The translations under genes were made by a program, and so were the position numbers. A stretch of DNA of 64,000 bases from Fusobacteria bacterium ZRK30 (lineage in GTDB: Bacteria; Fusobacteriota; Fusobacteriia; Fusobacteriales; Fusobacteriaceae). The notes beneath the pieces were generated by a model. The model saw only the letters and a list, made by a program, of their open reading frames with translations. It ran no database searches and was not told the origin of the DNA. Shown here piece after piece: positions 1-64,000 of this stretch. The stretch's first letter is position 1. Every line of letters starts with the position of its first letter. The stretch lies in NCBI GenBank assembly GCA_024628785.1, contig CP102405.1, forward strand, positions 2,294,001 through 2,358,000. The letters are read 5' to 3'.

Positions 1-187
1 AATTTTCAGTTGAAATACCCATACCGCTGTCAAAGACATCTATAAATAGATATTTATCTTTATTTTGTATTTCAAAAAAAACAAATCCCGCCTCAGTATA
101 TTTAATAGCATTGTTTACAAGGTTATTTATTATCTGGTATATTTTTAATCCATCAGAATAAAATGATTTATTTGAACAATTATCTAG
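1..187 (-). pseudogene. Histidine kinase fragment (ATPase domain, N and G1 boxes)
   Basis: Read on the minus strand, this stretch encodes the start of a HATPase_c domain. It has an N-box-like segment (IINNLVNNAIKYTEAG) followed by a G1 box (FDSGMGIS), typical of two-component sensor kinases. The frame continues past position 1, so the C-terminus lies outside the window. The sensor and dimerisation parts that should precede it are missing: at about 160-195 the sequence changes to an ABC permease tail on the opposite strand. It is therefore a gene fragment at a rearrangement or assembly junction, not a complete kinase. The family call is solid; the cause of the truncation is unknown. Confidence 0.6.
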
Positions 188-302
188 TAATCTGGGAGCT
201 GCTGCTGCTACAGCAGTGATTGCAATCATACCTATTGTCATTTTATATGTTTCACTGCAAAAATACTTTGTAAAAGGAATGACCGATGGAGCTGTTAAAT
301 AA
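162..302 (+). pseudogene. C-terminal tail of a carbohydrate ABC transporter permease (MalG type)
   Basis: The plus-strand frame that ends in TAA at 300-302 encodes a last membrane helix and the tail QKYFVKGMTDGAVK. That is the hallmark C-terminus of MalG/UgpE-type sugar permeases of the binding-protein-dependent inner-membrane superfamily. The frame is open only back to a stop at 159-161, and permease similarity is visible only from about 189, so some 240 residues are absent. The DUF624 (YesL-like) protein and alpha-galactosidase that follow 24 bases later are classic partners of such transporters. The original locus was therefore probably an alpha-galactoside uptake operon whose upstream part has been lost or replaced here. 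Confidence 0.6.
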
Positions 303-325
303 ATTTTAATTTTAGGAGGTAATCT

Positions 326-889
326 ATGAAGCACATACTGGATTCAAAATTTTATAGAAGTGGAAATATTCTGTATAATATTATCTATTTAAATTTTTTG
401 ATTTGTTTATCTTCTCTTCCTATTATAACCATGGCTTCAGCAGTCAATGCTGGGTATAAGATGAATGTTTTAGATACCAATCTTAAAACAAAAAATTATT
501 TTAAAGAGTTTAAAAAAAACTTATTAAAAAAGATGCTGATCTCTTCTACATCTTTTATCTTAATACTTTTTTTTATCTATCTTACTCTATTTTTTATCGA
601 AAATAATTTTAATATCTTTATTATAGGAGTTACAGTATTTTTTTTAGTGGAGATATTAATCACTTACTTACATCTAATTTATATGGTAAAAGATAAAGAA
701 TTTTATGTTATGGATATAGTCAAGGCAGCTTTTATAAAAGGTAATACTAATCCTGTAAAATCTATTCTCTTTATCCTGATAACACTAGGTTTTGTTTTTC
801 TGTCTTTGACCATGCCAATCCTTTGGTTTTTTATCTTTATCCTGCAAATCGAATCATTTAAACTACTATTTCAAGGAGATCAGCTATGA
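326..889 (+). CDS. DUF624 (YesL-like) membrane protein
   Basis: This 187-residue integral membrane protein has four to five hydrophobic segments, at about residues 15-38, 50-75 (partly amphipathic), 73-110 and 140-180. The N-terminal pattern (residues 1-45, FYRSGNILYNIIYLNFL) is that of the DUF624/YesL family. These proteins are usually encoded beside carbohydrate ABC transporters and glycoside hydrolases; their biochemical role is not established. A clear Shine-Dalgarno (TAGGAGG) precedes the ATG. The stop overlaps the start of the alpha-galactosidase gene (ATGA), so the two are translationally coupled. With the permease tail just upstream, it belongs to a sugar-utilisation operon. Confidence 0.8.
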   Translation: MKHILDSKFYRSGNILYNIIYLNFLICLSSLPIITMASAVNAGYKMNVLDTNLKTKNYFKEFKKNLLKKMLISSTSFILILFFIYLTLFFIENNFNIFIIGVTVFFLVEILITYLHLIYMVKDKEFYVMDIVKAAFIKGNTNPVKSILFILITLGFVFLSLTMPILWFFIFILQIESFKLLFQGDQL

Positions 890-3123
890 ATATATTTATA
901 AATAAAAAAAAATTACAATTTCACCTGCAAAATAACGAGATAAGTTATATAATTGCCCCTCTAAAAAATAATCATATTGGAAACCTCTACTATGGAGCTA
1001 AGATTGAACATCAAAATGATTTTTCCCATATGATCCAGGAATCCGACTATGTCTTACCGGATACTCCCAATATATTTGAAGATAACTTTGGATTTACACT
1101 AGACACAGTAAAAGCTGAGTATCCAAGCTTTGGTCAAGGGGACTACCGAGAACCAGCTATAGAAATTTTACAAAAAAATGGAAGTACCCTTACAGATTTT
1201 AAATATAAAAGTTATAGAGTCATCTCAGGTAAGCCATCTTTAGAATCACTGCCTGCAACTTATGTAGAAGACGGCAAAGAAGCCCTTACCTTAGAACTTA
1301 CATTAGAAGATAAAGTTATTGAAAGTGAATTAATATTGACCTATACAATCTATCGAGATTTCCCTGTAATCACAAGAAATGTTAAAGTCATAAACAATTC
1401 CAGTGAATTTTTAAATATCAAAAGACTTATGAGTATGAGTTTGGACCTTGACAGAGATAACTACTCGATCTTCCACCTTTCTGGAGGATGGAGCAGGGAA
1501 AGGCAATTTATAGAAAGAGAAGTAAAACACGGAAAACTATCTATCAACAGCAGCAGGGGAACCAGCAGTGCCAACCATAATCCATTTATAGGGCTCAAAA
1601 GAGGCTATGTAGATGAAAAAGTAGGAGAAGTTTTCGGCTTTAACCTGATCTATAGCGGTAATTTCAAAGGGAGTGTAGAAGAGGACCACTATGGTATTAC
1701 AAGGGTTTCCATGGGAATAAATCCATTTAATTTTAATTGGGAATTAGAATCTCAGAAGGAGTTTCAATCACCGGAAGCTGTAATGGTTTATTCTAACAAA
1801 GGTATTTCTCATATGAGTAAGACTTTTAATACCCTTTATAGAACCAGACTGGCAAAGGGAATCTATAGGGATAAAGAAAGACCCATCCTCCTAAATAACT
1901 GGGAAGCCACATATTTTGATTTTAACGAAAAGGAAATTTTAAATATTGCTGCAAAAGCTGAGGAATTGGGAATAGAATTATTCGTATTGGATGACGGATG
2001 GTTTGGAGCCAGGAATGATGACAGTCAGGGATTGGGAGATTGGACAGTAAACTATAGTAAACTCCCTAGCGGGATTAACGGACTTTCAAAAAAAATTGAG
2101 GAAATGGGGTTAAAATTTGGATTATGGTTTGAACCTGAGATGGTCAATAAAAATAGCGACCTTTATCGCTCCCATCCTGATTGGATCTTAGAAGTTCCTA
2201 ATCGTAAAGGAACTCCAAGCAGAAAACAATTTACCCTGGATTTTTCCAGAGAAGATGTGAGAGATTATATCTATGAAAGTCTTGAAAAAATAATAAAAAC
2301 ATCATCTATCTCCTATATAAAGTGGGATATGAATCGTCCCATGACTGAAATTATGTCCAATAATCTGCCTTATACAAAACAAGGTGAAGTAGCTCATAGA
2401 TATATCTTAGGATTATACGAGCTCTTAGAAAAAATAACTAAAGAATTCCCTCATATATTATTTGAGTCTTGTGCCAGCGGCGGGAATAGATTTGATGGCG
2501 GAATGCTCTACTATATGCCTCAAGGCTGGACTAGTGATAACACCGATGCTGTAGACCGATTAAAAATTCAATATGGAACATCTATGGTATATCCTATTAG
2601 TTCCATGGGAGCTCATATTTCAGCAGTTCCCAATCATCAGACAGGACGTATAACAGATATAAATTTTAGAGCCAGTGTAGCTTATTTTGGAAGTTTTGGA
2701 TATGAACTGGACCTAAATAAAATAACATTAGTGGAGCAGAATTTAGTCAAAAATCAAATAATTTTTATGAAAAATAATAGAAAGCTATTCCAATTTGGAG
2801 ATTTTTATAGATTGCGTTCTCCATATAAAGGTGAAAATACTTCCTGGATGGTTGTAAGTAAAGATAAAAGAGAAGCTATTGTAGGAGACTATACCAGATT
2901 AATCAATGCTAACTACGGCTTTGATCGTTTAAAATTAACAGGCTTAGACCCTGATCTTGAATATAAAGTTGAAAGTGATTCCTCCATTCAAAATAAAAAA
3001 GGTAAGGGGGACGAACTTATGAACTCAGGATTAATTTTTGGAAAAACCTTTTTTGGAACATCTCCTTTAAATGAAAGTATTGGAGATTTTAAAAGTCGAA
3101 TCATAAAAATTACAGCAATATAA
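886..3123 (+). CDS. Alpha-galactosidase, glycoside hydrolase family 36
   Basis: This 745-residue cytoplasmic enzyme hydrolyses terminal alpha-1,6-galactosides such as melibiose and raffinose. An N-terminal beta-sandwich domain (about 1-320) is followed by a TIM barrel (about 330-660) and a C-terminal sheet domain. Visible motifs are NNWEATYFDF near 337, DDGWFGARNDD near 369, GLWFEPEMV near 412, KWDMNRP with the expected nucleophile Asp481, CASGGNRFD near 529, and SDNTDA with the expected acid/base Asp551. There is no signal peptide. Length and motif order match bacterial GH36 enzymes. The start overlaps the DUF624 stop by ATGA and has its own SD (AAGGAG). A strong terminator follows. Confidence 0.93.
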   Translation: MNIFINKKKLQFHLQNNEISYIIAPLKNNHIGNLYYGAKIEHQNDFSHMIQESDYVLPDTPNIFEDNFGFTLDTVKAEYPSFGQGDYREPAIEILQKNGSTLTDFKYKSYRVISGKPSLESLPATYVEDGKEALTLELTLEDKVIESELILTYTIYRDFPVITRNVKVINNSSEFLNIKRLMSMSLDLDRDNYSIFHLSGGWSRERQFIEREVKHGKLSINSSRGTSSANHNPFIGLKRGYVDEKVGEVFGFNLIYSGNFKGSVEEDHYGITRVSMGINPFNFNWELESQKEFQSPEAVMVYSNKGISHMSKTFNTLYRTRLAKGIYRDKERPILLNNWEATYFDFNEKEILNIAAKAEELGIELFVLDDGWFGARNDDSQGLGDWTVNYSKLPSGINGLSKKIEEMGLKFGLWFEPEMVNKNSDLYRSHPDWILEVPNRKGTPSRKQFTLDFSREDVRDYIYESLEKIIKTSSISYIKWDMNRPMTEIMSNNLPYTKQGEVAHRYILGLYELLEKITKEFPHILFESCASGGNRFDGGMLYYMPQGWTSDNTDAVDRLKIQYGTSMVYPISSMGAHISAVPNHQTGRITDINFRASVAYFGSFGYELDLNKITLVEQNLVKNQIIFMKNNRKLFQFGDFYRLRSPYKGENTSWMVVSKDKREAIVGDYTRLINANYGFDRLKLTGLDPDLEYKVESDSSIQNKKGKGDELMNSGLIFGKTFFGTSPLNESIGDFKSRIIKITAI

Positions 3124-3124
3124 T

Positions 3125-3176
3125 AAAAAACCTCCTAAACTTAGAATTATCTAAGTTTAGGAGGTTTTTTTATTTA
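3125..3176. terminator. Bidirectional intrinsic terminator
   Basis: A perfect 14-bp stem (3131-3144 pairing with 3151-3164, loop AATTAT) is flanked by A6 on the left and T6 on the right. It can therefore stop transcription of both the alpha-galactosidase gene (plus) and the convergent symporter gene (minus). Confidence 0.9.
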
Positions 3177-3180
3177 TTTA

Positions 3181-4506
3181 CTAACTTTTTACTCTAACCT
3201 CTCTAGGCCTTCCCACTGCCAAGATTATAAAGTTCATCAAGAATGAAAAAATAATTATGAGATTTCCTGATGTTCCTCCCATTAATTTACCGCAGAGAGC
3301 CAGACCTCCTCCCAATAAAATTCCTGATATAGCATATTTTTTTTCACACCTATATCCTATAATTCCTGCCAGGCATGGTACTATAAAGGCTCCTGAATAG
3401 ACCGCCAGAGCAAGGAGCATAGTCGGCAATATAAAGGTAAATTTCAATGCCACCAGTATAGAAAATCCACCAAAAATAAGGATGAATACCCTGGTTAATT
3501 TAATGGATTTCTCCTCCCTCAAGTTCCTCATAAAGATCTGGGCAAAAGTAGAGGAAGCAGTAAGCAGGGTCGTATCTGCTGAGGAGATAACTGCCGATAA
3601 CAGTCCAAAGTAAAGTAAGATTACTATTGGCTGGGGCAATACTCTGTCTGCTAAAAACATCAACACAGATCCCTTTACTATATCTACCCCGTAATTTGAA
3701 CTCACATAAACTCCTATCCCTGCTAGAATAAAGCCCAATGGAATTAAGATTACAATGGATAATTTTATAGCTTGTTTAGCCGTCTCCTCATCCCTGGCAC
3801 AAAATATTCTGGAATAGATATCAGGTCCCACTAAAAAAGTAGATGAATAGGTAAGGATCATGATAAAAAGATCTAAATAACCAAATTTTTCATTGATCAT
3901 TCCCACTCCGCCTATATCTCCTCCACCTTTTAAGATATAGGTAAAACAAAGAATAACTCCAGCTATTATAAATAAAAACTGAATAAAATCTGTTTTTATA
4001 ATGGATAATTGACCCCCTAAAAACGTATAGGCAATAAATACCAGACCACTTATAATAACTGCAGTAGAATAGTTTATATCCACAAAAATAGAGATTATCT
4101 TAGCCGATCCCATTATCTGGGCTGCGACTATACCTATCCATGCAATGGGGATGATAATAGATGACAGAACCTTTACCTCATTTCCATAAAACTCTCCCAT
4201 TAGTTCCGGTAAATTATAACTTTTATATTTTTTTAACCTGTCTACCAGGGGTAAAAGGCCTAAAAGGCCTAAAGCTGCACAGAGCATAAACCAAGAGCCG
4301 GCCCATCCATTGGCATAAGAAAAATTAACACTTCCTATAATCGCTGAACTTCCTAATACTGTGGCCAAAAGACTTCCCGCAATTTCTTTCACACCGGCAT
4401 CTTTTCCGGCTATAAAATAGTCTTTCGTTCCTCTAATTTTTTTGTAAGAACTATATCCTATAAAGATAACTAAGAAAAAATATAAACTTAAAATCACCTG
4501 ATTCAT
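3181..4506 (-). CDS. Sodium:solute symporter family (SSS) transporter
   Basis: This 441-residue inner-membrane protein has about 12-13 hydrophobic helices and no signal peptide. The N-terminal signature (GYSSYKKIRGTKDYFIAGKDAG, residues about 17-38) and the glycine/serine-rich helix with GSSAIIGS are typical of the SSS/PutP superfamily, which couples uptake of solutes such as amino acids, sugars or vitamins to a sodium gradient. The substrate cannot be read from sequence. It follows the NhaC-family gene and the ornithine operon on the same strand, but a hairpin at 4561-4588 lies between, so it may be a separate unit. A role in amino-acid uptake is an inference from position only. An SD (TAGGAGTGG) precedes the ATG. 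Confidence 0.85.
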   Translation of the reverse strand: MNQVILSLYFFLVIFIGYSSYKKIRGTKDYFIAGKDAGVKEIAGSLLATVLGSSAIIGSVNFSYANGWAGSWFMLCAALGLLGLLPLVDRLKKYKSYNLPELMGEFYGNEVKVLSSIIIPIAWIGIVAAQIMGSAKIISIFVDINYSTAVIISGLVFIAYTFLGGQLSIIKTDFIQFLFIIAGVILCFTYILKGGGDIGGVGMINEKFGYLDLFIMILTYSSTFLVGPDIYSRIFCARDEETAKQAIKLSIVILIPLGFILAGIGVYVSSNYGVDIVKGSVLMFLADRVLPQPIVILLYFGLLSAVISSADTTLLTASSTFAQIFMRNLREEKSIKLTRVFILIFGGFSILVALKFTFILPTMLLALAVYSGAFIVPCLAGIIGYRCEKKYAISGILLGGGLALCGKLMGGTSGNLIIIFSFLMNFIILAVGRPREVRVKS

Positions 4507-4556
4507 TTAACCACTCCTAAAAATTATAATACAGATATTATATCATATTCTTTAAA

Positions 4557-4590
4557 GTAAAAATCCCTCCTAAAATTAGGAGGGATTTAT
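4557..4590 (-). terminator. Intrinsic terminator after the NhaC-family gene
   Basis: A 12-13 bp stem (4561-4573 with 4576-4588, rich in CCCTCC/GGAGGG) has A residues to its left, which are U on the minus transcript. The T-rich right flank could also terminate plus-strand transcription. It separates the NhaC-family gene from the SSS symporter gene. Confidence 0.75.
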
Positions 4591-4595
4591 TTTTT

Positions 4596-6005
4596 TTATG
4601 CTTCTGCTTCTACTTTTTCCTTTTCTACCTTCTCAATTGAAAATCCTGTATATCCATAGATTATAGCTATAATTGGATTGATTAAGTTTAAGAAACAATA
4701 CGGAACATAAGTCCATGGTGCCAGCCCTAAGGTAGCTATCATATAAGCTCCACATGTGTTCCAAGGAATTAATGGTGATGTCAGTGTTCCTGCATCCTCT
4801 AGTGATCTCGAAAGATTTTTAGGGTGTAATCCCTTCTCTGTATATGCATCTTTAAACATTCTTCCTGGTACAACTATTGAAAGATATTGATCTCCTGCTA
4901 TTGAGTTTACAAAAATCGGTGTCAATATAGTTACTAAGATCAAGTTTCCAGTAGAGTGTGCTACAGATAAAATCTTCATTGCTAAAGTTGCTAACATTTG
5001 TGTCTTTTCCATTATTCCACCTAAGATCATAGCACAAAGAATTAGTGAAACAGTCCACATCATAGAGTCTAATCCCCCTCTATTTAATAGGTCGTCTACC
5101 ATCGGTAATCCCGATTCAGCTGAATAACCATAGTGTAAAGTTGAAAATACTGATCCCAATGACGCTCCTTGGAAGACCATTGCTGCTATTCCACCCAGGA
5201 TAGCTCCACCGAATAATCCAGGTATTGCAGGAACTTTCATTATTACTGCTCCGATAACAATAATCGGTACTAATAATAATAATGGGCTAATATTAAAGTT
5301 TCCACTTAGAGTAGCTAATATTCCATCAATCATCTCTGTATTTAGCGCAGATCCTGTATATTTACTTCCAATAAATCCAAATAAAATTATAGAGATAATG
5401 AAACTAGGTACTGTTGTATACAACATATGCTTAATATGCTCAAATAGTGTAGCTCCTGCCATTGCTGGTGCTAAATTTGTTGTATCTGATAATGGTGATA
5501 ATTTATCCCCCATATATGCTCCGGAAATAATTGCACCGGCTACTATATTTCTAGGTATTCCAAGTCCCTCTCCTACACCAATAAGTGCTATACCTACTGT
5601 TGCCGCTGTTGTCCATGATGAACCTGTTGCTACCGATACAATAGCACATATGATAACTGTTGCCGGTAAAAATATTCCAGGTGACAAGATCTTTAATCCA
5701 TAAAATATCATAGTTGGTACTACACCAGACTGAATCCAAGTTCCTACTACCATTCCAATTATCATAAGAATTATAATTGCACCTAAAGCCATCTTAATAG
5801 TTTCAACCATTCCTTCTTCTATCTCTTTCCATGTGTAATTTAAACCAAATATAGCTACTCCAGCTGCAAAAAATGCCGATACTAAGATAGGTATGTGTAC
5901 GTCAATGTGTGCAATTTGAATTGCATAAAATAAACTACCTATTAAGAATAACAATGGTATCAGTGCATACATAAATGTCGTTTCCTTTTTCATCTTACTC
6001 CCCAT
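4596..6005 (-). CDS. nhaC: NhaC-family Na+/H+ antiporter-type transporter (lysine riboswitch controlled)
   Basis: This inner-membrane protein of about 469 residues has 11-12 helices and belongs to the NhaC ion-transporter family. Conserved features include GSSWTTAATVGIALIGVG, GAIISGAYMGDKLSPLSDTT and SPLIPWNTCGAYM. The open frame extends 92 residues further upstream (to 6278), but I place the start at the ATG at 6003-6005. It has an excellent SD (CAGGAGGG, 8 bases away), and the upstream frame is a riboswitch plus terminator, not coding. Lysine-riboswitch-controlled NhaC homologues are known and have been proposed to carry lysine. Here the gene closes an ornithine-degradation operon, so ornithine, arginine or lysine exchange is plausible. 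The actual substrate is inferred. Confidence 0.85.
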   Translation of the reverse strand: MGSKMKKETTFMYALIPLLFLIGSLFYAIQIAHIDVHIPILVSAFFAAGVAIFGLNYTWKEIEEGMVETIKMALGAIIILMIIGMVVGTWIQSGVVPTMIFYGLKILSPGIFLPATVIICAIVSVATGSSWTTAATVGIALIGVGEGLGIPRNIVAGAIISGAYMGDKLSPLSDTTNLAPAMAGATLFEHIKHMLYTTVPSFIISIILFGFIGSKYTGSALNTEMIDGILATLSGNFNISPLLLLVPIIVIGAVIMKVPAIPGLFGGAILGGIAAMVFQGASLGSVFSTLHYGYSAESGLPMVDDLLNRGGLDSMMWTVSLILCAMILGGIMEKTQMLATLAMKILSVAHSTGNLILVTILTPIFVNSIAGDQYLSIVVPGRMFKDAYTEKGLHPKNLSRSLEDAGTLTSPLIPWNTCGAYMIATLGLAPWTYVPYCFLNLINPIIAIIYGYTGFSIEKVEKEKVEAEA

Positions 6006-6037
6006 AATCAATTCCCTCCTGTTTTTTTTTATAAGTA

Positions 6038-6074
6038 ACAAAAAAGAGCTATCGATAACGCTACCAATAACTCC
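6038..6074 (-). terminator. Riboswitch expression-platform terminator
   Basis: On the minus strand, a long GU-containing hairpin (6073 down to 6046, arms GAGTTATTGG and CGATAGCTC) is followed at once by six U residues (6045-6040). It lies between the lysine-riboswitch aptamer and the SD of the NhaC-family gene. That is the expected arrangement for ligand-induced premature termination. Confidence 0.8.
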
Positions 6075-6110
6075 AACAATAAAACTTAAATAAGGTCTAT
6101 GCTCAAAATC

Positions 6111-6291
6111 ATTTAATAGCACATCACCAATTTTATATGGTGACAGTCTTATGGGTATTCTCCATAATCCCAACACAAAGAATTCTGACTTTTTTCTTCG
6201 CATTTCGGCAAATTTACCTTTCATCTCAGGGTCAAAGCTTGTCATAACTAGCCTAAAATTACTTTTTAATATTTGCAACCTCTATCTAAAT
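6111..6291 (-). promoter_or_regulatory. Lysine riboswitch (L box) upstream of the NhaC-family gene
   Basis: The minus-strand leader has the L-box layout. A P1 stem (ATTTAGATAG at 6291-6282 with CTATTAAAT at 6119-6111) encloses the conserved core pieces AGAGGTTGC, AAAGTAA, GCCGAAATGCGAAG, TTGGGA and CTGTCACC in the expected order, within about 180 nucleotides. A terminator follows. The family is a lysine-binding aptamer that normally represses lysine synthesis or transport genes by termination. The motifs were recognised by eye; a covariance-model search would settle it. It lies directly after ornithine racemase, so it may give the transporter its own regulation within the ornithine operon. 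Confidence 0.82.
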
Positions 6292-6340
6292 TTTTCTTTT
6301 CTGAGAGTTATTCTATAATAATCTATTAACTTTGTCAAAT

Positions 6341-7405
6341 TTAATCAAATACCTTTTTCACATAGGGTGACGTGGTCAACTGTAAAAGAGATCCATAATC
6401 TAGCTTAAATTCCACGATATCTCCTACCTTATATTCCCTTTTTGAATCAGTTACATCCAACACCAAATGATCACTGCTGGCACCTAATATTATTAACTTT
6501 TCATCCATTGGTTCTAAATTAGACTGATCTACATCTTGTTTTCCAATAGCCAAAATAGCCCTTTTTCTCTTTCCTCTATCGACAAATACAGGTTTTTCTC
6601 CAAAAGCATTGAGTCCGATCTCCCCAACTGGATAAGATTGCTTTTCCTTTAACTCTATTATTTCTACTTCTAATTTTACACTATCATAGAAACAGCCCTC
6701 GAGATCTTTTCCATAAGCCGTTTCACGACCAAAGATAAGTGATTCCCCCAGCCTTAAGTTATTTATTTTAGGAGGCATGTTGTTTTTCCACAATAGATCC
6801 AAACTGCTGGAATTTCCCCCTGATATAATATTTAGCTTTAAATTATATTTTTCCTCTATTAAATCTGAAACTTTTTCTAATTGCCCTAAATTATCGAAAC
6901 TAGGAATAATTCCTCCGTAACACGTTAGATTCACACCTATTCCCTCTAATTTAATATTTTTCATAGAATTTATTTGTTCCATATACCTCTCTACATCTTC
7001 TGGCAGGATCCCCTCTCGAAGATCTCCTAATTCAAGCATCAGGATGATTCTATGGACTCTATACTGTTTGCCGGCCTCTTCATTCAAAAGAGCTATAGTA
7101 GATATTTCACTGTTTAAACTTATATCTACGTGTTTTATCACCTCTTTTATCTGAGATCTCATTGGCAAACGAATCATTATCTTGGGAACATCCAGGTTTT
7201 CATATTTTTTTAAATTTTCCACTCTAGAATCTCCTAAATATCTTACTCCTCCCTCTACCAATACCTTAGCTATCTCTATACTCCCTGAAAAAACCTTGGT
7301 TACTCCCACTACATCTATTTGGGATTCCTTGCATTTTTTTGTCAAAAATTTTACATTTTCTCCGATCTTACTTAGATCTACTACTACTCTTGGGTATTCA
7401 GTCAT
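6341..7405 (-). CDS. orr: Ornithine racemase (alanine-racemase-fold, PLP)
   Basis: This 354-residue enzyme converts L-ornithine to D-ornithine, the substrate of the aminomutase encoded by oraSE. It has an alanine-racemase N-terminal barrel with the PLP lysine in VVGVTKVFSG (Lys37). Further on are MLELGDLREG, SGGNSSSLD and a C-terminal domain containing GDIVEFKLDYGSLL. Length and motifs match the Orr family (YhfX-like racemases found in ornithine clusters) rather than the canonical Alr, which has a separate gene here. The start overlaps the stop of the chaperone gene by ATGA (7402-7405), showing tight coupling. The operon context makes the ornithine assignment strong. Confidence 0.9.
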   Translation of the reverse strand: MTEYPRVVVDLSKIGENVKFLTKKCKESQIDVVGVTKVFSGSIEIAKVLVEGGVRYLGDSRVENLKKYENLDVPKIMIRLPMRSQIKEVIKHVDISLNSEISTIALLNEEAGKQYRVHRIILMLELGDLREGILPEDVERYMEQINSMKNIKLEGIGVNLTCYGGIIPSFDNLGQLEKVSDLIEEKYNLKLNIISGGNSSSLDLLWKNNMPPKINNLRLGESLIFGRETAYGKDLEGCFYDSVKLEVEIIELKEKQSYPVGEIGLNAFGEKPVFVDRGKRKRAILAIGKQDVDQSNLEPMDEKLIILGASSDHLVLDVTDSKREYKVGDIVEFKLDYGSLLQLTTSPYVKKVFD

Positions 7406-8787
7406 AAAGTTTCCACCTCCTCTATTTTTAAACTTTTTTTCAACAATCTAACTGCTGATTCTTTATTATATTTTGAAAGGACTCCCAAAGAAGCCATAAT
7501 ATAATCATTATCTATCAATAATTTTGCCTCTGGCGTAGGCAGGAGTTTATCTCCCTTATTACTCATAGCTACTTTTTTTAAGATCTCTATTCTATTAGGT
7601 ATACGGGTTAACGCTCCCCCAGTCCCTATTATCCACTTAATACTGGTCAGATCTTTTCCCTCAGCCAGAGTTTTTTTAGTTTCACCAAAGAGATGTCTAT
7701 ATCCCCCAGCATGCCGATGAACCGACATAATCACTGCTTTTTCTGTCAAGATCTCTACTATTTTTATCTCCATTTCACTTTTAGGAATAGGAGGGAAATT
7801 CAAAAGATGCTCTGTCAATTCATCTTCTTCAACAGATAATTCCTTGGCTAAGTTTTTTTCCCCGACTATCTCAACTATATTTCTCATATTTACGTATACT
7901 CCTAGATCCCCCTCTACAGTTCTTTTGGCTACAGGTTCTGGAGAGATTAAAATCCTCGTTATCTCCTCACTGCCGTCAGTTACCGAGTGGATATCCGTAG
8001 TTGCTCCTCCCACATCTATAGTGACCAGATCTCCTATAACTTCTTTTAAGATCTTAGAGGATTCCATTACAGCTCCCGGCGTAGGTACTATAGGCCCGCT
8101 TACTATATCTCTTACCCTCTCCATCCCTGGAGCATGAATTATATGCTCTTCAAAAACATCTTGAATTACACGTCTTACAGGCTCTACATTTAACCGATCT
8201 ATTTTTGGATATACATTTTCTACTATTTTTAAAAGTTTTTCTTTCCCATAGTCCTCAAATATTAATTTTATCTCCTCACAATTCTGAATATTTCCTGCAT
8301 ATATTATAGGAGTATCCAAATCAAGTTTAGCTAGAAGTTCTGCATTGTATAGAGCTGTGTCCCGCTCACCATAATCCACTCCTCCAGCAAGTAAAATTAT
8401 ATTCGGTCTTATTTTTTCTATCTCCTTTAGATCTGTTCTTCTCAATTTTCCCGATGTTACCATATGAATGTTTGCTCCTGCTCCTAGTGCCGCTTCCTTT
8501 GCTGCTTTAGCTGTCATATCGTACACCAATCCATGAACAGTCATCTTCAAGCCCCCTGCTGCACTACTTGTAGCTAAGAACTCATCATATTCCAACTCTT
8601 TAATCCCCAGTTTTTCTTCTAGATCATATGTAGCATCCATAAGACCCAGATTAACATCCCCTTGATCTACCGTGGTAGGAGCTTGTCCCTGCCCTATAAA
8701 TTTTGGACTTTCTCCATTTAAATTTCCAAAGGCATTAACAACTGTTGTAGTACTTCCTATCTCTGCTACCAAAACATCTATTTTCAT
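7402..8787 (-). CDS. MutL/GlmL-like ATPase, probable aminomutase reactivating chaperone
   Basis: This 461-residue protein belongs to the actin-like ATPase group that includes MutL/GlmL, encoded beside the B12-dependent glutamate mutase. Visible signatures are the phosphate-1 loop VAEIGSTTTVV (residues about 7-17), SSAAGGLKMTV near 56, ILLAGGVDYG near 131, VTIDVGGATTDIHSV near 255 and IIGTGGALTRIPN near 390. In ornithine clusters such a gene accompanies oraE. The family role, inferred by analogy with diol dehydratase reactivases, is to replace damaged cobalamin on the mutase. It lies 183 bases after oraE and overlaps orr. It is not the DNA mismatch-repair MutL. Confidence 0.85.
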   Translation of the reverse strand: MKIDVLVAEIGSTTTVVNAFGNLNGESPKFIGQGQAPTTVDQGDVNLGLMDATYDLEEKLGIKELEYDEFLATSSAAGGLKMTVHGLVYDMTAKAAKEAALGAGANIHMVTSGKLRRTDLKEIEKIRPNIILLAGGVDYGERDTALYNAELLAKLDLDTPIIYAGNIQNCEEIKLIFEDYGKEKLLKIVENVYPKIDRLNVEPVRRVIQDVFEEHIIHAPGMERVRDIVSGPIVPTPGAVMESSKILKEVIGDLVTIDVGGATTDIHSVTDGSEEITRILISPEPVAKRTVEGDLGVYVNMRNIVEIVGEKNLAKELSVEEDELTEHLLNFPPIPKSEMEIKIVEILTEKAVIMSVHRHAGGYRHLFGETKKTLAEGKDLTSIKWIIGTGGALTRIPNRIEILKKVAMSNKGDKLLPTPEAKLLIDNDYIMASLGVLSKYNKESAVRLLKKSLKIEEVETL

Positions 8788-8893
8788 ATCTCTGCTCCTC
8801 TACCCTCTTTCTTTTGTGATATCTTCCTGGAATATCAAATTAAATATATTAAATACTCAACTTTAAATGGGAACCTCAAAGAAAGAAACCCAA

Positions 8894-8922
8894 GCAGTAA
8901 TTTTTATATTAAAACTACTGCT
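8894..8922 (-). other. Strong intercistronic hairpin between oraE and the chaperone gene
   Basis: GCAGTAA at 8894-8900 and TACTGC at about 8917-8922 form the base of a nearly perfect stem-loop, with an A/T-rich extension of the stem. No U-tract follows on the minus transcript, so it looks like an mRNA stability or processing element rather than a terminator. The 183-base gap holding it is the longest inside the operon after oraE. Confidence 0.5.
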
Positions 8923-8970
8923 GCAGGCCCCCTCCTATGAAGGGTAAAACATTTATTTAGAAAAGTAACT

Positions 8971-11172
8971 CTATTTTTCCATCATCTCTTTCTTTCTTTT
9001 TACCAAGAATGAAGCTACATTTACTCCCCTGTCGTTCTTTGAGAAACCTTCATCCATACCATTTTTTCTAGCTATTTCAGGGGTTACCTGAGTACCGCCA
9101 GCACAGATAATTATCTTATCTCTGATACCTTTTTCAATAGCTAATTCATGTAACTTTTTCATATTCTTATAGTGAATATCATCATGGGATATGATTGTAG
9201 AAGCTAAAACTACATCTGCATTTAATTCTACTGCTGCATCAATTAGTTTCTCACAAGGTACAGAAGTTCCTAAATATTCAACTTCCATTCCAAATTTTTC
9301 TACTCCTCCATGTTTTATATCTATAACTTCACGAAGTCCTACTGAATGTTCATCTTCTCCTACTGTTCCTGCCACTATCTTCATATCATATTTTTCTACT
9401 AATTCTCTGATCTCATCATCTGACATAACTTCTGCTTCTGGTGGTATTACTAAACTCTCTAGATCCAGATCAAATTCAACCTTTCCTTTTACCTGGATTC
9501 TAGTTCCCTCACTTATATGCATAACTTCAGAATGGATTACCTCTGGATTTGTCAGGTTCATTTTTTTAGCAAATTCAATAGCTGCAAATTCTGCTACCCT
9601 TTGACTTGTAGGCAGGAATAACTCTATCTGTACAGTACCGTCAGCCAGCCATTCTACCTCTGGTTTAATCTTTGATGTAGATCTATATTCCTCATTTTCT
9701 GCCATCCTTACATTTACGTTGTCTACATCATCTAATTCATCGATATATACAATCTTATCCGGGTCTTCAAATGTGCATCCACCGATTAAATCAGCTGGAT
9801 TTTCAGCTCCATATTGATCTATATTATTATTCCCAAAATGACCTGTTACAGGTGCCATATAGTCTTCATCTCTTGCGAATACTCTTCCAGCTCCTACTCC
9901 GCCATCTTTTTTCCTGCCTATTCCATCACCATTTTTCTCAGGATAATTACCGGAATCTACAAAGAATCCCTTCTCTACAGCTTCAAAATACCCACCTGTT
10001 TCCATCATCTCTTCCAGATAAAGTACAGCTCTTTCCTTTAATTCTCTTACCATTTTTGGAAGGTATCCGTCTTTTCTTATCTCTACCATCTCCAGTAACC
10101 CATCCAGCCCTACTAAAGTCTGTTTAGCTGTATCACAGGCCTCTATATTATATACATGCCAAGGTACATTTCTACCTTCGTCAGGTGTGATTGTAGATTG
10201 AATATCCGCACTTGTCAACCTAGAGATCATCATATTCATTACATGGGTAACTGTAGCTTCTCTAGATGATGAAGTGATATATTTTGTGTTCATCTGAGCT
10301 CTCATCTTATACTCTGTAAATAAATCTCTCAGAGCTACTGCATATGGCAGGTCAAATTTCATAGATGGTGCCGGTGCTGCTGTAGGAGGTACTGTAGATA
10401 AACATATATTTTCTTTCTTTATACCTGATTTATAAGAAAATATAGAATTAAGTCCATGCTGAACCATAAGTTCCGGCATTACCTTCCATGCATCTCTAGC
10501 TGTTGCATTGGCATTATGGGCTCCATCTATTTGAGCCATTTCAGCCCAGCCCATTATTTTTTTTGATTCTGCTGCATCTATAAATGATCTCACCATATTT
10601 ATATTTCTATAAAGTACATTGTATTGAGGATCTTGATGAGCTCCATTTACTCCCTCTTCTGCAAACATTACTGCTACGTCAGGTCCTGCTACTCCAGATA
10701 CATATGAATGGTAGTTTATTGGTCTTCCTACCTCTTCTTCTATCAGATCACAAGCTTTTCTCTGTGCTCTTACTTGCTTTCTCGTGATAGGTACTCCTCC
10801 AATTCCTTGTGGTGTCCCCTCTATCAAACCATCAAAATGAGATTGTCCAGCTGTTCTGATTACCATAAGATGATCTGCTCCATGCCATGCTGCCATCCTC
10901 ATCCTTCTGATATCATCTTCAAACCTTCCTGATGCTATCTCTGTTGTGATTACTTCTGCAGGTTGCGGGTCTAAATTATCAAAATATCTAGCTGCCGGGA
11001 TCCCTATAGAATTTTTTAATGGTTCTGAGCAGTCAGTAAATTCAAATGCTCCCATCTTTAAATTTTCTACTTTCTTTCTCCAAGTCCAGCCTCTTCTCTT
11101 GGGTCTGTAGTTTTCAAGGTCATTTAATATTTCTCTTATGTCCATTTTTTCAGTTGGTATTAATTTTTTCAT
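8971..11172 (-). CDS. oraE: D-ornithine 4,5-aminomutase, beta (catalytic) subunit
   Basis: This 733-residue enzyme converts D-ornithine to (2R,4S)-2,4-diaminopentanoate using adenosylcobalamin and PLP. A PLP-binding TIM barrel fills most of the first 500 residues and a Rossmann B12-binding domain follows (about 590-720). In that domain the DEHSVG motif gives the cobalt-ligand His609, and IDIKHGG gives the PLP lysine Lys620. Their 11-residue spacing is the same as His618/Lys629 of the Clostridium sticklandii enzyme. Its start codon overlaps the oraS stop (TAATG at 11172), with an SD (GGGAGG) upstream. It requires OraS. I am very confident of the identity. Confidence 0.97.
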   Translation of the reverse strand: MKKLIPTEKMDIREILNDLENYRPKRRGWTWRKKVENLKMGAFEFTDCSEPLKNSIGIPAARYFDNLDPQPAEVITTEIASGRFEDDIRRMRMAAWHGADHLMVIRTAGQSHFDGLIEGTPQGIGGVPITRKQVRAQRKACDLIEEEVGRPINYHSYVSGVAGPDVAVMFAEEGVNGAHQDPQYNVLYRNINMVRSFIDAAESKKIMGWAEMAQIDGAHNANATARDAWKVMPELMVQHGLNSIFSYKSGIKKENICLSTVPPTAAPAPSMKFDLPYAVALRDLFTEYKMRAQMNTKYITSSSREATVTHVMNMMISRLTSADIQSTITPDEGRNVPWHVYNIEACDTAKQTLVGLDGLLEMVEIRKDGYLPKMVRELKERAVLYLEEMMETGGYFEAVEKGFFVDSGNYPEKNGDGIGRKKDGGVGAGRVFARDEDYMAPVTGHFGNNNIDQYGAENPADLIGGCTFEDPDKIVYIDELDDVDNVNVRMAENEEYRSTSKIKPEVEWLADGTVQIELFLPTSQRVAEFAAIEFAKKMNLTNPEVIHSEVMHISEGTRIQVKGKVEFDLDLESLVIPPEAEVMSDDEIRELVEKYDMKIVAGTVGEDEHSVGLREVIDIKHGGVEKFGMEVEYLGTSVPCEKLIDAAVELNADVVLASTIISHDDIHYKNMKKLHELAIEKGIRDKIIICAGGTQVTPEIARKNGMDEGFSKNDRGVNVASFLVKRKKEMMEK

Positions 11173-11549
11173 TATTTTTTACCTCCCTTAAAGATTTCCA
11201 TAAGGGTATCCCAATGGTTCCCCTCTATCATCTCTTCCCCTGCTTGTCGGATAGAAATTTTCTTTTCTTCTGATACCTTATATACTAAGTGACCTACACC
11301 CTTGCCCATAAGTCCTCTATCTATTGCTCCGTCTACCAAAGGCTTAGCTTCTATACTTGAAAATCCCATTCTGAGAAGCACGGATCTCTCAATTGATGGT
11401 GTAGTATGGGTCTTAGCCAGATCTAACATTGGGTCCACTAATTTTTCTGCTAACTCCCAAAATCTATTTTTTAATTCTTCATCTGTTAAATTATGCAGAT
11501 GTTTTCTTCTTGTGGAGAAATCATCTTCTCTTTTTAAATATCCTTTCAT
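11172..11549 (-). CDS. oraS: D-ornithine 4,5-aminomutase, alpha (small) subunit
   Basis: This is the small helical partner of OraE, needed for activity and stability of the heterotetramer. I start it at the ATG at 11549, giving 125 residues. A strong SD (AGGGGGGAT) lies just upstream, and the usual OraS length is about 120; an upstream in-frame ATG at 11582 has no SD. Family features include KREDDFSTRRKHL at the N-terminus, FWELAEKLVDPML near 34, HTTPSIERSVLLRMGFSS near 50 and GKGVGHLVYKVS near 83. The stop overlaps the oraE start by one base. Confidence 0.95.
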   Translation of the reverse strand: MKGYLKREDDFSTRRKHLHNLTDEELKNRFWELAEKLVDPMLDLAKTHTTPSIERSVLLRMGFSSIEAKPLVDGAIDRGLMGKGVGHLVYKVSEEKKISIRQAGEEMIEGNHWDTLMEIFKGGKK

Positions 11550-11618
11550 CTTATCCCCCCTATTGCTATGGTTAAACTTCAAGGATAGCCATTTGGACTA
11601 CCTCTATTATTATTAGAT

Positions 11619-12473
11619 TTAATCTATCTTTTTTTCTATTAACTGAAGCAGTTCATCTACATATTCAGAAGTTTCTGCTTCCTTTTCATATATTGGATTA
11701 TATTCCACTATATCTATAGATGTTACAGATGCCGTATCTATCATCTCAGATATGAGGGTCTTCCCCATTTCACGACTAAGTCCTCCTGCAACAGGTGTTC
11801 CAACAGCTGTTATCTCTGCAGGATCTATCCCATCCAGATCAAAACTGATATGCAGGTTTCTACCTTTAAAAAACTCTTTTACCTCACCTAAGGCTTTTTC
11901 AAACCCCATCTCTGCTATCATCTTCCAGGTATAATTTTTGATTCCCAATTCATCGATTAATTTTTGTTCCTTCTCATCTATATCTCTCGTTCCAAATAAG
12001 ATTACATTTTCTTTTTTTACCTTAGTTCCATTGTAGAAACAATCTATCAATTTAGAATGTCCATGTCCTACAGATGTAGCTAACGGCATCCCATGTATAT
12101 GCCCTGTTCCACTTATCTCAGGTGTATTCATGTCTCCATGAGCATCCATCCATAATATACCGATCTCTTTTTCCTTGGCCACCCCGGCTATACTTCCTAT
12201 GGCTATAGCATGATCTCCTCCCAAACTAATAGGAAAATCTCCATCTTTTATTATCTTATTTACCCTCACAGCCAACTCTTCACAAGTTTTTGCTACTGTA
12301 TTCAGATATTTAGCTCCTTTTATGGAAAAATCTTCTTCCTGTCTCTCTACCTCTAAAACTTCTATCTTATCTCTATATTTTGGATATTTCTCTATAAAGT
12401 TATTTATACTAAATTCTAAACCACACCTATTGGCTCCAAAATTTAATGGTACCCCTATTATTTTTGTTTTCAA
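11619..12473 (-). CDS. rocF: Arginase (ureohydrolase family)
   Basis: This cytoplasmic manganese enzyme hydrolyses arginine to ornithine and urea, feeding the ornithine pathway it is embedded in. Metal-ligand motifs are intact: SLGGDHA, WMDAHGDMN, the SGTGHIHGMPLA substrate loop, and SFDLDGIDP. I choose the TTG at 12471-12473 as start (284 residues). It has an AAGGAG SD nine bases upstream and leads straight into KTKIIGVPLNFGANRCG, where family similarity begins. The in-frame ATG at 12509 has no SD and sits inside a duplicated piece of ortB. Agmatinase or another ureohydrolase is possible, but the loop and context favour arginase. Confidence 0.85.
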   Translation of the reverse strand: MKTKIIGVPLNFGANRCGLEFSINNFIEKYPKYRDKIEVLEVERQEEDFSIKGAKYLNTVAKTCEELAVRVNKIIKDGDFPISLGGDHAIAIGSIAGVAKEKEIGILWMDAHGDMNTPEISGTGHIHGMPLATSVGHGHSKLIDCFYNGTKVKKENVILFGTRDIDEKEQKLIDELGIKNYTWKMIAEMGFEKALGEVKEFFKGRNLHISFDLDGIDPAEITAVGTPVAGGLSREMGKTLISEMIDTASVTSIDIVEYNPIYEKEAETSEYVDELLQLIEKKID

Positions 12474-12512
12474 AATATTCAGCTCCTTAATTTTTTTATT
12501 TATTGTCATTTT

Positions 12513-12600
12513 GGTCTCAAGAGCAATATAATTGAGTTCTTCAGCAGTAAATTCACTGCTATCAGAATTTTCTTTACCTTCTTTTTTTACATAATTTTTA
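12513..12600 (-). repeat. Decayed partial duplication of the ortB 3' end
   Basis: The minus strand here encodes SDSSEFTAEELNYIALET, closely matching the OrtB C-terminus SDSRQFTDEELSYIALET found about 100 bases upstream. Nucleotide identity looks to be roughly 70-75 percent. The copy begins at the ortB stop and runs in frame into the region upstream of the arginase start. It is not needed by either gene. Confidence 0.75.
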
Positions 12601-13995
12601 TTTTAATCTTCCTTTTACTTCTTCTAGTGTTAAGTTTGTCTCAAGGGCAATATAGCTTAGTTCTTCATCAGTAAATTGTCTGCTGTCAGATTTTTTGTTA
12701 ACCATATTTTTTATATACGATCTTCTTATCTTATCCATATCTAAATCGATAGCTTTTATCATATTTGGATGTTCCGGTAATATTATACTCTTCCCAGGTA
12801 CTTCATCTCTTGGGTCACCAAAATGCAGATCTATTCCATTATCCCTTGCAAAGGATAACTGTGGCTGAATATGCTTCCCTGCACCTGTATACTCTGTTTC
12901 CTGTACTACTATTATCTGCTCTTTATCCATCTCCTGGGCTATGGAAAAAGCTGCTGCTAAAGATGTATTCCCTGCCGGTCCCCTTTCGAGCCCTTCTAAC
13001 TGAGCCAGAGATTCTGTCATATAAAATACTTCTCCCTGAGTTATCGTTACATATCTATCCATATATCTAAGAGGTCTGGCTGCCGATCTGGGTACATCTG
13101 ATCTGTCTGGATTAGTTGTAAATGGTATCCCAAACCCAGTATGTCCTGTTGTAAATGATTTCTTATTAAAATCGCTGTCCGATGCCATATGCAGTCCCTT
13201 TAAATTTACACTTGCTCCTACTACTTTTATACCTTCTGCCCCTGCTTTTATAATTCCACGGGCAGTTCCAGTAAGATTTCCTCCTCCTGCATTGGTACAC
13301 ACCACTACATCAGGTTGTTTACCGGTTTTTTCAACTATCTGCTCTACCAATTCCGATCCCAGTGTCTCTACCCCTGCTATACCAAAGGGAGTATAGAGTG
13401 AAGCATTAAAATATCCTGTTTCTTCCAGTAAATTTAGGAATGAATAAAATAATTCAGGTCCTACAGTCAATTGAACTACCTCAGCCCCATATGCCTCACA
13501 TTTTCTGGCTTTTTCTACAATTTCAGGCTGACCTTTTCCATTACTGTCATAGCACTCCTGCACTATTATACACTTTAACCCCAGCATAGCTGCCTGAGAT
13601 GCTACTGCGGCTCCATAGTTTCCGGAAGTTGCAGCAATAACTCCTTTATATCCCAGCTTTTTAGCATGATATACTGCTGTGGCAGCACGTCTGGCTTTAA
13701 AACTTCCAGATGGATTAGATGCCTCATCTTTTAAGAATATTCTGGCTCCCTTTCCAGCCGGGGCCATTTTTCTGGCTAAATTAGTTAAATTTCTGAGTTC
13801 ATATATAGGAGTATTTCCTACTCCGGTTTCACCCTGTATTTTTTTTATCTCTTCCAATGAATACCCAGCTTCTCTCATCATTGCTTCATAGTCAAACTCT
13901 ATCCCTTCCTTCTCAAAGGTATTATAATCTATTCCTACAGCTTTTTTCATTATCTCTGTCTTTCTAGACATCACAGCATTATAACTTTTATCCAT
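12598..13995 (-). CDS. ortB: 2-amino-4-oxopentanoate thiolase, PLP beta subunit
   Basis: With OrtA, this protein cleaves 2-amino-4-oxopentanoate with CoA to acetyl-CoA and D-alanine. It is a fold-type II PLP protein resembling threonine synthase or cysteine synthase. The PLP lysine lies in NPSGSFKARRA (near 97), the serine/glycine loop in ATSGNYGAAVA, and the phosphate-binding glycines in CTNAGGGNLTG. The start at 13995 (465 residues) is chosen over an upstream ATG because GAGGGGAAATA lies immediately before it and it overlaps the ortA stop as TAATG. It is followed by the decayed copy of its own 3' end. Confidence 0.95.
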   Translation of the reverse strand: MDKSYNAVMSRKTEIMKKAVGIDYNTFEKEGIEFDYEAMMREAGYSLEEIKKIQGETGVGNTPIYELRNLTNLARKMAPAGKGARIFLKDEASNPSGSFKARRAATAVYHAKKLGYKGVIAATSGNYGAAVASQAAMLGLKCIIVQECYDSNGKGQPEIVEKARKCEAYGAEVVQLTVGPELFYSFLNLLEETGYFNASLYTPFGIAGVETLGSELVEQIVEKTGKQPDVVVCTNAGGGNLTGTARGIIKAGAEGIKVVGASVNLKGLHMASDSDFNKKSFTTGHTGFGIPFTTNPDRSDVPRSAARPLRYMDRYVTITQGEVFYMTESLAQLEGLERGPAGNTSLAAAFSIAQEMDKEQIIVVQETEYTGAGKHIQPQLSFARDNGIDLHFGDPRDEVPGKSIILPEHPNMIKAIDLDMDKIRRSYIKNMVNKKSDSRQFTDEELSYIALETNLTLEEVKGRLK

Positions 13996-14300
13996 TATTT
14001 CCCCTCCCCGCAAAAAAGTAGTTCCTTCAGGGTTTTTCCTATCTGTAAAATTTCAGGTACATGGTTTCCATAGTTGTGTTTATGGTTAGGATGGATTTCC
14101 ACCAATTTTCCGCTAACCTTTCTTCCTACTATCGTTTCTATATCTGCCATCTCTCCTACTGCAGTATCTTCCAATAAAAATCCCTTTATCCACATCTCCA
14201 ACGGAACCTTTTTAGTATCCTCCGGTATTTGAGGAGCTCTATCTTTTGGCTCCAATACTATGTTGTAGACCATTACCCAGTCACCTTTTTTAGCAATCAT
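13995..14300 (-). CDS. ortA: 2-amino-4-oxopentanoate thiolase, alpha subunit
   Basis: This 101-residue small subunit works with OrtB. Recognisable features are GDWVMVYNIVLEPKDRAPQIPEDT at the N-terminus, KGFLLEDTAVGE in the middle, and the conserved NHKHNYGNHVPE near the C-terminus. The start at 14300 is preceded by GGGAGGGAGAGTT, a strong SD, and gives the usual family length. An upstream ATG at 14321 lacks one. The stop overlaps the ortB start. Identity is certain from the order ord-ortA-ortB-oraS-oraE. Confidence 0.95.
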   Translation of the reverse strand: MIAKKGDWVMVYNIVLEPKDRAPQIPEDTKKVPLEMWIKGFLLEDTAVGEMADIETIVGRKVSGKLVEIHPNHKHNYGNHVPEILQIGKTLKELLFCGEGK

Positions 14301-14418
14301 AACTCTCCCTCCCATTCGCATTTTACAAGATCAGATTGAAAAACTAACTCCTTTATTCTGGTTTAGTTTTTCAATCTAGGTAAAAATTCTAATTCTTGAT
14401 CTTAATTTTTAGTTTTCA

Positions 14419-15477
14419 CTAATTAAGTTCTACCTCTATCATATCCCTATAATCTCCTACTATACATCTAGGGATAGGCAGATCAATCATTGTTTTTAAT
14501 CCAGGTCTGGAGTTTATAATTTGCGGTATCATGTTGATACACATCGCTATAGTTCCTATCCCTCCGTCTATCTCAGGAGTAATCGCCATATTGACATTAG
14601 GAGTTCCAGTCAATGTAATATAGTCACCTGTTTCCACTCCTCCTAATTGTGGTTCTATTTGTTGCGGATGAACCATCTCTACTTTCTTCTCACCATCTAC
14701 GTATCCATCTCCTAGCATAGAGCAACCAGCTACGTATCCTGCATCCACTTTAATATACTGTGTTTCACGAGGAACATTTGTCACTATAGGAGCCATAGAA
14801 GTTTTTAACGGCCCGTCTAATTTCCATCCTACTGCATCTGTCATCATATTTACAGATTCTTCAAACCCAACATGTCCTGCCAAAGTTCCCGCCTTATCTT
14901 GCTCTATAAACTCTTCCTTACTAAGCCCTACTCCCTGCTCCTCCATAACTGCATGACCAAATGGAGATAAACTATTTATTCTCTCTGATTTTATATGTGT
15001 AAGATCTGTCATAGCTCCTGTCAATGTCAATACCAATAGGTCCATCATAAGTCCTGGATTTATCCCTGTTCCCAGTATTGATACACCATTTTCTTTGGCT
15101 ATTCTATCTAATTCCAAAGCTTCTTTCGGGCTCTGTGCCTTTGGATATGACATCTCTTCTGCTGTAGATATTACATTTATCTTCTTTTCTAAAACTAACT
15201 TTAGTCTAGGAAATGCTTTTTTTACAAATGAATCTGTGGCACACAAACACACATCACAAGACTTTTCTTTCAATACCTCATCTATATTTCCATTTATATA
15301 AACCGGAGTTCTATCTCCCTTATTTAAACCTAAAACCTCATGCATCTCTTTATCTACTCTGTCTGGATGAAGGTCGCATACACCTACAATCTCTATCCCT
15401 TTTTTGTTCAGGAGTGCCTTAGCCATCCCACTTCCCATTGCTCCAAATCCCCATATTGCTACCTTAATGTTTCTCAT
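14419..15477 (-). CDS. ord: 2,4-diaminopentanoate dehydrogenase
   Basis: This 352-residue NAD(P)-dependent enzyme oxidatively deaminates (2R,4S)-2,4-diaminopentanoate to 2-amino-4-oxopentanoate with ammonia release. The N-terminal Rossmann motif is VAIWGFGAMGSGMA (residues 6-19), followed by a dihydrodipicolinate-reductase-like fold with GTGINPGLMMDLLVL (near 137) and GTPNVNMAITPEIDGG near the end. The SD (AAGGGGGT) is close to the ATG. It is the second gene after the promoter, 30 bases downstream of alr and about 118 bases upstream of ortA. Length and motifs agree with the family. Confidence 0.95.
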   Translation of the reverse strand: MRNIKVAIWGFGAMGSGMAKALLNKKGIEIVGVCDLHPDRVDKEMHEVLGLNKGDRTPVYINGNIDEVLKEKSCDVCLCATDSFVKKAFPRLKLVLEKKINVISTAEEMSYPKAQSPKEALELDRIAKENGVSILGTGINPGLMMDLLVLTLTGAMTDLTHIKSERINSLSPFGHAVMEEQGVGLSKEEFIEQDKAGTLAGHVGFEESVNMMTDAVGWKLDGPLKTSMAPIVTNVPRETQYIKVDAGYVAGCSMLGDGYVDGEKKVEMVHPQQIEPQLGGVETGDYITLTGTPNVNMAITPEIDGGIGTIAMCINMIPQIINSRPGLKTMIDLPIPRCIVGDYRDMIEVELN

Positions 15478-15507
15478 CTTTTACCCCCTTAGCGCCTGTG
15501 GCGAAAA

Positions 15508-16704
15508 TTAAAAATTTAAGTTTATCTTATCTAACACCTCATCCTTTATCTCTACAATTTTCTTATCTTTTTTATACACTCTGGGAACTCTTTTACTTAC
15601 ATTACATAAAACTTCATAACTTATCGTTCCCAATATATTAGCTATCTCTTCTGGAGTTACTCTATTATATTCATCTTCTCCAAATAAGATAACTTCATCT
15701 CCTCCATCTACATCTAAGCCTGTAATATCTACCACAAATTTATCCATACAGATGGCACCAGCCACCCTGGCTACTGCATTTTTACCCTTGATAATTACTC
15801 TTCCTTTATTACTGAGTCCACGGCTGTATCCGTCTGCATACCCGATAGGTATAAGTCCTGTCCGGGATTGTCTGTTTACCGTATATGTAAGTCCGTAACT
15901 TATCGATTCTCCTTTTTCCAGAGTTCTTATATGGTAGATCTTACTGTGCAGGGACATCACCTGTTTCAAATCAATTACTTTATCTTTCTCCTGCACTTCC
16001 GATGGATAGTGTCCATACATGAGGAGTCCTGCCCTTACCATATCATAGTTAAATTCCGGTAGATCCAATATAGCTGCACTATTTGATACATGCTTTATAG
16101 GTATTTCTATTCCTAATTTTTTCAATTCCTCTATTATATATTTAAATTCCTCTACCTGTTTTAACGTATACCATTTATCCGATTCATCAGCCACTGCAAA
16201 ATGGGTGTATACCCCTTCTAAATATAGGTTATCCATCTCACTTATCTCTTTTATAACTTCTACTGTCCTATATTTTATAGGTAATCCTACCCTATGCATC
16301 CCTGTATCTACATTTATGTGTACTGCAATTTTTTTCCCATGTTGTCTGGCTAATTCATCCAATACTTTAGCCTGTCTGAGGGAGTATATTGTAGGAGTAA
16401 TATCCCATTTAATTACCTCCTCTAAGTTGGCATCGGGAGTATATCCCAGTAATATAATCTGTATCTCCTTATCTTTGTTTCTTATCTCTATAGCTTCTGA
16501 CAATACTGCCACTGCAAATTTATTTATATTTTCTGCTTTTAATGTATCTATAACTCCCAAAGCTCCATGGCCATATGCATCAGCTTTTACTACTGCCATG
16601 ACCTCAGTTCCTGGTTTTATATGCTTTTTTATCTCTCTCATATTGTGTCCTAGACTATCTAAATTAACCTCTACCCAAACAGGTCTTTTAACATTTAATT
16701 CCAT
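15508..16704 (-). CDS. alr: Alanine racemase
   Basis: This 398-residue PLP enzyme interconverts L- and D-alanine. The PLP lysine is Lys40 in AVVKADAYGHGA. The substrate tetrapeptide region and catalytic tyrosine lie in ISYGLTYTVNRQSRTG LIPIGYADGYSRG, and the C-terminal beta domain has AGAICMDKFVVDIT. It is the promoter-proximal gene of the ornithine operon. Since the OrtAB thiolase makes D-alanine, Alr here probably returns that product to L-alanine, besides supplying D-alanine for peptidoglycan. That metabolic role is inferred from position and pathway. An SD (AGGAGTG) precedes the ATG. Confidence 0.93.
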   Translation of the reverse strand: MELNVKRPVWVEVNLDSLGHNMREIKKHIKPGTEVMAVVKADAYGHGALGVIDTLKAENINKFAVAVLSEAIEIRNKDKEIQIILLGYTPDANLEEVIKWDITPTIYSLRQAKVLDELARQHGKKIAVHINVDTGMHRVGLPIKYRTVEVIKEISEMDNLYLEGVYTHFAVADESDKWYTLKQVEEFKYIIEELKKLGIEIPIKHVSNSAAILDLPEFNYDMVRAGLLMYGHYPSEVQEKDKVIDLKQVMSLHSKIYHIRTLEKGESISYGLTYTVNRQSRTGLIPIGYADGYSRGLSNKGRVIIKGKNAVARVAGAICMDKFVVDITGLDVDGGDEVILFGEDEYNRVTPEEIANILGTISYEVLCNVSKRVPRVYKKDKKIVEIKDEVLDKINLNF

Positions 16705-16770
16705 TTTTTTACTTCACACTCCTAATATCTTTTTAACGCATATATTTTATATCTTTTTTACACCATACTC

Positions 16771-16799
16771 ATAATATATTAAACGCAGGAACATAACAA
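16771..16799 (-). promoter_or_regulatory. Sigma-70-type promoter of the alr-ord-ort-ora operon
   Basis: On the minus strand, TTGTTA (16799-16794) and TATTAT (16776-16771) are separated by exactly 17 bases, about 67 bases before the alr start codon. This is the only good match in the 440-base gap. The rest of that gap (16,800-17,095) is AT-rich and shows no other gene. Confidence 0.65.
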
Positions 16800-17094
16800 T
16801 TTTTTTATTTAAAATAAATGTCGTAAAAAAAGGCCTCTCAATCTACCACTATTAAATTTATATGTATTATTGATCAATTGAATATATCTTTCACTTTTAT
16901 ATTAATACATTAATCGTCTAAATCCAAACTTTTTGTCTAAAAATTAATCATTTAAGTATATTTTAATATACTGAACACTATGAATTATATATATAATATA
17001 TATAACATATAGGTTTCACTAAGAAACTTCTCATTTTTCAAACAAAATAAATTTTTCACCATTCAAAAAATGAATGAATCCTCATTTTTTTGTT

Positions 17095-17138
17095 TAAAAA
17101 AAAATAAGGTTACAGACTCAATTTGTCTGTAACCTTAT
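17095..17138 (-). terminator. Intrinsic terminator after the PP-loop ATPase gene
   Basis: A perfect 14-bp stem (17104-17117 with 17125-17138, loop TCAATTT) is flanked by an A-run at 17096-17103 that becomes a U-tract on the minus transcript. It lies six bases beyond the stop codon. Confidence 0.88.
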
Positions 17139-17144
17139 CACTAC

Positions 17145-18137
17145 TTATAATACTAAATATTTTTTTATATCTTCAGCTAATTTCTCTAAATCCGCCTCTT
17201 CTACATCTACAATCTTTTCATTCATAACTATTTGAATCTTTTTCTTCCCCTTAGCCTGAGAATATCTTGAGAATAAATTCTTAGCTAAGGTAATTTGATC
17301 TTCAGTCAGGTCTCCATATCCTACGATAGCAGGTCCCGGAGTTCCTGCTCCTGCAATATAAAGACTTCCATATTTTTTATATTCAGAAAGTTTGAAGTTA
17401 TCATCCTTTTCCCTTCCGACAAATAGATATTTACCACTCTCTACTCTAAAGAACCTTCCTCTTTTTGCTAAATGAAATAGGAATGAGAATTTATCTTCTA
17501 GAAATCCATCCCCCTCTAAAGTTCTTAACCTTTTAGAATAGTTTGGCTCTGTCAACATACATCCCCCGCCAGGAGTTGGATATTCTACAATTCCCCACTC
17601 TTCTACTAATTCTAGCTGAGCTTTTCTACTTCTTCCGTTAATATCCATAAGTTGTTCTCTGTCTATCCATCCTAATTCCTCTGGTTTTGTAATAGGTAAT
17701 AATTTAGCACATAGCGGCCTTACTATTAACTCTCCTAAATCTACACCAGATAATTTTTTAACTCTATTCAATGAACTAAAATTTTGTGACATGGGTCTTT
17801 GTCCTAAAACCTCTCCAGATATCAAAAAACTAGCTCCATATTTTTCTAATAATTCTCCCGCTTTTTCAAACATAAGAGCATGACAATCGATACATGGATT
17901 CATATTTTTCCCCCTTCCACTTGGAGGATTTTTAACCAATTCTGTATGAATCTCACTAAAATCTACATATTCTAATTTTACTCCCAATTGTTTAGCCATA
18001 TTATCCGCTTTCTCGTTTTTTCCACCGAAAAAATGAGATACAAAATTAAGTGCTATAACCTCTATCCCCTGCTTTTGTACTAACTTAATAGCTAGACTAC
18101 TGTCTAATCCACCTGAAAAAAGTGCTAATGCTTTCAT
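17145..18137 (-). CDS. PP-loop ATPase, MnmA/ThiI-like thiouridylase type
   Basis: About 330 residues. The N-terminus carries the ATP-pyrophosphatase loop ALFSGGLDSSLA. It is followed by a paired cysteine site NPCIDCHA (near 87), SGEVLGQRPMSQN (near 113) and TPGGGCMLTE (near 194). This arrangement is seen in tRNA thiolation-type PP-loop enzymes that adenylate a base or carboxylate before sulfur transfer. The substrate is not identifiable from sequence. The start is ambiguous: an ATG at 18137 follows GGTGG eight bases upstream, while a GTG at 18149 would add four residues. It is a monocistronic-looking gene with its own terminator. Confidence 0.75.
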   Translation of the reverse strand: MKALALFSGGLDSSLAIKLVQKQGIEVIALNFVSHFFGGKNEKADNMAKQLGVKLEYVDFSEIHTELVKNPPSGRGKNMNPCIDCHALMFEKAGELLEKYGASFLISGEVLGQRPMSQNFSSLNRVKKLSGVDLGELIVRPLCAKLLPITKPEELGWIDREQLMDINGRSRKAQLELVEEWGIVEYPTPGGGCMLTEPNYSKRLRTLEGDGFLEDKFSFLFHLAKRGRFFRVESGKYLFVGREKDDNFKLSEYKKYGSLYIAGAGTPGPAIVGYGDLTEDQITLAKNLFSRYSQAKGKKKIQIVMNEKIVDVEEADLEKLAEDIKKYLVL

Positions 18138-18224
18138 CTTTTGTTCCACCGTCCTTTTAAAATGCTCAAGGAGTTTTATCCCCTCTAAATAAATTGTTTT
18201 TTTACTTCATTAGTAAATAAAACA

Positions 18225-19538
18225 TTATACCATTTTTTTCTTTATCCACCAAATAATTAAACCGGTAGTTATCATTTCCGCAAATGGCAGAGTTAACCAA
18301 ACGCCCTCTATCCCATAGAATCTAGCCATTGGATATAATAGTAACACAGTCACCCCAAGGCCCCTAAGAAACATTACAAACATTGAAATTTTTGTCTGCT
18401 CCACAGCTTGAAAATAAGTTCCCATAAATAGATTGAACCCCATAAAAATTATAGCTATAAAAAATAATGGGAATCCATTTGTTGCAACCTCTGTAAGTTC
18501 CTTATTTTCATTAACAAATAAGTTTACCAATTCTTCCCTATAAAAAACAACTCCTATATATATCAATATCCCTAGACAAAATGAAGTTATTGCTCCTATT
18601 TTCAACATCTCATTTAAGCGACTTTTTAAATTACTCCCGTAATTTATACTTATGATGGGCTGGGATGCCTGGGATATACCTAAATACAAAAGATAGATCA
18701 TCCAATTTATATTAAGTATGATAGCATAGGCAGAAACTCCTATCGATCCACTGAGTTTAAATAATATTCCATTCAATAAAAAAATTACTATCCCTCCAAA
18801 TGCATCTGTTATAAAGCTTGGAAATCCTATTTTTACTATTCTTTTTAATATTTTAATATCAATCCCGTCTTTTATTATTCTCAATGTATTTTTCGAACTA
18901 ATAAAGTGAGTTGCTAAAACCAAGGTATAGGTCAGTTGAGCTATTCCTGTAGCTGCAGCTGCCCCTATCATCCCCCACTTAAATATAAATATGAATATAT
19001 AATCTAAAACAATATTTGTTACTCCGCAAACCATCATCCCTATCATGGCCAAATTTGGATTATTATCATTTCTGATAAATAAATTCATAGTATGAGGTAT
19101 TAAATAAAAACATGTAAACAGTGATATCACATTTAAATACGATCTTACCATACTATAAATTTCTGGAGTAGCTCCTAATCCATTTACTATGTCCCTCAAA
19201 AAAAACTGCTGTATTATTGTCAATACAACACTTAATCCTACAGCTAGTAGTAATGCATTGGTAAAAGCTATTTTTAAACTATCTTTTTTTCCACGACCTA
19301 ACTCTATCGCTCCTACAGTAGCTCCTCCCATACCCAGCAATAACCCTATAGATGAATACAGAGTAAACATAGGTACTGCCGTGGTCAGAGCTGCTAACCC
19401 TAAACTTCCTATACCACGACCTATAAATAAAGTATCTATAAAAATTAATATCCCCACAGATAATGTCCCTGCCACCGATGGCAGCAGATAATTTAGAAAT
19501 AATTTTAGTATAGGATCTTTTCTTAAATCCATTTTCAT
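18225..19538 (-). CDS. MATE family efflux protein
   Basis: This 437-residue inner-membrane transporter has 12 predicted helices in two homologous halves, as in multidrug and toxic compound extrusion proteins driven by sodium or proton gradients. Features include PSVAGTLSVGILIFIDTLFIGRGIG at the N-terminus, ALTTAVPMF, GMGGATVGAIELGRG, and SQASQPIISINYG at the start of the second half. The drug or metabolite exported is unknown. SD TAGGAGG lies directly before the ATG. No operon partner is evident: the neighbouring PP-loop gene is 88 bases downstream on the same strand without a clear terminator between, so co-transcription is possible. Confidence 0.88.
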   Translation of the reverse strand: MKMDLRKDPILKLFLNYLLPSVAGTLSVGILIFIDTLFIGRGIGSLGLAALTTAVPMFTLYSSIGLLLGMGGATVGAIELGRGKKDSLKIAFTNALLLAVGLSVVLTIIQQFFLRDIVNGLGATPEIYSMVRSYLNVISLFTCFYLIPHTMNLFIRNDNNPNLAMIGMMVCGVTNIVLDYIFIFIFKWGMIGAAAATGIAQLTYTLVLATHFISSKNTLRIIKDGIDIKILKRIVKIGFPSFITDAFGGIVIFLLNGILFKLSGSIGVSAYAIILNINWMIYLLYLGISQASQPIISINYGSNLKSRLNEMLKIGAITSFCLGILIYIGVVFYREELVNLFVNENKELTEVATNGFPLFFIAIIFMGFNLFMGTYFQAVEQTKISMFVMFLRGLGVTVLLLYPMARFYGIEGVWLTLPFAEMITTGLIIWWIKKKMV

Positions 19539-19647
19539 GCCTCCTAAAACAATATTTTAATTAGTTTCGACTATTTTCAATATGTTATAACATGGTCCTA
19601 TACCATATGCAACCTTTTTTAATTTCTCTCTTAATATTTTTAAATTA

Positions 19648-19688
19648 AAAAAAGATTCTAACTCCTTAGACGTTAGAATCTTTTTTTT
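19648..19688 (-). terminator. Intrinsic terminator of the hemW-yggS-sepF operon
   Basis: A 10-bp stem (AGATTCTAAC at 19653-19662 with GTTAGAATCT at 19672-19681) is flanked by A and T runs, so it may work in both directions. It sits one base beyond the sepF stop. Confidence 0.88.
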
Positions 19689-20141
19689 CTATCCAAATAT
19701 TTCGTTGTTTTCATCTTCTACATAGGATTTTATTCCATCTGGTACAGATACATATACCTTCTTACTCACAGTTATAAACCTAGCTTTCTTTACTTCCATA
19801 GCTCCACTTAAAAAATCTAACATCCTCTGAGCTGATTCATTGCTTAAACTCTCTAAATTTACCGTTACAATCTTTTCTTTATTTATATAATTAGCAATTT
19901 TTTTACACTCTTCAAAATTAATAGGACTGACAAAAATAGTTTGATAATCACTTATATTTTCACTGTTTTTATATACATTACTCTTTAAACTCGGTGTAGC
20001 TGTAGGTGAAGATGGAACGGATAACTCCTCTTCCTCTTTTTCTTCTCCATCCATTTCAACCATTATATCATCTTCAATTTCATTTAATTCTTCTGTCCCT
20101 TCAAAACCTAATACCTGTTTAAAATTTTTAAATAATTCCAT
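19689..20141 (-). CDS. sepF: SepF-like cell division protein
   Basis: This 150-residue cytoplasmic protein has a short membrane-binding-type N-terminal helix (MELFKNFKQVLGF), an acidic linker (residues about 20-60, many Glu and Asp), and a C-terminal SepF domain (about 66-145) with DYQTIFVSPINFEECKKI, VTVNLESL and MLDFLSGA. SepF tethers FtsZ to the membrane at the division site in many Gram-positive and some other phyla. It is the last gene of the hemW-yggS-sepF unit, 11 bases after yggS. The yggS-sepF pairing is conserved widely, which supports the call. SD AGGAGGAG precedes the ATG. Confidence 0.9.
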   Translation of the reverse strand: MELFKNFKQVLGFEGTEELNEIEDDIMVEMDGEEKEEEELSVPSSPTATPSLKSNVYKNSENISDYQTIFVSPINFEECKKIANYINKEKIVTVNLESLSNESAQRMLDFLSGAMEVKKARFITVSKKVYVSVPDGIKSYVEDENNEIFG

Positions 20142-20152
20142 AATTTCTCCTC

Positions 20153-20827
20153 CTACTTGAATATCTTACTTCCAACTCTAAGTATTGTTGCCCCCTCTGA
20201 AAGAGCTACCTTATAATCATTTGTCATCCCCATAGAAAGCTCTACCAGGCTACCATTAAAATGCGTTTCATTTAATTCATCTTTCAATTTTTTTAGGTCT
20301 GAAAAAACCTTCCTTACTACTTCTTCTTCTTCAGTAAAAGGAGCCATAGTCATAAGACCACAGATCTCTATATTTTCAAATTTTAAAAGGTCTGGCAATT
20401 CCTCGTATAGTCTTTCTATTGAATACCCCTCTTTACTTTCCTCTTTGGATATATTTACCTCTAACAATACTTTTATCCTTCTATTATTTTGTTTAGCTCT
20501 TTTATCGATCTCACTCGCCAGAGAGATCTTATTCACAGAATGAATCATCTCAATATATGGTGCAATATATTTCACTTTATTTTTTTGTAAATTTCCAATA
20601 AAATGCCATTTTATATCTCCTGTTTCTAAATCTTCTAAAATATTTCTTTTTTCTTCCAAAGCCTGTACCCTATTTTCTCCTACAACTATGCAGCCTGCCT
20701 TCACTACCTCTAAAACACCATAAGCATCTACATATTTTGTAGTGGGCAGCAGTGTTACCTTCCCTGGATTAGGTGAGTATTTTTCTATCTCATTTTTTAA
20801 TTCTAAAATATTTTCTTTTATTCCCAT
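20153..20827 (-). CDS. yggS: YggS/PROSC family PLP homeostasis protein
   Basis: This 224-residue single-domain PLP-binding barrel related to the alanine-racemase N-domain takes part in PLP and amino-acid homeostasis. The PLP lysine lies in LLPTTKYVD (near 32). Further motifs are GENRVQALEEK, WHFIGNLQKNKVKYI (near 80) and LSMGMTNDYKVALSEGATILRVGSKIF at the C-terminus, all family-diagnostic. It lies between hemW (10 bases upstream) and sepF on the same strand. The enzyme has no known catalytic turnover; its role is regulatory. SD GAGGGGGA precedes the ATG. Confidence 0.92.
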   Translation of the reverse strand: MGIKENILELKNEIEKYSPNPGKVTLLPTTKYVDAYGVLEVVKAGCIVVGENRVQALEEKRNILEDLETGDIKWHFIGNLQKNKVKYIAPYIEMIHSVNKISLASEIDKRAKQNNRRIKVLLEVNISKEESKEGYSIERLYEELPDLLKFENIEICGLMTMAPFTEEEEVVRKVFSDLKKLKDELNETHFNGSLVELSMGMTNDYKVALSEGATILRVGSKIFK

Positions 20828-20837
20828 TAATCCCCCT

Positions 20838-21929
20838 CTATTCCATGATCTCTACAAAAACATCATTTGCAAACATAAGCCCCTTAGATGTCAGCTTATA
20901 CCTGCCTTCTTCATTTTTTAAATATCCTTTTTCACACAATTTCTTTATTTTTTCAAAGTAAAGGTTATCTTCTGCCTCTATCCCTTTATTTAGAAGACGG
21001 AGTCCCAAAATATAATAATTTTCTATCCTGTCTTTCTCACTGACCTCTTCTTCTTCCATTAAAGGTTTTTCAGCTGTACCTATCTTTTTATAATAATCAG
21101 ACAGCTCTATCTCATTTTTATATCTAATCCCTTTATAATATCCAGAAGCTCCCAGTCCAACTCCTATATATTCTACATTTTTCCAATATTTACTGTTATG
21201 TCTTCCTTCGTATCCTTGTTTTGCAAAATTAGATATCTCATAATGAAGATATCCTATTTTTTTCAGCCTTTCTATTATTAATTCATACATCTTTGCTTCC
21301 AAAGAATTATCCAAAGGGTTTAATTTTCCACTGTCTAAAAGATCCATAAATTTTGTCCCTTCCTCCCAGATTAAGGAATATATAGATATATGCTCCGGAG
21401 AGATTCTTTCAACTATCTCTAAATCTTCTTCAAGTTCCGCAATAGTCTGATCAGGCGTAGCAAAAATCAGATCGATACTGATATTTTCAAACCCTGCTTT
21501 TCTAGCATCATTATAGGTTCGGAGAGCTATCTCCTTACTATGAATTCGTCCTAAAACTTTTAATTTTTCATCGTTAAAACTTTGTATCCCAATACTCAGC
21601 CTATTGATTCCTATTTTCTTGAATCCTTCTAATTTTTGCATATCCACTGTTTGTGGGTTTACTTCCAGAGTGATCTCAGCCCCTTTATTTATAGATAGTT
21701 CACCTAAGATCTTTTCGATCTCTTCTACTTCTAATAGAGATGGTGTTCCTCCTCCAAAATAAACGGTATCATATCTTAAGTTCGGATATAACCTTATCTC
21801 CTCTATCAATTTTTCTACATATTCACTCCTGTCTGCCTTACTTTTTTCCTCACATGAAAATGAAAGAAAATCACAATACCCGCATTTTTTCACACAAAAT
21901 GGAATATGAATATATATAGCGTCACACAT
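20838..21929 (-). CDS. hemW: HemW-type radical SAM protein (heme chaperone)
   Basis: This 363-residue protein carries the radical SAM cluster motif CVKKCGYC (residues 12-19) after the typical MCDAIYIHIPF start. Later come VYFGGGTPSLL (near 57), EVNPQTVD, the RLSIGIQSFND motif (near 132) and a C-terminal HemN-like domain. The fourth cysteine two residues after CxxxCxxC is replaced (CDF follows in GYCDF), and a HemN-type N-terminal extension is absent. This favours HemW, a heme-binding chaperone, over true coproporphyrinogen dehydrogenase. It is the first gene of the operon with yggS and sepF. Confidence 0.87.
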   Translation of the reverse strand: MCDAIYIHIPFCVKKCGYCDFLSFSCEEKSKADRSEYVEKLIEEIRLYPNLRYDTVYFGGGTPSLLEVEEIEKILGELSINKGAEITLEVNPQTVDMQKLEGFKKIGINRLSIGIQSFNDEKLKVLGRIHSKEIALRTYNDARKAGFENISIDLIFATPDQTIAELEEDLEIVERISPEHISIYSLIWEEGTKFMDLLDSGKLNPLDNSLEAKMYELIIERLKKIGYLHYEISNFAKQGYEGRHNSKYWKNVEYIGVGLGASGYYKGIRYKNEIELSDYYKKIGTAEKPLMEEEEVSEKDRIENYYILGLRLLNKGIEAEDNLYFEKIKKLCEKGYLKNEEGRYKLTSKGLMFANDVFVEIME

Positions 21930-22055
21930 AATTTTTCATCCCTTCTATTACTTAATTAATTTTTTATTTTTAAAATACCTTATAAAATTCTATACTTTTT
22001 AAATATAAGTTAATTATAACAAAAAAATCAACTTATTAGAAACCATTTTATAAAT

Positions 22056-22103
22056 AAAAAAAGCAACGTGACGTTGCATCCAGTTAATCATAATTAAACT
22101 TTT
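22056..22103. repeat. R5 repeat, copy 1 (short palindromic element)
   Basis: A perfect hairpin GCAACG-TGA-CGTTGC is followed by TCCAGTTAATCATAATTAAA. A diverged second copy occurs at 33,200-33,245 (GCAATATGACATTGT, then CCCAATTAACTCTAATTAAA). The two agree at about three quarters of 45 positions. Confidence 0.6.
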
Positions 22104-22113
22104 AATAAATTTT

Positions 22114-22291
22114 ATCGCAAAATTCTATGTTTACAGAGTAAACTAATATCTCAAGATTCTTAGATTATGTAATAATCTTTATCTCAAAGTTCTTAATTTA
22201 CATTGTAAATTTTTAGAGACTTTGGTGATACTCTTTATCTAGTAGAAATCTTGGTGATACTTCTTGCGAGTAGTATTTTAGTGATGCCCTT
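22114..22291 (+). repeat. R1 repeat, copy a (longest array of palindromic units)
   Basis: Three head-to-tail units of about 34 bases each begin with CKCAAARTTCT and hold a palindrome (GTTTACAGAGTAAAC, then AGATTATGTAATAATCT, then AATTTACATTGTAAATT). They are followed by three units of about 28 bases containing TTGGTGATAC or a variant. Related copies occur at 36.2, 43.3, 46.5, 46.6, 47.6 and 50.7 kb. The array fills most of the 420-base gap between hemW and the first BMP gene. Confidence 0.8.
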
Positions 22292-22310
22292 GGGGGGAAA
22301 ATTTACTGAA

Positions 22311-22346
22311 CTAAAAAAAAACCTAGGAAAACTCCTAGGTTTTAAA
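22311..22346. terminator. Terminator after BMP lipoprotein gene 1
   Basis: The stem AAAACCTAGGA / TCCTAGGTTTT (22318-22343, loop AAAC) has an A-run on the left, which is U on the minus transcript. The same terminator is repeated after gene 2 at 23,584-23,616, as expected from tandem duplication. Confidence 0.88.
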
Positions 22347-22349
22347 AAA

Positions 22350-23345
22350 TTATTTTAATTTGATTGAACCATCAATTATACCTTGCTTAATCTCTTCTAA
22401 TTTTTGTATTTTTTCTTCACCGATAACATCTCTAGTATACTCAAATTTAGATGTTCCCACACCGTTATTAGCTATACCAAATCTATTTACTCCAGCTTTA
22501 AAAATTCCCTCTTTAACATCTTTTATTGTTGCAAAAACTGCCTGGTCTACATTTTTTGTCATAGAAGTAAGCACTGTTCCCGGAGCTACATAGTCTTGAT
22601 CTGAATCTACACCAATTGCATAGATCCCCATTGCTTTGGCTCCCTCGATTACTCCAGTTCCTGTTCCACCAGCTGCATGGAAAATTACGTCTGCACCTTG
22701 ATTATATTCTGCAATTGCATTTTCTTTTCCTCTAACCGGATCGTTAAAAGGATTTGGTCCAGTAGTATATAACGTTTGTATTTTAATATTAGAGTTAATA
22801 TATTTTGCCCCTTGTACATATCCTCTTTGAAAATTTTTAACTATAGGTACTTCCATTCCACCAACAAACCCAATTGTATTAGTCTTTGTCATCATAGCTG
22901 CTAAAGCTCCTACTAAGAATGACCCTTCATCCTCTGCAAATAATAATGAAGTTACATTAGGTGCATCTATAACTCCTTCTATCATAGCAAATTTAACATC
23001 TGGAAATTCTTTTGCTACGGCTTCTAGTGAATCTGTCATTAAAAACCCTACACCTACTACTAAATCATAGTTATTTTCAGCAAACTCTCTTAAAAATTGT
23101 GTATCTTCCGCTGGAGAAGCCGGCTCTACATATTTAAATTTAATCCCTAATTTTTCCTCTGCCATAGTAAGTCCTCTGTAAGCTGAATCATTGAATGACT
23201 TATCTCCTAATCCACCTGTAGATAAAACGATTCCAACATTGAGAGGTTTTTCCGCATTAACATCTTTCGTTTCCTCTGTTTTCCCTCCACATGCAGTTAA
23301 AAGTATAGTAAAAACTACTGTAAGTAATATAAATATTTTTTTCAT
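22350..23345 (-). CDS. BMP/PnrA family nucleoside-binding lipoprotein, copy 1
   Basis: This 331-residue exported lipoprotein has a signal peptide ending in the lipobox LLTAC (Cys19). It belongs to the basic membrane protein (Bmp/PnrA/TmpC) family, whose members bind purine nucleosides for an ABC transporter. Conserved features are GGLGDKSFNDSAYRGL (near 46), VGVGFLMTDSL, FAMIEGV, AEDEGSFLVGALAAMMT, GFVGGMEVP, DVIFHAAGGTGTGVIEGA and YAIGVDSDQDYVAPGTVLTSM. No permease or ATPase gene is adjacent in the window. It is almost identical to copy 2, so the pair is a recent tandem duplication of about 1.27 kb including the terminator. Confidence 0.92.
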   Translation of the reverse strand: MKKIFILLTVVFTILLTACGGKTEETKDVNAEKPLNVGIVLSTGGLGDKSFNDSAYRGLTMAEEKLGIKFKYVEPASPAEDTQFLREFAENNYDLVVGVGFLMTDSLEAVAKEFPDVKFAMIEGVIDAPNVTSLLFAEDEGSFLVGALAAMMTKTNTIGFVGGMEVPIVKNFQRGYVQGAKYINSNIKIQTLYTTGPNPFNDPVRGKENAIAEYNQGADVIFHAAGGTGTGVIEGAKAMGIYAIGVDSDQDYVAPGTVLTSMTKNVDQAVFATIKDVKEGIFKAGVNRFGIANNGVGTSKFEYTRDVIGEEKIQKLEEIKQGIIDGSIKLK

Positions 23346-23583
23346 CTGTCCTCCTGTTAAATATTATTCTGAGATTTATAGTATCATATTTTTTTAGCCT
23401 ATTCAATAATTAAAATAAAACATATTTACAAAATTTAACATTAAAAGCCTTTCAATCTATAATAAAAAAATTTAACAGATCCTATCTAAATAATCAGGTT
23501 ATTTTTCAAAGTTATTTTCAATAATGGAACTATCCATTATATATTCGATATATTTTTTATGTTTTAATTATGAAATTTAAACA

Positions 23584-23616
23584 TAAAAAAAACCTAGGAG
23601 TTTTCCTAGGTTTTAA
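23584..23616. terminator. Terminator after BMP lipoprotein gene 2
   Basis: It has the same stem (AAAACCTAGGA / TCCTAGGTTTT) as the terminator at 22,318-22,343, at the same distance from the stop codon. Confidence 0.88.
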
Positions 23617-23620
23617 AAAA

Positions 23621-24616
23621 TTATTTTAATTTGATTGAACCATCAATTATACCTTGCTTAATTTCTTCTAATTTTTGTATTTTTTCTTCACCGATAATAT
23701 CTTTAGTATACTCAAGTTTAGATATTCCTACACCATTGTTAGCCACACCAAATCTATTTACTCCAGTTTTAAAAGTTCCTTCTTTAACATCTTTTACTGT
23801 TGCAAAAACTGCCTGGTCTACATTTTTAATCATAGAAGTAAGTACTGTTCCCGGAGCTACATAGTCTTGATCTGAGTCTACACCAATTGCATAGATTCCC
23901 ATTGCTTTGGCTCCTTCAATTACTCCAGTTCCTGTTCCACCAGCTGCATGGAAAATTACGTCTGCACCTTGGTTATATTCTGCAATTGCATTCTCTTTTC
24001 CTCTAACTGGGTCGTTAAAAGGATTTGGTCCAGATGTATATAACGTAGTTACTTTGATATCAGAATTTATATATTTTGCCCCTTGAACATATCCACTTTC
24101 AAATTTTTGAATTAAAGGTACTTCCATTCCACCAACAAATCCAACTGTATTTGTTTTTGTCATCATAGCCGCTAAAGCTCCTACTAAGAATGAACCTTCA
24201 TCTTCTGCAAATACTAATGAAGTTACATTAGGTGCGTCGATTACTTCGTCTATTATAGCAAACTTAACATTTGGATGTTCTTTTGCTACTGTTTCTACTG
24301 AATCTTTCATTAAGAATCCTACACCTACTACTAAATCGTAGTTGTTTTCAGCAAATTCTCTTAAAAATTGTGTATCTTCCGATGGAGAAGCTGGTTCTAC
24401 ATATTTAAATTTAATCCCTAATTTTTCCTCTGCCATAGTAAGTCCTCTATAAGCCGAGTCATTGAATGACTTATCTCCTAATCCACCTGTAGATAAAACG
24501 ATTCCAACATTAAGAGGTGTTTCAGCCTTAACTTCTTTCGTTTCCTCTGTTTTCCCTCCACATGCAGTTAAAAGCATAGCAAAAACTACTGTGAGTAATA
24601 TAAATATTTTTTTCAT
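23621..24616 (-). CDS. BMP/PnrA family nucleoside-binding lipoprotein, copy 2
   Basis: This 331-residue lipoprotein (lipobox LLTAC, Cys19) is very similar over its full length to copy 1. Differences cluster in the ligand-facing and surface segments, for example FLMKDSVETVAKEHPNVKFAIID versus FLMTDSLEAVAKEFPDVKFAMIE, and in the GFVGGMEVPLIQKFESGYVQ region. The family signatures listed for copy 1 are all kept, so both are likely functional and may differ slightly in ligand preference (inference). SD-like GGGAGGAAG precedes the ATG. Confidence 0.92.
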   Translation of the reverse strand: MKKIFILLTVVFAMLLTACGGKTEETKEVKAETPLNVGIVLSTGGLGDKSFNDSAYRGLTMAEEKLGIKFKYVEPASPSEDTQFLREFAENNYDLVVGVGFLMKDSVETVAKEHPNVKFAIIDEVIDAPNVTSLVFAEDEGSFLVGALAAMMTKTNTVGFVGGMEVPLIQKFESGYVQGAKYINSDIKVTTLYTSGPNPFNDPVRGKENAIAEYNQGADVIFHAAGGTGTGVIEGAKAMGIYAIGVDSDQDYVAPGTVLTSMIKNVDQAVFATVKDVKEGTFKTGVNRFGVANNGVGISKLEYTKDIIGEEKIQKLEEIKQGIIDGSIKLK

Positions 24617-24742
24617 CTCTTCCTCCCGTTAAATATGATTCTAATTTATAATAACACATTTTTTTACCGTATTCAACAATAAAATGAAAAAATATGTTCA
24701 TAAAATTAACTTTTCAAACACTTTCAATCCATAATAAAATGA

Positions 24743-24928
24743 TTACATTTTTATACTTTTAATATTAGTGTTGTAGCATTTCCCCCTTTTTAAATGACCT
24801 TCAGTCTTTGAGATATCCTCATGGGTGATCTTAGTGATTAGGTTATTTTCAATAAGAATAGATACATTTCTTTGTAGTTCTTCGTTTTTACCATCAAAGA
24901 CATTGGCATTAATAATTAGTTTTTTCAT
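24743..24928 (-). pseudogene. N-terminal remnant of an amidohydrolase
   Basis: The first 35 or so residues (MKKLIINANVFDGKNEELQR, then NVSILIENNLITKI) match the start of metal-dependent amidohydrolases of about 400 residues. A strong SD (GGGAGG) precedes the ATG. Similarity ends near residue 40 and the frame stops at 61, so every catalytic motif is missing. It sits between BMP copies 2 and 3, and the rest of the gene is not seen nearby. The tandem expansion of BMP genes may have replaced it (inference). It could still be translated as a short peptide. Confidence 0.65.
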
Positions 24929-24966
24929 AGTTAATCCTCCCTTTTCTTTTATAAGTTATTGTAGGA

Positions 24967-25008
24967 TATAAAAAAAAGGAGTTAATTTATAAAAATTAAC
25001 TCCTAAAA
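24967..25008. terminator. Terminator after BMP lipoprotein gene 3
   Basis: A 12-bp stem AGGAGTTAATTT / AAATTAACTCCT starts at about 24,977, with A-runs to the left that are U on the minus transcript. It lies a few bases beyond the stop of the third BMP gene. Confidence 0.85.
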
Positions 25009-25012
25009 ATAT

Positions 25013-26023
25013 TTATTTTAATTTTGACATCTCTGCTGCTACATCAATTTTACCTGATATAATATCTGCTTTGATCTCTTCTATCCTTTTTAATTTATCT
25101 TCACTAATTTGATCTTTAGTATATTGAAGATCTGTTATTCCCACACCATCATTAGCTAGATTAAAGTCTTTTTGTCCTGCTGTAAATCCTTTTTCTTTTG
25201 TTTCTTTGATTATAGCAAATACTGCTTTATCCACTTTTTTAAGCATAGAAGTAAGTACTGTTCCTGGTACTACTCCATCTTGATTAGAGTCTACACCTAC
25301 TGCGTATACGCCTCTTTCTTTAGCTGCTTCAAATACTCCCATTCCTGACCCTGCTGCTGCATGGTATACAACATCTGCTTTACTATCGATCATAGATAAA
25401 GCCATTTCTTTTCCACGAGCTGGGTCGTTAAATGGACTGTTTCCACCAACATATGCTTCAAATGTAGTCATTTTAGGATTGATGTATTTTGCTCCTGCCA
25501 TAAATCCATCTCCAAATCTTTTGATAAGTGGTACTTCCATTCCACCTATAAATCCTATTGTATCTGTTTTTGTCATCATTCCTGCCAATGCTCCTGCAAC
25601 AAATGATCCCTCTGGTTCATTGAATGTAGCTGATATTACATTAGGCATATCGATAGGTTCATCTACCATTAAGAAGTGTACCGCTGGATATTCCTCTGCT
25701 ACTTTAACTATAGAATCTCTCATTTGGAATCCTATACCAACTATTAGATCGTAATCTGCTTCTGCAAACTGTCTTAAAAACGTATCAAATTCAGATACAT
25801 TTGCCGGTTCTACATATTTTATTTTTACTCCTAATTTCTCTTCTGCTTCTTTAAGACCTGCATAAGCTGAGTCATTAAATGATTTGTCTCCTAATCCCCC
25901 TGTAGAGAGTACTAATCCTACTTTTAAAGCCCCATTATCCTCTACTTTTTCTTCCTTTGCTCCACCACATGCTGTTAATAATAATGCCATAATAACCATT
26001 ATAAGTGTTATCATTTTTTTCAT
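25013..26023 (-). CDS. BMP/PnrA family nucleoside-binding lipoprotein, copy 3
   Basis: This 336-residue lipoprotein (signal peptide, lipobox LLTAC) is a more distant paralogue of copies 1 and 2. It shares GGLGDKSFNDSAYAGL, GFIGGMEVPLIKRFGDGF, DVVYHAAAGSGMGVFEAA and YAVGVDSNQDGVVPGTVLTSM. The C-terminus is longer, ending in KIDVAAEMSKLK. It probably binds a purine nucleoside for a partner ABC transporter encoded elsewhere. SD AGGAGTGG precedes the ATG. It is the first gene in the row and likely ancestral to the tandem pair (inference). Confidence 0.92.
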   Translation of the reverse strand: MKKMITLIMVIMALLLTACGGAKEEKVEDNGALKVGLVLSTGGLGDKSFNDSAYAGLKEAEEKLGVKIKYVEPANVSEFDTFLRQFAEADYDLIVGIGFQMRDSIVKVAEEYPAVHFLMVDEPIDMPNVISATFNEPEGSFVAGALAGMMTKTDTIGFIGGMEVPLIKRFGDGFMAGAKYINPKMTTFEAYVGGNSPFNDPARGKEMALSMIDSKADVVYHAAAGSGMGVFEAAKERGVYAVGVDSNQDGVVPGTVLTSMLKKVDKAVFAIIKETKEKGFTAGQKDFNLANDGVGITDLQYTKDQISEDKLKRIEEIKADIISGKIDVAAEMSKLK

Positions 26024-26114
26024 CTCTTCACCACTCCTTTTATAAACTTTCAGTATTATACACTAATATCATCCCAATAAACAGGACCTATGTCCTTATA
26101 TTACCTTTTATTAA

Positions 26115-26153
26115 ATGTAAAAAAAAAAAGGATTAGCTATATACTAATCCTTA
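26115..26153. terminator. Terminator after the XRE regulator gene
   Basis: Stem AAGGATTAG / CTAATCCTT, seven-base loop, preceded by a run of about ten A that forms a U-tract on the minus transcript. Confidence 0.85.
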
Positions 26154-26161
26154 ACTCTCAC

Positions 26162-26371
26162 CTATCTAACTTTATCTACTATGATAATCTCTTTTCCCAT
26201 AGCATTTAATAGATTTTGTACAAATTTTAATCTAGGATCAATAGCTCCTATTTCAAATCTACCTACTGCTGAAGTATGTTTTCCTAATTTTTCTCCTAAC
26301 TCTCTTTGTGTAACTCCATTTTCCCTACGGTATGTCCTACATTCTTCAATTAATCTATCTCTTAAGTTCAT
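26162..26371 (-). CDS. Small XRE-family helix-turn-helix regulator
   Basis: This 69-residue protein consists almost entirely of one HTH_3 (Cro/CI-type) domain: YRRENGVTQRELGEKLGKHTSAVGRFEIGAIDPRLKFVQNLLNAMG. I start it at the ATG at 26371, which has GGGAGGAATATA just upstream; an in-frame ATG at 26389 has no SD. Small single-domain regulators of this type often control themselves or a neighbouring gene. No toxin partner is adjacent on either side, so a toxin-antitoxin role is not supported here. It has its own terminator. Confidence 0.82.
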   Translation of the reverse strand: MNLRDRLIEECRTYRRENGVTQRELGEKLGKHTSAVGRFEIGAIDPRLKFVQNLLNAMGKEIIIVDKVR

Positions 26372-26558
26372 TATATTCCTCCCAATCATTTCACTAAGAT
26401 CTTTTAAAGTGATTATAATCTCCCTTTTAATTAAAAAATTTCATTAATTTTGGAGGTCACTAAAAAAATGCATTAGCTTCACTCATGATAACATATAAGT
26501 CAAGAAAAATCAATGATTTTCCTATTTTTTTATAAAAAAATTAAGTAGCACTTAATTT

Positions 26559-27914
26559 TTAATTCCTTTCTCCATCTTCCTCCACCTGTTTTTCTGGATA
26601 AAGATAATAAAAAACAAAGGAAATTCCAAAGGAGATGGCTGAAAATATAGTGGTTGCATATACACCACTTCTCTCTACTCCCTGTGGTTTTGAGGTCATA
26701 GCATCTATTAAACTCCCTGCTCCTGCCACTAATAAGATTGGCAGAGTAGCTATGGATACCAAGAATGCCATTTTAAGGAAAAAACCCTGAATCCCAAAAC
26801 ATATTCCCTCGACCTGGGTTCCGCTGTCCTTAGTTATACGAGTTCCTATCTCACTGAGCATTGCCGGCGGATAGATAAATGCTGCACCTGCAACTGGTAT
26901 CCCGATCAATCCAAATAATGCAAATCCATATTTAACCGGCACTCCCCGTCCAAGGTAGTTCAGCAGTAGTGATGTAATTATCAAAATAAGAAGTGAGATC
27001 AGCATAGGTTTTTTATAGCCTACTTTTTTACAAAGTCTGTTGGTTGGGTAGAAAAATAATGCTGACATCCCAAACAATACAGCTGAAGCCACAGTTATAG
27101 CTTCCTTTCCTAACCCCATAACATCCTCCACAAAATAGTTCATCGTTCCACGAAGTGTATTGAATCCTATGAAGAAAAACAGTAGTCCAAGGAGATAATA
27201 GATAAAAGATCTATCCTCAAATATTATCTTAATTGAATTTTTTAAAGATTCTGTAGATTTCCTTCCATGGGATAATTTCTTCTCCGGTACACCAAATATA
27301 GTTATGAGAGCCGGCAAAACAGAAAATACAGCTAACACAATAACCATTCCTCTGACACCTTTCTGGGTATCTCCTCCACCTATTACTTTTATCAAAACTC
27401 CTGGTAAGATCATCGCCAATGCAGTATATAAAAGTCTGAATACAGACTGCCAGGTAGATAAATTAAGTCTCTCTTCCTTGGTATTACCTATCTCCGGGAT
27501 CATGGCGTTATATGGAGCTCCTACTATGGTATAGAATACAAAAAATACAGACCCTGTGCACATTAAATATATAAATGTTATCCAATCGTTTCCTAATATC
27601 GGATAAAAAAACGCTATAGTCGACAGTGCCAGGGGTACAGCTCCCGCTGCTATAAAGGGTATCCTCCTGCCCCACCTGGTATCCACCCTGTCTGACCAGA
27701 ATCCCACCAAGGGATCTGAGATCATATCTACAGATCTCGATACAATTAATGCTAAAGATATTAAGATCGGTGCCATTATAGGTGTTAATCCTGAATTTTC
27801 AGGGGGCAGGTAATAATACAGCACCCACTGGGCAAATATCTGATCCACTATGGCATAACTGACTCCTACCCCATAAAATATCTGGTATTTTAAACTTAAT
27901 TTTGTTTGTTCCAA
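26559..27914 (-). CDS. GPH/MelB-like MFS sugar:cation symporter
   Basis: This inner-membrane protein of about 451 residues has 12 helices and belongs to the glycoside-pentoside-hexuronide cation symporter group. SVDMISDPLVGFWSDRVDTRWGRRIPFI (near residue 68) is the family signature between helices 2 and 3. The start is best placed at the TTG at 27914: AAGGAGG lies six bases upstream, and it is translated as residues 3-5 if the ATG at 27932 is used. Substrate unknown; sugars are typical, but family members carry other solutes. It lies 68 bases after tmcAL on the same strand. Confidence 0.82.
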   Translation of the reverse strand: MEQTKLSLKYQIFYGVGVSYAIVDQIFAQWVLYYYLPPENSGLTPIMAPILISLALIVSRSVDMISDPLVGFWSDRVDTRWGRRIPFIAAGAVPLALSTIAFFYPILGNDWITFIYLMCTGSVFFVFYTIVGAPYNAMIPEIGNTKEERLNLSTWQSVFRLLYTALAMILPGVLIKVIGGGDTQKGVRGMVIVLAVFSVLPALITIFGVPEKKLSHGRKSTESLKNSIKIIFEDRSFIYYLLGLLFFFIGFNTLRGTMNYFVEDVMGLGKEAITVASAVLFGMSALFFYPTNRLCKKVGYKKPMLISLLILIITSLLLNYLGRGVPVKYGFALFGLIGIPVAGAAFIYPPAMLSEIGTRITKDSGTQVEGICFGIQGFFLKMAFLVSIATLPILLVAGAGSLIDAMTSKPQGVERSGVYATTIFSAISFGISFVFYYLYPEKQVEEDGERN

Positions 27915-28001
27915 TTTTTTCCTCCTTATCATAATTTCTAAGAAACCTTACAGGTAATTCATAGGTTGCCTGTACATAACAAATCTTTTAATTTTTATCC
28001 C

Positions 28002-29171
28002 TTAATTATTTTTAATAATTATAGGAAACTTTCTCTCCTCATAGGGATTGATTATTCCATATATTCTGTCACATTTTATCTCAAAATTTAGGAGTTCCCT
28101 CTCCCTTTCATCTAAGATCAGACTGACATTTTTCAACCCTGACAAAGGTTTTATCCTCAATGTATCCTTTTTTTCCTTGAGATACCTGCTCCCTTTTTGT
28201 GAAAACCCTAATATTTTTACATATGTAGTCCCGGTCTTGGTTTCATCTATTATTTTTTTATCTATCTTCAGAAGAATATGTGTGAGCACCCTCTGGATCC
28301 TTCCATTGGTATATCTCTTGGTCATGAGGTTTTTATAAAAATCATGAAAATCCGGGTATTTTACTGCCATCTCAAAAATCCTGTTATCTAACCCTACCTC
28401 TATATCGGCAATAAACTTAAGCTCCTCATAGTTATTTAAAATCTCATACCTCAATAAGGGATAGAAATTTTCCAGATAAGTAGGGGTGCCTAAAAATTCA
28501 AGACTCTCTGCCGGCATTACTCTTTTTATCTCACTTGTCCTCCCCTCCTTTATCATCTCCCTTATGGAGGTAGCACTGGTAATCTCATCTATTATTTCCT
28601 TGTCATGATATCCTACAGCCTTTCTCTCTATGAGTCTGGCTTCCATAGAGGAACCTAACTTTCTGATGGCTTTGATATACTCCACTCCCAGTATATCGTT
28701 GGGTTTCAAGATACCTTTTTCTCCTAAAAGTTCCTCTATAACAGAGTTTATGGCATTAGGATAGGATACCCCTCCATCCATCCTTTCCTTTATCTTTTCA
28801 TCTACAACTTCTTTTTCATCTATCTGCAGATAAGCAATTTTTTTTAATTTTTTCAGATCTGAAGATTCTGAACCGAAAATTAAATTTTCTGCCCCTAATT
28901 TATCTAAGATATCTACAGCTCCATGGGAAAATATCTCCGCTGCCTGGGCAGAATAAAATACAGGTAGTTCCACTACAATATCTACCCCATTTTTAAGAGC
29001 CATATGAGCCCTGGTCCACTTATCATATATGGCAGGTTCCCCCCTCTGTAAAAAATTTCCACTCATTACTGCTATAACCAGATCACCATTTTTTTTAGCT
29101 TCCATTAAATGAAGTTTATGTCCATTATGAAATGGGTTATACTCCACCACTATTCCTGTCGCTCTCATCAT
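28002..29171 (-). CDS. tmcAL: tRNA(Met) cytidine acetate ligase
   Basis: This 389-residue nucleotidyltransferase-superfamily enzyme (formerly YlbM/DUF795) makes N4-acetylcytidine at the wobble position of elongator tRNA(Met) using acetate and ATP. N-terminal motifs GIVVEYNPFHNGHKLHL (residues 6-22) and AVMSGNFLQRGEPA (near 34) form the HxGH-type site. STSIREM-like TSATSIREMIKEG (near 195) is also characteristic. Two adjacent ATG codons occur; the second, at 29168, has the better spacing from AAGGAGAG. No partner gene is obvious. Confidence 0.9.
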   Translation of the reverse strand: MMRATGIVVEYNPFHNGHKLHLMEAKKNGDLVIAVMSGNFLQRGEPAIYDKWTRAHMALKNGVDIVVELPVFYSAQAAEIFSHGAVDILDKLGAENLIFGSESSDLKKLKKIAYLQIDEKEVVDEKIKERMDGGVSYPNAINSVIEELLGEKGILKPNDILGVEYIKAIRKLGSSMEARLIERKAVGYHDKEIIDEITSATSIREMIKEGRTSEIKRVMPAESLEFLGTPTYLENFYPLLRYEILNNYEELKFIADIEVGLDNRIFEMAVKYPDFHDFYKNLMTKRYTNGRIQRVLTHILLKIDKKIIDETKTGTTYVKILGFSQKGSRYLKEKKDTLRIKPLSGLKNVSLILDERERELLNFEIKCDRIYGIINPYEERKFPIIIKNN

Positions 29172-29381
29172 TCTCTCCTTTTAAACCTGGAATAATCTTG
29201 TAAATTCACCTGTTAATTTTTTTTCTAGATAATCACAAAACCTCTCCTTTATAAATCTAATTTACATCGTTTAAACTTTTACTTTTAATTTAATTTTTTT
29301 CCGACTTTAACTTTTAACTTTTTTATCCATTACCACTATTATACATAATTTTTTTATATTCTTATATATATTTTAAAAGTA

Positions 29382-29410
29382 TTGAAGATATTTAGTATCT
29401 ATATTATAAT
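29382..29410 (+). promoter_or_regulatory. Promoter of mgtE
   Basis: TTGAAG (29382-29387) and TATAAT (29405-29410) are separated by 17 bases. This predicts a leader of about 125 bases before mgtE, containing a small ACCTA/TAGGT hairpin (about 29420-29444) and a 14-codon open frame. Confidence 0.65.
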
Positions 29411-29478
29411 AACTTGATTACCTAGATAACCTTTTTTTAGGTACAAAATAAATTTTATTTTAAGAGGAGTTGAGTTGT

Positions 29479-29523
29479 ATGGACGATTGTATACGCAGGC
29501 TGGATGTGATGAAAAAAATGTAA
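29479..29523 (+). CDS. Possible mgtE leader peptide (14 codons)
   Basis: An ATG with a good SD (AAGAGGAG, nine bases upstream) opens a frame encoding MDDCIRRLDVMKKM, which stops 19 bases before the mgtE start codon. It lies between a clear promoter and mgtE. It could be a regulatory upstream frame; nothing in the sequence proves translation. The consecutive Asp codons right after the start recall leader peptides of magnesium-transport genes that sense ribosome stability, but this is an inference from position and composition only. Confidence 0.4.
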   Translation: MDDCIRRLDVMKKM

Positions 29524-29542
29524 ACCAATAGGAGGACTATAT

Positions 29543-30898
29543 GTGAAAAACATACTATTAGAGTTAATAAAAGAAAAAAAGTTTAACAAACTTAAGGAAG
29601 AATTGATCAAATTAAACCCAGTTACCATCAGTGAGATCATTAGCGAGGTACCTACTAGAGAGGAAATCATAATCTATAGGCTGCTACCTAAGGAGCTGGC
29701 AGTAAGATCGTTTTCCTATTTAGAATCCGAGGAACAGTTAAGACTGATAACCTCATTTTCTAAAGGAGAAACAACAGAATTAATAGATGAATTATTCTTT
29801 GATGATTTGATAGACTTAATCGAGGAGATGCCGGCCAATATCGTAACCAAGCTATTACAGGTATCTACCGTTGAGAACAGAAAAAAGATAAATCAGTTTT
29901 TAAGCTATCCGGAAGAATCAGCAGGTAGTCTTATGACCACTGAATACCTTTCTTTAAAAGAAGATATGAGTATCAGTGAAGCACTAAAACATATTAGAAG
30001 TACAGGAAAAACTTCAGAAAGTATCTATACAGCTTATATTACCGATAAATCTATAAAACTCTTAGGAGTTTTATCCCTTAGATCGATTATCTTAGCTGAA
30101 TTAGATCAAAAAATATCGGATATATATAAATCAGATGATATAGTTACTGTAAATACTTTAGATGACCAAGAAATTATTGCAGATAAATTTAAAAAATACG
30201 ACCTTATCTCCATTCCTGTTGTAGACTTAGAGGGAAGACTCACCGGGATAATTACCATAGATGATATTGTAGAAGTTATAGAGGAAGAAAATACCGAAGA
30301 TATGCAGAAAATGGCTGCTATCAATCCCCTTACAGATAAATATATGGATGTAAACTCCCTTGATATGGCAAAGAAAAGGATCCCATGGCTCCTTATCCTT
30401 ATGATTTCTGCCTCTTTTACCTCTGGAGTAATCGGAAAGTATGAGCACACTTTGGCTCTTCTTCCTATACTGAATGGATTCATCCCTCTATTGATGGATA
30501 CAGCAGGGAATTCCGGTGCTCAGACATCTACCCTTGTAATCAGGGAACTCTCTCTGGGAAATATCAGTTTAGGAGACTGGCTCAAGATAATGATAAAAGA
30601 ATTTAAAGTCAGTTTTCTTGTGGCTCTTATTCTATCCATCATTAATTTTTTAAGGTTATATTATTTAGAGATTACTCTTTTTGGAAGGGCAAATAAGTTA
30701 GAGATTGCATTTGTAGTTTCAGCTACTCTATTTTTTACTGTTGTCTTAGCAAAATTAGTGGGAGCTATTCTTCCCCTAGGGGCACAAAAATTAAAGTTTG
30801 ATCCCGCTCTTATGGCCGGGCCATTAATTACAACAATTGTAGACGTACTGGCATTGGTTGTTTATTTTCACTTAATTACCACTTTTATGCCTGTATAA
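29543..30898 (+). CDS. mgtE: MgtE magnesium transporter
   Basis: This 451-residue protein has an N-terminal MgtE helical domain (about 1-125), a CBS pair (about 130-250, with SAGSLMTTEYLSLKEDMSISEAL and SIPVVDLEGRLTGIITIDDIVEVIEEE), then five membrane helices (about 280-450). The latter include PLLMDTAGNSGAQTSTLVIREL, the pore signature of the family. It is a magnesium-gated magnesium channel of the inner membrane. The start codon is GTG at 29543, preceded by TAGGAGG at the right distance. coaX follows after 13 bases, so the two are likely co-transcribed. Confidence 0.93.
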   Translation: MKNILLELIKEKKFNKLKEELIKLNPVTISEIISEVPTREEIIIYRLLPKELAVRSFSYLESEEQLRLITSFSKGETTELIDELFFDDLIDLIEEMPANIVTKLLQVSTVENRKKINQFLSYPEESAGSLMTTEYLSLKEDMSISEALKHIRSTGKTSESIYTAYITDKSIKLLGVLSLRSIILAELDQKISDIYKSDDIVTVNTLDDQEIIADKFKKYDLISIPVVDLEGRLTGIITIDDIVEVIEEENTEDMQKMAAINPLTDKYMDVNSLDMAKKRIPWLLILMISASFTSGVIGKYEHTLALLPILNGFIPLLMDTAGNSGAQTSTLVIRELSLGNISLGDWLKIMIKEFKVSFLVALILSIINFLRLYYLEITLFGRANKLEIAFVVSATLFFTVVLAKLVGAILPLGAQKLKFDPALMAGPLITTIVDVLALVVYFHLITTFMPV

Positions 30899-30911
30899 GA
30901 AGGAGGATATA

Positions 30912-31679
30912 ATGTTAATAGCATTTGATATCGGAAACACACACATTGTCACCGGGGTCCTGGATGACAAAGGAAATTTAATAACTAGTTTTAGAATTGC
31001 TACAAAGGATAATATCACAGAAGATGAACTTTTTTCATACTTAAAAAACATTACTGATTTCAATGAGATCAAATTAACTAATGTATGTGGAGTTATCGTA
31101 TCTTCTGTAGTCCCTGGACTTATCAGGATCTGTGATTATCTGGCAAAAAAATATTTTAATCTGTCCCCATTAATTATAAATTTAGACCTTCAACTGCCTT
31201 TCACTTTCGCAGAAGGATTAAACAACTCCGGGTTCGGAGCTGACAGAATAATAGATATAGTGCAGGGATTAAAGTTACATCCAAACAGAGATCTTGTAGT
31301 CTTTGATTTTGGAACTGCTACTACCTATGAGATCCTTATAGATAATGTCTATGTAGGAGGAGGAATCCTCCCAGGGATAAATATGTCTATAAATTCCCTC
31401 TTTGGAAACACAGCTCAGCTGCCTAAGGTAAAGTTTGAGAATCCCCATACAATAGCTGGAAAAAATACAGTTGAACAGATTCAAGCTGGAATTTTCTATG
31501 GATATACCGGGCAGATCAAGGAGATCATCAGAAAGATCAAGGAGATCTATCCAGATACCTATGTTATTGCCACTGGCGGCTTAGGACAGATCATCAGTAA
31601 GGAAGTTGACTCCATAGATGAATACCTTCCAAATCTTAGTATTGAAGGAATGTATTCCATCTGGCTGGAAAATAAATAG
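30912..31679 (+). CDS. coaX: Pantothenate kinase, type III
   Basis: This 255-residue enzyme performs the first step of coenzyme A synthesis and belongs to the ASKHA superfamily, not the CoaA fold. Motifs are DIGNTHIVTGV (residues 5-15), NNSGFGADRIIDIV (near 102), VFDFGTATTYEIL (near 127) and GGGILPGINMSINSL (near 147). Length is typical. SD GAAGGAGG is close to the ATG. CoA supply is relevant to the thiolase step of ornithine catabolism, but no direct link is implied. A strong terminator follows. Confidence 0.95.
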   Translation: MLIAFDIGNTHIVTGVLDDKGNLITSFRIATKDNITEDELFSYLKNITDFNEIKLTNVCGVIVSSVVPGLIRICDYLAKKYFNLSPLIINLDLQLPFTFAEGLNNSGFGADRIIDIVQGLKLHPNRDLVVFDFGTATTYEILIDNVYVGGGILPGINMSINSLFGNTAQLPKVKFENPHTIAGKNTVEQIQAGIFYGYTGQIKEIIRKIKEIYPDTYVIATGGLGQIISKEVDSIDEYLPNLSIEGMYSIWLENK

Positions 31680-31687
31680 AACAGTTA

Positions 31688-31726
31688 AAAACTCCCCCTC
31701 CTAATTTAGGAGGGGGAGTTTTTTTA
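31688..31726 (+). terminator. Terminator of the mgtE-coaX unit
   Basis: A GC-rich stem of about 14 bp (AACTCCCCCTCCTA / TAGGAGGGGGAGTT) is followed by seven T. It lies nine bases beyond the coaX stop. Confidence 0.92.
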
Positions 31727-31766
31727 TAAATCCGAGATTACTTTTTTTAACTCCAGAAAAAACATT

Positions 31767-32618
31767 TTAAACCTCAAAAACTTTTCCTGTATTGAACTCC
31801 TCTATCTGCCTTCCCAATACTTTTTTTAACACACCAAATCCTTTTTTTCCCGTACAATGTCCTGTATATATATGAGGTATGTTTATTAACTTTTCACCTA
31901 TATTTATAACTCTTTCTCTAGGTTCCGCTAAATTTTTAGTTATATTATTCTGTAAGTGAAATCCTCCTATTAATCCCTCTATCTTTTTATTCGGATATCT
32001 GTTTTCCACACTCTTCACCATATTCAATATTCCGCCATGGGAACATCCTGTAAATACGATCAATTGATCTTTTATTTCCTCTACCACCATAATAAGCTCA
32101 TGGGAAAAGTCATCTAAAACATAGCCCTCTTTACTCTTTTTATAGAGGTGGGAGTTTCCTTTGAGAGGAGCTCCTTCATGATAGGTATTCATCATAAAAC
32201 CTATATTTTTATCTAGTTTAAATTCCTTCTCCACCAAAATAAACCTCTCTATATTTTTTTGTAAAAGTTCATTTTTTATCCCTATATACTTATAAAATCC
32301 CAATCTTTTTGAATAAACTTCTCCTTGGGCACCTCTATTAACTATTATCTTAGCAGTTTTATTAAGTTCTAAAAATTTATCCAATCCCCCTATATGATCG
32401 TAATGGGCATGGGATAAAACCAGATAATCAACTCTACCTATATCTATCCCTAAGATCTGGGCATTTCTATAAAATAAATCATCTTTTCCTGTATCGAAAA
32501 GTATTTTCTTATCAGCTGTCTCTATATAGAGACTTAATCCATGCTGAGATCCAAGATTCTTAGATATCTCTTTCTCACTGCAGTATAGATTATTTTCAAC
32601 CAATGTAGTTATCTTCAT
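31767..32618 (-). CDS. MBL-fold metallo-hydrolase
   Basis: This 283-residue protein of the metallo-beta-lactamase superfamily has the binuclear metal motif SHAHYDHIGGL (near residue 69), GCSHGGILNMV (near 190) and GGFHL (near 218). The arrangement resembles the group annotated as dihydropterin-ribofuranosylaminobenzene phosphate synthase-like or 'Cft2-unrelated MBL' hydrolases; the actual substrate cannot be told. No signal peptide is present. SD AAAGGAGG precedes the ATG. It is convergent with coaX and divergent from the next gene. Confidence 0.85.
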   Translation of the reverse strand: MKITTLVENNLYCSEKEISKNLGSQHGLSLYIETADKKILFDTGKDDLFYRNAQILGIDIGRVDYLVLSHAHYDHIGGLDKFLELNKTAKIIVNRGAQGEVYSKRLGFYKYIGIKNELLQKNIERFILVEKEFKLDKNIGFMMNTYHEGAPLKGNSHLYKKSKEGYVLDDFSHELIMVVEEIKDQLIVFTGCSHGGILNMVKSVENRYPNKKIEGLIGGFHLQNNITKNLAEPRERVINIGEKLINIPHIYTGHCTGKKGFGVLKKVLGRQIEEFNTGKVFEV

Positions 32619-32743
32619 ATATACCTCCTTTTTTATATAATTTTAACAAGGAAATATTATTTTTTAAAGGTATAATATTAAAAAGATGGATCCGAATTAA
32701 AAAAATTCCAATGTGATTATAGGTTCCGGGGAGGGGAGATTTT

Positions 32744-33181
32744 ATGTCCGATAAAAGAATTATAGATAGTGAGGAGTTACTTCGTTTAATTAAGGTTAAC
32801 TCCAGGAAAAATGAAAATGAGGAGGGAGACCTGGACTACGATATATTTGTCGGCTTTGACGACGGTACCTACGAAGGAATCGAAGTTGATACCAGTTATC
32901 ATATTCTCGTTAGGAATGAATTTTTATTTGTTTCTCAGATAAAAGAATTTTTAGAGATATGGGATGGAGGAAATTTAGAAAAAGAGGGAGAAAATGCTAC
33001 CTGGTTTATCTCTGATTATTTCTCCGATGGAAATATCTATGAGTTAGAAGATGTTGATAGGGTCTTTAAAGAATATATTGTAGAGGGAGATGAGTTTATT
33101 GTGGTAAAAAATCACTATGAACTCTTTAAAAACATGATTGAAAATCCAGGAAAAAGTCTTGTGGTAGAGTGGAGCAGATAA
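32744..33181 (+). CDS. Acidic protein of unknown function
   Basis: I do not recognise this 145-residue protein. It is strongly acidic, without signal peptide or membrane helix. Short motifs include DYDIFVGFDDGTYEGIEVDTSYHILV and FLEIWDGGNLEKEGENATWFISDYFSDG. A good SD (GGGGAGGGGA) lies before the ATG, and codon use looks like that of its neighbours. The TATAAT at about 32,670 may be its -10 element, but no convincing -35 was seen. It appears to be a single-gene unit. Confidence 0.75.
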   Translation: MSDKRIIDSEELLRLIKVNSRKNENEEGDLDYDIFVGFDDGTYEGIEVDTSYHILVRNEFLFVSQIKEFLEIWDGGNLEKEGENATWFISDYFSDGNIYELEDVDRVFKEYIVEGDEFIVVKNHYELFKNMIENPGKSLVVEWSR

Positions 33182-33199
33182 TTTTAATTTTTTAGACTA

Positions 33200-33245
33200 A
33201 AAAAGCAATATGACATTGTACCCAATTAACTCTAATTAAAGTTTT
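33200..33245. repeat. R5 repeat, copy 2
   Basis: GCAATATGACATTGT hairpin with a flank similar to 22,056-22,103. It lies right after the acidic hypothetical gene. Confidence 0.55.
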
Positions 33246-33290
33246 CATTTACTCTAACCTCTTCATAAATTTTATAATTAATCTATAACT

Positions 33291-33319
33291 AAAAAAAGTA
33301 GTCCTAGGACTACTTTTTT
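33291..33319. terminator. Bidirectional terminator, ferredoxin gene
   Basis: A near-perfect palindrome AAAAAGTAGTCC / GGACTACTTTTT can end transcription both of the ferredoxin gene (minus) and of the hypothetical gene (plus). Confidence 0.85.
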
Positions 33320-33331
33320 CTTATAGATTAA

Positions 33332-33502
33332 TTATCCTGCTGCGATAGCTTCTACTGGACATGATCCTGCACATGCTCCACAATCGATACATGCATCTGC
33401 GATTTCATATTTTCCATCTGTGTCAGCTGAAATTGCTGCTACTGGACAAGTTCCTTCACATGCTCCACATCCGATACAAGCGTCTTTATCAATAATATAC
33501 AT
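33332..33502 (-). CDS. 2[4Fe-4S] ferredoxin
   Basis: This 56-residue clostridial-type ferredoxin was assembled by translating the minus strand directly. It has two cluster motifs, CIGCGACEGTCPV (residues 9-21) and CIDCGACAGSCPV (residues 38-50), each CxxCxxCxxxCP. It is a low-potential electron carrier for anaerobic oxidoreductases such as pyruvate:ferredoxin oxidoreductase. The SD TTAGGAGG is followed by ATG at 33502, and the stop is TAA at 33332-33334. It is a monocistronic gene with its own terminator. Confidence 0.95.
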   Translation of the reverse strand: MYIIDKDACIGCGACEGTCPVAAISADTDGKYEIADACIDCGACAGSCPVEAIAAG

Positions 33503-33696
33503 AAGTGTTACCTCCTAAAAATTTAATCTAACTACTCATAATATACTCTAAATATTTCTATATGTCAATATTTTTTTCTTCTCTAACCCTTGTTTTTACT
33601 AGGTTTGTTTGGTTATCAAACTATATCTAAATCTTTGTTTTTCTATCGAAACTTAATTTATAAATGACATCTATTTTTTATTTATTTATTTACAAA

Positions 33697-33746
33697 AAAA
33701 AAGAACAACTTAGGCATAAAATTATACTCAAGCTGTTCTTATTTTT
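33697..33746 (-). terminator. Terminator of the feo operon
   Basis: Stem AAGAACAACTT / AAGCTGTTCTT (one GU pair), with an A9 run to the left that is U on the minus transcript. It follows the small Cys-rich gene. Confidence 0.75.
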
Positions 33747-33755
33747 AGACTTTTT

Positions 33756-33899
33756 TTATTTTATTTTACACTTGGTTTTACAAGTTTTAGCACTAGAGCA
33801 TCCTCCGCATTTAGATTCGCCCTTAAATGATTTAAATAAACTTCTCAAAGAGTAATATGAGATTCCTATTAATATTAAACTTAAAAATATAGTTTTCAT
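33756..33899 (-). CDS. FeoB-associated Cys-rich membrane protein
   Basis: This 47-residue protein was read from the minus strand: one N-terminal helix (residues about 2-18), then a basic stretch and a cysteine cluster KCGGCSSAKTCKTKCK. It matches the small Cys-rich proteins usually encoded directly downstream of feoB, which are thought to help ferrous iron transport. Their mechanism is not firmly known. It begins 25 bases after the feoB stop, and an AAGGAGTG SD precedes the ATG at 33899. Confidence 0.85.
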   Translation of the reverse strand: MKTIFLSLILIGISYYSLRSLFKSFKGESKCGGCSSAKTCKTKCKIK

Positions 33900-33923
33900 A
33901 AGTTCACACTCCTTCTACCCTGT

Positions 33924-36122
33924 CTAAACAAACAATCTTCCTATTTGATAGATCAATGTAGATGCAACATACGGTACTAAGACCAAGAAACCTGTTACAA
34001 ACCACATAAATTTATTTCCAAATTCCTGCTTTATAGCTGCTAAAGTTACTATACAAGGTACTACCAACAAGATAAATACCATGAACGAGTATGCTTTCAA
34101 TGGTCCCTCTTTATCCCCGGCCCATAGATTTGATACAGCTTGTACAACTCCAACTCCTTCTTCCTCTACAGTCTCTGCATCTGGTGCTTCAAACAATCCA
34201 GCTATAGCCCTTACATCTACTATTCCTATAAATGAATCTTTTAATGCAAATCCTAACCCTCTTACCTGCTCCACGACATCTTCTGTAAAAGTAGTCACTT
34301 CTTCAGTTTCTTCTTCGTCAGCTTCTTTTAGAGGCAATACCTGAGCCATAAATCCTACTACAACTTCCTTAGCTGCTATACTAGGCACAACTGCGGCTAC
34401 CGCTTCCCATCTATCTCCAAAACCTGTAGGCTTCATAATAGGAGCTACTGATTTTCCAAACTTTGCCATATATGAGTTTTCTGTATCTCCATGATTCGGG
34501 AAATAAGTCAGTGCCCATAAGATTATTAATACACCCATAATTACTGTTGTAGCTTTCTTTAAGTACGACCCTGTTCTTGTGAATGCTGATCTGGTGATCA
34601 TCTTAATACTAGGTACTCTGTATGGCGGTAACTCTATCAATAATGCTCTGTCATCAGTTTTAAAATATTCATGTTTTCTAAAAGTTAATCCTACAAGCAT
34701 TGCAATAAAAATACCCAAGAAATATAAACTCATTACTATCATTCCTGCAGTCTTACCAAAGAAAGCCGCTGTAAATAATCCGTATACCGGTAATCTTGCC
34801 CCACAAGACATAAATGGTGCCATTAAAGCAGTTAATCTTCTAGATTTTTCATCTTCTAAAGTTCTTGTAGCATAGATTGCAGGTACTGTACACCCAAATC
34901 CTAATACCATCGGTACAAATGCTTTTCCATTTAGTCCCATAGATCTCATGATCTTATCCATTAAAAATGCTACTCTGGACATATATCCACTTTCCTCTAA
35001 TATAGCCAGGAAGAAATATAAAAATAACATCAACGGAACAAAGACTAATACTCCTCCCACACCTGCAATCAATCCATCTAACACAAATGAATTTAACCAG
35101 TCAGGGGTCCCTTCTACAAGGATTCCTGCATATTTACCAATAAACCCATTTATAAACCCATCTAACCAGTCCTGTAACGGAGCTGCACCATTAAATACTA
35201 CTCCCATAAGACCTGCAATTAATATTAAAAATATAGGTAATCCTAAGATTTTATTCAGTAAGACCTTGTCTACCTTGTCTGTAAAATCTAATCTTGACTT
35301 TAGTGATGTCTTCAATGTATGAAGGAGGATTCCCTTTACAGCTCCATATCTGCTCTCTGCAAATACAGTTTCTACATCTTCATCGAATTTATCCTCTATC
35401 CTTTTTTTAGATTCCTCTATAGAATCTAATTTGTTTATTCCATAACCTTTTAATTTCCCTAAGAAATGGTTGTCACCTTCCAATAATTTTATAGTTATAA
35501 AATCCATAGAATATTTTTTCATTACAGGGACAAATTCATCACTATTTCTGACAAATTCTTCTACTTTTTTCATCTCTGTTTCTAAAAATTTATCAACTCT
35601 TAATTCATATTTAGAGTGTACCTGCTCTTTATGTTCAGCTGCTACCTTTAGAGATTTTTCTAACAGTTCTTTCAGTCCTCTATTTTTCAATGCACTTGTT
35701 GGAACAGCTTTCATTCCTATATGTTCTTCAAAATGTTTTAAATCTAATTTATAGTTCAGTTTTTCAAATTCATCTATAAAATTCAGTGCCATGATCATAG
35801 GTTTCCCTAATTCTTTTAACAGCATAGTCAGATATAGATTTCTATCTAAGTTTGTTGAATCTACTACGTTTATTACAACATCCGGATTCTCGTCTATGAT
35901 ATAATCACGGGTGATTTTTTCCTCTAAAGTATAAGGACTAAGGGAATATACTCCCGGCAGATCTACTAATTTAATAGTCTGTCCCTCAAACTCAAACTTT
36001 GCTTCTTTTTTTTCTACTGTAACTCCCGGCCAGTTTCCTACCTTTAGAGAGGAACCTGCTATTTCATTTATTAATGCTGATTTACCTACATTTGGATTTC
36101 CTGCAAACGCAATTTTTATCAT
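33924..36122 (-). CDS. feoB: Ferrous iron transporter FeoB
   Basis: This 732-residue protein has an N-terminal G domain (about 1-160) with G1 GNPNVGKS (residues 8-15), G3 DLPGVYS (near 54) and G4-like NFID, a helical domain (about 170-280), then about 8-9 membrane helices including two Gate motifs (LGFGCTVPAI near 413 and the later VPSIAAKEVVVGF). It imports ferrous iron under anaerobic conditions. SD AGGGGAG precedes the ATG. It is separated from feoA by 187 bases that contain R1 copy b, an unusual interruption of this operon. Confidence 0.95.
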   Translation of the reverse strand: MIKIAFAGNPNVGKSALINEIAGSSLKVGNWPGVTVEKKEAKFEFEGQTIKLVDLPGVYSLSPYTLEEKITRDYIIDENPDVVINVVDSTNLDRNLYLTMLLKELGKPMIMALNFIDEFEKLNYKLDLKHFEEHIGMKAVPTSALKNRGLKELLEKSLKVAAEHKEQVHSKYELRVDKFLETEMKKVEEFVRNSDEFVPVMKKYSMDFITIKLLEGDNHFLGKLKGYGINKLDSIEESKKRIEDKFDEDVETVFAESRYGAVKGILLHTLKTSLKSRLDFTDKVDKVLLNKILGLPIFLILIAGLMGVVFNGAAPLQDWLDGFINGFIGKYAGILVEGTPDWLNSFVLDGLIAGVGGVLVFVPLMLFLYFFLAILEESGYMSRVAFLMDKIMRSMGLNGKAFVPMVLGFGCTVPAIYATRTLEDEKSRRLTALMAPFMSCGARLPVYGLFTAAFFGKTAGMIVMSLYFLGIFIAMLVGLTFRKHEYFKTDDRALLIELPPYRVPSIKMITRSAFTRTGSYLKKATTVIMGVLIILWALTYFPNHGDTENSYMAKFGKSVAPIMKPTGFGDRWEAVAAVVPSIAAKEVVVGFMAQVLPLKEADEEETEEVTTFTEDVVEQVRGLGFALKDSFIGIVDVRAIAGLFEAPDAETVEEEGVGVVQAVSNLWAGDKEGPLKAYSFMVFILLVVPCIVTLAAIKQEFGNKFMWFVTGFLVLVPYVASTLIYQIGRLFV

Positions 36123-36156
36123 TTCTTATCTCCCCTATGACGACTTTTAGCCGAAT

Positions 36157-36285
36157 TATCTCAAAGTTCTTAATTTTAACAGTGAATTTCTCTCTCAAAA
36201 TCCTATGTTTACCCAGTAAACTAATGATATTTTGTTGATACCATTCCCTGGCAGATACTTTGGTTATACCCTTTACGGATAGTTA
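36157..36285 (+). repeat. R1 repeat, copy b (inside the feo operon)
   Basis: Two of the 34-base units (CTCAAAGTTCTTAATTTTAA and CTCAAAATCCTATGTTTACC) are followed by diverged GATAC-containing units. It lies between feoA and feoB, so it is transcribed in the feo mRNA from the opposite strand. Confidence 0.7.
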
Positions 36286-36309
36286 TTTTTTTATTTTCAT
36301 ACTTAACAT

Positions 36310-36549
36310 TTATTTGATTTCTGCAACATTTTTTATTTCAATGTGATCAGCATCTTCTTTTCTAATAGCTATTCCTGTACCCTTTATTAAAAATTGCTGG
36401 GGGTCTCCTAGTGGAGCATCTCTTTCTAACTTAATAACTTCACCAGATGTTATCCCCATATCTGTTAATCTTTTTTTCAATTCTCCTAATTTTCCTATTT
36501 TTACAATTATGGCTTTTTCCCCTCTGTTCAACTCTGTTAACTTCATCAT
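36310..36549 (-). CDS. feoA: FeoA domain protein
   Basis: This 79-residue SH3-like FeoA domain has KLTELNRGEKAIIVKIG at the start and LTDMGITSGEVIKLERDAPLGDPQQFLIKGTGIAIRKEDADHIEI, the family signature. It is a cytoplasmic accessory of FeoB. Two adjacent ATG codons occur; the second, at 36546, is better spaced from GGAGGG. It is the second of two feoA genes upstream of feoB. Confidence 0.92.
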   Translation of the reverse strand: MMKLTELNRGEKAIIVKIGKLGELKKRLTDMGITSGEVIKLERDAPLGDPQQFLIKGTGIAIRKEDADHIEIKNVAEIK

Positions 36550-36634
36550 GCCCTCCAGTTATATTACTTATTTAAACCTATTGTCTTATATTATATTTTG
36601 ACTTTCAAACCATTTTGTCAAAAAAATACGCAGA

Positions 36635-36862
36635 CTATACCTCGTCTACGATAATTTTACTCGCTAACCCAAATCCTACTGCATATTTTGAAGTTTTTGT
36701 TTTAAGGATTATATTCCCTCTACAACTCCCCTCAGAAACACAGAGACACTCTCCTACACAAAGTCCCCTGTCTAAAAGTTTCCCCTTTGCCCTATCTCCA
36801 CCTAATATTTCAACAATTTTTAATGTTCTATCTGATGCAGCAAATGTTATTGGACAAGCCAT
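36635..36862 (-). CDS. feoA: FeoA domain protein (first copy)
   Basis: This 75-residue FeoA-like protein starts at ATG 36862, chosen because of TAGGAGGGATCTC just upstream; an ATG at 36883 has none. It is more divergent than the next copy: the middle reads LLDRGLCVGECLCVSEGSCRGNIILKTKTSKYAVGFGLASKIIV, with three cysteines in the region. Two FeoA proteins before FeoB are common in anaerobes and may form a complex with it. It probably heads the operon. Confidence 0.87.
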   Translation of the reverse strand: MACPITFAASDRTLKIVEILGGDRAKGKLLDRGLCVGECLCVSEGSCRGNIILKTKTSKYAVGFGLASKIIVDEV

Positions 36863-36912
36863 GAGATCCCTCCTAGTAGTCATTCTAAATTAATGATTTA
36901 CTTCTATAATAG

Positions 36913-36957
36913 AGTCTACCAACTTATTAAACATTTGTCAAGAATAAACTTTGACAA
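36913..36957 (-). promoter_or_regulatory. Candidate feo promoter with inverted-repeat operator
   Basis: On the minus strand, TTGACA (36941-36936) and TAGACT (36918-36913) are separated by 17 bases. The -35 box is one arm of a 23-base inverted repeat, TTGTCAA-N9-TTGACAA (36935-36957). This would suit a repressor covering the -35 region, possibly an iron regulator; the arms do not look like a classical Fur box. Confidence 0.5.
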
Positions 36958-37174
36958 TAAAAGTATTTTTCTTTCTGCACATTTATTTTAAATATTTTGA
37001 TTTTTTCCCCTAAATATATGATAGGATAACCTTGAGGTTATACTAAAAACTTATAACTAATCACGGATTATACGAATTTATACAAACAAAGTAATATAGT
37101 CATAATGATAAATGGTAAAGATATTTTGTTGAAAAAATCGATATTGGTTCGTAAAAAAAGTAGGAGGGGCATGT

Positions 37175-38566
37175 ATGTTTAGTAAAGAAACTTATATTGA
37201 AAGAAGGAAAAAATTAAAGAAAGAGATGAAATCAGGTCTTGTTCTCATCACCGGAAATAGTGAAGCTAGTATGGACTATCTGGATAATACATACGAATTT
37301 AAACAGGACAGCAGTTTTAGGTATTATTTTGGTATCGATCGTGCTGATATGTTTGGTCTTATAGATTTGGACAGCAATAAAGATTATATCTTTGGATATG
37401 ATTATACCATCTCTGATGTAATCTGGATGGGTCCTCAAGATTCTTTAAGGAATGAAGCTCTTAATTTTGGAATAGAAAACACAGGATCATATGAAGATCT
37501 AAAAATATTTTTAGAAAATAACAGAGATAAAAAGGTCCATTATCACCCTCAATATAGAGGTGAGAACCTTATAACTTTAGGAGAACTTTTAAATAAAACT
37601 CCCCAGGATATTAAAAATGGATGTTCTGAAGAACTCTGCTACGCTATAGCTAATCAGAGAAACTATAAATCTCCCGAGGAGATCAAAAAGATAGAGGCAG
37701 CAGTTAACGTTACCCGTGCCATGCACTTAAAAGCTATGCAGACTGCAAAGGCCGGGATGAAGGAATATGAAGTTACAGCAAAGATCCAAGGGATACTTCT
37801 AGGTAATCACTGTACCAATAGTTTTCCAACTATCTGCTCAACTAACGGTCAGACTCTCCACAACCACTATCATGGAAATACCCTGGAAAATGGAAGGATG
37901 CTTCTTGTGGACTGTGGAGCAAAATCAGCCTCAGGTTATTGCGGAGACATGACTACAACTTTCCCTGTAGACGAAAAGTTTACTCCTAAGCAAGCTGTAA
38001 TCTACAATATATTAATAGATGCATACGATCATGCTGAATCTATATTAAAAGCAGGAATCACATATAAGGAAGTTCATTTAGCTACTTGTTCTAAAATTGC
38101 AGAAGGACTGAAATCTTTAGGACTTATTGTAGGTGAGATTGATGAAGTCGTTAAAAATGGTGTCCATGCACTATTTATGCCTCATGGATTAGGTCATATG
38201 ATGGGAATGGATGTACATGATATGGAAAATTTTGGAGAGGTTATTGTAGGGTATAATGGAGAAGCAAAGTCAACTCAATTTGGATTATCTTCACTTAGAA
38301 TGGGGAGAATCTTAGAGGATGGATTTGTTTTCACTGTAGAACCTGGAATCTACTTTATCCCTGAACTTATCAAAAAATGGAAAGATGAGGGGATTAATTC
38401 TGAATTTTTAAATTTTGAAAAAATCGATGAATATCTAAATTTTGGTGGTATGAGATATGAGGGAGACTATGTTATAGAAAATGGCAGGTCTCGTAGATTG
38501 GGATTGAAGATGCCTAAAACCATTGAGGAAGTAGAAGCTGAAAGAGCAAAAGCTTATTCAAAGTAG
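37175..38566 (+). CDS. pepP: Xaa-Pro aminopeptidase (M24 family)
   Basis: This 463-residue metallopeptidase has an N-terminal creatinase-like domain (about 1-170) and a pita-bread catalytic domain (about 180-440). The five metal ligands are in place: LLVDCGAKSASGYCGDMT (two Asp near 251 and 262), LPHGLGHMMGMDVHD-type FMPHGLGHMMG (His near 344), TVEPGIYF (Glu near 388) and YEGDYV (Glu near 430). It removes N-terminal residues before proline. SD TAGGAGGGG is present. About 310 bases upstream hold the divergent feo promoter and an ATAACC/GGTTAT palindrome near 37,025. Confidence 0.92.
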   Translation: MFSKETYIERRKKLKKEMKSGLVLITGNSEASMDYLDNTYEFKQDSSFRYYFGIDRADMFGLIDLDSNKDYIFGYDYTISDVIWMGPQDSLRNEALNFGIENTGSYEDLKIFLENNRDKKVHYHPQYRGENLITLGELLNKTPQDIKNGCSEELCYAIANQRNYKSPEEIKKIEAAVNVTRAMHLKAMQTAKAGMKEYEVTAKIQGILLGNHCTNSFPTICSTNGQTLHNHYHGNTLENGRMLLVDCGAKSASGYCGDMTTTFPVDEKFTPKQAVIYNILIDAYDHAESILKAGITYKEVHLATCSKIAEGLKSLGLIVGEIDEVVKNGVHALFMPHGLGHMMGMDVHDMENFGEVIVGYNGEAKSTQFGLSSLRMGRILEDGFVFTVEPGIYFIPELIKKWKDEGINSEFLNFEKIDEYLNFGGMRYEGDYVIENGRSRRLGLKMPKTIEEVEAERAKAYSK

Positions 38567-38569
38567 ACA

Positions 38570-38616
38570 AAAAAAGAATAAAGGTCTAACGTCAGTTAGA
38601 TCTGTATTCTTTTCTT
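38570..38616. terminator. Terminator after the M24 peptidase gene
   Basis: A long stem (AGAATAAAGGTCTAAC / GTTAGATCTGTATTCT with a few mismatches) is followed by TTTTCTT. The A-rich left flank may make it bidirectional with the gene ending at 38626. Confidence 0.8.
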
Positions 38617-38625
38617 CCACAATAA

Positions 38626-39390
38626 CTAATTAAAAATTCTTTTATTTGAATCAAATATCTCCACAGCTACTGTCCTTCCTAAGCTGTCATATTTTATTAA
38701 TTTTTCTTTTTTATTATTTTTATCATAGTAAAAATCACGCCATCTTCTAACAGAACCATCTGATTTATAGTCGGTTCTTCTTATAATTTTCACGCCACCC
38801 TTACTCTCATCTGTGTATTTACTTTCACTTTTTAATTTACCATCTAAATCTACCTCTACTCTGGATACTAAATTTCCAGAGGAATTATAGATATATCTTC
38901 CCTCTCCTACTACCTTATTACCTTTATATACCAATTCCTTTAAAGGTTTATCATCTTGATTATATTCCACTACCTTTGTCCCCTTAGATACCTTATCTTC
39001 ACCGCCAAAGTGAGGTATTCCTTTTTTAACATTCTCGGAATATTCAAACTTAGAGACTACCTTTCCCTTATCATGGGTTATTATATAATATTTATTTATC
39101 CGGTCATCTGAGGTAAACCATCTTTTATCGGTCCCAACTCCATTTACTCTCATTATAATATATTTATTTTCATCTATAATATGTTTAGCATCATACCCTA
39201 TGAATTTATTTGCACCATTTATCGCCAAAAAATATCTGGATGAAACTTCTGAATTTTTTATATAAATCTTGTCTGTCAAAGGCAGTGCAGAAGCTCCTGC
39301 TACTATATCCATATTATCTTCAGGCCCTTTTAAAGTGAAAGATAATGCAATTGCTGCTATTGCTATTATTCCTATAATTCTCTTATTCAT
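38626..39390 (-). CDS. Exported protein with YD-like repeat character, unknown function
   Basis: A 254-residue protein with an N-terminal signal segment (residues 1-20, MNKRIIGIIAIAAIALSFTL) and no lipobox. The C-terminal half is built of short beta-strand repeats such as YIYNSSGNLVSRVEVDLDGK, EYNQDDKPLKELVYKGNKV and IKYDSLGRTVAVEIFDS, reminiscent of antitoxin YwqK/MORN-like or YD repeats found in surface proteins. I cannot name a function. It is likely periplasmic or surface-exposed. SD GGGAGG lies near the ATG. Confidence 0.7.
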   Translation of the reverse strand: MNKRIIGIIAIAAIALSFTLKGPEDNMDIVAGASALPLTDKIYIKNSEVSSRYFLAINGANKFIGYDAKHIIDENKYIIMRVNGVGTDKRWFTSDDRINKYYIITHDKGKVVSKFEYSENVKKGIPHFGGEDKVSKGTKVVEYNQDDKPLKELVYKGNKVVGEGRYIYNSSGNLVSRVEVDLDGKLKSESKYTDESKGGVKIIRRTDYKSDGSVRRWRDFYYDKNNKKEKLIKYDSLGRTVAVEIFDSNKRIFN

Positions 39391-39625
39391 CTTTCCTCCC
39401 TTGTTTATTTACTAAATTAATCACCAATGCCTACAGTTTAGTAGTTTGTTATTATTTTGTCAACACTCTCTCAAAAGTTTAAGTAAAGCTTATCTAAGGG
39501 TTGAATATATTAATTATTTTCTAATAATTTTTTTCAACTAATAATAAAAGTTAAACCAAAAACGAACCAGATTTACTCTGATCCGCTGGGATTTCTGCTA
39601 TTTTATTTTAAAAATAAGATTATTT

Positions 39626-40048
39626 CTATTTAAATATGGATAAGTTATTTATTTCTAATTTTATTTTATCTACCTCTTTAACTTCCATCCTTCCATAGGT
39701 TTCATAGGTTTCATAGGTTTCATAGGTTTCATACCTTGATTTAGATGGATAATATCTCTCACGGCCCCTGCCGAGTTTGTTCCGGTCATCTATGATCTCT
39801 GTAGTATAGGAGGTCAGTCTCTTTCCTGTACTATCTATAAATATAATTTCTACATTGAGTTTTTCGATTACTCCTCCGCTGCTGTTATATATCCTATATC
39901 TGATCTCAAAGATGTTTCCCCTTTCTTTATGGGATACTACCTCAACCTTGACACCTTTTTTTATGGCTCTGGGTTTGAAGTTTTTTTCATCTTTAAGAGG
40001 TGCAGCAAATATTGTAGCAGCCATCAATAAAAAAATTAATTTTTTCAT
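39626..40048 (-). CDS. Small exported protein with a YET tandem repeat
   Basis: A 140-residue protein with a signal peptide (residues 1-15, cleavage after IFAAP-type sequence) and a beta-rich domain (ISFEIRYRIYNSSGG-like, then EIIFIDSTGKRLTSYTTEI). Near residue 107 it carries four head-to-tail copies of Tyr-Glu-Thr, encoded by exact 9-base repeats. The rest resembles FxLYD-type domains that look at secreted-protein folding, but the match is weak. It lies 12 bases after the NlpC/P60-like lipoprotein gene and is probably in that unit. Function unknown. Confidence 0.7.
   Translation of the reverse strand: MKKLIFLLMAATIFAAPLKDEKNFKPRAIKKGVKVEVVSHKERGNIFEIRYRIYNSSGGVIEKLNVEIIFIDSTGKRLTSYTTEIIDDRNKLGRGRERYYPSKSRYETYETYETYETYGRMEVKEVDKIKLEINNLSIFK
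39694..39735. repeat. 9-base microsatellite inside the YET protein gene
   Basis: Four exact copies of CATAGGTTT (39694-39729) and a partial fifth. Because the unit is a multiple of three, changes in copy number alter the length of the Tyr-Glu-Thr run without frameshift. Confidence 0.92.
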
Positions 40049-40059
40049 AAACTTCCCTC

Positions 40060-40638
40060 CTAAAATATAATCTGATCCAATTCTTCCGACCCTATAAAAT
40101 CATATGGAAAGACCATAAATCCCCCATCACTGTCTAAGTCTAAATCATACCCAAGTTCTTTAGCAGTAATATAATATATATACCATACATACTTAGAGCA
40201 ATAAAAACTATTGGTATTTTTTCTTCCGCTTATAAAGTATCCTTTATCAGTATGTTTTTTTAAATTTTCCTCAAACAACTCTCTAAATTTTTCATCAAAA
40301 TGTTTATATCTTAGAACCATAACCTTTCTGTCTTCATAAAGCCAGGAATATGTATCAATCTCATAATATCCCACTCCTAATTTTGGATAATCACCTATAG
40401 TATCTTTTCTTACCACCATAGCTGCATGTCCATACCAACCGAGAGGATCCTTTGCCACCTTATTCTTTATTATGATATCCCCTACCCTTAATTTTTCCGT
40501 CCTATACCTTACCCTTTTTATATCCTGCCATTCCCTCTCTACAGGTATACTGGCACAAGATGTAAAAACAAGTAAAAAACAAAACAAAATAAAGGTTTTA
40601 ATAAATTTATTTTTTCTTAAAGTATATGAATGCTCCAT
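40060..40638 (-). CDS. Permuted NlpC/P60 (YiiX/YebB-like) lipoprotein
   Basis: About 192 residues. An N-terminal signal with the lipobox VFTSCAS suggests lipid attachment. The body has LRVGDIIIKNKV, GWYGHAAMVVRKD (His of the catalytic site) and NTNSFYCSKYVWYIYY (catalytic Cys after the His), the order of permuted papain-like amidases. Members act on peptidoglycan or lipid amide bonds; the substrate is unknown. The start is at ATG 40638 or GTG 40647, both inside the 3' end of pgeF, so translation is coupled to it. Confidence 0.78.
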   Translation of the reverse strand: MEHSYTLRKNKFIKTFILFCFLLVFTSCASIPVEREWQDIKRVRYRTEKLRVGDIIIKNKVAKDPLGWYGHAAMVVRKDTIGDYPKLGVGYYEIDTYSWLYEDRKVMVLRYKHFDEKFRELFEENLKKHTDKGYFISGRKNTNSFYCSKYVWYIYYITAKELGYDLDLDSDGGFMVFPYDFIGSEELDQIIF

Positions 40639-41341
40639 TTCTGCCACTTAGACCCCCGTCCCTTCTGTAAGAATGAAATTCATCCCTATAAGTACAACTA
40701 TTAGAAATTATTATATTTTCTTCCCTTATTCCCAGTCTCAACAATATTTGTTTATTAAATTCTATATTATCGTAGTAGTATCTATCTGATTTTATAGAAA
40801 ATACCAACCTCGTCATCTCCTTCCCATACTGCCTGTAGTATGCCTCAAAGAATTCCTCTCCTACCGGGTAGTTATCAACAGATATTCCTATTCCCAGCCC
40901 GATTATAATATCTTCTGCCAAAGATCCATATTCAGAGATCATCTTTTCTATCATATTTTTTTGTATCCCGTCAAAAGCTCCCTTCCACCCTGCATGACAG
41001 AGTCCTATCACCTGATTTTTCTTGTCATAGGCATATATGGGCAGACAGTCTGCATACTGGGTAAATAAAACCAAATCTTTATTTTGAGTTATAAATCCAT
41101 CGGTATCCAGGTAGATATCTTTTGCCTTATCTCCTACCACTGCTATATTTACTGAGTGGGTCTGGCCTGCAAAAACTATAGTTTTATCCTCTATATCCAA
41201 AAGTTTTTTTATCCTATCTTTAGATACCGGATCCTGCTTTATTATCCTGCTATCCATTAAATCTTTAGTGGTATAGATTGCTCCTATCCCTAAATTATCA
41301 AATTCCTCTATCTCATAATATTTATCTTTTTTTATAAAAAT
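40607..41341 (-). CDS. pgeF: PgeF (laccase-domain) purine nucleoside phosphorylase
   Basis: A multicopper-oxidase-like protein of about 245 residues from the YfiH/PgeF family, which carries purine nucleoside phosphorylase and adenosine deaminase activity. Motifs are FAGQTHSVNIAVVGD (near 59 in this numbering), TQYADCLPIYAYD (near 87), LCHAGWKGAFDGI (near 107) and a C-terminal SCTYRDEFHSYRRDGG. The start is difficult. The frame runs to a TTG at 41383 that lies inside a terminator stem without SD. A perfect GGAGGGG SD lies six bases before an in-frame ATT at 41341, so I use that rare start codon. Confidence 0.85.
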   Translation of the reverse strand: MFIKKDKYYEIEEFDNLGIGAIYTTKDLMDSRIIKQDPVSKDRIKKLLDIEDKTIVFAGQTHSVNIAVVGDKAKDIYLDTDGFITQNKDLVLFTQYADCLPIYAYDKKNQVIGLCHAGWKGAFDGIQKNMIEKMISEYGSLAEDIIIGLGIGISVDNYPVGEEFFEAYYRQYGKEMTRLVFSIKSDRYYYDNIEFNKQILLRLGIREENIIISNSCTYRDEFHSYRRDGGLSGRNGAFIYFKKK

Positions 41342-41378
41342 TTTATTCCCCTCCTGCTCACCTTCAAATTCTAAATAT

Positions 41379-41415
41379 AGCAAAAGAAGAATTCCAGCGG
41401 AATTCTTCTTTTGCT
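41379..41415 (-). terminator. Hairpin terminator of argS, overlapping the apparent pgeF N-terminus
   Basis: A perfect stem (41379-41395 with 41399-41415, AGCAAAAGAAGAATTCC, loop AGC) lies eight bases beyond the argS stop codon. On the minus transcript the stem ends in CTTCTTTTGC followed by TATATTT, so the U-tract is interrupted and termination may be partial. Confidence 0.65.
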
Positions 41416-41422
41416 AATATTA

Positions 41423-43138
41423 CTACATTCTATCTACTGTTTTCATTCCTAATAATCCTAATCCCTCTTTTAGAGTTTTAGCTGTTCTGTCAGCAATCAA
41501 TAATCTAGAGTATAAGATCTCATCCTCTTGATTTAATATTGGGCAGGCATTATAGAAAGTATTGAATTTCTTAGCTAATTCAAATAAATAATCTGTGATT
41601 AAGTTTGGCTTATATGTTGTAGAAGCCTTCAATACCACTGCCGGGAATTGATTCATATGCAGTGCCAATGCTTTTTCTGCTTTTTCTATGAATTTAACTT
41701 TTGCATTTCCATCTAAGTTTTTAGAAGCTTCAGCCCCTTTTCTAAGGATAGACTGGATTCTGGCATATGTATATTGTAAATAAGGTCCTGTGTTTCCTTC
41801 AAAACTTAAGATCTTATCCCATTCAAATATTATTGCACTCTGTCTGTTTTGAGAAAGGTCCGCATATTTAACTGCTCCTGTTCCTACTACTTCTGCAATA
41901 ACTTCTTTTTCTTCTGCAGATAGTGTAGGATTTTTTTCCTCTACAACTTCTAATGCTCTTCTTTTAGCTTCATCTAAAAGTTCCTCTAATTTGATTACAT
42001 TTCCCTTTCTAGAAGAGAATATACCGTCAGCAAATCTCATTATTCCAAACCATATGTGCTTCTTTTCAATATCCCAATCCATCATCTCAGTTATTGCAAA
42101 GAATTGCTTAAAGTGATCCTGTTGTCTTTCATCAGTTACATAAACCAACTTATTTACATCATAGTTTTCTTTTCTAAATTTAACTGTAGCTATATCTGAA
42201 GTTGCATATAGGTATGCCCCGTCTCCTTTTTGCACTAAACATGGGTTTAATTTTGTTTCTTCTGGGAAAAATACAACCTGGGCTCCTTCAGATTCCACAG
42301 CTATCTTCTTTTCCTTTAATTCCTCTATAACTCCCGGCATTATGTCATGGTAGTGAGATTCACCGAAATATGTATCAAATTCAATATCTAATCTCTTATA
42401 TACCTTGTTATATTCATTTAACGATACCTCTATAAACTCCTTCCAAAGTTTATAATTTTCTTCGTCACCTTCATGTAATTTTTTTAATTCCAATCTTGCC
42501 TGATCGTTTAATTCCTCGTTGTGCTCTGACTCCACAGCAAACTTTACATATACTCTTTCTAATTCATCTATAGGAGCTGCCTTATATGCATCCTGGTCCA
42601 GCCAGTTTCTATATCCGATAATTAATTTCCCGAACTGAGTTCCCCAGTCACCGATATGGTTATCCGCTACTGTATTATATCCTAAATGATTATATATTCT
42701 CTTAATAGAGTCACCTATGATTGTAGATCTAAGATGACCTATATGCATTCTTTTGGCGATATTAGGAGAAGAATAATCTATAATTACATCTCCATGGGTA
42801 TCTAAAAATGAAAAATCATATTTTTCAGTGGTCATGGTATTTATTCTTTTTCCTAAATACTCTTCCTTTAAATATATGTTAATAAATCCAGGTCCTGCGA
42901 TCTCTAACTTTTCAATGATCTCATTCTCAAAGAATCCCTCTAATAATTTAGCAGCTATGGCTCTTGGATTATTTCCTATTATTTTAGAATTCATCATGGC
43001 AAAGTTTGTTTGGAAATCTCCAAATTTATCATTTGTAGCTGGCTGGATATCAACTTCCCTTAACCCTTCTACCCCTTCAAATGAATTTTTTACCATCTGA
43101 TTAAATATACCTGCTATCTCTTTTTCAATAAGTAACAT
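41423..43138 (-). CDS. argS: Arginyl-tRNA synthetase
   Basis: This 571-residue class I aminoacyl-tRNA synthetase has an N-terminal Add-1 domain (about 1-100) and the HIGH-like site in SSPNIAKRMHIGHLRS (near 112). MFGIMRFADGIFSSRKGNVIKLEEL supplies the KMSKS-equivalent (near 380), and a DALR anticodon domain follows at the end. The start at 43138 (MLLIEKEIAG) is chosen because AGGAG lies eight bases upstream; the frame extends eight more codons to a TTG without SD. No T-box leader was seen upstream. Confidence 0.96.
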   Translation of the reverse strand: MLLIEKEIAGIFNQMVKNSFEGVEGLREVDIQPATNDKFGDFQTNFAMMNSKIIGNNPRAIAAKLLEGFFENEIIEKLEIAGPGFINIYLKEEYLGKRINTMTTEKYDFSFLDTHGDVIIDYSSPNIAKRMHIGHLRSTIIGDSIKRIYNHLGYNTVADNHIGDWGTQFGKLIIGYRNWLDQDAYKAAPIDELERVYVKFAVESEHNEELNDQARLELKKLHEGDEENYKLWKEFIEVSLNEYNKVYKRLDIEFDTYFGESHYHDIMPGVIEELKEKKIAVESEGAQVVFFPEETKLNPCLVQKGDGAYLYATSDIATVKFRKENYDVNKLVYVTDERQQDHFKQFFAITEMMDWDIEKKHIWFGIMRFADGIFSSRKGNVIKLEELLDEAKRRALEVVEEKNPTLSAEEKEVIAEVVGTGAVKYADLSQNRQSAIIFEWDKILSFEGNTGPYLQYTYARIQSILRKGAEASKNLDGNAKVKFIEKAEKALALHMNQFPAVVLKASTTYKPNLITDYLFELAKKFNTFYNACPILNQEDEILYSRLLIADRTAKTLKEGLGLLGMKTVDRM

Positions 43139-43310
43139 ATTTTCAACTCCTATTTCTTCCAATTTTATAATTTATTTACTTTATATTTTAACATATTTAA
43201 TTAGAATTTTGGATTTTTTTTACCCATATATTTTTTGCCATGTATTTCTAAGATTTATTATTCTATCTCCTTTTTAAAATTATAAATTAACTCCTAAACC
43301 TTTACACTAA

Positions 43311-43444
43311 GCTCACAAAGTAGTCGCTAGGGCTATCACCAAAGAACTACTCGCAAGAAGTATCACCAAAGTATCTAAAAATTTACGATGTAAATTAAGA
43401 ACTTTGAGATATTAGTTTATTTCATAAACATAGAACTTTGAGAA
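43311..43444 (-). repeat. R1 repeat, copy c (R1-R2 composite)
   Basis: Minus-oriented R1 array: CTCAAAGTTCTATG, CTCAAAGTTCTTAATTTAC, then two CTTTGGTGATA units with CTTGCGAGTAG. It is about 95 percent identical over 134 bases to copy e at 46,562-46,695. Both are followed by an R2 element, so R1 plus R2 is a composite of about 310 bases. Confidence 0.85.
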
Positions 43445-43494
43445 AAAAACCAGATAGGTCATTAAGATAATCTTTTTTCTTGGTCAGAACCTAT

Positions 43495-43620
43495 TTGATT
43501 TTAATCGAAGTTTATAGTCATTCAACTACAGCAGTGCTGTTCCTACAGTGATGAATGTGACAGAGGTTATTGCTTCGTCTTCCCCATTTAGGGGAAGATG
43601 TAACGAGAACGCTAAAGAAT
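43495..43620. repeat. R2 repeat, copy a
   Basis: Begins GAAGTTTATAGTC and contains GTTATTGCTTCG, the hairpin CTTCCCC-ATTTA-GGGGAAG and GTAACGAGAACGCTAAAG. Similar sequences occur at 46,731-46,836 and 54,254-54,392. The rest of the 817-base gap (to 43,979) is a GC-richer patch at 43,690-43,765 and AT-rich sequence with no supported gene. Confidence 0.75.
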
Positions 43621-43921
43621 CTTCTTGATTTTAAGCTGTTTTTCTTTTGACTCTAATGCTTTTTCTAGATGTTATCCTACCTTCTCAAAATATCTCTTGC
43701 GAGTTTCGTCGCACCAACTATGTCCGTCAGGCATCCCAATAAGAAACGGGGATTCATGGGCTCACTTTATAACATCATTTAGAAAAAGTCTGCTTTTCTT
43801 TCGTTTATTTCTTTTTCAGAAAAAAAGAAAGAACCCATATTTAAAGATGGAATCTTTAGAATTTTTTCTACTCTTTCCTTGTTCGCGTTTTCTCTAATTT
43901 ATAGCGATCACTTATAAGTAT

Positions 43922-43977
43922 CAAAAAAAGAATATAGAGGATAGATTTTAATCTATCCTCTATATTCTTTTTCTATC
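43922..43977. terminator. Terminator after the MFS gene
   Basis: A long perfect stem (AGAATATAGAGGATAGATT / AATCTATCCTCTATATTCT) is flanked by A7 and T5. It sits two bases after the stop of the MFS gene and can work both ways. Confidence 0.9.
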
Positions 43978-43979
43978 CT

Positions 43980-45317
43980 TTATGCCATCTCTTCTGAAAC
44001 CTTAAATTCTTCCACTGCTTCCACTCTATTGTATTTCTTATAGAAAACTACTATAAGCATAAGGGAAGCTATTATATATATAGTTCCTGTAACATAGTAA
44101 GCCATTGCATATCCTCCTGGTCTAGAGAATAAGAATTTCATTCCCAGTCCACCAGCTATAAATTGAGCCGATCCCTGGATTATAAATATTATTGAACTGT
44201 AAGCTGGTCTCATCTCTTTAGATACAAACTCCATAGGTAAACTTTGTTGTACCGGTTGAGAAGCATTCATAAATCCTGATCTTAAAAATAATGCCATTCC
44301 AATAGCTATTACCTTATAGGCTCCAAACATAGCTCCATTTGCTATTACCAGCATAAATGGTATAGACACAAGTGCTAATCCTCCTAAAGCTCCTACTCTT
44401 CCAATTCTCTTTACTATCCAAGGTGATACTGCTACAAATATTACCATTGCAAAGTACTGATATGAGATAAGTGAAGAAGTTGTAGCTCTGTCTATTCCCA
44501 TTCTACTCAAATAAATTGGAAAATATGGTGTTACCAAAGCTGCTCCTAATCTGATCAGGAATCCAAAAGCTAAGAAGAAGATAACATATTTATTAGCAAA
44601 ATCTTTCCAGTTTGTTTTTACTTTTACTTTCCCTGTATCTGCTGTTACTTTTGTATAATCCTTTTTTTCTTCCTTTAACATAAAGACAGGAATCATAGTA
44701 ACCAGAGCTACTCCTATAAAGATTAGGAGTACATCACTATGAGCTCCTATATATTGAGTTAATTGCTCAGGACTGAAGTTCTTGATGTCCTCTGTAAGTT
44801 TACTACCCTCTTCATATGAAAGACCTAATCTAGAAGAAAATCTTGTTGCAATTAATCTCCCGCCAACCCAAGTTCCTATTACCATTCCTAGGATATTTGT
44901 CCAGATTGTTGTAGAAAAAACCTTTTGTTTCTCTTCATCGGTAGTATAACAGCTTAAAAATGGAGGAAGGATAGCATCAAACATACACACTCCTATCATC
45001 ACAAGCCCTGCACATATAAATACGATAGAAACATTATGTATCTTAGTTATCATAAGTATTCCTGCACTTATAATCACTGGCCCTGTAAGTAGAATTTTTT
45101 TATATCCAACCTTAGGTATAAAAAATAACAATCCTGCTCCTCCAACAAACCCAATACCCATTATTATAGACATACTAGCCGCTACTGCTTTAGTGCTTTC
45201 TGAAGCATCTAAAAAAGTTACCATTGTATCTAGTGCTACTCCTGCTAAGATCCCCATAAAAGCATAAATAACAATAAATAACCACGTGTTCAGTTTTTTT
45301 CTCTTTCTCTCCTCCAT
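43980..45317 (-). CDS. Major facilitator superfamily transporter
   Basis: This 445-residue inner-membrane protein has 12 predicted helices, with the central cytoplasmic loop around residues 205-230 (FMLKEEKKDYTKVTADTGKV). Family-type glycine-rich helices and GGRLIATRFSSR are visible, but no substrate-specific motif is. It could be a drug or metabolite exporter. SD AAGGGGGAAG precedes the ATG. It is a single gene bounded by its own terminator. The 308 bases up to the HepT gene hold an AT-rich leader and the terminator at 45,553-45,597. Confidence 0.85.
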   Translation of the reverse strand: MEERKRKKLNTWLFIVIYAFMGILAGVALDTMVTFLDASESTKAVAASMSIIMGIGFVGGAGLLFFIPKVGYKKILLTGPVIISAGILMITKIHNVSIVFICAGLVMIGVCMFDAILPPFLSCYTTDEEKQKVFSTTIWTNILGMVIGTWVGGRLIATRFSSRLGLSYEEGSKLTEDIKNFSPEQLTQYIGAHSDVLLIFIGVALVTMIPVFMLKEEKKDYTKVTADTGKVKVKTNWKDFANKYVIFFLAFGFLIRLGAALVTPYFPIYLSRMGIDRATTSSLISYQYFAMVIFVAVSPWIVKRIGRVGALGGLALVSIPFMLVIANGAMFGAYKVIAIGMALFLRSGFMNASQPVQQSLPMEFVSKEMRPAYSSIIFIIQGSAQFIAGGLGMKFLFSRPGGYAMAYYVTGTIYIIASLMLIVVFYKKYNRVEAVEEFKVSEEMA

Positions 45318-45552
45318 TTTCTTCCCCCTTGTTAAATTTATTAAAAGTAATTACTTTTTTCACTTATTGACCTAAAAAAAATAAACTTGTACTCTTTCGA
45401 ATTACTTTATTCATCTTTATAACAGTATTATATAACATTTCAATAAAAAGTCAAGAATAAATTAAGTTTTTTTTAAGATTTTTAAGAAAAAAACTATATT
45501 ACCTTCTCTACACCAATAGTACCAATAAAAACTATTGCATCGATAAATACCA

Positions 45553-45597
45553 AAAAAAAGTACAGTAAATAGATTTTATCTATTTACTGTACTTTAT
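45553..45597. terminator. Terminator of the first nucleotidyltransferase/HEPN operon
   Basis: A 16-bp perfect stem (AAAGTACAGTAAATAG / CTATTTACTGTACTTT) is preceded by A-rich sequence that is U on the minus transcript. Confidence 0.88.
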
Positions 45598-45625
45598 AAA
45601 TTTATTTTTTCTCATATTTTAAAAA

Positions 45626-46045
45626 CTATTCATCTATCTTTTTCATATAGGTCAAAATTTCCTTGGTATAACTTAAAAAATCTTCTCTGCCTTTTTTTAC
45701 AATAAATTTTATCACTTCTAATTCTACAGATTGATATTCGTGTATAACTATATTCCTGAATCCTACCATTTTTTCCATAAGATTCGATGTTTTTTCTGTA
45801 AGAATACCATTTTCTTTTAATAAAGCAAATGAATCTCTACTTGATTTTGGTATTCCAAAAGCTAATTTTGAACATAAATACATGGATAGATCTATAGACT
45901 GCTGACAGGCCCTCTGAATATTTAAAACTATGGCATCCTGATATAAATAATCATTCAATCTCTCGATCTCACCGCCATATATCTCATCTATCCTTTTAAT
46001 ACACCTTTCAATACTCTCTATTTTACTCAGTACTACTCTTTTCAT
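45626..46045 (-). CDS. hepT: HepT-like toxin (HEPN domain, DUF86)
   Basis: This 139-residue all-helical protein ends in FRNIVIHEYQSVELEV, which contains the RX4HXY motif of HEPN ribonucleases (HepT). Paired with the upstream MntA-type nucleotidyltransferase, it forms a toxin-antitoxin unit in which MntA AMPylates the toxin tyrosine of that motif. The start at 46045 is used because the longer frame (to 46075) overlaps the antitoxin further and has no separate SD. The genes overlap by 23 bases. The target RNA is unknown. Confidence 0.85.
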   Translation of the reverse strand: MKRVVLSKIESIERCIKRIDEIYGGEIERLNDYLYQDAIVLNIQRACQQSIDLSMYLCSKLAFGIPKSSRDSFALLKENGILTEKTSNLMEKMVGFRNIVIHEYQSVELEVIKFIVKKGREDFLSYTKEILTYMKKIDE

Positions 46046-46472
46046 TGAAAACACTTCCCCTATTATAGATTTCATCTAAAACTATCTTCCTATCCTCTTC
46101 AAAAACTAAATATTCAGCTAAAATTTTATATTCTAACAGGTCATTTTTTTCATCATTTAAACAATAGATCAACTCTCCGTTTGTTATTATTTCTGCCTGA
46201 AAATTTAAATTAGATCTGTTAAAATCTATAAGATCTATCTTTCTTCCTAATTCTTTTTCTAAATCACAAATAAAATTCAATCTATCATCAAAATTAAAAT
46301 CTCCTATAACAGCTATATCTATATCACTCTCTTCCCTCATTTCACCTCTTGAGACAGATCCAAATACATATACCCCCTCTATATTTTCTTCTTTTAAAGA
46401 AAAATATTTCATGATTTTTTTTTTATAGTCTTGAACTTTCTCTTCAGATATAAACTGATTTTTTTCCTTCAT
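46023..46472 (-). CDS. mntA: MntA-like minimal nucleotidyltransferase antitoxin
   Basis: This 149-residue protein has the minimal nucleotidyltransferase signature GSVSRGEMREESDIDIAVIG (near residue 35 in this numbering) with both metal Asp residues. It is expected to neutralise HepT by AMPylating it. The start at 46472 follows GAGGAGGTTAAG. The frame extends 25 more codons upstream, but those (CYQFTVVNIEYCEEV) are a translation of R1 copy d and not a real N-terminus. Confidence 0.85.
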   Translation of the reverse strand: MKEKNQFISEEKVQDYKKKIMKYFSLKEENIEGVYVFGSVSRGEMREESDIDIAVIGDFNFDDRLNFICDLEKELGRKIDLIDFNRSNLNFQAEIITNGELIYCLNDEKNDLLEYKILAEYLVFEEDRKIVLDEIYNRGSVFNEKSSTE

Positions 46473-46483
46473 CTTAACCTCCT

Positions 46484-46545
46484 CGCAATATTCTATGTTT
46501 ACGACAGTAAACTGATAGCATACTGGTGATACCCACTGAAAACCC
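46484..46545 (+). repeat. R1 repeat, copy d, adjoining the mntA ribosome-binding site
   Basis: Plus-strand CTCGCAATATTCTATGTTTA, palindrome GTTTACgacaGTAAAC, then TGGTGATACCC. The CCTCCTCGC at its left edge is the complement of the mntA SD (GAGGAGG), so the repeat begins exactly at the SD. Confidence 0.75.
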
Positions 46546-46561
46546 AAACCTTCATCACGAA

Positions 46562-46695
46562 ACTCACGAAGTAATTGCTAGGGCTATCACCAAAGAACTA
46601 CTCGCAAGAAGTATCACCAAAGTATCTAAAAATTTACGATGTAAATTAAGAACTTTGAGATATTAGTTTATTCCATGAACATAGGACTTTGAGAA
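46562..46695 (-). repeat. R1 repeat, copy e (with R2 copy b: composite)
   Basis: About 95 percent identical to copy c at 43,311. It lies inverted relative to copy d, with only about 16 bases between them, so the two could form a long imperfect hairpin. Confidence 0.85.
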
Positions 46696-46730
46696 AATAA
46701 CCAGAGAGCACACAAAGAAACCTTTTATTC

Positions 46731-46836
46731 TTGATTTTAAAAATGAAGTTTATAGTTGTCCCACTTCAGCAGTATTATTTCTACAACAACGATTGTGACC
46801 TACTAATTAAGACAAAATACTTATTGCTTCAGGCTC
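46731..46836. repeat. R2 repeat, copy b
   Basis: Contains GAAGTTTATAGTTGTCCCAC, TTCTACAACAACGATTGTGA and TTATTGCTTCAGGCTC. It lacks the hairpin end present in copies a and c. Confidence 0.7.
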
Positions 46837-46853
46837 TTCAATAAATATAAGCT

Positions 46854-47579
46854 TTATAATTCATGATCGGATTTAATTTTTTCATCTATCGTTTTAAAAA
46901 ATTCCTGAAATAAAACTATATATTCTTTTTTTACTTTATCATAAATTTCCCAAGCTGTATCTTGATTATAAGTATGAGAAGTTCTATTTCTATTTTCCAT
47001 CATCTTAATCCATGCAGTGCCATTTTCTATTAATTCAACTTTAAAAGCTTCTCTAAAAGCTCCTCTAGGGCTATTAACTTCTATCCCATCATATTCTAGA
47101 TAACCTTTCATAAGTTTCCAACTAAGTTCAAAGACAAATTCAAATCTTTGAATGGTCCCATCTAAATATAGATCGTCCTCATGGGGATCTTTTTTTAAAG
47201 AATCTTCTAATCTACATAAGGCTTTTCTTAAATCTTCTAATTTTAGTTTTAATTTATTTTCATTCATAGTTACTTTTCCCCTTTCATCTGTAAGAAATAT
47301 TATACAACCTTCTTCATCAATAAATTTTTTTAAATTTTCATTGGTATTTTTTTTATAGTCAATTATATCAATTGTATAGGGTAAAGAAGTTTTATAGAGT
47401 TCATCTTTTAAATCTAATAATTTATCCTCTCTAAATTGAATAACTAAATCTATGTCTGAAGTTTTTTTATAATCACCTCTAGCTCTAGAACCGAAAATTT
47501 TAACCCATTTTATTTCTTTGGAGTAGTTTTTTAATACTTCTATTAATTTATAAAATTCTTTTTCTGTTAATCCATACAT
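46854..47579 (-). CDS. Nucleotidyltransferase-HEPN fusion protein (HI0073-HI0074 type)
   Basis: This 241-residue protein joins two domains that are usually separate genes. Residues about 1-98 are a minimal nucleotidyltransferase (IFGSRARGDYKKTSDIDLVIQ, metal Asp pair). Residues about 105-238 are an HI0074-like HEPN partner with the RX4HXY motif in NRNRTSHTYNQDTAWEIY (near 197). Such pairs act as toxin-antitoxin systems; a single chain would put antitoxin and toxin in a fixed 1:1 ratio. The SD is AAGGAGGTAAATT before ATG 47579, directly adjoining R1 copy f. No frameshift is seen at the fusion point. Confidence 0.85.
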   Translation of the reverse strand: MYGLTEKEFYKLIEVLKNYSKEIKWVKIFGSRARGDYKKTSDIDLVIQFREDKLLDLKDELYKTSLPYTIDIIDYKKNTNENLKKFIDEEGCIIFLTDERGKVTMNENKLKLKLEDLRKALCRLEDSLKKDPHEDDLYLDGTIQRFEFVFELSWKLMKGYLEYDGIEVNSPRGAFREAFKVELIENGTAWIKMMENRNRTSHTYNQDTAWEIYDKVKKEYIVLFQEFFKTIDEKIKSDHEL

Positions 47580-47590
47580 AATTTACCTCC

Positions 47591-47664
47591 TTCGCAATAT
47601 CCTATATTTATATAATAAACTAATAGTATATTGGTAATGCCCACTTCGGGTACCACAAAATCCT
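47591..47664 (+). repeat. R1 repeat, copy f, adjoining the fusion-gene ribosome-binding site
   Basis: CTTCGCAATATCCTATATTT, degenerate palindrome, TTGGTAATGCCC, then the hairpin GGCCC-like CCCACTTCGGGTA and CACAAAATCCTAC. It starts at the complement of the SD, as in copies d and g. Confidence 0.7.
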
Positions 47665-47732
47665 ACTCATAATTTTTTATCTCTTATCTTTCAATTTTCA
47701 ACTAGATACTTTCAACTATGTTTTATCTTCTT

Positions 47733-47767
47733 ATTATACCATAAAAAAAAGAGGTCAATACCTCTCT
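47733..47767 (-). promoter_or_regulatory. R4 module: terminator hairpin fused to a promoter -10 (copy 1)
   Basis: On the minus strand, the hairpin AGAGGTATTGACCTCT is followed by T8 and then ATGGTATAAT. The hairpin can end upstream transcription, and TATAAT (47738-47733) can serve as the -10 for the fusion gene at 47579. Near-identical modules lie at 49,725, 50,786 and 54,091. Confidence 0.6.
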
Positions 47768-47934
47768 TAAACTTTTTCTGCCACCAATTTATAATATCCT
47801 ACTGCTACAGCACAGGAGTCTTTTCTTTTTACCGCCAATTTTCGCTAATAAAATTTTCTCAATACAAAGATGTATAGTAATATTAAAAAAACCTTCTTTT
47901 GTCATGAATTACACTAAAAAAACTTTTCTTTTTT

Positions 47935-48052
47935 GAGCCTGACTTATAACTGACTAAATCTGACTTTTTTTGAAGTGCATATTACAGGTTATCTTCTCTC
48001 TTTATTATGTTATCTCCATTCAGTTTAAAATCAGATTTTAGTCAGGCTCTAA
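47935..48052. repeat. R3 element with inverted ends, interrupting a GxxExxY gene
   Basis: The ends are inverted copies of GAGCCTGACTTATAACTGAC / GAGCCTGACTAAAATCTGA, enclosing about 70 bases. A half copy lies at about 48,140-48,182 and another at 50,925-50,960. It looks like a small non-autonomous element (118 bases), but no target duplication was found. Confidence 0.55.
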
Positions 48053-48136
48053 AAAACCACTTCCAAGTTCATCAAAGACACTGTAGCAGCATTCTATAAT
48101 TTTTTTAGTTAAATCTTCATGTAAATATTTCTCCAT
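48038..48136 (-). pseudogene. Truncated GxxExxY protein gene
   Basis: ATG at 48136 with SD GGAGGTG opens a frame encoding MEKYLHEDLTKKIIECCYSV, then FDELGSGFLE, the N-terminus of GxxExxY proteins (about 125 residues, PDDEXK-like). It stops at PD*, exactly where the R3 inverted end starts. The remaining hundred residues are not visible downstream. Confidence 0.65.
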
Positions 48137-48252
48137 TATTTCACCTCCACTCAGCTTAAAGTCAGATTTTAGTCAGGGTCAAAAAATTATGTTTAAAACT
48201 TTTTCTTCAATTATATTACTTGTTTTCATATTTCCCCTTTGTAAATTATAAA

Positions 48253-48288
48253 AAGTACAGAAAATAAATTAGCTATCTCTGTACTTAA
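48253..48288. terminator. Possible terminator-like hairpin
   Basis: AAAGTACAGA and TCTGTACTT form a stem with a loop of about 17 bases, followed by an AT-rich stretch. The U-tract is weak. It lies between the rfbB end and the GxxExxY remnant. Confidence 0.35.
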
Positions 48289-48366
48289 ATTATATACTGC
48301 TATTTAATTTTTTTCTTCTTTTGACTTTCGTTATACATCGTACATTGTCAATTGTTCATTATCTTT

Positions 48367-48405
48367 TTAGTATCTTGCAAACAAATCTCTCGTATAGATT
48401 TTTTC
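48367..48405 (-). pseudogene. Severed 3' end of a ugd-like gene, fragment 1
   Basis: The minus strand encodes KKIYTRDLFARY and a TAA stop. This corresponds to the C-terminus [11 protein letters not shown] of the ugd at 62,798 and, more closely, to fragment 2 at 55,135. The fragment begins within two bases of the rfbB stop codon. Confidence 0.7.
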
Positions 48406-49658
48406 TATTTATTATACATTTCCTCATAATACTTGGCATAGTCACCACTGACTACATCATCTACCCACTCTTGGTTATCCAGATACCACTTGATAGTTTT
48501 TTCTATCCCTACTACAAATGGAGTCTCCGGGTAAAAACCTAATTCCTTTACAGTTTTAGTAGGGTCGATGGCATATCTTGTATCATGCCCTAACCTGTCC
48601 TGCACATAGGTTATCAGATCATAGTTAATATTACTAATATCAGTTTTTACTATATTTTTATATTCATCTTTCAACTTTCCATTTTCAACTATTAGTTTAT
48701 AAATAGTATCAATGGTCATCTTGACAATATTAATATTGGTTTCCTCATTGAATCCGCCGATATTATATGCCTCACCAAGTTTCCCACCATCTATTACCAT
48801 ATCTATACCCTTACAATGATCCTCTACGTAGAGCCAGTCTCTGACCTGTTTCCCGTCTCCATATACCGGCAACTTTTTCCCTTCCAATATATTTTTAATT
48901 ATAAGGGGAATTAATTTTTCAGGAAAATGATAAGGTCCATAGTTATTAGAACACCTGGTTACATTTACCGGAAAATGATAAGTTTCATCATAAGCTCTTA
49001 CCAGCATATCTGCACCGGTTTTAGAAGTAGCATAGGGCGACCTAGGATCTAGAGGAGTACTCTCAGTAAAAAACTTACTCCCAAAAATTTTAGGCATAGC
49101 TTCTCTTCCATTCAATACTGTCTTTAATTCATCTTTCTTTAACCCATTGCTAATTGATAATTCATCATTGTTAATTAGAAGTTTCCCTTCTGGAAATTCT
49201 CTTTCTAAACTTCCGTAAACTTCATCGGTACTTACCTGTAAGAATTTTTTCCCTTCCTTATAGACCGGGTATCCAAATTCATCTTTATCAATAGTCCAAT
49301 GTTGTTTTGCTATATCCATAAGAGTCTGAGTTCCCAGAATATTAGTCTTTAAAAATATTCCCGGATCTTCAATAGATCTGTCTACATGAGACTCTGCTGC
49401 AAAGTTTACTACAAAGTCGATTTCATGGTTCATAAAGATATTTTCTACTAATTCCTTATTACAGATATCTCCCTTTACAAAAGTTACCCTCTCATCTTTT
49501 ATCTCTTCACTTATAGTTCCAAGATTTCCTGCATAAGTAAGTTTATCTAAAACTATTAATTTTATTTCTTCTTTATTACTATTATTTTGCTTTAATTTAT
49601 ACTTTAAAAAGTTGGCGCCTATGAACCCTGCAGCACCTGTTATTAAATATGTTTTCAT
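48405..49658 (-). CDS. rfbB: dTDP-glucose 4,6-dehydratase
   Basis: This 417-residue SDR-family enzyme of nucleotide-sugar synthesis acts on dTDP-glucose. Motifs are TGAAGFIGANFLKYKL (residues 7-22), SHVDRSIEDP, STDEVYGS, SPYATSKTGADML (the YxxxK pair) and RCSNNYGPYHFPEKLIPL. It is longer than the usual 340-360 because of two in-frame insertions: residues about 157-195 (LLINNDELSISNGLKKDEL and following) and about 330-350 (IVENGKLKDEYKN). The coding DNA of these inserts resembles the low-complexity intergenic repeats nearby. No rfbA, rfbC or rfbD gene is in the window, so it is an isolated member. Confidence 0.93.
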   Translation of the reverse strand: MKTYLITGAAGFIGANFLKYKLKQNNSNKEEIKLIVLDKLTYAGNLGTISEEIKDERVTFVKGDICNKELVENIFMNHEIDFVVNFAAESHVDRSIEDPGIFLKTNILGTQTLMDIAKQHWTIDKDEFGYPVYKEGKKFLQVSTDEVYGSLEREFPEGKLLINNDELSISNGLKKDELKTVLNGREAMPKIFGSKFFTESTPLDPRSPYATSKTGADMLVRAYDETYHFPVNVTRCSNNYGPYHFPEKLIPLIIKNILEGKKLPVYGDGKQVRDWLYVEDHCKGIDMVIDGGKLGEAYNIGGFNEETNINIVKMTIDTIYKLIVENGKLKDEYKNIVKTDISNINYDLITYVQDRLGHDTRYAIDPTKTVKELGFYPETPFVVGIEKTIKWYLDNQEWVDDVVSGDYAKYYEEMYNK

Positions 49659-49724
49659 AATTTAATTCTCCTTTTTTAAATAAATATTTTTATAATTTTA
49701 TTATTTCTATAATCCTATTGCTAT

Positions 49725-49760
49725 ATTATACCATAAAAAAAAAGAGGTAAATACCTCTCT
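49725..49760 (-). promoter_or_regulatory. R4 module: terminator hairpin fused to a promoter -10 (copy 2, rfbB)
   Basis: The hairpin AGAGGTATTTACCTC, T9, then ATGGTATAAT (TATAAT at 49730-49725) lies 67 bases before rfbB. The right flank (AAAATATAGTTCATAGGTAC) repeats at 50,822-50,850. Confidence 0.65.
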
Positions 49761-49936
49761 TAAAAATATAGTTCATAGGTACACGGTTCAGGTCTGTTAA
49801 TAACTCTTAAAACCCAAACCTCATCACGAAACTCACTAAGAAAACCTCTTCTTTTTTTATCATCGTTAACTAGTAGATCTATATCATTTCCATTTTCGCC
49901 CTTTGCGGGTAGTGTGGTAACATCCGTGTTCTATTG

Positions 49937-50335
49937 TTATTTATTTTTATTTAATTTATTTTTTACAAATTCTAAAATTTTCAAACTATCATTTTTTGCT
50001 TCCTCAACTAAATCATGAGATGGTACCAAACCAAAACCTGTATCCATATATCTGTAAGCTGTAGAATATGGAGTCAAATTTTCTGCTGATTCATATAATT
50101 TTTCAAACTCTTTATCTAATTCAATTATTTTATCTAAAACATTTGATAAATCATGATTTTTAGGAACTTTAGCTTTATAAAAAAATAAAATTGATTTCAA
50201 AGCCTTTTCTCCAGCTTGCTGAAAATGATAGATAGCTTGGTCTTCTAATTCAGAATCCAATAAAATAATACCTGATTTATAATCTCTCTCAGCCTTAAAC
50301 AACATTATTTCACTATCTTTAATTGGTATTTTCAT
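49937..50335 (-). CDS. HEPN domain protein (partner of nucleotidyltransferase)
   Basis: This 132-residue helical protein has the HEPN family pattern: FKAERDYKSGIILLDSELEDQAIYHFQQAGEKALKSILFFY, then KVPKNHDLSNVLDKI (His in the active site region) and SAYRYMDTG. It pairs with the nucleotidyltransferase gene that ends 17 bases after its start. Unlike HepT it lacks a clear RX4HXY near the C-terminus, so it may belong to the HEPN-2 branch (pfam05168 type). A toxin-antitoxin role is likely but unproven. The 278-base region toward rfbB holds R4 copy 2 and low-complexity DNA. Confidence 0.8.
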   Translation of the reverse strand: MKIPIKDSEIMLFKAERDYKSGIILLDSELEDQAIYHFQQAGEKALKSILFFYKAKVPKNHDLSNVLDKIIELDKEFEKLYESAENLTPYSTAYRYMDTGFGLVPSHDLVEEAKNDSLKILEFVKNKLNKNK

Positions 50336-50639
50336 AAATTAAATACCCCCTTTCTAAAATATCACTTTCAATCCGATTTTCTATCTTTGAATTTATTTTA
50401 AATTCCATTTCACTTTCTACGATTATATCTTTAGGAAACCCAATCCCTCTCAACGCTTTTATCCCACGTCTCATATCTATAATTTTATTTTTACAATCTT
50501 TTGTAAGGACCATAATATCTAGGTCACTATCTTCAGTTGGTTCTCCCCAAGCATAAGATCCAAATATATATATTTTTTTAGGACTAAATTCTTTTACTAA
50601 TCTATTTTTAGCTTCTTCAAGTTTATTTAAATTAATCAT
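50319..50639 (-). CDS. Minimal nucleotidyltransferase (antitoxin type)
   Basis: A 106-residue nucleotidyltransferase with IYIFGSYAWGEPTEDSDLDIMVL (GSxxxG plus Asp pair). The start at 50639 has a perfect SD, GAGGAGGTAGAA. The frame runs 21 codons further upstream, but these (LLVYSVNIEFCEEV) translate R1 copy g, just as in mntA, so they are excluded. Its last 17 bases overlap the HEPN gene. It is predicted to modify or restrain the HEPN partner. Confidence 0.83.
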   Translation of the reverse strand: MINLNKLEEAKNRLVKEFSPKKIYIFGSYAWGEPTEDSDLDIMVLTKDCKNKIIDMRRGIKALRGIGFPKDIIVESEMEFKINSKIENRIESDILERGYLIYENTN

Positions 50640-50649
50640 TTCTACCTCC

Positions 50650-50724
50650 TCGCAAAATTCTATGTTTACAGAGTAAACTAATAGTTTTTTGGTGATGCCC
50701 ACTTCGGGTATCGCAAAGTTCTTT
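50650..50724 (+). repeat. R1 repeat, copy g, adjoining the nucleotidyltransferase ribosome-binding site
   Basis: CTCGCAAAATTCTATGTTTA with GTTTACAGAGTAAAC palindrome, TTGGTGATGCCC, hairpin GATGCCC-ACTTC-GGGTATC, and then CGCAAAGTTCTTTA. The start coincides with the complement of the SD. It gives the clearest view of the 61-base period. Confidence 0.78.
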
Positions 50725-50785
50725 ATTATATTTTTTCCTCTAACTATTAATTTTCAACTGGCAACTTTCAACTATATTTTCTTCT

Positions 50786-50822
50786 ATTATACCATATAAA
50801 AAAAAGAGGTAGATACCTCTTT
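50786..50822 (-). promoter_or_regulatory. R4 module: terminator hairpin fused to a promoter -10 (copy 3)
   Basis: Hairpin AGAGGTATCTACCTCT, T8, ATATGGTATAAT (TATAAT at 50791-50786). It would drive the nucleotidyltransferase/HEPN pair and place R1 copy g in the 5' leader. Confidence 0.6.
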
Positions 50823-51017
50823 AAAAATATAGTTCATAGGTACACGGATCAGGTCTGATAATAGCTATAATTTTAAAACCAAAACCCTTATACGAAGATC
50901 ACGAAGAGAAGCTTTTCTTTTGAGCCTGACTTAAAACTGACTACTTCTGACTTAACCCATAAATCCAAAATTTTTATTTCCACTGTACATTATATATTGT
51001 CAATTCTACATTTTTCT

Positions 51018-54000
51018 CTATAGCTCTAGTAATTCTTTTAGATCTTCTTTTGTTATTCCACCATAGCTACCTTTACTATCAACCATAGTTTCTATCATTT
51101 TTTTCTTCCTCTCTTGTATCTCTATTACCTTTTCCTCAATGGTATTTTCAGCTATTATCTTGATTACTTGAACTACACTTTTTTGTCCTATACGATGTGC
51201 TCTATCTGTCGCTTGGTTTTCTATTGCAGGATTCCACCAAGGATCAAAATGTATTACAACATCTGCACTTGTTAAGTTCAGACCTGTCCCACCAGCTTTT
51301 AGAGATATCAGAAATATATCTTTTCCCCCACTATTAAACTCATCACACATCTCTATTCTTTCCTTAGAGGGTGTTTTTCCATCTAGTACTAGATAACTCA
51401 GGTTATTTTCAACAAGCCTCTTTTCTATCACATCAAAAACCTTTGTAAATTGTGAAAAAACTAAAACTTTATGACCTGACTCCTTTAATTCTAAAAGTAG
51501 TTCTAAGAGAGTATCAATCTTTGCACTCCCACCCTTATAATCTTCTATAAATAATTCAGGACTACAGCATATTTGTCTAAGTCTTGTTAGTAAAGACAAT
51601 ATCTTAACTCTACTACTATTAAATCCATCTTTTCCCATTATAGTTTTTGCTTCTCCCTTTATTTTTTCAAAAAATGAGAGGTAATATTTTTTTTGTTTTT
51701 TCTCTAGGTCTATTATCAAGTTAGTTTCAATCTTATCTGGTAGTTCTTTTAGCACTTCTTTTTTTATCCTTCTAAGCATAAATGGTGAAACTATCTTTTT
51801 TAATGAAATCATCCTATCTATATCGTCTGTAGGGTAACTTTTCTTCATATAGTTTTGTGTAAAACTCTTTTGAGTTCCTAGATAATTAGGAGATGTAAAA
51901 TCTAGTAGTGACCATAGATCAAGCAGATTATTTTCAATAGGAGTTCCAGATAGGATAAACCTTATATTAGATCTTACTTCTTTCACGGCTTTTGTTATCT
52001 TTGCCTTAGGATTTTTTATCTTTTGTCCCTCATCTAATACTACCATTTCAAAATCCATATTTTTAAAAACTTCTAGATCGTTTCTATAAGTCCCATATGT
52101 TGTTATTATTATCTTTGAAGATATATCACTCTCTAATATTTTTTCCCTTTCTTTTTTTGTTCCCTCTAATATTTTTAATTCTAAATTAGGAGAAAATTTT
52201 TCTATCTCTTTTTTCCAGTTATGAAGTAGTGATTTTGGTACGATCAATAGACTTGGTTTTTCTTTTTTTTCCTCTATATAGATAGATGTAAGTAAAGCTA
52301 TTATTTGTATTGTTTTTCCTAGTCCCATATCATCTGCTAAGATCCCTCCTAACTTAGAGTCATATCTATTTTTTAGCCAACTATAACCTTTTCTCTGATA
52401 GTCTCTAAGGGTAGCTTCTAGTTTTGGAGGAGTTTTTTCATTACTATTCACTAAGTTTTCTAGCTTTTCCTTTATAGGTGTTTTCACCTGAGGATTGGTA
52501 AGGGTTAGTTTTAGCAGATCAAATTCTGAAACATCATTCTTTGCCCTATCTATCCCTAATCTTCGGAGTTCTGAGATAATTTTTGCTTGAGTTTCATCGA
52601 TCTTATATATCTTGTCTCCTAGAAAGACTTGATCTATTCCTACTACGACTCTTTCAAAGAGGATCTCTTGTTCCTTTTCATCTAAGGTGTCTATACCAAT
52701 AGATAGTTCTAATTTATCCGCTTTCTTATATATATCTAAAAGCAATTTTCCTTCTATTTTTTCTATTATTGGTAGATCTTTTGAGATTACCTTTAGATCT
52801 ACTATCTCTTTTAATTTTTCTTCATTTTCATATATAAAATTAGAAACCTTTGAAACACCATTGATTGTGTGATGTCCATCTTTTATAAGGTTTTTCATAC
52901 TCTTTTCTATTGCAAATTTACTTAATTTTTTATATGAGCTATCATCATAGTCTAATACATATTTTATCCCGTTTTCTTCCTTTATGTTATTCATATCTAA
53001 TCTCAATTCCATCTTATCTCTTTTACCTGATAGTATGATTTGAGGTTTCAATTTTTCCTCTGATCTCTTTGCTATAGGTAGTTTTAACTTTTTTACGATC
53101 TTTTCTAGTCTTTCTTTATATTCTTTTCTTTTCTCTTTACTCTCATTTTCTATCATTGCTGCTAAAAGTAAGGCACTACTCTCTTTATTATTTAATTGTA
53201 TAATTTTATTGTTAGATATGAGAATACTTCCATCTTCTATTAGAGTATCACACTTAGCATAAGTATAGCTGTCCTTCTCTTCTATCAAAAGAACACTATC
53301 TTCAATAGATCCGGTTTCATATAGAACACCATTTATATAGATCTCTCCCCTAAATTTTTTAAAAAATTGAGTAGTCATCTGATCATTTAATTTTAAATTT
53401 TCTTCATTCCCATAATAAGATAAGCTTCTTAGTAAATTAAGAAGAAGATCTATATGTTCAAAGTTAGTTATATCTTTTTTATCAAAAACATAATCCTTTA
53501 AATCAAGAGTTATATCTTTACTTAACTTATATTTATTTTGAACTCCTTCTACAAAACGATAAAAATCAAAAAAAGTTTTTATAACAAATAGTTTTTCATC
53601 TCCAACCTTTATCTGAAGTTTATAAGACTCATCCATACTTATGCTACTCTTTAGATGATATTCTACCTTTAATAATTTTCTATCTTTCCCCTTATCTTCT
53701 AAGATGCCAAAGATCTCTTCTATATCTGGATTTGTATCATCATCTTCAAAATCTTCAGATAATATATTGTTTGCCAAGCTAAAAAATTCCAATGCTCCAC
53801 CTATCACGTGTTTACATGCTCTAAAAGAATATTGCTTACTTGCAGGACAAGTACAAGTATGTTTTTCAATATTCCCTTCTGGCGATAGAGTAATGATAAA
53901 ATTATAAACTTTACTTCCAAAAGCCCTACCACTAATGATAGTTTTATCTCCTTTCTTAATTATTTTTTCTGTTAATTTTATTTTTCCAGATGAAAAGTAT

Positions 54001-54065
54001 TTCATTCCATTATCAAAATTTTTTTGACTTCCAGCAATTTTTTCAACCTCATCTATGTAAAACAT
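51018..54065 (-). CDS. SNF2-family helicase with N-terminal SWIM zinc finger
   Basis: This 1015-residue protein has a SWIM zinc-binding motif near residues 75-95 (HTCTCPASKQYSFRACKHV, CxCxnCxH) and a long beta-rich middle (about 100-540). A SNF2 ATPase follows, with LADDMGLGKTIQ (Walker A, near 577), VLDEGQ (Walker B variant of DEAH, near 680) and LSGTPIENNLLDLWSLLDF. The helicase C domain has SLKAGGTGLNLTSADVVIHFDPWWNPAIENQATDRAHRIGQ (near 930). Such proteins act in RNA-polymerase recycling or DNA remodelling, and some belong to defence systems. Here it stands alone behind R4 copy 4. SD AAGGAG precedes the ATG. Confidence 0.92.
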   Translation of the reverse strand: MFYIDEVEKIAGSQKNFDNGMKYFSSGKIKLTEKIIKKGDKTIISGRAFGSKVYNFIITLSPEGNIEKHTCTCPASKQYSFRACKHVIGGALEFFSLANNILSEDFEDDDTNPDIEEIFGILEDKGKDRKLLKVEYHLKSSISMDESYKLQIKVGDEKLFVIKTFFDFYRFVEGVQNKYKLSKDITLDLKDYVFDKKDITNFEHIDLLLNLLRSLSYYGNEENLKLNDQMTTQFFKKFRGEIYINGVLYETGSIEDSVLLIEEKDSYTYAKCDTLIEDGSILISNNKIIQLNNKESSALLLAAMIENESKEKRKEYKERLEKIVKKLKLPIAKRSEEKLKPQIILSGKRDKMELRLDMNNIKEENGIKYVLDYDDSSYKKLSKFAIEKSMKNLIKDGHHTINGVSKVSNFIYENEEKLKEIVDLKVISKDLPIIEKIEGKLLLDIYKKADKLELSIGIDTLDEKEQEILFERVVVGIDQVFLGDKIYKIDETQAKIISELRRLGIDRAKNDVSEFDLLKLTLTNPQVKTPIKEKLENLVNSNEKTPPKLEATLRDYQRKGYSWLKNRYDSKLGGILADDMGLGKTIQIIALLTSIYIEEKKEKPSLLIVPKSLLHNWKKEIEKFSPNLELKILEGTKKEREKILESDISSKIIITTYGTYRNDLEVFKNMDFEMVVLDEGQKIKNPKAKITKAVKEVRSNIRFILSGTPIENNLLDLWSLLDFTSPNYLGTQKSFTQNYMKKSYPTDDIDRMISLKKIVSPFMLRRIKKEVLKELPDKIETNLIIDLEKKQKKYYLSFFEKIKGEAKTIMGKDGFNSSRVKILSLLTRLRQICCSPELFIEDYKGGSAKIDTLLELLLELKESGHKVLVFSQFTKVFDVIEKRLVENNLSYLVLDGKTPSKERIEMCDEFNSGGKDIFLISLKAGGTGLNLTSADVVIHFDPWWNPAIENQATDRAHRIGQKSVVQVIKIIAENTIEEKVIEIQERKKKMIETMVDSKGSYGGITKEDLKELLEL

Positions 54066-54090
54066 ATATATTCTCCTTATTTTTTATTTT

Positions 54091-54124
54091 ATTATACCAT
54101 AAAAAAAAGAGGTAAATACCTCTA
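54091..54124 (-). promoter_or_regulatory. R4 module: terminator hairpin fused to a promoter -10 (copy 4, SNF2 gene)
   Basis: Hairpin GAGGTATTTACCTC, T8, ATGGTATAAT (TATAAT at 54096-54091), 26 bases before the SNF2 start codon. It is the shortest distance among the four copies. Confidence 0.6.
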
Positions 54125-54149
54125 TAAAAATAAAACTAATTTAAAATCT

Positions 54150-54225
54150 TTGAAAACCTGTAACGAATTAAAAAACCTCAACGCAGAGACACAGATTACA
54201 CAGATTAATACAGATTTTTAATATT
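54150..54225. repeat. Low-complexity CACAGATT repeat
   Basis: The stretch CAACGCAGAGACACAGATTA then CACAGATTAATACAGATT is a simple, near-periodic repeat of a type seen between genes in many low-GC bacteria. No gene is visible. Confidence 0.6.
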
Positions 54226-54253
54226 CTCCTGCTACAACAAAGACGTTTTTTTC

Positions 54254-54392
54254 TTGGTTTTGAGTGAAGTTTATAGTCGTCCAACTTCAGCCCTCTGTTT
54301 CTACAATGACGATTGTGTATTATAATGTAAAGACAAAATGGTTATTGCCTCGGCTTTCCCGTTTAGGGAAAACCTAACGAGGAAGCTAAATA
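54254..54392. repeat. R2 repeat, copy c
   Basis: GAAGTTTATAGTCGTCCAAC, TTCTACAATGACGATTGTG, GTTATTGCCTCGGC, hairpin TTTCCC-GTTTA-GGGAAA, and AACGAGGAAGCTAAA. It is the most complete of the three and is not linked to an R1 copy. Confidence 0.75.
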
Positions 54393-54507
54393 ACCTTCTG
54401 GTACTTTTTGTTTTAACTTTCCACTTTCAATTTACAATTTTCAACTTTTAACTCTCTTCTCTTAATTTTTTTCAGAAAAAAAGCACAGTTTCCTGCACTC
54501 TTAATTC

Positions 54508-54864
54508 TCAACTATTTTCCTTACTTGTTTTTATTATACTTACAAGCAACTTTATAATTTCTTCTAAATCTATTATTAAACTTTTTTCTTCTTTTTCATC
54601 CAAGTAATCTGTAGCTTTCATAAGATTAATCCAATATCTACTTTCATTTGCTTCTTTAAGTGCAATACTTAATTTAGATATAAAATCCTTCTTGCTTTGT
54701 GCTTCAATACCTTCGCTTACATTTGCTCCAATACTGGTTCCGCACCTCATAAGCTGTTTAGACATAATATATTCTTTTTTTGTTTCCTTGAGATGTTTAT
54801 AAAGCTTAACTATTCTTATTGCAAATTTAAAGGATTTATCATATACAATACTATTTCGTCGCAT
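54508..54864 (-). CDS. Four-helix bundle protein (S23/bAvd-like)
   Basis: This 118-residue protein belongs to the four-helix-bundle family often labelled 23S rRNA intervening-sequence protein or bAvd-like. Its conserved core is MRCGTSIGANVSEGIEAQSKKDFISKLSIALKEANESRYWINLM (residues about 41-84). Related proteins accompany diversity-generating retroelements or rRNA intervening sequences, but no reverse transcriptase or rRNA lies in the window, so the role is unknown. The SD before ATG 54864 is weak (GGGGTGG). Simple AACTTTCA repeats flank it on both sides. Confidence 0.82.
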   Translation of the reverse strand: MRRNSIVYDKSFKFAIRIVKLYKHLKETKKEYIMSKQLMRCGTSIGANVSEGIEAQSKKDFISKLSIALKEANESRYWINLMKATDYLDEKEEKSLIIDLEEIIKLLVSIIKTSKENS

Positions 54865-54884
54865 AAATAACCACCCCTTTATAT

Positions 54885-55131
54885 AAGTTGAAAATTGATA
54901 GTTGCCAGTTGAAAATTAACTTCAAAAACCTTCACTATCACTTTTCATCTTTCCACTTTCAACTGTCTTTTCAGGTTCTAACTTTCAATTTTCATCCGTT
55001 TTTATAATTTGCAACTTTCATCTGTCATTCCGCTTTTAACTTTCCATTTTCAATTTGCATTTTCAACTATTCTTTGTCTTTTCAGGTTTTAACTTTCAAC
55101 TTTCAATTTGCAACTTTCAACTAATTAGTCT
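54885..55131. repeat. Low-complexity AACTTTCA-type array
   Basis: Dozens of degenerate copies of CAACTTTCAA / CAATTTTCAA / CCATTTTCAA fill most of this gap on the plus strand. Shorter stretches of the same kind occur at 47,688-47,720, 50,745-50,775, 54,412-54,455 and inside rfbB. Confidence 0.75.
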
Positions 55132-55134
55132 CTT

Positions 55135-55279
55135 GCAAACAGATCTCTCGTATAGATTTTTTCTTCCACATCACTAAGTTTGTCACAAAGACGATTTGTC
55201 ACTATCACATCAGAAACTTTCTTGAACTTATCTAAATCCCTGATTACTTTGGAATTAAAGAAACTCTCTTCCTTTAAGC
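55135..55279 (-). pseudogene. Severed 3' end of a ugd-like gene, fragment 2
   Basis: The minus strand encodes [20 protein letters not shown], then [20 protein letters not shown], then IYTRDLFARD and a stop. This is about 48 codons matching the last part of the intact ugd at 62,798 ([20 protein letters not shown] and on). It starts within two bases of the kdsD stop. Confidence 0.85.
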
Positions 55280-55280
55280 T

Positions 55281-56237
55281 CTATCTCACACTCAATACAT
55301 CATGAAGTCTTACTACCCCTAATAATTTTTCTCTTTCTATTACAGGTAAAACAGAAATTTGATTTTCCCTTTCTTCCATCAATTCTAAGGCATCTATTGC
55401 CATCTTATCCTCAGTTATAGAAGTAAATTTTTCTATCATAATATCTTTTGCCTTATAATTAAAAAATTCTTCTTTATTAGATAATGCTCTTCTAATATCT
55501 CCCTCTGTTATAATCCCTCTTAACTCACTATCTTCTACTATACAAACTATCCCTAATTTTTTCTCTCCCATTTTAACGATCACCTCTTCAATAGAAGCTT
55601 CTGAAGTTATAATTGCTAGATTAGCATTAGAATGCATTACATCTTTAACCTTTGTCAGCAATCTTCTTCCTAAACTTCCTCCTGGATGATATACTGCAAA
55701 ATTTTCTGGCTGAAAATTTCTCATCTTAATAAGTACTGTAGCAAGAGTATCCCCCATAACTAAAGTAGCTGTTGTAGAACAAGTCGGAGCTATATTCATA
55801 GGACATGCTTCTCTATCTACACCTATATTCAATACTATATCTGCTGCTCTTCCCAGTTTAGATTCTTTATTTCCTGTCATAGCTATTATTTTAGCTCCTA
55901 TTTTATTTATAGAAGGAATTATATTTACTACTTCATCACTATTCCCGCTATTTGATATAGCTAAAATAACATCTTCAGAATGAACCATTCCAAGATCTCC
56001 ATGTAGCCCTTCTGCCGAATTCATAAATACAGTCAGTGTACCAGTGGATGCCATAGTTGCAGCTATTTTTTTCCCAATTATTCCAGATTTTCCGATTCCA
56101 GTTATAACGACCTTTCCTTTAGAATTAAATATTAATTTAGCCGCTTCTTCCAATTCATTTCCTAATTTTTCTTTTACCTTTTTTAGTTCTTCTATTTGTA
56201 TATCAAATACTTCTTTTCCACATTCTAGTATATTCAT
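55281..56237 (-). CDS. kdsD: Arabinose-5-phosphate isomerase
   Basis: About 318 residues: a SIS (sugar isomerase) domain (about 30-170, GKSGIIGKKIAATMASTGTL near 48, GDLGMVHSEDVILAISNSGNS near 80) followed by two CBS domains (about 195-318). It converts ribulose-5-phosphate to arabinose-5-phosphate, the precursor of Kdo. The start at 56237 follows AGGAGGAGCG and overlaps the kdsC stop (TAATG). The stop abuts the ugd fragment, so the gene lies at a recombination boundary. Confidence 0.92.
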   Translation of the reverse strand: MNILECGKEVFDIQIEELKKVKEKLGNELEEAAKLIFNSKGKVVITGIGKSGIIGKKIAATMASTGTLTVFMNSAEGLHGDLGMVHSEDVILAISNSGNSDEVVNIIPSINKIGAKIIAMTGNKESKLGRAADIVLNIGVDREACPMNIAPTCSTTATLVMGDTLATVLIKMRNFQPENFAVYHPGGSLGRRLLTKVKDVMHSNANLAIITSEASIEEVIVKMGEKKLGIVCIVEDSELRGIITEGDIRRALSNKEEFFNYKAKDIMIEKFTSITEDKMAIDALELMEERENQISVLPVIEREKLLGVVRLHDVLSVR

Positions 56238-56749
56238 TATTGCGCTCCTCCTGTATATTTTTTTAATACTTTTTCCCATATTCCTTGTTTTTCTAAAATT
56301 ATTTCAATGATCTCCCTTACGGCTCCTTCTCCACCATTATACTCTGAGATCAAATCAGATATACCCCTAATTTGTTTCACGGCATCCCTTGGGCATCCTG
56401 AATATCCTACTAATTTCATTACCTCTAAATCATTTATATCATCTCCTATATAGGCAACATTATTATAATTTAAATTTTTATCTTTTAAAACTTCCTCTAT
56501 CTTGGTTTTTTTATCTTTTATCCCTTGATATATTTCTGTTATTCCAAGCTCTTTTGCCCTAACTTCTACAATTTTAGATTCTCTTCCTGTAAGAATTAAG
56601 ATATCCAGGCCATTTTTTATTCCTTGAGCTATAGCCATTCCATCCTTTACATGAAAAGCCTTTGTTTCAACTCCATTATTATCTATATATAACTTTCCAT
56701 CTGTCAAAGTGCCATCGACATCTAAGACTACTAGTTTAATATCTTTCAT
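56237..56749 (-). CDS. kdsC: 3-deoxy-manno-octulosonate-8-phosphatase
   Basis: This 170-residue HAD phosphatase has motif I VLDVDGTLTDG (residues 8-18), motif II ILTGRES (near 51) and motif III/IV with YIGDDINDLEVM (near 99). It removes phosphate from Kdo-8-phosphate. The gene overlaps kdsB by one base at 56749 and kdsD at its stop. Four kds genes in a row show a complete Kdo supply route and hence LPS. Confidence 0.93.
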   Translation of the reverse strand: MKDIKLVVLDVDGTLTDGKLYIDNNGVETKAFHVKDGMAIAQGIKNGLDILILTGRESKIVEVRAKELGITEIYQGIKDKKTKIEEVLKDKNLNYNNVAYIGDDINDLEVMKLVGYSGCPRDAVKQIRGISDLISEYNGGEGAVREIIEIILEKQGIWEKVLKKYTGGAQ

Positions 56750-57462
56750 TATTTTAATATCTCCCTTACTTTTTCTAAATCTTCTATAGTGTCTACCCCT
56801 ACAAGGTTTTCATTAGTTTCAAGAACTTTTATCTTATAACCATTTTCTATAACCCTTAGTTGTTCCAGTGATTCAGATAACTCTAATTTTGTAGGTTTCA
56901 TCGTAACATAGTTTAATAAAAATTCCTTTCTGTATCCATAAATTCCAATATGTTTATAAAAATCTATATCTGTTTCTTCCCTTTCATATGGAAGGGGTAA
57001 TCTGGAAAAATAAATAGCATCATTATTTAGATCAGTTATTACCTTAACACAGTTAGGATTTTCAATCTCTTCTCTATTATTTATTTTTGTTTTCAAAGTA
57101 CTCATTTTACAATTTTTATCTTCAAAAGCTTCTAAAACTCTATCAATAACTTTCCCTGATATAAGCGGTTCATCTCCCTGAATATTCACTATTATATCTG
57201 CCTCTATCTTCCCTGCTACTTCTGCTAATCTAGAGCTCCCATTCAAATGATCCTTTGACGTCATCATAACATCACCGCCAAATTCTTTTACTTTATCAAA
57301 AACTCTTTCATCATCAGTAGCTACAATTACACGGTCTAAATTTGATTTAGATGTATTTTCATATACCCACTGAATCATAGGTTTGCCATTTATATCTGCT
57401 AGTGGTTTCCCCGGTAATCTCGTAGAGGCGTACCTTGCAGGTATTATTCCAACTTTTATCAT
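56749..57462 (-). CDS. kdsB: CMP-Kdo synthetase
   Basis: This 237-residue cytidylyltransferase activates Kdo with CTP. The N-terminal pattern IIPARYASTRLPGKPLADINGKPMIQWVYE (residues 6-35), NIQGDEPLI (near 93) and YGYRKEFLL are diagnostic. SD AGGAGGAG directly follows the U-tract of a terminator between kdsA and kdsB, so expression must pass that hairpin or rely on a promoter inside kdsA. Confidence 0.94.
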   Translation of the reverse strand: MIKVGIIPARYASTRLPGKPLADINGKPMIQWVYENTSKSNLDRVIVATDDERVFDKVKEFGGDVMMTSKDHLNGSSRLAEVAGKIEADIIVNIQGDEPLISGKVIDRVLEAFEDKNCKMSTLKTKINNREEIENPNCVKVITDLNNDAIYFSRLPLPYEREETDIDFYKHIGIYGYRKEFLLNYVTMKPTKLELSESLEQLRVIENGYKIKVLETNENLVGVDTIEDLEKVREILK

Positions 57463-57472
57463 TTTACTCCTC

Positions 57473-57502
57473 CTAAAAAAGCCACAGCAAAAGCTGTGGC
57501 TT
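57473..57502 (-). terminator. Attenuator-like terminator between kdsA and kdsB
   Basis: Stem GCCACAGC / GCTGTGGC (57481-57488 with 57493-57500, loop AAAA) is flanked by A6 at 57475-57480, which is U on the minus transcript. The kdsB SD begins right after the U-tract, leaving no room for a promoter. Confidence 0.88.
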
Positions 57503-57506
57503 AAAT

Positions 57507-58331
57507 TTATAATCCTTTTACGATACTATCTATCTGTACAGCTGTTTTTAATATATTTTCAAGATCATCTAACTTTAACATATTTGGTCCGTCACAAGGA
57601 GCATTATCTGGATCTTCGTGTACTTCTGCAAATATTGCATCTACACCCACTGCAAGAGCCGCTCTCATTAATGGCCCGACATATTCTCTATTTCCACCAG
57701 TACAAGTTCCTTGCCCACCTGGTATTTGTACTGAATGAGTTGCATCAAAAACAATTGGATAACCAAAAGTTCTCATTTCTAAAAATGATCTCATATCTAC
57801 AACAAAATTATTATACCCAAAGGTAGTTCCCCTTTCACATAGCATAAAGTTTTCACTTCCAGCTTCCTGCATCTTATTCACTACATTCTTCATATCCCAT
57901 GGAGCTAAAAATTGTCCTTTTTTTACATTTACAGGTAAACCTGTTTTTGCTGCTGCAACTAATAGATCTGTTTGTCTGCATAAAAATGCAGGAATTTGTA
58001 ACATATCTACATAAGGAGCTACTTTTTCTGCCTGCCAAGGTTCATGGATATCTGTAACAACAGGAACGCCAACTACTTCCTTTACCTTCTTGAGGATTCT
58101 TAAGCCTTCATCCATTCCAATTCCTCTATTTGAATGAATAGAAGATCTATTAGCTTTATCATATGAAGATTTAAATATATAATTTATCTCTAATCTGTCA
58201 CAGATCTCTTTTATTCTTTTAGCTACTCTAATACTCATCTCTTCAGATTCTATAGCACAAGGTCCTGCTATCAGAGTAAATCTTTGGTTTCCACAAATTG
58301 TAAATTTATTAGCTATTTCTACTTTTTTCAT
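57507..58331 (-). CDS. kdsA: 3-deoxy-8-phosphooctulonate synthase
   Basis: This 274-residue TIM-barrel enzyme condenses arabinose-5-phosphate with phosphoenolpyruvate. Motifs are LIAGPCAIESEE (residues 20-31), FKSSYDKANRSS (near 54), GVPVVTDIHEPWQ (near 86), CERGTTFGYNN (near 164), FDATHSVQIPGGQGT (near 196) and FAEVHEDPDNAPCDGPNML (near 234). The 122 bases upstream are AT-rich and separate it from the O-antigen genes. Confidence 0.96.
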   Translation of the reverse strand: MKKVEIANKFTICGNQRFTLIAGPCAIESEEMSIRVAKRIKEICDRLEINYIFKSSYDKANRSSIHSNRGIGMDEGLRILKKVKEVVGVPVVTDIHEPWQAEKVAPYVDMLQIPAFLCRQTDLLVAAAKTGLPVNVKKGQFLAPWDMKNVVNKMQEAGSENFMLCERGTTFGYNNFVVDMRSFLEMRTFGYPIVFDATHSVQIPGGQGTCTGGNREYVGPLMRAALAVGVDAIFAEVHEDPDNAPCDGPNMLKLDDLENILKTAVQIDSIVKGL

Positions 58332-58453
58332 TAATTCTTCTCCTGTATTATACTAGTATTTTTTTATCACTTATATTAAGTATTACTTATAATCCTTTTT
58401 GAAGTTATACAAATCAAATTTTTAAGAATAGTTTCAAATTTATTTATAAATAT

Positions 58454-59512
58454 TTAATCCTTATTTTTACTTTTTATTATTATTTTTTTTACTATTTGGT
58501 TTTTGATTTTTCTCAACTTTAATTTCAAATAAATTTTTCTTATAAAATTTTCGAAATTAAAATTAAGAGGTGAGTCCAGTATACTTTCAATACTTTTATT
58601 TTTCATTTGGCTATTCAAAGTAGTTTTAGGTAATTTTTCTATAATTTCATTACTCTCTAAATATGTACTTAATATGTATTTTTGATATATATTTTTTTCT
58701 TTATTTCCATAATAAAAATCTTTTAAACTTTTTTTTATATCTAGTCCAGGGATCAGATTCCAAGCACTCCTTAAAAAAACAGGGTCATCTCTATAAAAAA
58801 AGTGACAAACTTTTCGTTCATTAAACATCGATTCTAAACTTATACTACTAGGTGTTGTTATCACATGAGTTATATCTGAAATTGATTCTAAAAAATTACA
58901 TTCTATTACATTTTCATAACTTTCATAATTTTTAAGATGTTTTATTAACTCTTTATCAAAAATTCTAAACTTAAATTTTATATTTAATTCTTCAAGAACA
59001 TCAATGGTTTGATTCATTAAATTAATTAATACTTTTTTTTCATCCAAATCAAAATAAGAGGTATTAGCTGTTGTTATTAAAAAAATAATTTCTTTTGGAA
59101 GTTTAATTTTTTCTTCTTTTATTATTCGTTTTGGTAAATACTGAAATGCTTTATCACCCTTAAATTGAAAATATCCTAATTCAAATTTCCCTAAAACAAA
59201 AAAATAATCATGGATAATAGGATGAAATGTTACTAACTTTTTCTTTTTTGCAAATTTCCAATTAAATAAATATGTCCAATCAACAATCCCATCACTCACT
59301 AAAATAGTTTCAATTCCAAGTTCATTTGCTTTAGTAATAATATAATTACACATTGGATTCAAATACATAAATGATATTATATAATCATATCTTTTTAAAG
59401 CATCATTTTTTTTATAATATTTAATACCGTTATATTCTACAGTAATTTCATCTGAAATTTTTAATCCTAAGTTTTTATAATATTCTCTTTCTTCTAAAAA
59501 TAAAATTTTCAT
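58454..59512 (-). CDS. Putative glycosyltransferase-like protein of the polysaccharide locus
   Basis: I cannot assign this 352-residue soluble protein to a named family. It starts MKILFLEEREYYKNLGLKIS and contains VIECNFLESISDITHVITTPSSISLESMF (near 218), which looks like the acceptor or nucleotide-binding half of GT-B enzymes or CDP-glycerol-type transferases (THVITTPSSISLE resembles a conserved hxxPSSxxxE site). No membrane helix. Its start overlaps the stop of the flippase gene, so it is in the same operon. It is very AT-rich, as are the neighbouring locus genes. Confidence 0.6.
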   Translation of the reverse strand: MKILFLEEREYYKNLGLKISDEITVEYNGIKYYKKNDALKRYDYIISFMYLNPMCNYIITKANELGIETILVSDGIVDWTYLFNWKFAKKKKLVTFHPIIHDYFFVLGKFELGYFQFKGDKAFQYLPKRIIKEEKIKLPKEIIFLITTANTSYFDLDEKKVLINLMNQTIDVLEELNIKFKFRIFDKELIKHLKNYESYENVIECNFLESISDITHVITTPSSISLESMFNERKVCHFFYRDDPVFLRSAWNLIPGLDIKKSLKDFYYGNKEKNIYQKYILSTYLESNEIIEKLPKTTLNSQMKNKSIESILDSPLNFNFENFIRKIYLKLKLRKIKNQIVKKIIIKSKNKD

Positions 59513-60972
59513 TACTTCCTCCTAATTATAATTTTTCTTAAATCTTTCTCTAAAATAAATATCAACATTATAAAATATATTCCAAATAAACTACATTTTA
59601 ATAGTATAAATAAAATAGCATTATTTACTTCAAAATTCTTAGTATATACATATAACATACTAAGATTTAATAAAATAAAAACTAAGAGTTTAAGAGTTTT
59701 CTTATTAAATGGAGTTATATTATGTATTTTTTTGACAAAATAATAGTTATAAATATTTCCAAGAATAAGAGAGGTTGATGTTGTTAATGCCGCACCAATC
59801 ACTCCAAATTTAGGAATAAATATAAAATTAAATATTGTATTTATTAATAATACAATTATACTACTGTATAAATTATATTTTGGATACCCTGTCATTCTAT
59901 TTATTTCATATACAAATCCTAAAGATGTATTTATTAATTGACCAATAGCTAATATAATTAATGTTGTATAACCACTTATAAAGCTTGGTCCAAATATTAA
60001 TAATATATCTTTTCCTAAATACAGTAAAATGAAAAAAATCATCAATGAAAGATAAGTTACTCCCCTCACAATATCAAAGTATAATTGTTTTAATTCATTG
60101 ATTTTATTTTTCTTAAAATAATCAACTATTTTTAATTCAATAACGTTTGAAAATGCCATAAAAGGAAATAGTACCAAATTAGATATAACAAAACTAATCT
60201 CATATATTGCAACTTTTTCAGTATTTAAAAAATAACCTATCATTAAAATATCTAATCTACTCGCTATCAAGATAATAAAACTATTAAACATTAAAGGTGA
60301 AGAATAATGTAGCATCTTTTTTAAAACTTTATAATTAAATTTACCAATTGATTTTCTTTTGATTTTTAAATTAAGCGTATACTTAGAAACTATAATCAAT
60401 AATATAAAAGAAATAAAAGTACCATATATCAACCCATCACTTTTGAAATTAAATTTTATAAAAATAAAAAATATTATAATTTTAAAAACTCTTAATAAAA
60501 TACTTCTGATAAAAACATCTTCTCTAATTTTACTATAACTTCTTAATAATGAACTATATAGTAAATAATATGCATTAAAAAATATTATAGGAAATGAAAT
60601 CAAATAATCTTTTACAGATATTTTAGAATTAAAAACCTTTATGATAATAAAATCTTTAAAAACGTATAATAAAATTAATAAAAATATATTAAATATTATT
60701 ACAATTAATTTTGTCCCCATTTCAATGTTATAAATATCTGTCTCATTTTTTTCTATAATAGCTTCTCTAGTAAATTTTAAAAGGCCAACATCTAAACCTA
60801 AGAGATTTAAAAAGACAAATAATCGTATAAAAGCTAGAATTTGTTTATATTTTCCATATTCTGATGCCCCTACCATATTTGTGATAAAAGCTATCATAAT
60901 AAACATTAGTAATAAACCCAAAATAGACATTAATAAGTTTAATAATGATGTTTTAAATATTTTTTTTATCAT
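59512..60972 (-). CDS. Wzx-type polysaccharide flippase
   Basis: This protein of about 486 residues has 12-14 hydrophobic helices and an N-terminus ISLLNLLMSILGLLL-like, then GASEYGKYKQILAFIRLFVFLNLLGLDVGLLKF, the pattern of the MOP (Wzx/RfbX) superfamily that flips undecaprenyl-linked oligosaccharides. The start at 60972 overlaps the acetyltransferase stop by ATGA. The longer frame to 61107 is the 3' end of the acetyltransferase in another phase and is excluded. Confidence 0.85.
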   Translation of the reverse strand: MIKKIFKTSLLNLLMSILGLLLMFIMIAFITNMVGASEYGKYKQILAFIRLFVFLNLLGLDVGLLKFTREAIIEKNETDIYNIEMGTKLIVIIFNIFLLILLYVFKDFIIIKVFNSKISVKDYLISFPIIFFNAYYLLYSSLLRSYSKIREDVFIRSILLRVFKIIIFFIFIKFNFKSDGLIYGTFISFILLIIVSKYTLNLKIKRKSIGKFNYKVLKKMLHYSSPLMFNSFIILIASRLDILMIGYFLNTEKVAIYEISFVISNLVLFPFMAFSNVIELKIVDYFKKNKINELKQLYFDIVRGVTYLSLMIFFILLYLGKDILLIFGPSFISGYTTLIILAIGQLINTSLGFVYEINRMTGYPKYNLYSSIIVLLINTIFNFIFIPKFGVIGAALTTSTSLILGNIYNYYFVKKIHNITPFNKKTLKLLVFILLNLSMLYVYTKNFEVNNAILFILLKCSLFGIYFIMLIFILEKDLRKIIIRRK

Positions 60973-61532
60973 CTTTTTTTTACCATTTTTATAGGAATTC
61001 CTACATATACAGTATCTCTTTCTATTTTTTTTGAAGTTACTACTGAATTTGCTCCTATTACACAGCCAGAGCTTATTATTGAACCTGCTAAAACTCTTAC
61101 TCCACAACCTATCCAGACATTACTATTTATTATTGTTTTTTTTAATTCCATTCCTTGATATTTAATAGGAATATCATTTTTCATATAAAAATGATTTGAT
61201 GATAGAATACTTGTATTATGTGCAATCGAAACATTATCTCTAATTAAAATTCCCCCTTCTGAATCAATATAACAATTATTGTGAATACTAATATTATTTT
61301 CTAGAGATAAACCTTCTATATTTTTAAATGTTACATTTGGTCCAATCATAATATTTTCACCACAACTTTCAATTATATTTTTAATAAGGCAATAACGTAA
61401 ACCAATATATAGAAGCCCCTCCTTATATTTAATCATATTCATAATTCTAACACAGTTTCCCCTCCCAAAATATGAAAATAAAAAACTTATAACTGCTAAT
61501 TGCTTTGCTACTTTTTTAAATTTTAAACTCAT
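60969..61532 (-). CDS. Hexapeptide-repeat acetyltransferase
   Basis: This 187-residue protein has a left-handed beta-helix with imperfect hexapeptides (IMIGPNVTF, ISIHNNCYID, ILIRDNVSIAHN, then VWIGCGVRVLAGSIISSGCVIGANSVVTS). The pattern and C-terminal VYVGIPIKMVKK are typical of maltose/virginiamycin/serine O-acetyltransferase-like enzymes that decorate surface sugars. Acceptor unknown. The stop overlaps the flippase start. Confidence 0.85.
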   Translation of the reverse strand: MSLKFKKVAKQLAVISFLFSYFGRGNCVRIMNMIKYKEGLLYIGLRYCLIKNIIESCGENIMIGPNVTFKNIEGLSLENNISIHNNCYIDSEGGILIRDNVSIAHNTSILSSNHFYMKNDIPIKYQGMELKKTIINSNVWIGCGVRVLAGSIISSGCVIGANSVVTSKKIERDTVYVGIPIKMVKKR

Positions 61533-61578
61533 CTTTTTTTATAATAAACTAATTAAAGTTAATATTATACAACCTCCT

Positions 61579-62751
61579 TTATATTATTTTTTTTATAAAT
61601 TTATTAAATATAAATATTATTAATACTGGTAATATTGTATACCACCACATACTTTTAGTGAAAATCTGGAATTCTGACCTAAAAATTCTCATCATGTTTA
61701 GAATAACAAATATATAAATAATTTCAAAATAACAAGATTCTCTTCTTTTTTCAAAACAATATGAAAATAACCCTAAAATATAAAAATATATAAATACACC
61801 TATATATTTAGCATTCATATAAGCGTCTAAAACACCAGAAAAGCCTCTTCCTCCCCCTTCTTTAAAAATTTGAGGGTAGTATTTATTCATAAACCATTTT
61901 GTCATAGAAAAATCATTTTTCCCACTTAACGGTATGATAAATGATTTCATCATAGATTTAAAAGCTTCTCCTTTAAATTCAAACTCTATAGAGGAATGAT
62001 CTATTTTTTTATAATTTTTTATCCAAGTAGTTAATTCACCAAAATTTCTTTGGATTTTAATATCATATCCCTTTAACGAATACATAAAACTTTTATAATA
62101 TAGTAATATGAAAATTAACATAATACCTAAAATAATAATTGTTTTTTTCTTTATAATTTTTTCTTTCTCAAAAAAATAAATATTTACTATGAAAATATTC
62201 ATTATATCTAACCTTGAATTTTCTAATAAAGCTAATATTAAGTATAAAGAATTTAAAAATATTAAAAACTTTTTTAATCTTTTATTTTTTCTTGAAAAGT
62301 AGTTTTGATACAATAAAATTAACCCTATCATAAAGAACGGCTTAAAAGAATTTAAATAAGACATTTTTTTTAGATAAAAAATCCTTACAGCTCTAGATTT
62401 AAAAAAATAATTATTAATACCTATTTTTGAAACTAAAATAAAAAATAATAATAAAGAAAAACATATTACTAAACACCCTGTAAATAGCATTAGTTTATTT
62501 TCTTTGATTTTTTTATATTGAACTTTACGAAATACATTGATTCTCGAATAATTAAAAGCTACAACCGCAATTATAGAAAGTATACTCAACTTTTTATATT
62601 GATAAAAATCTAAGCCTTCTCTCATTAAAAATAAACCATAACCAAAATACAAAATGGATAATATATTAAAAAAATTAGTTCCCGAAATCAACTGTTTTTT
62701 TCTATTTAACAATAAAAAATACACTATTACTAGTATTAAAATACTATGCAT
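61579..62751 (-). CDS. Wzy-type O-antigen polymerase
   Basis: This 390-residue membrane protein has about ten helices and a long periplasmic loop around residues 240-310 (EFKGEAFKSMMKSFIIPLSGKNDFSMTKWFMNKYYPQIF). It lacks conserved sequence motifs, as is usual for Wzy. Position between ugd and the acetyltransferase/flippase genes, and the topology, support an oligosaccharide repeat-unit polymerase. It has a very low GC content. Alternative: EpsG-like polymerase, which has similar topology. Confidence 0.75.
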   Translation of the reverse strand: MHSILILVIVYFLLLNRKKQLISGTNFFNILSILYFGYGLFLMREGLDFYQYKKLSILSIIAVVAFNYSRINVFRKVQYKKIKENKLMLFTGCLVICFSLLLFFILVSKIGINNYFFKSRAVRIFYLKKMSYLNSFKPFFMIGLILLYQNYFSRKNKRLKKFLIFLNSLYLILALLENSRLDIMNIFIVNIYFFEKEKIIKKKTIIILGIMLIFILLYYKSFMYSLKGYDIKIQRNFGELTTWIKNYKKIDHSSIEFEFKGEAFKSMMKSFIIPLSGKNDFSMTKWFMNKYYPQIFKEGGGRGFSGVLDAYMNAKYIGVFIYFYILGLFSYCFEKRRESCYFEIIYIFVILNMMRIFRSEFQIFTKSMWWYTILPVLIIFIFNKFIKKII

Positions 62752-62797
62752 AACATTTTAACTCCTACTTTTTTTATTCACTTTTCTTGAATTACAA

Positions 62798-63964
62798 CTA
62801 ATCCCTTTTATATAAATCACGAGTATAAACTTTTTCTTCAACATCTATTAATTTATCACAAAGACGATTAGTAACTATTACATCAGAAATTTTCTTGAAT
62901 TCATCTAAATCCTTTATTACTTTAGAATTAAAAAATGATTTTTCCTTCAACACAGGTTCATAGATCACTACTTCTACTCCCTTGGCTTTGAGTCTCTTCA
63001 TAATTCCCTGCACTGCTGAAGCACGAAAGTTATCTGAATCCATCTTCATAGTAAGTCTATAGATTCCTACTACTTTTGGATTTCTCTTTAATATCTTCCT
63101 GGCAATATGATCCTTTCTTGTTGTATTGGCATCTACTATTGCTTGGATTATATTGTTTGGTACATTCTCATAGTTGGCTCTAAGCTGCTTAGTATCTTTT
63201 GGTAAGCAGTATCCTCCGTATCCAAATGAAGGGTTGTTATAATGATCTCCAATTCTTGGATCAAGTCCTACTCCCTCTATGATCTGCTTTGTATTCAGTC
63301 CATGTACTTCTGCATAACTATCTAATTCATTAAAATATGCTACTCTTAAAGCAAGGTAGGTATTAGAAAATAACTTCACCCCCTCTGCTTCTGTAGATTC
63401 TGTAAATAAAATAGATATATCTTCTTTAATCGCTCCCTCTGCTAAAAGATTAGCAAAGATTCTAGCTCTTTCACTACTTTCACCTACTATTATTCTAGAA
63501 GGATGAAGGTTGTCATAGAGTGCTTTTCCTTCTCTTAAAAATTCAGGTGAAAAGATAATGTTATCTACACCAAATTTTTCTTTAACACTTTTAGTATACC
63601 CTACTGGTACTGTAGATTTAATTACCATAATAGCCTTTGGATTTATTTTCAATACATCTTTAATAACTACCTCAACTAAGCTGGTGTCGAAGAAGTTGTG
63701 TACTTCATCATAGTTTGTAGGAGTCGCTATAATTACATATTCTGCTCCTTCATACGCTTCTTTTTTATCTAAAGTCGCCTTTAGATTTAATTCCTTATTA
63801 GCTAAATAATCTGAGATATAGTCATCTACTATAGGTGATATCTTATTATTTATCATCTCTACCTTTTCAGATATTACATCCAGTGCTACTACCTCATGAT
63901 TTTGTGCTAAAAGTACTGCATTTGATAGCCCTACATATCCTGTTCCTGCAATTACAATTTTCAT
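62798..63964 (-). CDS. ugd: UDP-glucose/UDP-sugar 6-dehydrogenase
   Basis: This 388-residue enzyme of the UDP-glucose/GDP-mannose dehydrogenase family has the NAD motif [12 protein letters not shown] (residues 4-15), [10 protein letters not shown] (near 114), [12 protein letters not shown] (near 137), [13 protein letters not shown] (near 212) and the active-site [11 protein letters not shown] with catalytic Cys near 253. It produces UDP-glucuronate or a similar uronic sugar for the surface polysaccharide. The gene is GC-richer than the O-antigen genes downstream. Two separate pieces of a ugd 3' end elsewhere show this locus has been rearranged. The 36 bases after 63964 contain AGTTGATAGTTG low-complexity sequence. 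Confidence 0.92.
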
Positions 63965-64000
63965 TTCTCTTCATCTCCAAACTGTATTAGTTGATAGTTG

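Follow-up and report, generated by a model that had tools for sequence, protein, structure and literature searches.

A lysine riboswitch in front of the NhaC-family transporter gene that follows an ornithine operon in Fusobacteria bacterium ZRK30

The ornithine operon and the element between orr and nhaC

The stretch of DNA analysed as a whole, here called the window, comprises 64,000 nucleotides of Fusobacteria bacterium ZRK30 (contig CP102405.1, positions 2,294,001 to 2,358,000). We judged the genus to be Psychrilyobacter on the strength of a named relative that has a protein of 91% identity and was also found among genomes of the same genus. On the minus strand lies an ornithine operon with orr at its end, followed by a gene of the NhaC family, nhaC (Table 1). 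NCBIfam matches to OrtA, OrtB, OraE, Or-4 and Orr bear out the ornithine context given in an earlier, sequence-only reading of this DNA. oraS had no NCBIfam match and was named by position and size, as was ord, which lies outside the NCBIfam scan. An arginase-like gene (216.2 bits, just under the NCBIfam cut-off of 227.6) is found at window positions 11619-12509 between oraS and ortB; since it lies inside the operon, the latter may start from arginine. In genome G076, a further orr-arg-alr set lies close by (L157), and in a relative, locus L159 (G055:C22) keeps alr-orr-nhaC though the ornithine aminomutase operon is not at that place; G082, apparently an identical assembly to G055, has no OraE over the cut-off.

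Table 1. Features at the end of the ornithine operon, in window coordinates
Feature	Position	Strand	Evidence
Bidirectional terminator, nhaC / next gene	4561..4588	.	12-pair stem listed on both strands
nhaC, NhaC-family transporter, 469 aa	4596..6005	-	TIGR00931 494.9 bits (cut-off 370); PF03553 213.5 bits
Intrinsic terminator hairpin, then U run	6045..6074	-	13 pairs, loop of 4; predicted -13.9 kcal/mol
P1 3' strand, alternative antiterminator start	6110..6122	-	pairs with 6067-6058, 10/10 pairs standard; helix extends over entire terminator 5' arm
Lysine riboswitch aptamer (L-box)	6109..6292	-	RF00168, 101.4 bits, E 8.2e-26, model 1-182 of 182; 21/22 T. maritima core positions
Promoter TTGACA-17-TAGAAT	6310..6338	-	11/12 consensus matches, best of 17 in region; starts two bases past orr stop
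orr, ornithine racemase	6341..7405	-	NF040742 505.1 bits
or-4, oraE, oraS, arginase-like, ortB, ortA, ord	7402..15477	-	NCBIfam for or-4, oraE, ortB, ortA

An Rfam scan of the whole 64-kb window returned RF00168 (Lysine) as the sole match at gathering thresholds, on the minus strand between orr and nhaC, and at 101.4 bits against a gathering cut-off of 30. This covariance search confirms the lysine riboswitch that the earlier reading had placed here at 6038-6291, a span covering both the aptamer (6292-6109) and the terminator, a 13-pair hairpin with a U run (6074-6045). In the five-way junction core and the ligand pocket, 21 of the 22 named positions carry the same base in the window as in the crystallised aptamer of T. 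maritima, and four orthologues agree with the window at the named core positions. The T. maritima sequence used agrees at all 22 positions named in PMC3764141. Among 13 matches of a model built here, changes on both sides were counted in 29 of 47 pairs, a number reached by none of 500 shuffles, in an alignment that is model-fitted and so biased in this direction. A possible L2-L3 kissing loop of only four pairs (UGAC in L2, GUCA in L3) was read by eye in the window and the four orthologues. Judged by its sequence, the element is a canonical lysine riboswitch, ordinary as an RNA, and would bind lysine. Lysine riboswitches before NhaC genes have already been published, and what is unusual here is only the place.

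Upstream of the nhaC ATG (6005), which is preceded by AGGAGGG, the frame is open for 92 codons from stop to stop, or 91 codons from a TTG at 6278. In five relatives keeping the leader or part of it, the open stretch is only 14 (L195), 7 (L196), 15 (L076), 15 (L231) and 6 (L077) codons long; counted from the first aligned residue, it amounts to 34 codons in L078, 10 in L199 and 8 in L200. NCBIfam matches to the long frame begin at residue 97. All 92 codons are open in the window copy alone, and a protein-coding extension was rejected, since a stop follows after 6-15 codons in the five relatives named first, in agreement with the earlier view that these codons are not protein.

The genome has five L-boxes, located before lysC-asd-dapA-dapB-dapD, dapF, nhaC578 (a second NhaC-type transporter of 578 aa), the lysine-fermentation genes kal-kce-kdd-kamA, and nhaC; some of these gene names are presumptive readings of the sequences, others come from NCBIfam or Pfam. 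Across eight Psychrilyobacter genomes, 29 L-box matches were found, 12 of them before NhaC-type genes (six nhaC578 and six nhaC, the latter including the window copy, assigned from the window itself, and the shortened L328). The others precede lysC (4), dapF (4), kal (8, counting a tandem pair ahead of a single gene) and, once, what we take to be lysA. The tandem pair stands in a Psychrilyobacter relative (G055:C170:21-135 and 243-421; L332, L327), its first member being partial at 41.1 bits. Divergent L-box pairs about 130 bases apart occur in two genomes of the same family (G016:C1:919565-920046, G071:C1:2748807-2749287). The other L-boxes of the window genome are not uniformly canonical: among the five, that of kal (L009:5159-5340; C2:2117158-2117339) has diverged furthest (74.4 bits), with departures at the conserved sites 23, 28, 69 and 115. 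Its sign may be reversed (ON), as PMC5584792 suggests for catabolic genes.

Promoter, terminator and predicted switching

The computed promoter recurs with identical 17-base spacing and at an identical distance to P1 in L195, L196, L076, L231 and L077, that is, in all five tested relatives which retain the 5' side of P1. A conserved promoter just past the orr stop argues that nhaC is, as predicted from these signals, a separate transcription unit.

The leader is further predicted to contain an expression platform with a terminator and a competing antiterminator. Pairing of the P1 3' strand with the terminator 5' arm was computed at -13.9 kcal/mol in the window, a value reached by one of 300 shuffles, and in the four orthologues 0, 0, 4 and 0 of 300 shuffles were as low. 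Such an arrangement is the common one in lysine-OFF switches. An equivalent layout of different sequence is present in the leaders of nhaC578 (0/300) and dapF (2/300) of the same genome; for the lysC leader, 31 of 300 shuffles were as low, and the kal leader is without such complementarity (110/300). Among clostridial nhaC leaders, complementarity was found in L107, L278, L285 and L100 (0-4 of 300 shuffles), was weaker at L098, L104 and L106 (14-18 of 300) and was absent at L102 (138/300) and L105 (176/300), and a search by script found no terminator at the L103 leader.

In transcripts still too short to hold the complete terminator, the antiterminator is predicted to beat P1 by 2.3-4.8 kcal/mol without ligand, and therefore ligand would be needed for termination. 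In the full-length leader the two states are nearly equal (-57.6 kcal/mol for the antiterminator, -57.9 for P1 plus terminator). The unconstrained minimum-energy fold (-68.9 kcal/mol) is a third structure, in which the linker is paired to the 5' strand of P1 and the terminator hairpin is present, so the OFF sign is a supported inference rather than a demonstration. In the proposed mechanism, transcription would start at nhaC's own promoter directly past orr. When lysine is scarce, the P1 3' strand would pair with the terminator 5' arm and RNA polymerase would continue into nhaC; with lysine bound, P1 would be held, the terminator would form and transcription would stop. nhaC would hence be made when internal lysine is low, and transcripts reading through from the ornithine operon should stop at the same terminator.

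Relatives of nhaC and the likely substrate

The window nhaC is an NhaC-superfamily gene under L-box control, as specified for LysW. In PMC5584792 and PMC11477304, L-boxes (RF00168) upstream of NhaC-superfamily genes (lysW) are associated with lysine transport, and these systems share with the window the aptamer family, the transporter superfamily and a terminator-type platform. They differ in the position of the window L-box, which separates orr from nhaC where an ornithine operon ends, and in that the window NhaC belongs to a clade separate from the clostridial L-box NhaC proteins. PMC11477304 states that the function of NhaC under an L-box is still unknown. Against the ArcD arginine/ornithine antiporter model NF052307, the window protein scores 428.8 bits, below the cut-off of 650, which two clostridial ornithine-operon NhaC proteins also miss (422.3 and 406.2 bits). 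A search for a solved structural relative of the transporter found none.

Of 80 named loci whose NhaC genes are the nearest relatives, ten have an L-box upstream of nhaC (L076, L077 (partial), L098, L100, L102, L103, L104, L105, L106 and L107); at L095 it is located downstream of nhaC, before another gene. The relatives without an L-box include Romboutsia and Faecalimicrobium copies that immediately follow kamDE or kdd, or lie close to kal. Those in kam/kal/kdd operons (L086, L088, L090, L091) belong to the same NhaC subfamily, are 59-60% identical to the window protein and share with it a context of cationic amino-acid fermentation, but they lack an L-box and accompany the lysine rather than the ornithine pathway.

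For Clostridiales, PMC6615313 describes an ord-ortBA-oraSEF-orr-nhaC operon under sigma-54/OrdR, with the same terminal orr-nhaC order as in the window. A first set of clostridial ornithine operons (L212-L228, of which L220 stops short of orr) did not reveal nhaC. In a survey of 70 genomes from the family of Romboutsia lituseburensis (G090), 31 had Orr over the cut-off. In nine of the 70, nhaC is the next gene after orr and has the same orientation (G130, G142, G152, G158, with only a fragment of orr where the contig ends, G160, G164, G168, G171 and G173); in three it follows within about 4 kb (G141, G150, G167), and in G134, orr and nhaC are convergent neighbours. An L-box search was negative in the 13 clostridial orr-linked nhaC loci (L292-L304) and in seven further nhaC loci (L305-L311). 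The clostridial operons thus differ from the window in lacking an L-box at L292-L304, in having an NhaC of another clade and in the arginase-like gene, which lies inside the window operon.

The clades were taken from an NhaC tree of 83 rows (98 less 15 duplicates), a quick search with long-branch warnings. kam/kal-linked rows (7), Peptostreptococcaceae L-box rows (16) and an orr clade (20, of which 13 are orr-linked) form three separate supported clades, and two Alkalithermobacter L-box rows (L102, L105) are placed apart again. The Psychrilyobacter rows fall outside all three, as well as outside the larger clade that holds them, and group with L109, L079, L082, L101, L084, L081, L085 and L108 (SH-aLRT 99). 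In this quick-search tree with its long-branch warnings, orthology of the window nhaC with the clostridial ornithine-operon nhaC was rejected. The placement outside all three clades argues that Psychrilyobacter, as reconstructed from sequence, reached the orr-nhaC neighbourhood and the L-box each independently. These independent gains are the main reason why we think that the NhaC subfamily handles cationic amino acids generally.

A serious, if less favoured, possibility is that nhaC encodes a LysW-type lysine transporter which has its own lysine switch and stands behind the ornithine operon by chance, as the earlier reading had considered when it called the transporter only physically attached. 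The own promoter, which is conserved, and the own terminator would make nhaC monocistronic, the published association of L-box and NhaC concerns lysine transport (PMC5584792, PMC11477304), and NhaC relatives sit in lysine-fermentation operons. The independence in transcription is supported, but the orr-nhaC pair speaks against a chance neighbourhood: it persists without an L-box in L199 and L200, and the ornithine operons of clostridia gained it on their own (nhaC directly behind orr in 9 of 70 genomes), a coincidence that one would not expect to recur. Since the pair arose separately in clostridia and occurs without a riboswitch, a functional tie to ornithine is suggested.

Less probable by some distance is that the protein acts simply in pH control, as an Na+/H+ antiporter, with lysine only as a proxy. 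The TIGR00931 score for NhaC is above its cut-off, and Na+/H+ antiport is raised in PMC11477304 for L-box-controlled NhaC. However, the subfamily has three separate clades, each with a link to cationic amino acids (through kam/kal, the L-box or the ornithine operon), and NhaC-type arginine/ornithine exchange has been reported for Halobacterium salinarum (as cited in PMC5300872). The nhaC product is probably a carrier of cationic amino acids, lysine and ornithine, that would be shut off by lysine; a transporter of both under lysine control fits best. Overall, we consider it likely that the element is a canonical lysine riboswitch turning its gene OFF via transcription termination, with the nhaC product probably a transporter or exchanger of cationic amino acids (lysine, ornithine).

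History of the leader in Psychrilyobacter

Intact nhaC leaders are present in the window, L195, L196/L156, L076/L198 and L231/L201. The genome of L077 has a second copy, L229, where the start of an L-box lies behind orr at a contig end. In the L077 leader itself, P4, P5 and the 3' strand of P1 are gone, but terminator and promoter remain. Before a second nhaC copy at L078:8840-9158, with no orr nearby, lies a degenerate L-box relic with broken core motifs and a recognisable terminator, which aligns above all of 300 shuffles. No L-box trace was detected by alignment in L199 and L200 (54 and 110 of 300 shuffles as high); in both, nhaC follows orr despite the missing L-box. Of the Psychrilyobacter rows, L200, from an assembly (G115) that is 76% complete, branches deepest in the DNA tree (98/98); the protein tree gives no firm order. 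L199 and L078 are not resolved against the other six rows, and the forks of the aptamer RNA tree are weak. Psychrilyobacter thus offers a natural series of one leader: intact, deleted, degenerate and absent.

The window terminator aligns with the nhaC578 terminator better than all of 1000 shuffles; for eight other leaders (three of the same genome, five clostridial), 25-721 of 1000 shuffles did as well. This likeness hints that the leader may have been copied inside the genome. As the L-box-free orr-nhaC pair of L200 is also the deepest, a bolder and less likely reading is that an exchanger of the ornithine operon was joined to orr first and gained its lysine riboswitch later, probably as a copy of the nhaC578 leader, so that lysine would gate ornithine exchange. 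Literature on Psychrilyobacter riboswitches, ornithine or NhaC lysine transport yielded nothing on this locus in titles and abstract openings of incomplete coverage. The relic in L078, the large deletion in L077 and the absence in L199 and L200 would fit a decaying, non-functional riboswitch, a very improbable reading given that the window, L195, L196/L156, L076 and L231 keep core, terminator, complementarity and promoter.

Lysine riboswitches are not known to accept ornithine. That the aptamer has switched its preference to ornithine, as had also been proposed, is equally hard to credit: the host operon degrades ornithine, and junction bases 161 and 162, which adjoin the pocket floor, differ from T. 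maritima in the window and the four orthologues, but all remaining named pocket positions are unchanged, the single change in the named core (A162 to U) falls on a variable site (A 27, U 6 and G 7 among 40 other L-boxes; G in the lysC and nhaC578 leaders of the same genome), and an ornithine OFF switch makes poor sense on an ornithine-operon transporter. With 21 of 22 positions matching, an ornithine-specific aptamer is therefore unsupported and was rejected.

For the family, the locus joins in one gene the L-box and the ornithine operon, contexts which are otherwise apart in the NhaC subfamily. The locus is a moderately useful guide to what NhaC proteins under L-boxes transport.
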